From a virus, in IMG/VR virus record IMGVR_UViG_3300010354_000504, positions 1 to 27,235 of that record: a stretch of 27,235 nt of DNA; one strand, given 5' to 3'. Below, piece after piece: positions 1 through 27,235 of the stretch. The notes under the pieces were generated by a model. That model did no database searches and was not told the origin of the DNA. It saw nothing but the letters and a program-made list of their open reading frames with translations. Made by a program: the position numbers and the translations under genes. Each line of letters begins with the position of its first letter. Position 1 is the first letter of the stretch.

Positions 1-810
1 AACTCTACTATTAACGTCATCATATACAAAGTTGGAAGCACCATCAACTAATCCAGCATTATTATGAAACTGAATGTTTTGATATGTACCACCAGCACCT
101 GCCCTAATTGTACTTTGATTTACCCAAGATAATCCACCAAAATTATTTTTTGTTATAATTTGATTATTAGTTCCAGGTTGATTATTATAATCATAAATTG
201 TACCAGTAAGTCTCAAATCACCTTGAAGATGAAGTTCTTGTGTTGGATTTGTGGTTCCAATTCCAACAGAACCAATGCCAGTTGTAGTAATTACAGTTCC
301 ACCAGCACCCACATTAAGACTGTCTCCTGCAGATAAGAGACCTATAGAAGAATCAAACTTTAATTTTGATGATGTGGAAAATTCATTAGCAGTATTGAAT
401 AAAATTTCTTGATTATTTCCTGGAGCAAATACAGTAATATCAACGTCTGGTGCAGGTGAAAGATCTGGATTTAAATATCCCCTTGCAGTAATCGCTGCTC
501 CAATGATGTTAAGTTGAGTCGTACTACTTAACCCACCGACAAGATTTCCCTCATCAAAGACACTAATTGAACCAGGAATAATCCCACCTTGATTAGGAAT
601 CCAATATCTTTCGCCAGGTGGGGATCCATTAACAGAGACTATAATATATTGTTGCCCTGGAGGAACAGGTTTTGCTACTATAGAAGAAGGTCCAACTAAT
701 GGATCTCCAAGATTTGGTTCTGCGTTTTCAATAGATAAGTATCTATATCTATCTGATGGTAACTCAGACTTTGGTGTTAATTTAGAACGCCCAGAAATAT
801 ATTTTGGCAT
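1..810 (-). CDS. Fibre-like virion structural protein (3' end beyond window)
   Basis: The frame is open from an ATG at 810 down to position 1, giving 270 codons with no stop, so the C-terminus lies outside the window. The start is 2 nt after the stop of the upstream gene, as expected for a co-transcribed tail operon. The protein is rich in G, S, T, N and P. It carries a motif of the type VGIGTTNPTQELHLQG (about residues 175-190), which is common in trimeric tail-fibre and appendage proteins and also occurs in the 952-aa neighbour. No enzymatic motif is visible. The role as a fibre or baseplate appendage is inferred from position and composition; the exact T4 counterpart is unknown. Confidence 0.75.
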   Translation of the reverse strand, partial: MPKYISGRSKLTPKSELPSDRYRYLSIENAEPNLGDPLVGPSSIVAKPVPPGQQYIIVSVNGSPPGERYWIPNQGGIIPGSISVFDEGNLVGGLSSTTQLNIIGAAITARGYLNPDLSPAPDVDITVFAPGNNQEILFNTANEFSTSSKLKFDSSIGLLSAGDSLNVGAGGTVITTTGIGSVGIGTTNPTQELHLQGDLRLTGTIYDYNNQPGTNNQIITKNNFGGLSWVNQSTIRAGAGGTYQNIQFHNNAGLVDGASNFVYDDVNSRV

Positions 811-812
811 AA

Positions 813-1484
813 TTAGGTCGTGCTGTTTTCTAGAATACTGCAAATAAATTCCATTTGAAGCGGTCCCACTAGACCGCCACTAACATAAGTATGTGCGATT
901 CCAGTAACAGTTCCTGAGTTAGTCACAAAGGTTTTAGAAGTTCCAACATCTCCAATGATTGAATCTATTGTGAAAGATTGCTGTGGAGATGGGAAGATTG
1001 TAGTGGTAATTCCATAATTTCCAGAAGCACATGTGAATGCCAAACCGCTCATTGTGACTTCATCACCAGCGTTGAAGTTGTGGGGAACACTGGTGGTAAC
1101 TGTTGTAACTCCTGTAGTATTATCATATAGGCAAGTTGAAATCGCTACAATTCCCGATTGAGTTCCTTCAATCACAATAGAATCTGTAACGATAGCGGTT
1201 CTTTCCAATACCAATCTACCATCGATAATTACAAGAGAATCATTTGGTGGAATTTCAGCGTCTTTTATGAGTCTGTTATTTCTTGTATTTCCAAAAGTTC
1301 TTTGAGAAGTGCTCTTTCTTCGGTGTGTTAAAGTAACAGTTGGATATGTATTCACTCCAACATTTGCGACTTGAGCGTAAAGAACAATAGCAGAAACACC
1401 TGTAGGTGCTGTGTATACAGTTTGCTCTCCTGGAGCAACAGGAACGGCAATCGTTAAGAATTTATTTAGTGGGGCAACTGCCAT
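813..1484 (-). CDS. Virion structural protein, unknown function (223 aa)
   Basis: A 223-residue protein with Thr/Val/Gly-rich beta-strand pattern and no membrane segment or catalytic motif. It lies in the baseplate/fibre operon, 3 nt after the 952-aa fibre protein gene and 2 nt before the next structural gene. The middle part (roughly residues 120-185) has a pattern like 'TTVTTSVPHNFNAGDEVTMSG', seen in phage and cyanobacterial adhesin-like beta domains. I do not recognise a T4 counterpart. A small structural or fibre-associated role is inferred from context only. Confidence 0.7.
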   Translation of the reverse strand: MAVAPLNKFLTIAVPVAPGEQTVYTAPTGVSAIVLYAQVANVGVNTYPTVTLTHRRKSTSQRTFGNTRNNRLIKDAEIPPNDSLVIIDGRLVLERTAIVTDSIVIEGTQSGIVAISTCLYDNTTGVTTVTTSVPHNFNAGDEVTMSGLAFTCASGNYGITTTIFPSPQQSFTIDSIIGDVGTSKTFVTNSGTVTGIAHTYVSGGLVGPLQMEFICSILENSTT

Positions 1485-1487
1485 TTT

Positions 1488-4346
1488 TTACCTCAATGCA
1501 AGTATGAGTGGTGTAACTTCTGCTTGAATCGCTTTACTGAAATCTCTTCCTCTAATAGTAGCGGTAGGTTGATTAATTTGAAATCCTTCTCCAATATCAA
1601 AATTACCTTTTTGATCCGTACTTGTAAATGGAATTTGTGCTCCATCTAAAGCAACAATTTCATTTTCTTTAATAGGAACACCACCAGTAAATGGTGTCGC
1701 TATATTTATGTCAGTACCAGTACCAATATATTCAAATGAGTGTGAACTGGTAAGAATTCTGCTGATTCTTCTGAATGAGACTTCTTCTCCACCAAATAAC
1801 TCATATGGAATGAATTCAGTGAACGTAACTGTTGTAATTCCTGTAGAATTTTCTGTTGCTGAATCGACTGCATAATAAATTGGTCTTGTGATTACCTCTG
1901 CAGTTGCACTTCCACCATCAATAAAAACTTCAAGATTTTGCGTTGAAAGATAGTTTCTTCCACTATTTACAACATCAATTGCTGTAATTGCACCACTTAC
2001 TTCATCAATAGTTGGACTTAGTTCGGCGATAATGCCTTGTGGACCCTTTGGTTGTTGAGAATTATCAGAACTATCACGAATAATAACAGTTGGTGGAGAA
2101 GCAGGACTATATCCACTTCCTCCATTTGTGACTACTATTTCTTGAATATCGACCATAGGTTCTGAAATTATACCACTACCAACAGCATCTGGATAATTTT
2201 CCAAATCTATCTTGAAAAATAATGTTTGACCATCGTAAGGTCTTCTTGAGTTTCCTACATTTTCGAAAGTAACAATATCACTACCAGCATCAACACCAGT
2301 TTGACCTCTATTCGGAGGATAAGTACCTACGGTTCCTGTAAATTCTGTGGATCCAATTCCAACAGCATATAAACCATAATTACCAAAAGAAGAGTTTGAG
2401 TTTGTTAAGTCACAAGATCCACCACTATCACAATAAATTCCAATGTCACAGTTAATTGTAAAGATAGAAACTAACTGAGCGTAACCATTATTTGTAATTG
2501 AAACGCCAATGCCATTTTCATTGTATTGAGTAAATGAATCACAAACCATACACTTCAAATCATTACCTGGTGTAGAGGCAGTCGCATGATCGCCATTAAT
2601 TTTCATACCAATACTGCCAGTCATAAAGTTAGTGCAGTTTCTGATATATGGACTTCTCCATCTACCACTTGGTCCTTCAGTTGCTGGTCCTGGGGCAATA
2701 TATCCAGAAACAGCATAATCTGCAGGATTAGTTGAGGGGAATGCTACAGCACCACAACCCGGATGATTTACTAAAACACTAGTTCCGGCAAAGTTTATAT
2801 TTTCAATTAGACATCCTCTTCTAACATGAAAAACATCTTTAGTAACATTTAGTGGTCTAATGGTAACAAGTCTCAGATCTTGTCCTGTTACTGTAACATC
2901 AGTGCGAAGACCAATAGGATTATTTTCAGTATAAACACCGGGTCTAATAACGATCGTATCTCCAGGTTCTGCTACTGCCGCTGCACCACCTATAGTTGCT
3001 TTTGCATCTCCCTCAAGAAAACCAGTATTTGAGTCATTACCATCTTTTGTAACCCAAATTGTATTTTGTGTTTCAACTCCAGCAGGTCTCCAAGATACAC
3101 CAGTTCCTACAGAAGCAAGTCTATAATCAGTTTTTCCTACACCAGGTCCTGCAATTTCTCCATTAATATCAATTAGAGAAGAATTGAGTTCAATAGTATT
3201 ATTGAAAACTGCAGCACCATCAACATTTAAAGTTGCATCTAAGTCAGTAGCACCTTGTACATTTAAAGTATCTCTAAGTGTAGTAGCACCGTCAACGTCT
3301 AAAGTATTATTAAGTGTTGTAGCACCATCAACATTTAAAGTTGCATCTAAGTCAGTAGCACCTTGTACATTTAAAGTATCTCTAAGTGTAGTAGCACCAT
3401 CAACGTCTAGAGTGTTATTAAGTGTTGTAGCACCGTCAACGTCTAAAGTATTATTAAGTGTTGTGGCACCATCAACGTCTAATGTTGAATTTAAAGTAGT
3501 AGCGTCATCTACGTTTAATGTAGAATCAAAATCAACTGCTCCAGTTGCATGAACAGTTCCAGTTATGTCTAAAGTTTCTACTGGATTATTATTCTGTATA
3601 CCAACTTTAGTCATTCTATAGATATCATTACTTCCATTAAATCCCCATAAGTCTTGAGACTGTATATCAGCAATGAAAGTGGGATTACTTGGGTTTGGAA
3701 TTGGGATAATTGTATCAGTACCTATTCCAAAACTATTAATTTGTTTAAAGTTTAAAACAGTAAATGATTGTGCTATTCCTGCTGTTGGAATATATGTTCC
3801 TTCATCTTGTACATATATTCCTTCAGTAAAGTTTGGAGTTCCTGCTATCCAGCGAATTCCACTGGAATCCATATTTAAGTAATAACCATTTATTCCAGGA
3901 GAATTTACAGAATCATAAATAAATTCATCAATTTTAACACTTCCTGCTACATCAAGTTTTTGTTCTGGTTCTGTACTTCCAATTCCAACCTTTCCACTAA
4001 TTATTGCAGTTCCAACTACATCTAATTCTTTTTTTGGAATTGAAGTTCTAATACCAACTCTACTTGTTTCTGTATCTGCTCTTAAAGTTGTACCACCTAC
4101 ACCAACATCAAGTCTTTTTCTTGCTGTTATTATACTTGCACTAATATCCTTATTAAAATAAACATTTTCATAAAAATTAGATGATCCAAAAACTTCTAAA
4201 TATCCTTCTATCTTTACATTATTAAATTCTATGAGATTATTTTTTCTAAAATCATAATAAAGGGTTCCATAAATGTAAACATCTTTATAAAATTTTACAT
4301 CTTCATTAAAAAAAGTTTCTAAACCAAAATACTGATTGTTACTCAT
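1488..4346 (-). CDS. Large fibre-like structural protein with 12-residue repeats and beta-helix
   Basis: A 952-residue protein. The N-terminal ~170 residues contain motifs of the VGIG-(S/T)-x-E-P-x-x-x-L-D-V type found in fibre proteins. Residues 275-382 are nine tandem 12-residue units of the form N-T-L-D-V-D-G-A-T-T-L-x. Residues about 420-650 look like a right-handed beta-helix (pectate-lyase-like: a W-V-x-K-D-G-N-D segment followed by V-I-R-P-G-V-Y strands), often a host-surface-binding or depolymerase fold. The C-terminal part has a GGSGY module (about residue 745) also present in the gp5-like protein. The start overlaps the stop of the spike gene (ATGA). Likely a tail fibre or baseplate appendage. 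Enzyme activity cannot be inferred from sequence. Confidence 0.75.
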   Translation of the reverse strand: MSNNQYFGLETFFNEDVKFYKDVYIYGTLYYDFRKNNLIEFNNVKIEGYLEVFGSSNFYENVYFNKDISASIITARKRLDVGVGGTTLRADTETSRVGIRTSIPKKELDVVGTAIISGKVGIGSTEPEQKLDVAGSVKIDEFIYDSVNSPGINGYYLNMDSSGIRWIAGTPNFTEGIYVQDEGTYIPTAGIAQSFTVLNFKQINSFGIGTDTIIPIPNPSNPTFIADIQSQDLWGFNGSNDIYRMTKVGIQNNNPVETLDITGTVHATGAVDFDSTLNVDDATTLNSTLDVDGATTLNNTLDVDGATTLNNTLDVDGATTLRDTLNVQGATDLDATLNVDGATTLNNTLDVDGATTLRDTLNVQGATDLDATLNVDGAAVFNNTIELNSSLIDINGEIAGPGVGKTDYRLASVGTGVSWRPAGVETQNTIWVTKDGNDSNTGFLEGDAKATIGGAAAVAEPGDTIVIRPGVYTENNPIGLRTDVTVTGQDLRLVTIRPLNVTKDVFHVRRGCLIENINFAGTSVLVNHPGCGAVAFPSTNPADYAVSGYIAPGPATEGPSGRWRSPYIRNCTNFMTGSIGMKINGDHATASTPGNDLKCMVCDSFTQYNENGIGVSITNNGYAQLVSIFTINCDIGIYCDSGGSCDLTNSNSSFGNYGLYAVGIGSTEFTGTVGTYPPNRGQTGVDAGSDIVTFENVGNSRRPYDGQTLFFKIDLENYPDAVGSGIISEPMVDIQEIVVTNGGSGYSPASPPTVIIRDSSDNSQQPKGPQGIIAELSPTIDEVSGAITAIDVVNSGRNYLSTQNLEVFIDGGSATAEVITRPIYYAVDSATENSTGITTVTFTEFIPYELFGGEEVSFRRISRILTSSHSFEYIGTGTDINIATPFTGGVPIKENEIVALDGAQIPFTSTDQKGNFDIGEGFQINQPTATIRGRDFSKAIQAEVTPLILALR
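3201..3524 (-). repeat. Nine tandem 36-nt coding repeats
   Basis: Nine in-frame units of 36 nt encode the 12-residue repeats of the 952-aa fibre-like protein. Units 4-6 and 7-9 are a near-identical higher-order duplication of 108 nt; for example the plus-strand word agttgcatct recurs at 3231 and 3339. Recombination or slippage here would change fibre length without shifting frame. Confidence 0.85.
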
Positions 4347-4918
4347 AACACTGAATCAATAACTGTGCTGACTACATTTTTAACGATTCCACCAACAACT
4401 TTATCAATAAAGTCAATACCAACAAAACTTCCTTCAAAAATTCTTTTGGTAAAATCAATACCAAGCAAAGATGGCATGTTTCCACTGGTTCCTTTTATAT
4501 CTACCTTTTCACCATCAATTAGAATGCGCCCAGAACCACTTTTCATTATAACATTTCTACCTGCCTTAAAGTGAATATCTTCTTCTGATTCAACCATAAT
4601 ATTAGTTGCATACAAACGAATCATTCCATTTGCAGAAATAGAAACATTTCCATTGTTTCCAATAATGACTACATCTTCTCTTCCTTCCTCATTTTTAGAT
4701 CCTCCAGAAATCTGAATAGTATGGTCATTATAAACAGAAAATAAACCACCACTACTCAAACTAATTGAAGATTGATTATCTCCATTATCGGTTACACCAT
4801 AAATTTTATAAACATCAGTACCACTCAAACCCATCTGAGGATTTGCAGTGTCAATCCTAAAGTTTGGGTTGAAACTAATTAACTGCCTTTTGTAGATATT
4901 TTTGTTTCTTTCTGCCAT
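4343..4918 (-). CDS. Beta-helical spike-like protein (gp5 C-domain/VgrG type)
   Basis: A 191-residue protein. Residues about 60-140 show the alternating pattern of short strands typical of trimeric beta-helix spikes: I-S-L / I-R-L-Y-A / I-M-V-E-S / I-H-F-K-A-G-R-N / V-I-M-K-S-G-S-G / I-L-I-D-G-E-K-V-D-I. This resembles the C-terminal prism of T4 gp5 and VgrG. It directly follows the gp5 OB-domain gene (2-nt gap), so the T4 gp5 architecture appears to be split over separate genes here. The last ~45 residues are hydrophobic and may cap or anchor the spike. Function as the membrane-piercing needle is inferred. Confidence 0.6.
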   Translation of the reverse strand: MAERNKNIYKRQLISFNPNFRIDTANPQMGLSGTDVYKIYGVTDNGDNQSSISLSSGGLFSVYNDHTIQISGGSKNEEGREDVVIIGNNGNVSISANGMIRLYATNIMVESEEDIHFKAGRNVIMKSGSGRILIDGEKVDIKGTSGNMPSLLGIDFTKRIFEGSFVGIDFIDKVVGGIVKNVVSTVIDSVL

Positions 4919-4919
4919 T

Positions 4920-6920
4920 TTATGTTGGACAATCTATGGATACTTGAACTTCTTGTGAGAATAGATTTGCTGAAGTTGCATCTGGTGAAGCAGGTATATT
5001 TCCAGACTCCTTGAGAGCACCGGTGCTCTTGAGAGCACCTACAACAGGACGCAATATTGCACCAAACCCATTATCAGATTCTATACTAAGTTTTGGAAGA
5101 CTATTTACAATATTATTTAGAGGTGTAACTTGATAGATACGACCATCAACAATCTGATAATCGTATTCATTTCCAAGATCATCAGTGATAACAGTAGTAA
5201 GATCATCATATCCACTTCCACCCTCTTCTACTAATACTTTCAATACAGAGAATTCTGCAATGTTTCCGATTGAATAATTTTCTCCTTCAGAAACCATATA
5301 AATGGACTCAACTTCTCCATTTGAATTGATAATAGATCTTGCTACTGCACCGTATCCCTGATCATTATCATCTACAATTTCTATAAATGGTGGGAAGGTA
5401 TAACCAGATCCAGGATTTGTGAGTTGCACTCCAATAACACTTGCAGTCACATTTCCATCTGGATTAGTGACAAGATTTCCAAAAATTGGAATTGCTGTTG
5501 CACCAGATCCTCTTCCTCCAAAAATATTAATTACTGGAGGACTTGCAAATTGTAATGCACCAGTAAAACATTCAGTTAATGCTTCTACACCAGAATTAAT
5601 AGTATTTGTAATATCACGAATATTAGTGTAAGTACCAACTAGTGAAGTTGCTAATGTTGACACAGATCCAGATGGTCCCCCACCAACTGTCCACTCATTT
5701 ACAAGACCTTTATAATTATCTAAACTTTGATTACAAGCAAATGCTGCCCCAAATTCAGAAAGTATTCCAATTGCTTCACGCATTAAGTTACCAACATTAA
5801 AATCTGAGAAAAATTGAAGTATATTTTGAATTGCAGATAGTGGTCCTTCAAACAATCCCTCTAATATTCCAATAATTGAATTCAAAAGAGTGCCTGCAAA
5901 TTGATCTGCTGCACAACTCACAAAACGCTCCACATTTCCAATAGTTGAATCTAAAATATCATAAACTAAATCTTTCATAATTTCAATTGCTTCACCCACA
6001 ATACATCCAAACGCCTCTTCAAGTGCTTTCACAGGTAAAACCATTGCCTCTTGTGCTGCAACTCCAGCAAGGTGTGCTGCTACTGGATTTCCAGTTGCTG
6101 CTAATACTTTTGCATAAACTAATTTGTAAAGAAGATCTAACCCCTGTTTTAACAATCCAATCAAAATATCAATTAAATAGTTAAACATTCCGCCAATCAA
6201 ATCATTGCAGAGAGTAACAATTTTGTCTGCTGCTTGACGAATGACTTGTCTTATTCTTTCAATATCACCTTGAAGATTTCTTATCTTACGAAGAAGATTT
6301 TTTACAATCGATTGAATTTTATCAATTCTAGTATTCTTGGTAGTGTTTGCTAGAGGAATCTTATTTCCAATCGCAGAATTTTCTGAAAATACTTGATATC
6401 CTACTTTTTGAGATATTGCGTCTGCTTGCTCTTGTGTTGCGCTTACTGGAGATGGATTTGAATCTTGTCTTAGTTCATTTGTTTGATTGGTAGTAACTTT
6501 TGCTTTTTCTACTTTACTTGAATATCCAGTAAAAGGAACAAATGGTGACTGATAAGTTGTTGAAGGGACAGAAAAAGATCTACCGAATGTTGCTAAAATA
6601 ACTGGAATTTGAGCATTATCACCATCTAAAAAGAATCCCAAGACCGTATCGCCTGGTTGCAATTGCACTCCTGTAGAAACATTTGCAGCACCACTACCTG
6701 CCGTAGTTGGAATCAAACATTGTGCCCAAGGAAGATCCTCATTTGGAAGTTCTGCTTCACTATAAGGATGATAACCTAAGATTCTTACTTTAAATCTATT
6801 TCCCCAACCTTCTCCATCAACCTGCCCTCCCATAGCAGAAATTGGCGGAATCTGCCCAATCCACCAACGAAATCCATCTCTACCAATAAAATTACTTTTA
6901 AGAAGTGATTCGTCTATCAT
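4920..6920 (-). CDS. 5: Baseplate hub protein with gp5-type OB fold, no lysozyme domain
   Basis: A 666-residue protein. Residues about 12-120 match the N-terminal OB domain of T4 gp5: W-W-I-G near the start, R-F-K-V-R-I-L-G-Y-H-P, then L-P-W-A-Q-C, then G-D-T-V-L-G-F-F-L-D-G and P-V-I-L-A-T-F-G. T4 gp5 has a lysozyme domain after this; none is visible here. Residues about 190-420 are helical and hydrophobic. The C-terminal part (about 475-640) contains repeated G-S-G-Y beta modules. It lies after gp27 (3-nt gap), as expected for a gp27-gp5 hub. The gp5 assignment rests on the OB motif and synteny. Confidence 0.75.
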   Translation of the reverse strand: MIDESLLKSNFIGRDGFRWWIGQIPPISAMGGQVDGEGWGNRFKVRILGYHPYSEAELPNEDLPWAQCLIPTTAGSGAANVSTGVQLQPGDTVLGFFLDGDNAQIPVILATFGRSFSVPSTTYQSPFVPFTGYSSKVEKAKVTTNQTNELRQDSNPSPVSATQEQADAISQKVGYQVFSENSAIGNKIPLANTTKNTRIDKIQSIVKNLLRKIRNLQGDIERIRQVIRQAADKIVTLCNDLIGGMFNYLIDILIGLLKQGLDLLYKLVYAKVLAATGNPVAAHLAGVAAQEAMVLPVKALEEAFGCIVGEAIEIMKDLVYDILDSTIGNVERFVSCAADQFAGTLLNSIIGILEGLFEGPLSAIQNILQFFSDFNVGNLMREAIGILSEFGAAFACNQSLDNYKGLVNEWTVGGGPSGSVSTLATSLVGTYTNIRDITNTINSGVEALTECFTGALQFASPPVINIFGGRGSGATAIPIFGNLVTNPDGNVTASVIGVQLTNPGSGYTFPPFIEIVDDNDQGYGAVARSIINSNGEVESIYMVSEGENYSIGNIAEFSVLKVLVEEGGSGYDDLTTVITDDLGNEYDYQIVDGRIYQVTPLNNIVNSLPKLSIESDNGFGAILRPVVGALKSTGALKESGNIPASPDATSANLFSQEVQVSIDCPT

Positions 6921-6923
6921 TTA

Positions 6924-8258
6924 TTATGCCTTCTTATTGATTCCAAAAGTGTCTCTTACTAATTTCATAGAGGTATATGAATTATTTACATCAAAATGAT
7001 GACACAATTCCTTAATCATATATAGTCCACTAGTTTCAGTGTCATATTCTTTTGCATCTGATTGTGTAATCTTTGGAAATTGACACTCAATAATATCCCC
7101 TGCTCTCAGATTTGTATTTGATGGTACAATTACATTCAAAGATTGTGTGAATAAGATATTATATCTCATTAAAGATTGTGATTGATATAATGTCTGATCA
7201 GAATTAATCTCTGTTGAAACTGAAGGATCCATTGTTCCAACATCATATACTGCAGTGATGATTCTTGTTGGCACATCTCCAAGTGTTAAATCAGATCCTT
7301 CAGATAATGGCGGAAGTTTTATTTGACTACCTAAATTACTTGTCTTTCCAGAATAGTTTTCAAGTTTAAATGTACCTTCTTCTGGACTAGAGAATGAAAA
7401 GTCTAGTGGATTAAAAAACATTCTATGACTTGCATAAGTACCAAGTTTTAGTTTTTCAATTAAGTTCTGATTTTTTTCAACATGGTAATTTAAGATTTTA
7501 AAATCATTGTTTACTTTCATTTCTTTATCATCATATGAATCTTGCGATTGTGTATAGGTATATGTTGCCTTAGGTGTTTGTTCTAATAAACCATCAATTG
7601 ATCTAAATTGAAATCCATCTTGTGTTTGATAGAATAAAAATCCTGCGGTTCCACTTCCAGATTTTTCAGGAACTCCTTTCGATGCTAACCAAACTAATAT
7701 AGTAAAGGGTTTTCTTAAATTTCCAATAAATCCATATTTGTTGGAAGATTTATCAATCTTTCCTATTTTATTAGTCTTTAAGTAATCTCTTAAAATACTT
7801 TCTACAGAATCATTGATAGAATTATCAACTTTAAATTTTTTACCAACTCTTACGGTTTCGTTTGTAATTGCCTCTCTTGAAACTAAATGTAATATAAAAC
7901 TTTCCCTATTTGATTCTGCGATTACATCAGTAATACTAGACACATAAAAGTAATCTTCTACTCTTTTTGAAAAATCCAATCCAGGATTTGTTGAAGAGTT
8001 TCCTGCAATTTTTAAAGAAAGTCTTTCTCCACCTCTAAGAGGTAATCCATTATAAATTGATTGTTTATCCCCGTCTGGATTATTTTGTGGAGCAATCACA
8101 TTTCCATTATCAACTACTTTAATTTTTGCAGTAATTGTGGGAGAAAATACATCTTCATAATATTCAAAGAGAATTGCACCACCTATAAGACCAACAGATC
8201 TGGATCTATCATTTGATTCTAAAATTAATTCATCGTATAAGGACTTTTTAATTGACAT
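6924..8258 (-). CDS. 27: Baseplate hub protein, gp27-like
   Basis: A 444-residue protein (T4 gp27 is 391). It lies directly upstream of the gp5 OB-fold gene, the partner that gp27 trimers bind in T4. The strand-rich sequence includes F-E-Y-Y-E-D-V-F-S-P near residue 31 and a C-terminal L-V-R-D-T-F-G, which fits the gpD/gp27 hub fold. gp27 forms the ring joining the tube to the spike. The start codon overlaps the upstream stop (TAATG). The assignment is by length, position and fold pattern. Confidence 0.7.
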   Translation of the reverse strand: MSIKKSLYDELILESNDRSRSVGLIGGAILFEYYEDVFSPTITAKIKVVDNGNVIAPQNNPDGDKQSIYNGLPLRGGERLSLKIAGNSSTNPGLDFSKRVEDYFYVSSITDVIAESNRESFILHLVSREAITNETVRVGKKFKVDNSINDSVESILRDYLKTNKIGKIDKSSNKYGFIGNLRKPFTILVWLASKGVPEKSGSGTAGFLFYQTQDGFQFRSIDGLLEQTPKATYTYTQSQDSYDDKEMKVNNDFKILNYHVEKNQNLIEKLKLGTYASHRMFFNPLDFSFSSPEEGTFKLENYSGKTSNLGSQIKLPPLSEGSDLTLGDVPTRIITAVYDVGTMDPSVSTEINSDQTLYQSQSLMRYNILFTQSLNVIVPSNTNLRAGDIIECQFPKITQSDAKEYDTETSGLYMIKELCHHFDVNNSYTSMKLVRDTFGINKKA

Positions 8259-10129
8259 TATAGGTATGCTAGGTCGATTAGAAGTTTATTCTTAATAAAA
8301 TTATTTAACATCTTAAATTCACTTACTATTGATGTAATAGAAGGTTGTTGTTGAGATGGATATGATGCTTGAGGAACTTGTGGTTGAGTAGCATCAATGA
8401 GCATAACCTGCGATCCTTTTCTTTCAGGAGTCATTGCAGCAGGTTGCGATTGTTTTGGTTGTGCTGAGATTTGTGCAGGAGTTTCTGTTTTAGTGTCTTT
8501 ACCTGGTTGAGTATTAAATGGTGCAAATCTACTATACTTATTAAGAGCATCAAATCTTCCAGTTATTACTCCACCATTCCATCCAGTTCCTGTTTCCCAA
8601 TGTAAGTGTGGTCCGGTAGTTCTTCCAGTCATTCCAACTTTACCTATTACTTCACCTTTTTTTACAGATCCACTACGCTTATAACCAGACTGCATGTGTC
8701 CATATAAATGATAAATTCCAAGATTATCTTTCATTACCAAAAAGTTTCCCCATCCTTTTTCATAATCAGAATCAACAATAATACCATCAGAAATTGCTCT
8801 TAATGATGTTCCTTCCTTTACTTGCAAATCAACACCACCATGACCTCTTCCCGCACCAAGACGATCACCAATCATTGGATTTACAGGAGTGGATGGTGGA
8901 GGTGATATTTGGGGAGTTTGAGTTTGTGGAGTAACTGTTGGTTTTTGTGGTTGTCCTGATGAAGGTTTAAACGATTTAATAAACTCATTATGTTTCCTTC
9001 TTCTTTCAGCGTAAACACTTTTAGATGGATTTTCCCAGTTTCTCATAAAATCATCAGCTGCTTCTTCTGGAGTACCAAACTGTTTTTTTAGATATAATGG
9101 AGTATTCTCATCATTTTTTATAGCATAATCTAGTTGTGCTTTCCAATTAGTTTTATAATCTGGAACTGCTTGTAAAAATCTTTTTTTTCTACTAGGAAAT
9201 GTATATTGAAATAACCCAATACCACCTGTTCCTTTTCCAGTCTCGTCAGCATCAATTCTAAATTCACTTTCTCCTTTGATATTTGCTAAAATACCGAGAG
9301 CATGTATATGAGAAACTCCCAATTGTCTGATATACGCATACGCTGCTTGCGGATTTAAAACTTTTCCACCAGCAGTAGTTTCTTGTCCACTATAAGAAGG
9401 TATGGGAGACCCTGCAGTTTCTTGTTGAACTCCAGGAAACATTGTATCTGGTCTTTCTTCATCAAGTGCAGGTGCTTGCTCACCAGTTTCTAATGATTCT
9501 GTGAGTGGTGTAGTAAAAAGTTTAAAAGTGTCTGTAATATTAGTTCCTAGGTCTTGAACTGCAAGATTTAATTCTTCAAAAGATCTTGCAACAGTTCCCT
9601 CTCCAGCAAACTCATCAAAGTCTAAACGAAGAATTGAGTTTAAAGAATATCCTAAAGTATCACCAAAATATTTGATTATATTTTGCATATTATAGACCAT
9701 AGTATACATAGATCTTCCAAAAGAGTTAATCCTAGATATGAACTCTTGACCCATGAAAATCCATGTGGGTAGATTTTCTACAATCCATCCAGCAAATGTA
9801 AATCCTAAAAATCCCAACAATCTTTCTAGAGGTCCTTTTTCACTTCTTGATGAAAAAGAAAGTCCTGCTTTTGGAGATGATGATACTCTTGTAGATTCAA
9901 TTTGATCTTCAAGTTCTTGCCTTTTAGATGCCTCTTCTCTCCTGGAACTTAGAATATTAGACCTTTCAAATAACTGTCTTTTAACTCTAGTATTTGTAGC
10001 AACAATTCTAGAAATATTTCCTACGGATTCATTTACTGCTGAAGTGCTTTTTTTAGTATCAAATAAAGTCTGAGAAATACTTTTAATATTAATAGACGAT
10101 CTTTGAAGAGACTCTAATATTGCTGCCAT
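8258..10129 (-). CDS. Tail-associated lysozyme / M23 peptidase hub protein
   Basis: A 623-residue protein. Residues 1-95 are polar and helical, probably coiled coil. Residues 101-125 hold a hydrophobic segment (L-G-F-T-F-A-G-W-I-V). Residues about 258-388 resemble the phage tail lysozyme fold (A-L-G-I-L-A-N-I-K-G-E-S-E-F, candidate catalytic Glu287 or Glu289, then G-G-I-G-L-F-Q). Residues about 420-535 form an M23 metallopeptidase with H-G-G-V-D (H430, D434), H-L-Y-G-H (H474, H477) and G-P-H-L-H (H508, H510), the zinc and catalytic positions. Pro/Gln-rich linkers separate the domains. It would cut both glycan and peptide bonds of the cell wall during DNA delivery, replacing the lysozyme domain missing from gp5. 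Confidence 0.85.
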   Translation of the reverse strand: MAAILESLQRSSINIKSISQTLFDTKKSTSAVNESVGNISRIVATNTRVKRQLFERSNILSSRREEASKRQELEDQIESTRVSSSPKAGLSFSSRSEKGPLERLLGFLGFTFAGWIVENLPTWIFMGQEFISRINSFGRSMYTMVYNMQNIIKYFGDTLGYSLNSILRLDFDEFAGEGTVARSFEELNLAVQDLGTNITDTFKLFTTPLTESLETGEQAPALDEERPDTMFPGVQQETAGSPIPSYSGQETTAGGKVLNPQAAYAYIRQLGVSHIHALGILANIKGESEFRIDADETGKGTGGIGLFQYTFPSRKKRFLQAVPDYKTNWKAQLDYAIKNDENTPLYLKKQFGTPEEAADDFMRNWENPSKSVYAERRRKHNEFIKSFKPSSGQPQKPTVTPQTQTPQISPPPSTPVNPMIGDRLGAGRGHGGVDLQVKEGTSLRAISDGIIVDSDYEKGWGNFLVMKDNLGIYHLYGHMQSGYKRSGSVKKGEVIGKVGMTGRTTGPHLHWETGTGWNGGVITGRFDALNKYSRFAPFNTQPGKDTKTETPAQISAQPKQSQPAAMTPERKGSQVMLIDATQPQVPQASYPSQQQPSITSIVSEFKMLNNFIKNKLLIDLAYL

Positions 10130-10130
10130 A

Positions 10131-11807
10131 TCACATCACCACATTATAATTTAACTGCGAATATAAAACATAAAAATTATCAGGATTTGCAGAGTTAATT
10201 AAAGGAACATCAGACAAAGGACCATTCGTTAATGGGGGATTTGATTGTTGCTGTTGAGCACTTGATGTTTTAATCATTGTCAAAGATGGTTTTGGTTCTG
10301 GCAATTGGCCAACTTGTTGAGGTTCCTTAGGAGGTGTTGTCATTTGTGCAGGTGCTATTTCTGCACTTTCAGTTTTTGGTGGTTGATTCATATTGACAGA
10401 ATCTTTTAACTTCATTTCACTCCAATCATATCCTTTTGATGATGCCCAGGTTTTTGCTTGCTGTTGTTGATCCGGAGTCATTTTACTCCAAGCATCTTCA
10501 ATTCTTCCTCTTGCCATAGGGTTATTACGATATTGCCATGCTTGTTCAAATTTTTTCTCCATGTCTGGAGATGGTGGAGGAGTTGATGGTTTTTGTTCGC
10601 CCATCATTGGCGTTTGAGGTTGTGCAACCGGAGGTGCTGGTGGGTCTACTGAAGTTTCTGGTTTTGGTGAAGATATAGGAGGAGATGTTGGTTTTGAAGA
10701 TGTTGGTTTTGAAGATGTTGGTTTTTTCAGTTTTTCTAATTCTTTTTTTGCAGCTGCAGCAGCATCATTGACAATTTTATCGCGCTCATCTCCAAAAATA
10801 TTTTTACCAAAAGCTTCCGCAATTTCATCTAAAGTAAATGCAACTCCTGCAACTTTAGCAACTATTCCAATGGGACCTGGCGCTTTTGCAAATAAACTTA
10901 GAGCTCCTAGCACAGCATCAGTATATTCTTTATTCTTAGCATTCATTGCTGAACTAAGAAATGTAAGAACTTTTCCAAGTCCACTAAAAACTCCTCCACC
11001 TGGTTTTGGACCACCTGATTTTGGTCCACCTGGTTTTGGACCACCTGATTTTGGTCCACCTGGTTTTGGTCCACCACCAGGGCGAGGAATCAACGATGCA
11101 GCAAGTGCAAGAGGTTTTGCAATTAAAAGTTTAGTTAGACCCGAAGCAATTCCACCAATTGTTTTTTTGATTAATGAAAATCCTGCTCTGATTGCAAATA
11201 ATCCACCAACTGCTATTCCAACATTTTTAATAATATTAAATCGAATTTCATTGAATAATTTTGTATTGCCCTCTTCAGATGCCTTTATTGCTTGAACAGT
11301 TTGATTTGTTAACCATCCACCAAATAAAATTCCAAGAGCTGCACCAATTCTACCAAAGATATCATTTACTTTTGGAACTAATCTTTGTACTGGTTCAACA
11401 ACTGCATTTTGAATTTTTTGTTCTATTTCACTCTCTTTTCCAATTCTAATTTGACGCTCTGCTAACCTTCTTTCTTTTTCCTGTTCTACTCTTAATTTGC
11501 TTTGATCTTCTGTTGCATCTTGTTGAAGAAGAAGTGCAATACCAGAAAGACCAGTCCCTAACTTTACAATATCTGTTCTTATTGCTTGGAGCGTTGAATT
11601 AAATCCTAAGAGAGCTTCATTTTGTCCTCTAGATAATTCTGCATTTTGAGCGTCAGTTTGCGCCCTTCTATTTTCAATATTCTGAAAGACTGATGTATCA
11701 ATAGTAGACTTTCTTAAAAGAGCAGTTCGGACTTCTTGAGACAAAGGAGATCCCGTAACTGGATCGACACCAGATCTACCAACTTTTTCGGGATCTAACT
11801 CAGCCAT
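10131..11807 (-). CDS. Candidate tape-measure / baseplate hub protein
   Basis: A 558-residue protein. Residues about 40-140 are charged and helical (coiled coil). There are hydrophobic segments at about 150-172 (I-G-A-A-L-G-I-L-F-G-G-W-L) and 193-215, a Gly/Pro/Lys repeat at about 246-270, an Ala-rich helical part and a long Pro/Gln/Ser-rich C-terminus with P-T-S-S-K repeats. It follows directly after gp26/gp51. In long-tailed phages the tape measure gene follows the tail assembly chaperones, and T4 gp29 is close in size (about 590 aa). The tape-measure call is inference from position, length and composition; a hub scaffold is the alternative. Confidence 0.45.
   Translation of the reverse strand: MAELDPEKVGRSGVDPVTGSPLSQEVRTALLRKSTIDTSVFQNIENRRAQTDAQNAELSRGQNEALLGFNSTLQAIRTDIVKLGTGLSGIALLLQQDATEDQSKLRVEQEKERRLAERQIRIGKESEIEQKIQNAVVEPVQRLVPKVNDIFGRIGAALGILFGGWLTNQTVQAIKASEEGNTKLFNEIRFNIIKNVGIAVGGLFAIRAGFSLIKKTIGGIASGLTKLLIAKPLALAASLIPRPGGGPKPGGPKSGGPKPGGPKSGGPKPGGGVFSGLGKVLTFLSSAMNAKNKEYTDAVLGALSLFAKAPGPIGIVAKVAGVAFTLDEIAEAFGKNIFGDERDKIVNDAAAAAKKELEKLKKPTSSKPTSSKPTSPPISSPKPETSVDPPAPPVAQPQTPMMGEQKPSTPPPSPDMEKKFEQAWQYRNNPMARGRIEDAWSKMTPDQQQQAKTWASSKGYDWSEMKLKDSVNMNQPPKTESAEIAPAQMTTPPKEPQQVGQLPEPKPSLTMIKTSSAQQQQSNPPLTNGPLSDVPLINSANPDNFYVLYSQLNYNVVM
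10996..11070 (-). repeat. Five 15-nt tandem repeats encoding Gly-Pro-Lys linker
   Basis: Five 15-nt units (plus strand ccacctg[g/a]ttttgg[a/t]) alternate between two versions and encode alternating P-K-P-G-G and P-K-S-G-G units in the 558-aa protein. They look like a slippage-prone flexible linker. Confidence 0.8.
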
Positions 11808-11973
11808 TTGATTGGTTCTTTAAGTTTTCTTCTTCAATATATTGTTTCAGAAGAGCAATATAAATTTCTCTCTCCCAAGGTAACATATTTTCTATCTCTG
11901 TCAATGAGTATTTATGATGCTGAACTAGAGAAAAGTTTGTCTTATAATATGACTCAAGAGATTCATGAGCCAT
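11800..11973 (-). CDS. 51: gp51-like small baseplate/tail assembly protein (57 aa)
   Basis: A 57-residue ORF with ATG at 11973, 2 nt after the gp26-like stop and overlapping the next start by 8 nt. The sequence has H-H-K-Y-S-L-T-E-I-E-N-M-L-P-W-E-R-E-I-Y-I-A-L-L split over residues 19-42. The S-L-x-E-I-x-x-M-P-W-E-R pattern is like the short C-terminal extension of phage tail assembly chaperones. In T4, genes 26 and 51 are adjacent and gp51 acts in hub assembly, so synteny supports the name, although T4 gp51 is longer (about 249 aa). It is in the -1 frame relative to gp26 and may be made mainly as a gp26-gp51 frameshift fusion. Confidence 0.7.
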   Translation of the reverse strand: MAHESLESYYKTNFSLVQHHKYSLTEIENMLPWEREIYIALLKQYIEEENLKNQSNG

Positions 11974-11988
11974 TCCTAGGCGAAAAAA
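11949..11988 (-). promoter_or_regulatory. Candidate programmed -1 frameshift signal (gp26/gp51)
   Basis: On the minus strand, the heptamer T TTT TTC (11988-11982) is in the gp26 zero frame in the required X XXY YYZ phase, two codons before the TAG stop (11978-11976). It is followed by an 8-nt spacer and a stem ATGGCTCA / TGAGTCAT (11973-11966 with 11956-11949, one G-U pair, 9-nt loop). A -1 shift continues through Arg-Leu-Gly into the gp51 ATG with no stop, giving a 297-aa fusion. The stem also contains the gp51 start codon. Confidence 0.65.
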
Positions 11989-12692
11989 CTTGACAGTCCT
12001 TCCAATAAGACTTCACTTTCAACTTTTGTGTTTGGATTTTTAATTTTAATAGTATGTGAAAGTTTAGGCATTGTTGAAAAGAATTTTTCAACTTCTTTAA
12101 ATTGTTTCGAACTTAATTGTTCAATGAACTCAGATAACTCTTTTTGAGTACAATCAGATGCAGACCAAGACTCTTCTTCATTATATACCTGTTCCATACA
12201 AGAAATGATAAGATTAAATGTGTCATCAACACTCATATTAAATTCATTTCCAAAATTAGATTTAATAAATTCATTCATTGATGGGTATTTCATTCTCAAA
12301 GTTAAATTATCGTCAAGTTTAATATCTCTTGAATGATTTTCACTAACGCTAATTTGAATATCGTCAAGATTAATACTTACAGGAACTTGAGTTTGTCCAT
12401 CGTCAGGGCAAGTGATTAATACATCAACTGTTTCTCCAACAGACTTTCCACGAATATTTAAAAATAGATATTCAATATCAAAAGTTGCAAGTTGCTCAAC
12501 CTTAATTCCTCTAGTTAAAATACAATTGCTGATTACAGTTTTAACAGCATTTGCAATTTGCTTTGGATCTTCACTCTCCATTGCAATAATAAGAATTTTT
12601 TCCTCTTTTACAAGAAATGGGCGATATTTAATTTCTTTCTTAAGGGATGGAATTTCTAAAGAATAAGAAGGAGTTGTAATTTTGGGTAACAT
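11976..12692 (-). CDS. 26: Baseplate hub subunit, gp26-like (T4 baseplate protein family)
   Basis: A 238-residue protein from the ATG at 12692; a TTG two codons upstream could add two residues but is less likely. The N-terminus (Y-R-P-F-L-V-K-E-E-K-I-L, about residues 24-35) followed by C-P-D-D-G-Q and L-R-M-K-Y-P-S-M matches the T4 gp26-type baseplate family as I know it (T4 gp26 is 208 aa). The family is thought to act in hub assembly. It sits between the gp54-like and gp51-like genes. The 3' end carries a -1 frameshift signal that could fuse it to gp51, which suggests a tail-chaperone-like role. Confidence 0.8.
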   Translation of the reverse strand: MLPKITTPSYSLEIPSLKKEIKYRPFLVKEEKILIIAMESEDPKQIANAVKTVISNCILTRGIKVEQLATFDIEYLFLNIRGKSVGETVDVLITCPDDGQTQVPVSINLDDIQISVSENHSRDIKLDDNLTLRMKYPSMNEFIKSNFGNEFNMSVDDTFNLIISCMEQVYNEEESWSASDCTQKELSEFIEQLSSKQFKEVEKFFSTMPKLSHTIKIKNPNTKVESEVLLEGLSSFFA

Positions 12693-12719
12693 TTTCAATT
12701 ACAAATATGATCAAATTAT

Positions 12720-13529
12720 TTATCTATTATTTGTAGATCCATAAAGAGATTCTGCTAAAGTCTGTCCAGAAGGAAATAGTTCTACTCCATTCGAAGGTAT
12801 AGAACCAGGAGATCTTGGAACCAATCTTGGTTTTGGTTGAGAAACTGGTTGAGGTTGAGGTTGAGAAGGGAGTTTATTATTATCATTATTTCTATTATAA
12901 TTTACACTATAAGACTTTCCAATCACATAACGATCAATTTTAAATGTTACTTGCATCTTCAATACATCAGATTGACCATAAGAAACTGGTATAGATGCAA
13001 TGTTGTATGGATATAAACCAACAAAGGTATATTCTATTTCTCTTTTATAGTCACGATCAAATTTAATAATACTTGTTCTATTTGACTTATAATATTCAGG
13101 GTATTGCATTCTTATGAAATAACCTCGATCAACATTACTATTAATTGCTAGATTATTTCCATTGATTGGATTGGAAGATCCACTTGCAATAAACTCCATC
13201 CAATGCTCTAAGAATTTTAATGTATTATAATTATTGTCGATATAAAATTCCAGACTTATATCCTGATAGATTCTTCTATGGGCAAAAGTTTCAGTAATAC
13301 CAATATAGTTGCCTGCAATATCTACAGTTGCAAGTTGTGTTGTTGGAAGTACTGCATTATGACAGAGTAAACCAGCATCTTCGGCAATAAACCTTGATGT
13401 CACTCCTCTTTGTCTCAAATAACTTACCAGTTCTCCAGGAAGTCCACCAAACTTCACCTCATAGTGAGAAGTTTGTGCGAGGTTGGTGAATAATGGTTTG
13501 ATATCTGATATTCTGCGTGGTAGCGCCAC
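12720..13529 (-). CDS. 54: Baseplate tail-tube initiator, gp54-like
   Basis: A 269-residue protein (T4 gp54 is 320). Residues about 85-200 have the tail-tube-like pattern seen in gp54/gp48/gp19 folds: L-E-F-Y-I-D-x-x-Y-x-T-L-K-F-L-E-H-W, then Y-F-I-R-M-Q-Y-P-E-Y, then Y-T-F-V-G-L-Y-P-Y-N-I-A-S-I-P-V-S-Y and M-Q-V-T-F-K-I-D-R-Y. The C-terminal 60 residues are a Pro/Gln-rich tail. It is first in the minus-strand tail operon. gp54 starts polymerisation of the tail tube on the baseplate. A tube-like paralogue rather than a strict gp54 orthologue is possible. Confidence 0.65.
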   Translation of the reverse strand: MALPRRISDIKPLFTNLAQTSHYEVKFGGLPGELVSYLRQRGVTSRFIAEDAGLLCHNAVLPTTQLATVDIAGNYIGITETFAHRRIYQDISLEFYIDNNYNTLKFLEHWMEFIASGSSNPINGNNLAINSNVDRGYFIRMQYPEYYKSNRTSIIKFDRDYKREIEYTFVGLYPYNIASIPVSYGQSDVLKMQVTFKIDRYVIGKSYSVNYNRNNDNNKLPSQPQPQPVSQPKPRLVPRSPGSIPSNGVELFPSGQTLAESLYGSTNNR

Positions 13530-13537
13530 TCTAAATA
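13530..13537 (+). promoter_or_regulatory. Late promoter (TCTAAATA) for gp4 operon
   Basis: TCTAAATA, one mismatch from the T4 late consensus TATAAATA, ends 32 nt before the gp4 ATG. It faces an identical element on the opposite strand. Confidence 0.6.
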
Positions 13538-13562
13538 CCTATTATGAGTTTCTTGTTGTAAG

Positions 13563-13570
13563 TATTTAGA
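13563..13570 (-). promoter_or_regulatory. Late promoter (TCTAAATA) for the tail operon
   Basis: TCTAAATA on the minus strand, 33 nt upstream of the gp54-like ATG. It overlaps the first base of the gp4 start codon on the other strand. This is likely the main late promoter for the whole 1-13529 operon. Confidence 0.6.
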
Positions 13571-14007
13571 TGTCATATAAAGGAAAATTTAAACCATCAA
13601 ATCCAGAAAAGTATCGTGGAAATGTTTGTAATATTATCTACAGATCTTTATGGGAACGTAAATTTATGATTTATTGTGATACAAATGAAAAAATAATTGA
13701 ATGGCAATCTGAAGAAAAAGCAATTCCCTACCGTTCTCCATTGGACGGGAAAATTCACCGGTACTACCCTGATTTTCTCATAAAAGTAAAAGAGTCTGAT
13801 GGTACTATTAAAAAATATATGATTGAGATTAAACCATCAAAACAAACGGTTCCTCCAGTCAAACCTCAAAGACAAACCAAAAGATATATCAGTGAAGTCT
13901 ATGAGTATGCTAAAAACCAATCAAAGTGGGAAGCAGCACGAGAATGGTGTGCTGATCGTGGATATGAGTTCAAAATCATCACAGAACACGAATTAAATTT
14001 AAAGTAA
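13570..14007 (+). CDS. 4: Head completion protein, gp4 family (PD-(D/E)XK-like)
   Basis: A 145-residue protein, close to T4 gp4 (also called gp50/65; 150 aa), needed to complete DNA-filled heads before tail joining. It has a nuclease-like signature: W-E-R-K near residue 28, Y-Y-P-D-F (Asp68) and I-E-I-K-P (Glu86, Lys88), the PD...ExK arrangement of TnsA/PD-(D/E)XK nucleases. The C-terminus (W-E-A-A-R-E-W-C-A-D-R-G-Y-E-F) fits the same family. It is the first gene of the short plus-strand operon, behind a late promoter; no clear Shine-Dalgarno sequence is visible. Confidence 0.85.
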   Translation: MSYKGKFKPSNPEKYRGNVCNIIYRSLWERKFMIYCDTNEKIIEWQSEEKAIPYRSPLDGKIHRYYPDFLIKVKESDGTIKKYMIEIKPSKQTVPPVKPQRQTKRYISEVYEYAKNQSKWEAAREWCADRGYEFKIITEHELNLK

Positions 14008-14008
14008 A

Positions 14009-14590
14009 ATGGCACTCACAGGATACGAAAAACCATTAGATCAATATTTACAGAAAGAATTAGTTGAAATTGCTGAAAAATATAGCATATATTATACAAC
14101 AGCAACTGGTCAAGGTAGAATTAGTGGTTATCAACGATTAACCAAAACTCAATTAATAAGTTTAATTCGAAATGATCATGATTATAAGAGTGCGAATCCA
14201 AATTCACCTAAATTACCAGGAACTGATCGAACAGGAAATAGATTCTCAAAGTTTAAAGAATCTTTATTTGGAACAGAGTCACCAGAAGAGTTAATGGATG
14301 AAATATTAACAATTGCAAGTGATACAAAAAGGAATTTTCCAGTTCCTGGTAAATATTATACTTATATCTATTATGCAGGAACTCCAGGAATACTTTATGA
14401 TCGCCATCCTTTGATTATTGCTGGGGATATTTTACCAAAAGGATTCCGTGCTTTTAATTATCATTGGGGAAAAATAAGACAGTATAATACTGCAGATGGT
14501 GATCGACTAGTTAGTGGATTGTATGAATTAACTCCTCAAGAATTTAATACTTTGAAATCAGTCCCTTATGGAAAAATCGTAAGAAACTAA
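14009..14590 (+). CDS. Conserved structural protein, unknown (193 aa)
   Basis: A 193-residue protein starting 1 nt after the gp4 stop. Residues about 10-60 resemble a small helical SAP/Rho-N-like domain (L-Q-K-E-L-V-E-I-A-E-K, then L-T-K-T-Q-L-I-S-L-I). Residues about 115-185 contain Y-Y-A-G-T-P-G-I-L-Y-D-R-H-P-L-I, a 'Y-D-x-x-P-L-I' motif seen in several phage structural proteins. The position between gp4 and gp48 suggests a head-tail connection or baseplate role. I do not recognise a T4 orthologue with confidence. Confidence 0.75.
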   Translation: MALTGYEKPLDQYLQKELVEIAEKYSIYYTTATGQGRISGYQRLTKTQLISLIRNDHDYKSANPNSPKLPGTDRTGNRFSKFKESLFGTESPEELMDEILTIASDTKRNFPVPGKYYTYIYYAGTPGILYDRHPLIIAGDILPKGFRAFNYHWGKIRQYNTADGDRLVSGLYELTPQEFNTLKSVPYGKIVRN

Positions 14591-14591
14591 C

Positions 14592-14599
14592 AATAAATA
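14592..14599 (+). promoter_or_regulatory. Possible late promoter (AATAAATA) for gp48-gp53
   Basis: AATAAATA fits NATAAATA and lies in the only gap of this operon, but it ends only 14 nt before the gp48 ATG, so the leader would be very short. Confidence 0.4.
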
Positions 14600-14613
14600 G
14601 TTAGAAAAAGTAA

Positions 14614-15510
14614 ATGGCAGAAACATTAAGATATCCTCTTAGTAATATTGGGCCGCAAGATGATTATTTTAAAATACAGGTGATTAAATATGAACCTCCA
14701 GGTCTAGGACTGCAAAGTCCTAGTAGTTTTGCTCTTGGAACTACTGAAGACGCTTTAAAAAGAGAGAGTATTAAAAAATCTTTGGCAAATATTATTTTGC
14801 CAATGCCAGCAAATATTCAAGACAGTAACGCTGCTGATTGGCAATCTGGGACTATGAATCCAATAGCAGCAAGTTTAGGATCCGCGGCCGCTGAATCTAT
14901 TTTAAGTTCAAATTTTGTAGGATCATTATTGACTTCTGGAAAACAATTTTTTCAAAGAGTTGGTGAAGCAGTGTCTACGGGAGAAGGCCAACAAGCAGTT
15001 GCAGCTGGCGCAGCTGCAGCAGGTCTTCAAGCAGCATTAGGACAAGGAAATATCAATCAAATTATTTCAAGAGCAACTGGACAAGTATTCAATGAAAATG
15101 TGGAGATTCTTTTTAACGGAGTCACCATGCGCCCTGCATTTAATTTCACATTTGACATGGTTCCAAGAGACAATAAGGAATCTGCAGTAATTAAAACTAT
15201 AATTAGAACTTTTAAAAAAAACATGACTCCTCAAAAAGGAACACCAGATCAAAATGGTGGTGGTCTTTTTGTTTCAGCACCAAATGTCTTTAAATTGGAA
15301 TATATGAGTGGAGGAAGGCAACATCCATTCTTGCATACTTTTAAACCATGTGCTCTCACACAAATGAGTGTTAATTATAATGGATCTGGACAATATGCAA
15401 CATATGCTGATGCAACTCCAGTTCATATGCAATTGACTTTACAATTCCAAGAATTGTCACCAATTTATGCAGAAGACTACAAGAGTACAGATATAGGAGT
15501 TGGATACTAA
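14614..15510 (+). CDS. 48: Baseplate tail-tube cap, gp48-like
   Basis: A 298-residue protein (T4 gp48 is 364). The N-terminus begins M-A-E-T-L-R-Y-P. There is an Ala/Gly-rich helix at about 120-145 (A-A-G-A-A-A-A-G-L-Q-A-A-L-G) and a tube-like C-terminal half: V-E-I-L-F-N-G-V-T-M-R-P, F-T-F-D-M-V-P-R-D, then Y-x-D-A-T-P-V-H-M-Q-L-T-L-Q-F-Q-E-L, ending with an acidic Tyr-rich tail. This pattern matches the gp48 protein of T4-like cyanophages as I recall it. gp48 binds the hub top and caps the tube start with gp54. Its stop overlaps the gp53 start (TAATG). Confidence 0.75.
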   Translation: MAETLRYPLSNIGPQDDYFKIQVIKYEPPGLGLQSPSSFALGTTEDALKRESIKKSLANIILPMPANIQDSNAADWQSGTMNPIAASLGSAAAESILSSNFVGSLLTSGKQFFQRVGEAVSTGEGQQAVAAGAAAAGLQAALGQGNINQIISRATGQVFNENVEILFNGVTMRPAFNFTFDMVPRDNKESAVIKTIIRTFKKNMTPQKGTPDQNGGGLFVSAPNVFKLEYMSGGRQHPFLHTFKPCALTQMSVNYNGSGQYATYADATPVHMQLTLQFQELSPIYAEDYKSTDIGVGY

Positions 15511-16202
15511 TGACATACTTCCGCGAATTACCTAACCTAGAATATCAATCATTTTTACCAGATTCAAAATCCTCTGATCAATACTTGCTTGTTAAGAATC
15601 TATTTCGTAGAGTTAAACTTCGTGACGACTTGCAGAATGTCTTCACTGTCTTTGATAAGTATCAGATTCCAGATGGGTCTAGACCTGAATTAGTCGCTCA
15701 AGAACTTTATGGTAGCACTCAGTATGACTGGGTTGTGATTGTATCCGCAGGAATTACAAGACTAAGAGACCAATGGCCACTTTCAGATAGACAAGTCTAT
15801 GATTATGCAGAGTCAATCTATGGCAATGATTTAAATGGAATTCACCATTACGAAACTACAGAAGTTAGAGATTCGGAAGATAGACTAATTCTCCCTGCAG
15901 GTCAAATTGTTGATGCAGACTTTAAAATTTCTTATTATGATAATGGAAGTCTTTATACAAATGATGCAACAATACTTGGATCAAATGTAGATTATATTCC
16001 AAATCCTGTTATTGGAATTAGTAATTATGAATATGAAGTGAGAAAGAATAATGATAAGAGAGGTATCTATGTATTAAAACCAAGATACCTACAGCAAGTT
16101 ATTAATGACACAAGAAAAGCGATGATTTATGATAGGTCATCACAATATGTAAACGATACTCTAATTAAGACTGAAAATACTAGAGCTTCAATTCCATTTT
16201 AA
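15510..16202 (+). CDS. 53: Baseplate wedge subunit gp53
   Basis: A 230-residue protein (T4 gp53 is 196). Near residues 57-82 the sequence R-P-E-L-V-A-Q-E-L-Y-G-S-T-Q-Y-D-W-V aligns with T4 gp53 (R-P-E-E-L-A-N-A-I-Y-G-N-P-Q-L-Y-W-V). The C-terminal L-K-P-R-Y-L-Q-Q-V-I-N-D-T-R helix also fits. gp53 links neighbouring wedges around the hub. Its 3' end overlaps the convergent Mom-like gene by 15 nt, so no terminator separates them. Confidence 0.88.
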   Translation: MTYFRELPNLEYQSFLPDSKSSDQYLLVKNLFRRVKLRDDLQNVFTVFDKYQIPDGSRPELVAQELYGSTQYDWVVIVSAGITRLRDQWPLSDRQVYDYAESIYGNDLNGIHHYETTEVRDSEDRLILPAGQIVDADFKISYYDNGSLYTNDATILGSNVDYIPNPVIGISNYEYEVRKNNDKRGIYVLKPRYLQQVINDTRKAMIYDRSSQYVNDTLIKTENTRASIPF

Positions 16203-16778
16203 TTCTAGATTTTTATCAAATATCATCACATAACGGTGCTTTCGGGATCTTTCTCTCCATTCTCCCTCAGCACCTTTTACTTTTCCACGAGAGTGCTTAG
16301 TTCCGTTTGAATAGTAGAAATCTTTTTTTGCATCTGATAGACCGCAATACCTAAAGTTGCAAGCCCGATAAATTGTGCCGTGATGATAGTCGCTATCAGC
16401 GTAAGAGATGATTGCTTTAACTTCAGTATCCTTTCGTAACTGTCTAATCGCTTTTGAAACAAACCAAGAAGTGATATTATACTCACTCTGTTGAGTTTGT
16501 GGATGAATACAGAGTCTTGATAGTTCGAAGAGTCCTTGTTGTTCATGGCGTTCTAATCCAAAGGCACCTTTTGCGATTTCTGGCACTGGCAGTCCAGTAA
16601 AAATACAAACTCCTACTGGTCCTCCGATATTCAAAGGAGAAAACTCATTCTTCTTAAACAAACCATAATTTTTTCCTGATTTATATCCCTTTGAAAAATC
16701 TTTAAGGTAATGATAAGTCAGTAGAAGGTCTTCTGCCTGCTTCTTTGTGATTCGGTCAAGGTAATAATCGGATTTCAT
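16188..16778 (-). CDS. Mom-like DNA adenine modification protein (GNAT-type fold)
   Basis: A 196-residue protein. Residues 85-89 are E-L-S-R-L, residues 125-146 read S-Y-A-D then H-H-G-T-I-Y-R-A-C-N-F-R-Y-C-G, and a basic R-K-H-R-Y segment follows near the C-terminus. This combination is characteristic of the Mu Mom family, which converts adenine to N6-carbamoylmethyl-adenine and protects phage DNA from restriction. The start overlaps the stop of the GIY-YIG endonuclease gene by 4 nt (ATGA), so translation is probably coupled. Catalysis here is inferred; a generic GNAT acetyltransferase is the alternative. Confidence 0.65.
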   Translation of the reverse strand: MKSDYYLDRITKKQAEDLLLTYHYLKDFSKGYKSGKNYGLFKKNEFSPLNIGGPVGVCIFTGLPVPEIAKGAFGLERHEQQGLFELSRLCIHPQTQQSEYNITSWFVSKAIRQLRKDTEVKAIISYADSDYHHGTIYRACNFRYCGLSDAKKDFYYSNGTKHSRGKVKGAEGEWRERSRKHRYVMIFDKNLELKWN

Positions 16779-17524
16779 AAAAAAGAACTGTATTTGGTAA
16801 TATGATATTTTGTTTTACCAGTCAGTCTCACAGCATCATTTATAGACTCATATATCACGCCATTATAGCATAATTTTCTTGATCTGCCGTTTTTCTGAAC
16901 TCCTTTCAATCCTTTATTCCAGGGAACTCTTCCTTGTGTTACTTCACTTATTTTTCTTTTAGTTTCCTCACTATGTTTTTGTTTTGGTTTTCCTCTTGCT
17001 CTTAAACCTTTTTCTATATCTGACTGTTTTCTTCTTTCAGTCATAGTTTTTGGAGTTCCTTTATTTGCCTCTGCTATTTTTCTTTTATGATCTTCAGTTA
17101 ATTTTCTCCCTTTAATTGCTTTACTTATTTTTTTCTTTGCTTCTTCTGATACTTTTCTACCTTTACAAATAAGACTTAATTTTTGCCTTTGCTCTAAACT
17201 CATTTTTTTACCTTTATTATGAGCAGATTTTCCTTTTTGACTAAATCCTGTTGAAGTTTGATATGATCTATTAGCAAAGTGTGGATTTTCTACTACTTTA
17301 TAATATTCTTGTAAAATAATCTCATCTGCGTATGCTTCTTCTCTTGTAGCATAATCACTTTTTAAGATTATTTTTTGAGTTGGTTTAAAATTTTTGTCCT
17401 TGAAAGACCCAAAATACTTTACATCTTCTTCGGGTAAACCTTTACAACTTCTACTACCAATATATCCCATTCCCCATTCTTCATAGGAGTAATAGACATA
17501 ATGATACTCTGTTTGAGTTTCCAT
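16775..17524 (-). CDS. GIY-YIG homing endonuclease with NUMOD3 repeats
   Basis: About 249 residues from the ATG at 17524. The frame is open to a TTG at 17551, but the late promoter and predicted transcript start fall there, so the ATG is preferred. The N-terminus has V-Y-Y-S ... M-G-Y-I-G-S-R, a GIY-YIG catalytic core. The middle has four NUMOD3-type DNA-binding repeats (S-E-E-A-K-K-K-I-S-K-A-I-K-G-R-K and variants). The C-terminus has a helix-turn-helix-like C-Y-N-G-V-I-Y-E-S-I-N-D-A module. It is a selfish element sitting between gp32 and gp53, with its own late promoter just after the gp32 terminator. It is coupled to the Mom-like gene downstream. Confidence 0.85.
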   Translation of the reverse strand: METQTEYHYVYYSYEEWGMGYIGSRSCKGLPEEDVKYFGSFKDKNFKPTQKIILKSDYATREEAYADEIILQEYYKVVENPHFANRSYQTSTGFSQKGKSAHNKGKKMSLEQRQKLSLICKGRKVSEEAKKKISKAIKGRKLTEDHKRKIAEANKGTPKTMTERRKQSDIEKGLRARGKPKQKHSEETKRKISEVTQGRVPWNKGLKGVQKNGRSRKLCYNGVIYESINDAVRLTGKTKYHITKYSSFL

Positions 17525-17554
17525 AGTTCTGCTTCTAAATTGAGTTCGCAATAG

Positions 17555-17562
17555 TATTTATA
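17555..17562 (-). promoter_or_regulatory. Late promoter (TATAAATA) of the GIY-YIG/Mom-like unit
   Basis: Exact T4 late consensus TATAAATA followed by CTATT, 30 nt upstream of the ATG at 17524. Confidence 0.75.
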
Positions 17563-17563
17563 T

Positions 17564-17586
17564 AAGAAAAGGAGCATTTCTGCTCC
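17564..17586 (-). terminator. Intrinsic terminator after gp32
   Basis: On the minus strand: stem GGAGCA, GAAA tetraloop, TGCTCC, then TTTTCTT. It lies 43 nt after the gp32 stop. Confidence 0.85.
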
Positions 17587-17628
17587 CTTTCCACTCTTAT
17601 GGATGCGAACTCATTAGAGCACTATTAT

Positions 17629-18558
17629 TTATTCCGCCAATTTTGCGAAATATGACAAAGTAGAATCTTCATCGTCCTCATCATCCTCCACAGGTGCCGA
17701 AGCACGACGGGTGGGTTGAAGACTATTCAATTCAGAACGAAGATCATCATCAAGTTCCTTCGCAGGACCACGATAACCTTCTTCCTCTTCAACTTCCTCA
17801 TCAAGACTTACAGGTGCCTTAGAACCAAGCACAGAGTGAAGACGTGCCTTCAGTTCTTCATAAGTCTTGAATTGGTCTGGAGAAACAAACTCGGCAAGAG
17901 AATACTGCTTCTTCCAGATTGCTTCCAGAGCATCATCATCGTCCAACAGAGCATCAGGACGGGCAAACTCACTGGAATCATAATTACGATAACCAGCAAC
18001 ATTCTTTGCCTTCAGTTTGAAGTTTGCACCCTGCCAGAAGTCAAACGGATCAATTGGAGTCTCATCTTCAAACTCAGGTTGCATTGCTTCGGTGAGTTTG
18101 TCAAAGATCTTCTTACCATACTTAAAGAGGAAGACTTTGCCTTCGTTTTCAGGATTGGCAGGGTCCTTCACCACATAGATGTTAGAAACATAAGTCAGTT
18201 TGCGTTTCTGCTTACGAGCAACTTCTTTACCAGCATCAGTGCCGTTATTCCACAGAGTGGAGTTGTGCTCACACACAGGGCACTTTTGATTCAGAGTGGT
18301 GAGGCATCCATCCAGAATCCACCCCCCAGGACCTTGGAATGCGTGACTATAAATTTTTACAAATGGTAGATCTTCACCGTCAGGAGCAGGAAGGAAACGG
18401 ATTACGGCATAACCATTGCCACTCTTGTCGCAATCAAGTTTCCATACACGGTCATCAGAAGAACCTGTGCTATTAGTATTCATTTTTTCGACTTCTTTCA
18501 CCAGTTTTGCGGTGAGAGAGCCAAGTTTAGACTGTTTTTTAAGGTCGGAAAAACCCAT
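17629..18558 (-). CDS. 32: Single-stranded DNA-binding protein gp32
   Basis: A 309-residue protein (T4 gp32 is 301). The N-terminal basic cooperativity domain is followed by the OB core with a zinc site: His72, Cys85, Cys93 and Cys96, matching the T4 His-Cys-Cys-Cys set. The C-terminus is strongly acidic (about 255-300), the part that binds partner proteins. gp32 coats ssDNA in replication, recombination and repair. It has its own host-type promoter (TTGACG-N17-TATACT) overlapping the end of the upstream gene, a good ribosome site (GAGG), a leader made of 9-nt repeats and a downstream terminator. Confidence 0.95.
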   Translation of the reverse strand: MGFSDLKKQSKLGSLTAKLVKEVEKMNTNSTGSSDDRVWKLDCDKSGNGYAVIRFLPAPDGEDLPFVKIYSHAFQGPGGWILDGCLTTLNQKCPVCEHNSTLWNNGTDAGKEVARKQKRKLTYVSNIYVVKDPANPENEGKVFLFKYGKKIFDKLTEAMQPEFEDETPIDPFDFWQGANFKLKAKNVAGYRNYDSSEFARPDALLDDDDALEAIWKKQYSLAEFVSPDQFKTYEELKARLHSVLGSKAPVSLDEEVEEEEGYRGPAKELDDDLRSELNSLQPTRRASAPVEDDEDDEDSTLSYFAKLAE

Positions 18559-18560
18559 TT

Positions 18561-18605
18561 GGATACCTCGGATAAATTGGATTCGTTGGATTACTTGGAT
18601 AGTAT
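18561..18605 (-). repeat. Five phased 9-nt repeats in the gp32 promoter/leader
   Basis: GGAT occurs on the plus strand at 18561, 18570, 18579, 18588 and 18597, exactly every 9 nt. In the mRNA sense each unit is N5-ATCC or similar (atactatcc, aagtaatcc, aacgaatcc, aatttatcc, gaggtatcc). The last unit contains the ribosome-binding GAGG, and the ATG follows 2 nt later. From the predicted start at about 18594, the transcript would begin with four of these units. Confidence 0.8.
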
Positions 18606-18629
18606 AGCAAGGATTCCCTCAACCGTCAA
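18601..18629 (-). promoter_or_regulatory. Host sigma70-type promoter of gp32
   Basis: TTGACG (18629-18624), a 17-nt spacer, TATACT (18606-18601). Five of six bases match in each box. The -35 box overlaps the last codons of the DUF1825 gene. Confidence 0.8.
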
Positions 18630-18951
18630 TGTATTGTTTGAGGGATTTGATTGTTTTGGTCATACTATTGAATAAGACTTGCATATCAGTATCTGGTGAG
18701 AATCCCATCAGCGCGACTGATTTGCGTAGATTCTCTTTCATTTCAACTGCTTGTGGGTCGTCAGAAAGAGACAATCTAGTATACATCACTCTTTGCTTTT
18801 CAAGCAAGATTTCAAGTTTTTCAATGTGTTCCAGTTTAGTTTCACGGTCCATCATACCAAAAGTAAGAATACTTCCGTAAATACTTTCTTGTAACTGATT
18901 GATTTCTTTCAGTTCTTCTTGAATAATATCAGAATCAAAAAAGTTACTCAT
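18619..18951 (-). CDS. DUF1825-family protein
   Basis: A 110-residue helical protein with the family pattern F-F-D-S-D-I-I-Q-E-E near the N-terminus, M-D-R-E-T-K-L-E-H-I-E-K-L-E, and L-M-G-F-S-P near residue 82. DUF1825 proteins are conserved in cyanobacteria and occur in T4-like cyanophages; the function is unknown. It overlaps the gp59 stop by 8 nt and its 3' end contains the -35 box of gp32. Placement with gp59 and gp32 hints at a role in replication or host takeover, but this is only a guess. Confidence 0.8.
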   Translation of the reverse strand: MSNFFDSDIIQEELKEINQLQESIYGSILTFGMMDRETKLEHIEKLEILLEKQRVMYTRLSLSDDPQAVEMKENLRKSVALMGFSPDTDMQVLFNSMTKTIKSLKQYIDG

Positions 18952-19543
18952 TGATGATGTCCCGCAAAATCTTTTTAAACTGGAATATGTCAGTATTTAG
19001 AAAAGGAGAATACTTAGAAATTTTCAAACTTACGGTTTCCCACACAGGATCCACAAGTTTTTTATCAAAGTCTTTTGAGAAATGGAATATTTTTTCGTAG
19101 ATTGTTAAGGTTTCTAGCGACAACTGCCCGCTTAGAAACTTTTTGAGGATTGTTGGGTGTCCTTTGGAACAATTCAAAGCATCCTCTAATTTGATCTCCG
19201 AGAATAATTCGTTGCTTTGCTCTTTGAATAAGTAGGTCAAACTCTGTTGTCGTTTTTTCCAGTCCAAATAAACTTGTTCTCCGCCATTTATTAAGGAACC
19301 AATCCATAGATTTTGTGGGTTATCTGCTGCTACAAAGTTTGATACAAGAAAATCTACGACTTCTTTATCATTATACTTTCTCGAAGTCTTTTCGAACCAG
19401 TATTTGTCTTTTCGTTTGTTAAACGAAGTCATACTGGCACGGGTCTTCGCACCATATTTAAAGAAGTCGTATTTGGGGTTTGTGAAATGATTTTTTAAAG
19501 ACAAATAATGTTGATAGGTTTCAAATGGTGTCACTTTCAGCAT
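18944..19543 (-). CDS. 59: Loader of gp41 helicase, gp59
   Basis: A 199-residue protein (T4 gp59 is 217). Shared features with T4 gp59 include Y-Q-H-Y-L-S-L-K-N-H-F near the start, K-Y-D-F-F-K-Y, R-K-D-K-Y-W-F-E-K (T4: R-R-D-K-Y-F-F-Q-K), V-S-N-F-V-A and W-I-G-S. gp59 binds gp32-coated forks and loads the gp41 helicase. The order gp33, gp59, gp32 matches T4. Its start lies inside the preceding 69-aa ORF (23-nt overlap). Confidence 0.88.
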   Translation of the reverse strand: MLKVTPFETYQHYLSLKNHFTNPKYDFFKYGAKTRASMTSFNKRKDKYWFEKTSRKYNDKEVVDFLVSNFVAADNPQNLWIGSLINGGEQVYLDWKKRQQSLTYLFKEQSNELFSEIKLEDALNCSKGHPTILKKFLSGQLSLETLTIYEKIFHFSKDFDKKLVDPVWETVSLKISKYSPFLNTDIFQFKKILRDIINE

Positions 19544-19730
19544 CTACAAATCCAACAAATTCAATATCTTCAATACAATCAACTGTGACTTGGTGTTCAC
19601 CAATACGATACCAATGTTGATTGAGACCAAAAGTATCTTGATAATATCCAAGATACTCTAAGTCATTAGATTTATTTTCACGCAACCACGCTTGAAGACG
19701 ATGGTGCATTAATTCATCACGAGAAATCAT
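19521..19730 (-). CDS. Small conserved-looking protein between gp33 and gp59 (69 aa)
   Basis: A 69-residue protein with ATGA overlap with the gp33 stop and 23-nt overlap with gp59, so it is tightly fixed in the operon. Composition: acidic, with aromatic residues (Y-L-G-Y-Y-Q-D-T-F-G-L-N-Q-H-W-Y-R) and a strand-like H-Q-V-T-V-D-C-I-E-D-I-E-F-V-G-F-V-D. I do not recognise a family. Confidence 0.7.
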   Translation of the reverse strand: MISRDELMHHRLQAWLRENKSNDLEYLGYYQDTFGLNQHWYRIGEHQVTVDCIEDIEFVGFVDAESDTI

Positions 19731-20050
19731 AGTGGTAGTTTTGCTCTAGATGTTTTCTTCATAAAGTTGAGACGAATTGCGTCCCACTTTAGTCTTTCTT
19801 TAAGTGGTTTAGAAACAAGTTTCGTTACTGAGTCTACCTCAAGATTATTTTCCTCACAAAATAAAACTATAGCATCAATGTAATTACATTTTTGACAGAT
19901 TACAATATTTTCTATTTCTAACGCAAACTTGGAAGGTGTAAGAAACTTATTTTCTATAACTTTTTCCAATTCTTTATCTATTTTATTTTCCATTAATTTT
20001 TTGTTCTCTTCTGGACTATTTGTTTCCAAATTAAAAAAATTTAATAACAT
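19727..20050 (-). CDS. 33: Late transcription co-activator, gp33-like
   Basis: About 107 residues from the ATG at 20050. The frame is open to a TTG at 20101, but that would overlap the HNH gene by 14 nt, and T4 gp33 is 112 aa. Pattern: F-A-L-E-I-E-N-I-V, then Y-I-D-A-I-V-L-F-C-E-E-N-N, V-S-K-P-L-K-E-R-L-K-W-D-A-I-R-L-N-F, and K-L-P-L at the C-terminus, where T4 gp33 binds the sliding clamp. gp33 links RNA polymerase to gp45 and enables late-promoter transcription, which fits the many NATAAATA/TCTAAATA motifs in this window. Confidence 0.82.
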   Translation of the reverse strand: MLLNFFNLETNSPEENKKLMENKIDKELEKVIENKFLTPSKFALEIENIVICQKCNYIDAIVLFCEENNLEVDSVTKLVSKPLKERLKWDAIRLNFMKKTSRAKLPL

Positions 20051-20087
20051 TTTTACACCAAAACTTATAACAATTTTATCATTAATT

Positions 20088-20903
20088 TTAAATTTTTTCA
20101 ACCTTCCACTTTTTATGGTGTTTTGCTTTTTTATTTACAACATTAGACATCGCACTTGGATGTAAATTATGTTCTTTACAAAATTTTGTTAAATTTTTAG
20201 TATAAAAAATTTCTCCACTAGGATTTACAATTTTATAATCATTTTTACATTTTGAATTTGAAATTTTTTCCTTTTCACTTTCTGGTCTAACCCTACCATA
20301 AAGAGGATGTTTATCGCCAATTACATTAAATAAGTAATGATTTTTACCACTTCTTTTTTCAAGTGTTGTTGGATTTTTCATTGGATTATTATTTATCCAC
20401 ATATTTCTCATCATATTTCGGTGTGATTGTCTTTTAGATGGATGGTTTTCACCAAGTTTTTTTAATGATTTATTTCTTTTTTCTACAACATCTTTATTTT
20501 TTAAGTGACTTTCTCCACTTTTTAGTCTGATCGAAGCATCTGGTCGTTTTTTACCATAATTAAAATGATTTTTGCCTCTATAAAAAATTTTACTTCTTAT
20601 AATAGCACTTTCAAATAATCTAGAATTACAATATCTTCCATTCCTATACTTATCAGCAGACATCAAAATATGTGCTTTATTCATTTTAATAGATTTCCAA
20701 TCTTCTAATCCATATCTTTTTATATAAATTCTCTCTAATAATGCGTGTGCTATATAATGTTCTCTTGCCGTAAGTACAACAACTCTATCATTTTTTCCAA
20801 AGATACTTTTTGGAAATGTATGATGTTTTTCTGTATAACCTTCAGGAGGAGTTCTGTTTTCTGCCTTTCTTATGAGGTTACAATAATGTTTTAGATAATT
20901 CAT
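20088..20903 (-). CDS. HNH homing endonuclease
   Basis: A 271-residue protein with an HNH motif at about residues 21-55: E-K-H-H-T-F-P-K-S-I-F-G-K-N-D-R, then L-T-A-R-E-H-Y-I-A-H-A-L-L. The basic middle has NUMOD-like segments (G-K-N-H-F-N-Y-G-K-K-R-P) and the C-terminus a helix-turn-helix-like module (F-C-K-E-H-N-L-H-P-S-A-M-S-N-V). It is a mobile gene between the exonuclease gene and gp33. Its leader repeats the structural design of the GIY-YIG gene near gp32, although the proteins are unrelated. Confidence 0.85.
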   Translation of the reverse strand: MNYLKHYCNLIRKAENRTPPEGYTEKHHTFPKSIFGKNDRVVVLTAREHYIAHALLERIYIKRYGLEDWKSIKMNKAHILMSADKYRNGRYCNSRLFESAIIRSKIFYRGKNHFNYGKKRPDASIRLKSGESHLKNKDVVEKRNKSLKKLGENHPSKRQSHRNMMRNMWINNNPMKNPTTLEKRSGKNHYLFNVIGDKHPLYGRVRPESEKEKISNSKCKNDYKIVNPSGEIFYTKNLTKFCKEHNLHPSAMSNVVNKKAKHHKKWKVEKI

Positions 20904-20915
20904 TTTTCTCTATCA

Positions 20916-20973
20916 GGGTCGCATTAGTATCTATAAGGGGAGCATAAAACTCCCCACCTGAAAAGTGCGACCC
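20916..20973 (-). repeat. Inverted repeat around terminator and late-type promoter upstream of the HNH gene
   Basis: GGGTCGCA (minus 20973-20966) and TGCGACCC (minus 20923-20916) are a perfect 8-bp inverted repeat; past one mismatch the pairing continues toward the ribosome site (CUGUC with GAUAG, one G-U). The layout matches the gp32/GIY-YIG junction. Confidence 0.7.
20928..20935 (-). promoter_or_regulatory. Late-type promoter (TATAGATA) of the HNH gene
   Basis: One mismatch from TATAAATA, followed by CTAAT, 25 nt upstream of the ATG. Its distance to the 3' arm of the inverted repeat is the same as at the GIY-YIG gene. Confidence 0.55.
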
Positions 20974-20987
20974 AGACAGGCACTTTT
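20937..20987 (-). terminator. Terminator region after exonuclease gene
   Basis: Two hairpins on the minus strand: AAAAGTGC/GCACTTTT (20987-20980 with 20968-20961), then GGGGAG/CTCCCC (20955-20950 with 20942-20937), followed by a weak TTAT. Termination is probably partial. Confidence 0.6.
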
Positions 20988-21666
20988 ATTTAGCAATCTC
21001 CACTAATTTATCATTTACAAATTCTTTGATGTATTTTACGACAAGTTTCATATATTTTTTCAAATTTCTTTCTTCATAAACAACACATTCCCCATTTTCG
21101 CAAGTCATAATAATTACAAGTTTTTTAACCATTATACCTGTCATTTCATAAAATGCCATAGCATAAAACATTGCTTGGACGAAATAACCTTCTATCCACT
21201 CAATTGGTTTTGGTTCTTTTGATGTTTTATAATCAATTACAGATAATTCTTTATCAAATTCTGCTATTGTATCAACAGTTCCAGCAACTCCCAATATTTT
21301 ACTGTGTAATGAACTTTCAAGACAATGTATGTTGTTTATTCTATTTAATGTTGCCTTAGCAATTTTAAATAGATATTCTGAAATTGGTTGAACAGAAGGT
21401 AAAGTTTCATTTAACAAATAACTTTCTATCAACGAATGAGTGTCTGTTCCTCTACTTGTTGCTCTTTTTGTAATTTTATTTGCTTGCTCTTCACCTACTT
21501 TTTTACGCCACCCTATAAATTTTTCTCTATTGATGTGACTAATAACAGAAGTGATAGAAACAAGTTTAATTAACTCATCATTATCAGGAACTTTATAATA
21601 TCTTACCCCATCAATCGTTTCTCTCTCAAGTTGGGGTAAATCCAAATCAACATGATTAAATGTCAA
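20986..21666 (-). CDS. PD-(D/E)XK exonuclease
   Basis: A 226-residue protein. It has the RecB-like/MGME1-like nuclease pattern: G-T-D-T-H-S-L-I-E near residue 73, Glu117, G-T-V-D (Asp132), V-I-D-Y-K-T (Asp145, Lys147) and Q-A-M-F-Y-A-M-A-F. Such exonucleases are common in T4-like cyanophages, probably for degrading host DNA or for recombination. The start is a TTG at 21666 overlapping the phoH stop (TTGA); no in-frame ATG exists before the conserved region, so the TTG is likely real. Confidence 0.8.
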   Translation of the reverse strand: MTFNHVDLDLPQLERETIDGVRYYKVPDNDELIKLVSITSVISHINREKFIGWRKKVGEEQANKITKRATSRGTDTHSLIESYLLNETLPSVQPISEYLFKIAKATLNRINNIHCLESSLHSKILGVAGTVDTIAEFDKELSVIDYKTSKEPKPIEWIEGYFVQAMFYAMAFYEMTGIMVKKLVIIMTCENGECVVYEERNLKKYMKLVVKYIKEFVNDKLVEIAK

Positions 21667-22415
21667 AAACCTGCCTCCATTTTTGCTACAAGATATTGAC
21701 GAACCAAACCAGAACGAACAATATCATCTACACCAAATTCAATTATATCAAACGAAGGCATTTTACGCAAGACTGCCATAAAGTCTACAATACCATTTCT
21801 TTCATTTGTTTTAATTAAATCAGATTGTGTTGCGTCACCAGAAAACATAATTTTACAATTTTCACCAACACGGGTGATAATAGAATCTAATTCATGGAAA
21901 TTAAGATTAGCAAATTCATCAACAATAATAATACAATTATCTAATGTAACACCACGAATAAAAGAGGTAGACCAAAACTTAATCGTTTCTTGTGACTTCA
22001 GATTTCCATAAAGCATTTCAAAGTCAGCATCTGAAGGCATCTGAAACATATACTTCACCATATTCTTATAAGGAATCTGGTAAATATCTGCCTTATCATC
22101 ATGACTTCCTGGCAAGAATCCAATTTCTCTAGTAGGGACTAGTGATCGAACAATATAAACTTTTTCGTAAGGACTTCTTTCATCTAAGACTTCTTTTAAA
22201 GCATTATACAATAGACAAAAAGTTTTGCCGGTGCCAGCACAACCATAAGCAACAATGTGCTTTTGGTCTTTATAAGAATCAAATAACTTTCTTTGATTAT
22301 CAGTAAGTGGTTCAATATCTACAAGATATTCTGAACTCAGTGGTTTTTTGCGCTTCATTTGACGAGTAGTAAGACCAACCCCGATTGGTTGCTCTGCTCT
22401 TTTTCTTCTTGCCAT
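21663..22415 (-). CDS. phoH: PhoH-family P-loop ATPase
   Basis: A 250-residue protein. Walker A is G-C-A-G-T-G-K-T (residues 58-65) and Walker B is I-I-I-V-D-E-F. There is also R-S-L-V-P-T-R-E-I-G-F-L-P-G and a G-D-A-T-Q-S-D sensor motif, as in the PhoH domain. phoH is one of the most widespread auxiliary genes in cyanophages; its true role in infection is unknown, and in E. coli it belongs to the phosphate regulon. The N-terminal ~35 residues are basic. It is translated with the exonuclease gene (overlap) and lies 1 nt after the small upstream gene. Confidence 0.93.
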   Translation of the reverse strand: MARRKRAEQPIGVGLTTRQMKRKKPLSSEYLVDIEPLTDNQRKLFDSYKDQKHIVAYGCAGTGKTFCLLYNALKEVLDERSPYEKVYIVRSLVPTREIGFLPGSHDDKADIYQIPYKNMVKYMFQMPSDADFEMLYGNLKSQETIKFWSTSFIRGVTLDNCIIIVDEFANLNFHELDSIITRVGENCKIMFSGDATQSDLIKTNERNGIVDFMAVLRKMPSFDIIEFGVDDIVRSGLVRQYLVAKMEAGF

Positions 22416-22416
22416 A

Positions 22417-22665
22417 TTAGAGTTTTTTTACAGTTGACTTTGGTGCTTTACTTGCCTTGTTTAGTACTTCGTTCCATGAGGGGTGCTTATTAATCAGTTT
22501 GTCACGCCACTCCCCCGTCTCACCTGGAGAGGGGCAAGTTGATGGATCGGACCAATCACGGATCCATTCAGGGTTATCAGATTTCCACTGGTCCCAGTCG
22601 TGGATACTCATTTCCACTTCTTTCTGTTCGCCAGTGGTTTTATTGACTACAGGATATACGGGCAT
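22417..22665 (-). CDS. Small conserved cyanophage protein (82 aa)
   Basis: An 82-residue protein starting M-P-V-Y-P-V-V-N-K-T-T-G-E, then M-S-I-H-D-W-D-Q-W-K and G-E-W-R-D-K-L. I recall similar proteins in cyanophages, sometimes labelled FmdB-like, but the zinc-ribbon cysteines are absent here (one Cys only). It leads the small-gene/phoH/exonuclease unit behind a late promoter. Confidence 0.7.
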   Translation of the reverse strand: MPVYPVVNKTTGEQKEVEMSIHDWDQWKSDNPEWIRDWSDPSTCPSPGETGEWRDKLINKHPSWNEVLNKASKAPKSTVKKL

Positions 22666-22688
22666 AAAGTTACGAATTCAAGATAATT

Positions 22689-22696
22689 TATTTAGA
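22689..22696 (-). promoter_or_regulatory. Late promoter (TCTAAATA) of the phoH unit
   Basis: TCTAAATA, the same element as at the gp54/gp4 promoters, 23 nt upstream of the ATG of the 82-aa gene. Confidence 0.6.
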
Positions 22697-22705
22697 GTCA
22701 TTTCA

Positions 22706-23416
22706 TTATATCACATACTTCCAAATATATCCTTTATGTTTTTTTCTTTTGTTTTGACATACCAAAGTTATTTTTGCAGTTGATGCATTATTTTTTTCTG
22801 CAGCAATAGTCATACTATCATATATTTCAATTAAATTTTCATCAACATCATATTTTGCTACTTTTCTAACATTATGAGAAGTTCTTTTATATGGTGGTAT
22901 TTTTGATAATGGTTGACTTTCAAAACTTTTCCACTGAAATCCCCCATAAGTTTGATATTCTCCTCGTGTTACAGCACTTATACCTCTACAATCTGTACCA
23001 AAAACATCATAAGAAGCATCTCTACAACTTTCATAAACATTGATTAAATTTCCATCTAAATCATAACAAGCAACTTTTTTAGAATTACTTTGTTTGACTG
23101 CTTGTTTCCATTTATCTCCATGTTTTTTATTGAGAAATCCACCACCATCACCACCATCAGTCATATTATAGTATGGTTTCAAAAGAGAAACATAATACAT
23201 TTCTCTTTCATTTACTTTATTTTCAAGACATTCTTCTATAATTTCAAATACAAAATTTTCAATGCCATACTTTCTCATAGCATAATATAATTTTGTATTT
23301 CTTACTTTTGAATGGGATTTATGTTGTCTCCATCTTACCTTTGGTTTTTTAGATTTGCCAATATAAATTTGCTCATTAAGAATATTTGTTATTTTGTAAA
23401 TATAATGTGAAACCAT
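22706..23416 (-). CDS. GIY-YIG homing endonuclease with NUMOD1-like repeats
   Basis: A 236-residue protein. The N-terminal GIY-YIG domain has Y-I-Y-K-I-T-N, I-Y-I-G-K-S, R-W-R-Q-H and a catalytic Glu in N-E-R-E-M-Y-Y-V. Two NUMOD1-like DNA-binding modules follow (V-A-C-Y-D-L-D-G-N-L-I-N-V-Y-E-S and V-A-K-Y-D-V-D-E-N-L-I-E-I-Y-D-S). It is inserted between thyX and the phoH unit and has its own late promoter. It differs from the GIY-YIG gene at 16775 in subdomain content, so it is an independent acquisition. Confidence 0.88.
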   Translation of the reverse strand: MVSHYIYKITNILNEQIYIGKSKKPKVRWRQHKSHSKVRNTKLYYAMRKYGIENFVFEIIEECLENKVNEREMYYVSLLKPYYNMTDGGDGGGFLNKKHGDKWKQAVKQSNSKKVACYDLDGNLINVYESCRDASYDVFGTDCRGISAVTRGEYQTYGGFQWKSFESQPLSKIPPYKRTSHNVRKVAKYDVDENLIEIYDSMTIAAEKNNASTAKITLVCQNKRKKHKGYIWKYVI

Positions 23417-23440
23417 AGTATGACAGGTTTATTCTACCAC

Positions 23441-23448
23441 TATTTATG
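23441..23448 (-). promoter_or_regulatory. Late promoter (CATAAATA) of the GIY-YIG gene
   Basis: CATAAATA fits NATAAATA and lies 5-12 nt after the thyX stop, 24 nt before the ATG. Confidence 0.65.
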
Positions 23449-23452
23449 TTAA

Positions 23453-24205
23453 TTAAGGACTTAAACGAGCACGATGTAATCTTTTTTCTTCATAATACTT
23501 CCAAACATTAGGTGCCCATTTTTGAAGTTCTGGAACCATCGCGTCACAAAGTGCTTGAATTTCAATCTGAGCATCAAGTTTAGAACGAAGATCCATAAAG
23601 TGAAGAACAGAACGTAGATTGAAAGAAACTACAAAGTTCTGACGAATTGCCTGGGGGAGATAATCACGAATATGCTCTTCACACATACCTTCCACATAAT
23701 ACTTGGCATACTCCCCACACTCACTCAGAATGCGCTCTAACTTGCGTTGACGATGCTCTTGGGTCCATTCATACTTTTTACCTTTACGGTTGGTATAGAA
23801 ACCCTCAGGGCGCACATAGAAGACTTCTTCAACATCAAGTTCACGATTAGCAACCTTCACAACTCTTTTTCCAGTATATCGTTGCGATTGAACATCCCAA
23901 GAAGTTCCAATACGATGAGTTCTTGCCTGAACAATTACATTATGAACAAATCCAGAAACTGAAAAGGTAATCCCGGGATGTTCAATCGGACCCCAATGCC
24001 CTCGTTCATTTGCTAAAAGTTGTTCAACAATCCATTCACCACATTCTGTTGGTGATGGAACTTTAACTTCATGAATAGGAACTTCAGAATAGTCACCCTT
24101 ACCTGCTTGCCAGATTACTTGTTCTGGAATTGGGTAGCATTGAAGTTTGACTACCTGTAAACGATTATCAAGTTCAAGAAGATCTTTTGCTTTAATTGGT
24201 TTCAT
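23453..24205 (-). CDS. thyX: Flavin-dependent thymidylate synthase ThyX
   Basis: A 250-residue protein that makes dTMP from dUMP with FAD, NADPH and methylene-tetrahydrofolate. The ThyX signature appears as R-T-H-R-I-G-T-S-W-D-V-Q-S-Q-R-Y (residues 95-110), a variant of RHR-X7-S-x-R with one extra residue. Other family features are H-P-G-I-T-F-S-V-S-G and F-N-L-R-S-V-L-H-F-M-D-L-R near the C-terminus. It supplies thymidylate for phage DNA synthesis. The start overlaps the stop of the small upstream gene (ATGA). Confidence 0.95.
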   Translation of the reverse strand: MKPIKAKDLLELDNRLQVVKLQCYPIPEQVIWQAGKGDYSEVPIHEVKVPSPTECGEWIVEQLLANERGHWGPIEHPGITFSVSGFVHNVIVQARTHRIGTSWDVQSQRYTGKRVVKVANRELDVEEVFYVRPEGFYTNRKGKKYEWTQEHRQRKLERILSECGEYAKYYVEGMCEEHIRDYLPQAIRQNFVVSFNLRSVLHFMDLRSKLDAQIEIQALCDAMVPELQKWAPNVWKYYEEKRLHRARLSP

Positions 24206-24375
24206 TTCTTTCCAAATCCTTTTGATGTTTGTGCTTCTAATTGCGCGATTTCTTCTTTTACGGCACGAAGTTGTTCTTTCATTTCTTTGATTTTATCGTC
24301 CGTATAAAGGTGATCTTGTTTAATCAACCTTTCAAGAAGTTTTACAAGTTTCTTTGCTCTTGTCGTCTCAGTCAT
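24202..24375 (-). CDS. Small coiled-coil protein upstream of thyX (57 aa)
   Basis: A 57-residue ORF from the ATG at 24375. The sequence is almost entirely heptad-like (K-L-V-K-L-L-E-R-L-I-K, then K-E-M-K-E-Q-L-R-A-V-K-E-E-I), so it probably forms a coiled coil. It overlaps the upstream gene by 8 nt and the thyX start by 4 nt, which supports translation. Function unknown. Confidence 0.7.
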   Translation of the reverse strand: MTETTRAKKLVKLLERLIKQDHLYTDDKIKEMKEQLRAVKEEIAQLEAQTSKGFGKK

Positions 24376-24541
24376 CTAAATCAGAATCCTCAAATATTTC
24401 GTCATAATCTAAAATTGGTCTTTTCCTAACTTCTGGTTCAGTATAAGAATACGCAGAAACATCAGAATAGATTTCTGCCTTTAGAGAATCAACCAATAGT
24501 TCAAGATTACGGACTATGAGTTTTAGTTTTTCTTTGTCCAT
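24368..24541 (-). CDS. Small conserved-looking protein (57 aa)
   Basis: 57 residues from the ATG at 24541; an upstream in-frame ATG at 24574 is less likely because it directly follows the terminator and a GGGAGAGA ribosome site lies between the two. The N-terminal half is helical (K-L-K-L-I-V-R-N-L-E-L-L-V-D-S-L-K-A-E), the C-terminal half acidic with Tyr. It is the first gene of the thyX unit. Function unknown. Confidence 0.7.
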   Translation of the reverse strand: MDKEKLKLIVRNLELLVDSLKAEIYSDVSAYSYTEPEVRKRPILDYDEIFEDSDLDD

Positions 24542-24574
24542 GAGATACCACTTTCTCTCCCAACATTTTAACAT

Positions 24575-24600
24575 AAAAAAAGGAGGGAATCAATCCCTCC
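24575..24600 (-). terminator. Intrinsic terminator after the mini-protein operon
   Basis: Minus strand: GGAGGGA, loop TTGAT, TCCCTCC, then seven T. It ends the 24607-24925 operon. Confidence 0.9.
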
Positions 24601-24606
24601 CTTGTC

Positions 24607-24693
24607 TCATTTATCTAACCACTGAATATACATTGATAAACATATAGTGACTAACGCAATTGCTGCGGTAGATGAGACTATAATTTGCGCCAT
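24607..24693 (-). CDS. Single-span membrane mini-protein (28 aa)
   Basis: A 28-residue ORF whose ATG overlaps the preceding stop (TAATG). It is a single hydrophobic helix (S-T-A-A-I-A-L-V-T-I-C-L-S-M-Y-I) with a short polar C-terminus (Q-W-L-D-K). Its size is like the one-helix subunits of cyanobacterial membrane complexes, but no specific subunit is recognised. The coupling with the two upstream ORFs and the terminator right after it support expression. Confidence 0.55.
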   Translation of the reverse strand: MAQIIVSSTAAIALVTICLSMYIQWLDK

Positions 24694-24788
24694 TACTTTG
24701 CTCCTGCGTTTACAAGCAGTGCCTGATGACGACGATTCTCTTTTTGCTTTTGCTCTTTGATGAGTTGAAGCACATTGAGTTTTTTCAT
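24693..24788 (-). CDS. Basic mini-protein (31 aa)
   Basis: A 31-residue ORF coupled to both neighbours (TGATG and TAATG). It is helical and basic (I-K-E-Q-K-Q-K-E-N-R-R-H-Q), possibly nucleic-acid binding. Function unknown. Confidence 0.55.
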   Translation of the reverse strand: MKKLNVLQLIKEQKQKENRRHQALLVNAGAK

Positions 24789-24925
24789 CACTTGTGCCCC
24801 TCTTTTACAAACTTGACCCCACGATAGGTCTCATTGTATTGTTGAGGTTGCTGCATCATTTGTTGTTGGTATTGAATACGCTTTTCAGTATCGTATTCTA
24901 CGCCACGATAAACTACACGACTCAT
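24788..24925 (-). CDS. DUF4278-like mini-protein (45 aa)
   Basis: 45 residues with a strong Shine-Dalgarno AAGGAG (24938-24933) 7 nt before the ATG. Two Y-R-G-V motifs (V-V-Y-R-G-V-E-Y and T-Y-R-G-V-K-F) flank a Gln-rich stretch. The Y-R-G-V-x-Y motif marks the cyanobacterial DUF4278 family, which is also found in cyanophages. It is the first gene behind the tandem glutamine-riboswitch-like leader, so its amount may follow cellular glutamine. Function unknown. Confidence 0.7.
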   Translation of the reverse strand: MSRVVYRGVEYDTEKRIQYQQQMMQQPQQYNETYRGVKFVKEGHK

Positions 24926-24957
24926 TGGTTTTCTCCTTAGTTTTTTAGGTTAAAGAG

Positions 24958-25055
24958 CGTTCCTTCAGTCGGCGTTTGCGTTCGGTATTTGCGAATACCG
25001 AATGAACGGATCCGTTCCGCGTCGGCTTACTTCCGTCTGGTTTTCCAGATGAACG
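24958..25055 (-). ncRNA. Tandem glutamine-riboswitch-like aptamers (glnA / Downstream-peptide type)
   Basis: Two related units on the minus strand. Unit 1 (25055-25013): CGTTCATC, hairpin TGG-AAAA-CCA, GACGGAAGTAAG, CCGAC, GGAACG. Unit 2 (25008-24958): CGTTCAT, hairpin TCGGTATT-CGCA-AATACCGA, ACG, GCCGACTGAAGGAACG. In each, CGTTC pairs with GAACG. The hairpins differ in sequence but keep pairing. These elements match the glutamine riboswitch consensus as I know it; the related Downstream-peptide class occurs before short ORFs in cyanobacteria and cyanophages. Just after unit 2, CTCTTT (24957-24952) can pair with the AAGGAG ribosome site, a possible expression switch. Confidence 0.75.
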
Positions 25056-25062
25056 TAAGGTC

Positions 25063-25091
25063 ATTATAGACCCTGTATTAATATTTAGCAA
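25063..25091 (-). promoter_or_regulatory. Host sigma70-type promoter of the riboswitch/mini-protein operon
   Basis: TTGCTA (25091-25086), 17-nt spacer, perfect TATAAT (25068-25063). The predicted start at about 25056 falls at the first base of aptamer 1. Confidence 0.75.
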
Positions 25092-25099
25092 TGCCCAAT

Positions 25100-25113
25100 G
25101 TAACTTTTGTTAC
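25100..25113 (-). promoter_or_regulatory. NtcA-type box GTA-N8-TAC
   Basis: GTAACAAAAGTTAC (minus strand), a perfect match to the cyanobacterial nitrogen regulator NtcA consensus and fully palindromic in its arms. Its centre is about 50 nt upstream of the predicted start; the classical activator spacing is about -41.5, so regulation is plausible, not certain. Confidence 0.6.
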
Positions 25114-25136
25114 AATTTTATAAAATCTTAAGAGTC

Positions 25137-25164
25137 AAAAAAATTGCCGGGATTTTTTCCCAGC
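25137..25164 (-). terminator. Intrinsic terminator upstream of the riboswitch operon
   Basis: Minus strand: GCTGGGA, five A, TCCCGGC (7 bp with one G-U), then AA and seven T. It ends the 26133-25175 unit. Confidence 0.88.
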
Positions 25165-25174
25165 ATCCGGTAAA

Positions 25175-25528
25175 TTACTTTCGCTTTTTCTTTTCTGGTG
25201 ACTTATAACCCCAAAGTTTAGGATTGACTCTTCCATATCCAAAGTCAATGCTCTTTAGATTCTCACGAAACTTATCCCAATACATATCAAACAATTTGAT
25301 TCTTCCACCACGAGTGAGGTCAAAGCAAATCTTATCATCAAGTATATACTTTATAATATAAGCATCAATAGGAGCATCTTTCGTACAGACTTCGGCATAG
25401 GACCCACCTTGAATCAGAATTTCACAACCATATCGCGATTTACAATTTTCTTTTTCTACAGATGTCCAGGAGTCCATATGCTTTTCTGTATTTTGTGCTC
25501 TTTCAATTACATCACCAAGTTTACTCAT
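25175..25528 (-). CDS. Conserved-looking phage protein, unknown (117 aa)
   Basis: 117 residues from the ATG at 25528, which has GGGAGG upstream and overlaps the preceding stop (ATGA); the in-frame ATG at 25543 lies on that ribosome site and is unlikely. Three Cys lie in N-C-K-S-R-Y-G-C and E-V-C, followed by D-K-I-C-F-D-L-T-R-G-G-R-I-K-L-F-D-M-Y-W-D-K-F, and the C-terminus is Lys-rich. I do not recognise the function. Confidence 0.75.
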   Translation of the reverse strand: MSKLGDVIERAQNTEKHMDSWTSVEKENCKSRYGCEILIQGGSYAEVCTKDAPIDAYIIKYILDDKICFDLTRGGRIKLFDMYWDKFRENLKSIDFGYGRVNPKLWGYKSPEKKKRK

Positions 25529-26133
25529 GAACGACCTCCCCATTGAATATCAGGATATGCCTCAGAAACAACTTCTTTTGTAATCTTATATTTGGTTTGG
25601 AGTTGCTTATCTTTAGTAAGAATAAGAATTTCTGCTTCAAGTGGGTGAAGTCCTTGAAGAACATTAATGAACATCGTTTCTCTACGAAGAGAACTCAAAC
25701 CATCATTCCCACCTTTTACGAAATTATAAAACTTTTCATATTCTTTACGAATTGAAGACCTTCCTTGGTCTTGAGATCCCAATGAATTTGAACCAAGTTC
25801 TCCCATTTTTTCTACAGCATCAGAAATTTTTTCACTCAGAGTTCCCTTGAATGAGTCCATCTCATCAACAGCAGCATATGGTACATCTCCAGGAGGGAGA
25901 ACAGAAATTACTGATTCATCAAAATTCCAAATGAACAGTGCTTTAAGTGAAGGATGTTCAAATTTTTTTAATGCTTCAATTTTTTTAGCATTAGTTCTTT
26001 GCTTTACAACAATATTCAGAATCTCAAAAACAAAAGGATTTGCAGGTAGATCTGGAATTGGTGTTTCTTTTACAACTTTTGGTTTCGTTGTAGTCTTTTT
26101 TGTAATAGTCTTTGCTTTTGTTGTCGTGGTCAT
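25525..26133 (-). CDS. Conserved T4-like phage protein (possibly DUF6433)
   Basis: A 202-residue protein. The Thr/Lys-rich N-terminus (about 30 residues) is followed by N-P-F-V-F-E-I-L-N-I-V, a conserved-looking core (S-L-K-A-L-F-I-W-N-F-D) and a C-terminal L-H-P-L-E-A-E-I-L-I-L-T-K-D-K-Q-L-x-x-K-Y-K-I-T-K-E-V. I recall this pattern from a protein family of T4-like phages listed as DUF6433; this is not verified. It is co-transcribed with the 117-aa gene behind a late promoter. Function unknown. Confidence 0.7.
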   Translation of the reverse strand: MTTTTKAKTITKKTTTKPKVVKETPIPDLPANPFVFEILNIVVKQRTNAKKIEALKKFEHPSLKALFIWNFDESVISVLPPGDVPYAAVDEMDSFKGTLSEKISDAVEKMGELGSNSLGSQDQGRSSIRKEYEKFYNFVKGGNDGLSSLRRETMFINVLQGLHPLEAEILILTKDKQLQTKYKITKEVVSEAYPDIQWGGRS

Positions 26134-26164
26134 AGTTTTACAAGATATTGAATACTATTAGTGG

Positions 26165-26172
26165 TATTTATT
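26165..26172 (-). promoter_or_regulatory. Late promoter (AATAAATA)
   Basis: AATAAATA fits NATAAATA, 31 nt upstream of the ATG at 26133. Confidence 0.6.
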
Positions 26173-26178
26173 TTGATA

Positions 26179-26424
26179 TTATTCTTCATCTTCCACATCT
26201 TCTACTTCATAATCATCAAAGTATCCTTCCTCAAATCTAACGGATACAATCTCTTCGTCAATTAGATCGCCGTCTTTGTTATAAAACTCAGGATGATATG
26301 CTATTTGCTTTGGACCTTCTTGATGAGTCATCATATATTCACGGGCAACCCAACCTGTTACAAGTCCCACTATAAGAAACAATATGGTTAGAAAGGAACC
26401 TAGAACTAAACTAACTGCTAACAT
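26179..26424 (-). CDS. Small membrane protein with acidic tail (81 aa)
   Basis: An 81-residue protein with one N-terminal transmembrane segment (about residues 4-27, V-L-G-S-F-L-T-I-L-F-L-I-V-G-L-V) and an acidic C-terminus (E-D-V-E-D-E-E). The ATG has GGAG 8 nt upstream. N-in or N-out orientation cannot be told. Similar one-span proteins are common in cyanophages; function unknown. Confidence 0.75.
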   Translation of the reverse strand: MLAVSLVLGSFLTILFLIVGLVTGWVAREYMMTHQEGPKQIAYHPEFYNKDGDLIDEEIVSVRFEEGYFDDYEVEDVEDEE

Positions 26425-26626
26425 TTCTTTTTCTCCGGGAAACTACTTTTTTCTTCCTTGACTTTAAGGAAAATTCAAAATAGATAGTTACTTCCCGATT
26501 CAGAAAGCAAACTATCTTCTCAAAAATGAGATGGAATGGTTGAGTCTGCTTTCTTTTTCCTCCATTAAGAATAAGATCAACGCCACGATTTCTGTGGTCA
26601 GAGTTATTTATGTTACTATCAGACAA
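26411..26626 (-). CDS. Doubtful small ORF with TTG start (71 aa)
   Basis: A 71-codon open frame that starts at a TTG overlapping the glutaredoxin stop and ends 14 nt inside the next gene. There is no in-frame ATG or GTG. The composition is protein-like (G-V-D-L-I-L-N-G-G-K-R-K, then V-T-I-Y-F-E-F-S-L-K) and very basic at the C-terminus. A late promoter lies inside its first codons, so transcripts from that promoter would lack the TTG. Either a coupled real gene or an open leader; otherwise this ~190-nt gap holds only the promoter. Confidence 0.4.
   Translation of the reverse strand: MSDSNINNSDHRNRGVDLILNGGKRKQTQPFHLIFEKIVCFLNREVTIYFEFSLKSRKKKVVSRRKRNVSS
26605..26612 (-). promoter_or_regulatory. 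Late promoter (CATAAATA)
   Basis: CATAAATA fits NATAAATA, just after the glutaredoxin stop. The first confident start (26424) is about 180 nt downstream. Confidence 0.55.
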
Positions 26627-26855
26627 TTTGTTTTTCTTTTAGATATTTGACTGTATCATTACATCCACCAAGTTTTTGATCGTCACAAATGACTTGAGGG
26701 AATGTAGATCCTTCACCAAACTCAGCATAAAACTCATCTTTAGTAAAGTGCTCATCAAGATTATAAACCACAAAGTTGCTTCCTGTCAACTCTAATACTT
26801 GTTTGACTTTATAGCAAAAAGGGCAATTGTCTTTAGAATATACGGTAAAATTCAT
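26619..26855 (-). CDS. Glutaredoxin
   Basis: A 78-residue protein with a C-P-F-C redox motif at residues 11-14, the cis-Pro loop T-F-P-Q-V at about residue 51, and G-G-C-N-D near residue 64 (glutathione-binding region). It is a typical class I glutaredoxin length. In T4-like phages such a protein can feed electrons to ribonucleotide reductase (T4 nrdC). It has a late-type promoter and follows a terminator, so it is its own unit. Confidence 0.92.
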   Translation of the reverse strand: MNFTVYSKDNCPFCYKVKQVLELTGSNFVVYNLDEHFTKDEFYAEFGEGSTFPQVICDDQKLGGCNDTVKYLKEKQIV

Positions 26856-26878
26856 AAGAGATTATTAAGATTTACAAT

Positions 26879-26886
26879 AATTTATA
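26879..26886 (-). promoter_or_regulatory. Late-type promoter (TATAAATT) of glutaredoxin
   Basis: One mismatch from TATAAATA, 23 nt upstream of the ATG and directly after the T-tract of the small RNA terminator. Confidence 0.5.
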
Positions 26887-26888
26887 TA

Positions 26889-26991
26889 AGAAAAAAGGAG
26901 GGTATTATCCCTCCTTATTATATCACCAACTTACCTCTCCACACCACTGAAGAGAGTCTTCAATCCCAAAGTTACAAGGATGTTGAAGACT
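26889..26991 (-). ncRNA. Candidate small RNA (about 100 nt)
   Basis: No ORF is visible here, but the segment lies between a perfect consensus promoter (27025-26997) and an intrinsic terminator (26914-26891). The predicted RNA begins at a 9-bp stem AGTCTTCAA/TTGAAGACT (26991-26983 with 26963-26955), has a second stem CTCTTC/GGAGAG (26954-26949 with 26940-26935, one G-U), and ends with the terminator hairpin. It is not a tRNA (no T-loop). Function unknown; a regulatory RNA acting on host or phage mRNA, or an attenuated leader of glutaredoxin, are both possible. Confidence 0.6.
26891..26914 (-). terminator. Intrinsic terminator of the small RNA
   Basis: Minus strand: GGAGGG, loop ATAATA, CCCTCC, then six T. 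Confidence 0.9.
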
Positions 26992-26996
26992 TGGAT

Positions 26997-27025
26997 ATTA
27001 TAAAGGACTTTGGATTAGGTGTCAA
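26997..27025 (-). promoter_or_regulatory. Perfect consensus sigma70 promoter
   Basis: TTGACA (27025-27020), 17-nt spacer, TATAAT (27002-26997), all twelve consensus bases. It starts 2 nt after the stop codon of the upstream gene. Likely a strong early promoter read by host RNA polymerase. Confidence 0.88.
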
Positions 27026-27026
27026 G

Positions 27027-27235
27027 TCAGAGAGCACGAATAGCAATAGTTGCCTCATCAATTTTTGTCTGTGCTTCAGACTCTTTTGTTGAAGCAGTTG
27101 CCTCGTCGCCTTGTTGTCTTGCCTCCATTGCTTCAGAGTATAGTGTCTGAGCAGCAAAATAAGGAGTTGCTACACTATTATACTCTGCTTCGGTTAAAAC
27201 TTGAATCTGTTTTTTTCCACAATCTGGGTCTACCA
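27027..27235 (-). CDS. Ala/Glu-rich helical protein, C-terminal part only
   Basis: An open frame from the right edge to a TGA at 27029-27027 gives 68 residues; the start is outside the window. The sequence contains V-D-P-D-C-G near its visible start, then L-T-E-A-E-Y, and a long Ala/Glu/Gln-rich helix (S-E-A-M-E-A-R-Q-Q-G-D-E-A-T-A). The visible part is probably a coiled coil. No family is recognised. Confidence 0.65.
   Translation of the reverse strand, partial: VDPDCGKKQIQVLTEAEYNSVATPYFAAQTLYSEAMEARQQGDEATASTKESEAQTKIDEATIAIRAL

Follow-up and report, generated by a model that had tools for sequence, protein, structure and literature searches.

The locus and its operon

The DNA analysed here, to which we refer as the window, comprises 27,235 bases of an IMG/VR virus record with T4-like cyanophage content (PhoH, ThyX and tail genes). 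The locus of interest lies on its minus strand. A -35 hexamer TTGCTA (25086-25091) and, after a 17-nt spacer, a -10 box TATAAT (25063-25068) agree with the sigma-70 promoter consensus at 10 of 12 positions, and the promoter ends 7 nt before a structured element (24957-25055) that we interpret below as a nested double glutamine aptamer. Pattern scans of IMG/VR, with search patterns that required CGTTCA and GAACG, returned at least several hundred relatives of this element; among the matches listed, 81% of 362 relatives have a TATAAT-like box at the same place. An earlier note on this DNA had let the transcript begin at the first aptamer base, and both the promoter and its recurrence in relatives support such a start.

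Behind the element, the leader can fold into an anti-SD hairpin (24933-24957, -4.4 kcal/mol), in which CUCUUUA (24951-24957) pairs with UAAGGAG (24933-24939) and hides the SD. The proposal that CTCTTT acts against the ribosome site is thereby borne out. Three small ORFs follow, as had also been claimed: a DUF4278-like ORF of 45 aa (24788-24925), a basic one of 31 aa (24693-24788; the gene call, 24693-24791, starts at a GTG further upstream and gives 32 aa) and a hydrophobic one of 28 aa (24607-24693). The set ends in an intrinsic terminator of 10 pairs followed by a T run (24579-24603), and no terminator was found between the aptamer and the first gene. The DUF4278 label is weak: the 45-aa protein scores 18.4 bits with PF14105, against a gathering cut-off of 25.3, but it does match the phage family phrog_5049 (E = 8e-11). 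The 31-aa and 28-aa ORFs have no match in Pfam or PHROGs.

Several further observations concern the surroundings of the operon. An intrinsic terminator of the upstream gene (25145-25165, minus strand) isolates it. The -10 box is the centre of an inverted repeat, GGTC-TATAAT-GACC (25059-25072), whose letters vary among 150 distinct relatives while the complementarity stays (GGTC/GACC, GCAC/GTGC, GAAG/CTTC); the arm has a mean of 4.14 against 2.41 when shuffled, and it reaches at least 4 bp in 113 of the 150, as compared with 5% of 781 other TTG-N-TATAAT sites. Elsewhere in the window, three minus-strand ORFs (16775-17551, 20088-20903 and 22706-23416) read like GIY-YIG/HNH homing endonucleases and sit between structural and replication genes, and a tail-fibre-like ORF of 952 aa (1488-4346, minus strand) contains repeats of (T)LNNTLDVDGATTL.

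One composite match in place of two aptamers

Read on the minus strand from 25055 to 24957, the element consists of CGTTC, A, a hairpin TCTGG-AAAA-CCAGA, CGGAAGTA, AGCCGACG, CG, GAACG, GATC, CGTTC, A, a second hairpin TTCGGTAT..ATACCGAA, CGCAAA, CGCCGACT, GAAG, GAACG and C. The earlier note had recognised two units with a shared CGTTCAT, two differing hairpins, GCCGAC segments and two GGAACG strands, all of which are there in letters, and had taken them for tandem glnA-type glutamine aptamers. A search of the whole window with RF01739 (Rfam Glutamine) agrees as to the family, with 45.5 bits (E = 4.3e-7) against a gathering cut-off of 35. Instead of the two covariance hits that had been expected on the minus strand, however, it gave a single match (24954-25057), in which unit 1 contributes its 5´ half and unit 2 its 3´ half to one aptamer, and the 57 nt between these halves appear as an insertion in P3. 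The isolated units score poorly (35.4 bits for unit 1 and 24.3 for unit 2, with the same cut-off of 35), because unit 1, which does possess CGGAAGUA, has no GAAG before GAACG, and unit 2, which possesses GAAGGAACG including GAAG, has CGCAAA at the expected CGGAAGUA site. The Downstream-peptide model, which had also been expected to match, stayed below its cut-off (RF01704, glutamine-II; 15.8 and 14.6 bits against 33). Sub-threshold Rfam matches of the leader to freshwater-2, PreQ1, sucA and snoRNAs were taken as chance. The record of S-CREM1 already labels the compact element of its own sequence as one 99-nt "riboswitch glnA".

If strand a (CGUUC, 25051-25055) pairs with strand d (GAACG, 24958-24962) to form an outer P1, a three-helix junction of P1, P2 and P3 with both CGGAAGUA and GAAG is complete. 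Outer P2 is then the hairpin UCUGG-AAAA-CCAGA (25036-25049). The CGGAAGUA strand (25028-25035) contributes G25033 (x) to a long-range pair with C24957 (y2), the P3 5´ strand AGCCGACG (25020-25027) pairs with the 3´ strand CGCCGACU (24967-24974), and the GAAG junction (24963-24966) leads into strand d (together 24958-24966). By every feature tested in the sequence, this outer part is a glutamine-I aptamer. Inside P3, strand b (GAACG, 25013-25017) pairs with strand c (CGUUC, 25004-25008) as an inner P1, which is closed by the loop GAUC (25009-25012) and followed by an inner P2´ hairpin UUCGGUAU...AUACCGAA (24981-25002) and the CGCAAA strand (24975-24980). Here G25012 (y) would be the long-range partner of C24978 (x2).

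Covariation across the units

Among the matches listed, the relatives comprise ordinary single aptamers, true tandems with two complete units and a large set of the window type. The last contains 126 distinct compact elements. If X denotes the nucleotide that follows the first GCCGAC and Y the one that precedes the second, the two form G-C in 84, U-A in 36 and A-U in 6 cases, a Watson-Crick pair in 126 of 126 with no mismatch. The outermost P3 pair is A-U, G-C, G-U or C-G in 125 of the same 126, and, again among the matches listed, entire P3 helices are exchanged in step (AGUCG/CGACU, GGACGG/CCGCCC, AUUCG/CGAAU). The two GCCGAC segments therefore pair across the units and constitute P3 of one aptamer. 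For the 38 distinct P3 strand pairs among these matches, 81% is paired, against 67% (at most 72%) after shuffling. The helix is not perfect: most sequences have an A.C mismatch at two of eight P3 positions, and 72.8% of the helix cells in the alignment are paired.

In both known classes of glutamine riboswitch, the P1 (or PK) helix terminates in a long-range pair, which the third base of CG[x] forms with the nucleotide directly behind GAACG (PMC6698751). When a is paired with d, the corresponding outer pair (x:y2) is G-C or C-G in all 126 compact relatives among the matches listed. In a 56-sequence alignment (A1), P3 and the long-range pairs of the nested fold reach a covariation score of 0.306, against 0.096 for shuffled controls (0 of 500) and at most 0.041 for slid ones. 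RNAalifold, with no structure supplied, returns a consensus with the nested P1 helices, a with d among them. The minimum free energy fold of the window is nested as well (-23.3 kcal/mol, against -17.8 for the tandem fold); thermodynamic stability alone is unremarkable (z = -1.66; 13 of 200 shuffles fold as well). The P1 strands are invariant because the search patterns fixed CGTTCA and GAACG, so the covariation support applies to P3 and the long-range pairs. All these relatives were counted without phylogenetic weighting; an artefact of a single lineage is unlikely, since compensatory changes occur at more than one position of P3 and in each of the two long-range pairs, and whole helices are swapped.

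Two natural minimal forms divide the element into its parts. One viral sequence (L232) has no inner module, and a tight UAAA loop closes its P3; in another (L217), an unrelated hairpin stands in place of the module. Both keep GCCGAC...GCCGAC, with U as X and A as Y, as well as the terminal GAAGGAACG(C). These deletions thus identify what belongs to the outer aptamer and mark the inner part as a module. The covariation of a shared P3, the long-range pairs and the minimal forms lead us to read the element, from sequence comparison, as a glutamine-I aptamer that contains, within its P3 arm, a second module which resembles a circularly permuted aptamer, with P3 common to both. The tandem arrangement of the earlier note does not survive this comparison, and its two units are not equivalent.

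The inner module

From P3 inward, the inner module runs through the P3 5´ strand, CG, GAACG (b), a loop of 3-6 nt, CGUUC (c), A, P2´, CG[x2]AAA and the P3 3´ strand. Judged by this strand order, it is a glutamine aptamer opened in P3 and joined across P1, in other words a circular permutation that uses the same P3 from the other end. P1, the CG[x] strand and the long-range pair are all recovered in the permuted order; the CGGAAGUA/GAAG E-loop junction is replaced by CGCAAA and CG. Among the matches listed, the inner long-range pair (b with c) is complementary in 116 of the 126 compact elements and, where P2´ holds an ORF, in 117 of 125. It also shows compensation from C-G to G-C, with x2 = G in eight of the compact relatives listed, all of which have C or U as y. 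Of the exceptions among these matches, 16 of 18 show a G as the third base of the loop.

CGUUC, GAACG, CG[x] and the long-range pair, through which both known classes contact glutamine (PMC6698751), are kept in the module. Ligand binding is not assured, because CGGAAGUA and GAAG of glutamine-I are absent. We think that the inner module is probably a second glutamine site which rigidifies P3 and makes the response steeper.

Genes inside the P2 loops of relatives

The window element is of the compact form and has no ORF in its loops. Among the matches listed, the inner P2´ loop is filled by an ORF in 125 distinct cases and the outer P2 loop in 79 loci, with both loops filled in 43 loci. Such ORFs belong to T4-like cyanophages; the carriers include P-HM1 (L621), with PHM1_179 and PHM1_180 in its loops, P-SSM4 (L622), six further loci (L121, L122, L125, L300, L376, L461) and about 200 others. 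The loop ORFs are conserved and about 50-70 aa long. They start at an AUG within, or adjoining, the 5´ strand of the P2 stem, and this strand forms pairs with the 3´ end of the loop. Most of the inner ORFs in the 125 listed cases end at the UGA of GAC-UGA-AGGAACG; their last codons (Asp-Ala-Lys-Ala-Asp and similar) and stop are therefore aptamer sequence. The closing run of P2 has a mean of 5.8 for inner and 5.5 for outer loops, against 3.9 and 4.0 with shuffled partners, and in 41 aligned inner ORFs the differences at the three codon positions are 0.27, 0.15 and 0.44, as for a translated gene. Of five loop peptides tested, three have a match in PHROGs (504, 6471 and 13397, each a family of unknown function), and a peptide like phrog_504 is present in 311 phage records.

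A seemingly lone first unit followed by ATG turned out to be a complete nested element, with its 3´ half after the small ORF. The idea that such "single" elements with an adjacent ATG represent a simpler switch was rejected for this reason.

Distribution

The nested element was present in all 14 phages checked by sequence, among them S-IOM18 and the isolates P-HM1, P-SSM4, P-RSM4, S-TIM5, S-PM2 and S-T4. A scan of 84,980 species, with one genome each, gave 8 matches for the nested form, of which one (Bosea) is due to chance and the other seven lie in phage-like sequence context; a host origin of the nested form was rejected on this ground. A Prochlorococcus single-cell genome has the nested signature on a contig that also carries a T4 portal gene; this contig accounts for the one genome out of 201 in the host family with the signature, as compared with RF01739 in 33 of 101. 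Given this rarity in species genomes and in the host family, the nested form appears to be phage-specific. True tandem glutamine aptamers, with both units complete and 6-9 nt apart, were noticed in seven viral contigs (L013, L025, L190, L193, L201, L218, L230); nested and tandem forms thus coexist.

A possible mechanism

The nested topology, the shared P3, the conserved long-range pairs, the promoter and the anti-SD hairpin are shown by comparison; that this RNA binds glutamine, and what it does physiologically, we infer. We suggest that transcription from the sigma-70-type promoter would start close to the first aptamer base, and that one glutamine-I aptamer (outer P1 from a and d, P2, CGGAAGUA, P3 and GAAG) would then arise from the 5´ half of unit 1 together with the 3´ half of unit 2. 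L-glutamine would stabilise outer P1 and the terminal long-range pair G25033:C24957. Because C24957 serves both this pair and the SD-hiding hairpin, of which it is the first base, binding would take the closing pair from the hairpin and expose the ribosome-binding site. With plentiful glutamine, the three-gene operon (the DUF4278-like 45-aa, the basic 31-aa and the membrane-like 28-aa protein) would be translated.

When C24957 is withheld, the anti-SD hairpin falls from -4.4 to -1.7 kcal/mol, at a cost of 2.7, and the mean unpaired value of the SD rises from 0.01 to 0.24 in the window and from 0.05 to 0.26 in 68 relatives. In 65 of these 68, the leader hairpin includes a pair with the base y2, against 6% of shuffles. 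Our preference for an ON switch at the level of translation, which is a matter of analogy, follows from the known glutamine-I and -II riboswitches, both of which turn expression ON with glutamine (PMC6316151). It may not be general, since in marine relatives whose outer pair is C-G the leader differs and lacks the same simple anti-SD hairpin. As a whole, the combination of nested topology, ON mechanism and control of the operon by glutamine seems to us a likely explanation of the locus.

The alternatives concern both topology and function. Two complete tandem aptamers, each independent and with its own P1 (the "pseudo-cooperative doublet" of the literature), could be drawn here, since CGUUC and GAACG occur in both units and allow a to pair with b and c with d; glutamine doublets have been reported (PMC2864571, PMC9481103), and true two-aptamer tandems exist in other phages (L013, L025, L190). 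This is nevertheless strongly disfavoured and in our opinion very improbable. Unit 1 is without GAAG and unit 2 without CGGAAGUA, the pairing would create G.G and C.C clashes at the long-range pairs in 57 of the 126 compact relatives among the matches listed, and in alignment A1 these tandem pairs score at shuffle level, with 50% paired. P3 covaries across the units and is kept without the inner unit in L232 and L217, and the folding energy, too, favours the nested form. A degenerate duplication of no present function would account for the poor match of single units to the family, but we find it hardly credible for an element which is kept with compensatory changes in at least hundreds of phage sequences, including many isolates, and which mostly lies directly behind a promoter-like box.

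If the fold is nested, the inner module might still not bind glutamine and might act as a structural cap or as a decoy for P1 strands, only the outer aptamer being the sensor. The absence of the E-loop strand and GAAG of glutamine-I speaks for this, as do the functional-looking forms without the module (L232, L217). We take it as a real possibility, somewhat doubtful in view of the compensatory change in the eight relatives with x2 = G, of the G at loop position 3 in 16 of 18 exceptions and of the retention of just those residues (CGUUC, GAACG, CG[x] and the long-range pair) that contact glutamine in both classes (PMC6698751). A further alternative concerns the direction of control. The anti-SD hairpin is nearly complete without ligand, and withholding C24957 frees the SD just to 0.24 in the window; moreover, outer P1 could stack on the hairpin. 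Glutamine might then close the leader, or the hairpin might be constitutive and the aptamer act otherwise, for example on transcription. Such an OFF or transcription-level switch strikes us as unlikely, because the glutamine-I and -II switches described so far are of the ON type (PMC6316151). Further, y2 is common to both structures far more often than the 6% expected by chance, and a terminator is missing between the aptamer and the gene.

Relation to known systems

The nested element that we favour shares with the glutamine-I family (RF01739) the P1 of CGUUC/GAACG, P2, CGGAAGUA, P3, GAAG, the terminal long-range pair and a DUF4278-like gene downstream. It differs in that P3 is no simple hairpin and encloses the permuted aptamer-like module, and in that the P2 loops of relatives hold ORFs. 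In the two-aptamer glycine riboswitch there are likewise two sites for one ligand on one RNA, but the aptamers stand in succession, whereas here one lies inside the other. The published tandem glutamine riboswitches (157 doublets and 4 triplets; PMC9481103) also have two aptamer-like units in one leader. In the window, by contrast, the units are interleaved, with strands of unit 1 pairing with strands of unit 2 and one P3 common to both, and it does not contain two complete, independently folding aptamers (35.4 and 24.3 bits, with failing tandem long-range pairs). Some of the published doublets may be of the nested type. With glutamine-II (RF01704), a class that adjoins small ORFs, the inner module has in common CGC with GAACGG and the same long-range C:G pair; it lacks the P2/pseudoknot (15.8 against 33 bits), and its P1 is closed by a 3-6-nt loop and joined to P3. 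Circularly permuted ribozymes (hammerhead types I-III, twister forms; PMC10085705) present a functional RNA core re-used with changed strand order, while here a riboswitch aptamer shares a helix with an unpermuted copy of itself.

The earlier note had called this a poorly explored control system. Cyanobacteria, however, are already known to have DUF4278 genes behind glutamine riboswitches (PMC6316151), so this part of the control logic is not as novel as had been claimed; what seems new is the architecture. In the part of the literature that we covered, there was no prior description of a nested or permuted glutamine aptamer or of ORFs in its loops. In riboswitch "tandems", each of the two units is taken to sense on its own. 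The glutamine doublets, a widely reported class, would here include a fold with interleaved halves and with one aptamer circularly permuted inside the other, and on such a shared helix cooperativity would be built into P3.

Further, we propose that phages possess an architecture of their own, in which a normal and a circularly permuted aptamer offer two glutamine sites back to back on the shared P3. One or both P2 loops of relatives would be whole genes, with the start codon in or beside the P2 stem and the inner ORFs running into the aptamer. The RNA would thus be sensor and message at once, with glutamine binding excluding translation of the embedded ORFs and vice versa. This proposal may equally well hold or fail. 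The loop ORFs suggest that an infected cell's nitrogen status is sensed by the very RNA under translation, and the nested riboswitch offers a testable handle on widespread cyanophage genes of unknown function.

P3 appears to accept other insertions as well. Glutamine-I aptamers of twelve marine viral loci (L129, L130, L138, L142, L145, L149, L151, L169, L173, L176, L195, L198) carry in P3 a different conserved module, GAAAACCUC-hairpin-GG(C/A)AAGC(U/A)AGUACC..GGGAACGAGACCGA(A/C)A. No Rfam family was found within the insert in the four loci searched; the module is possibly a second nested sensor. On one of these contigs, a permuted tmRNA gene (RF04321, 112 bits; L176:1848-2164) lies about 3.3 kb from the glutamine riboswitch with the P3 insertion, an arrangement that recalls the riboswitch/ssrA pairing reported for phage Melnitz (PMC9004378).
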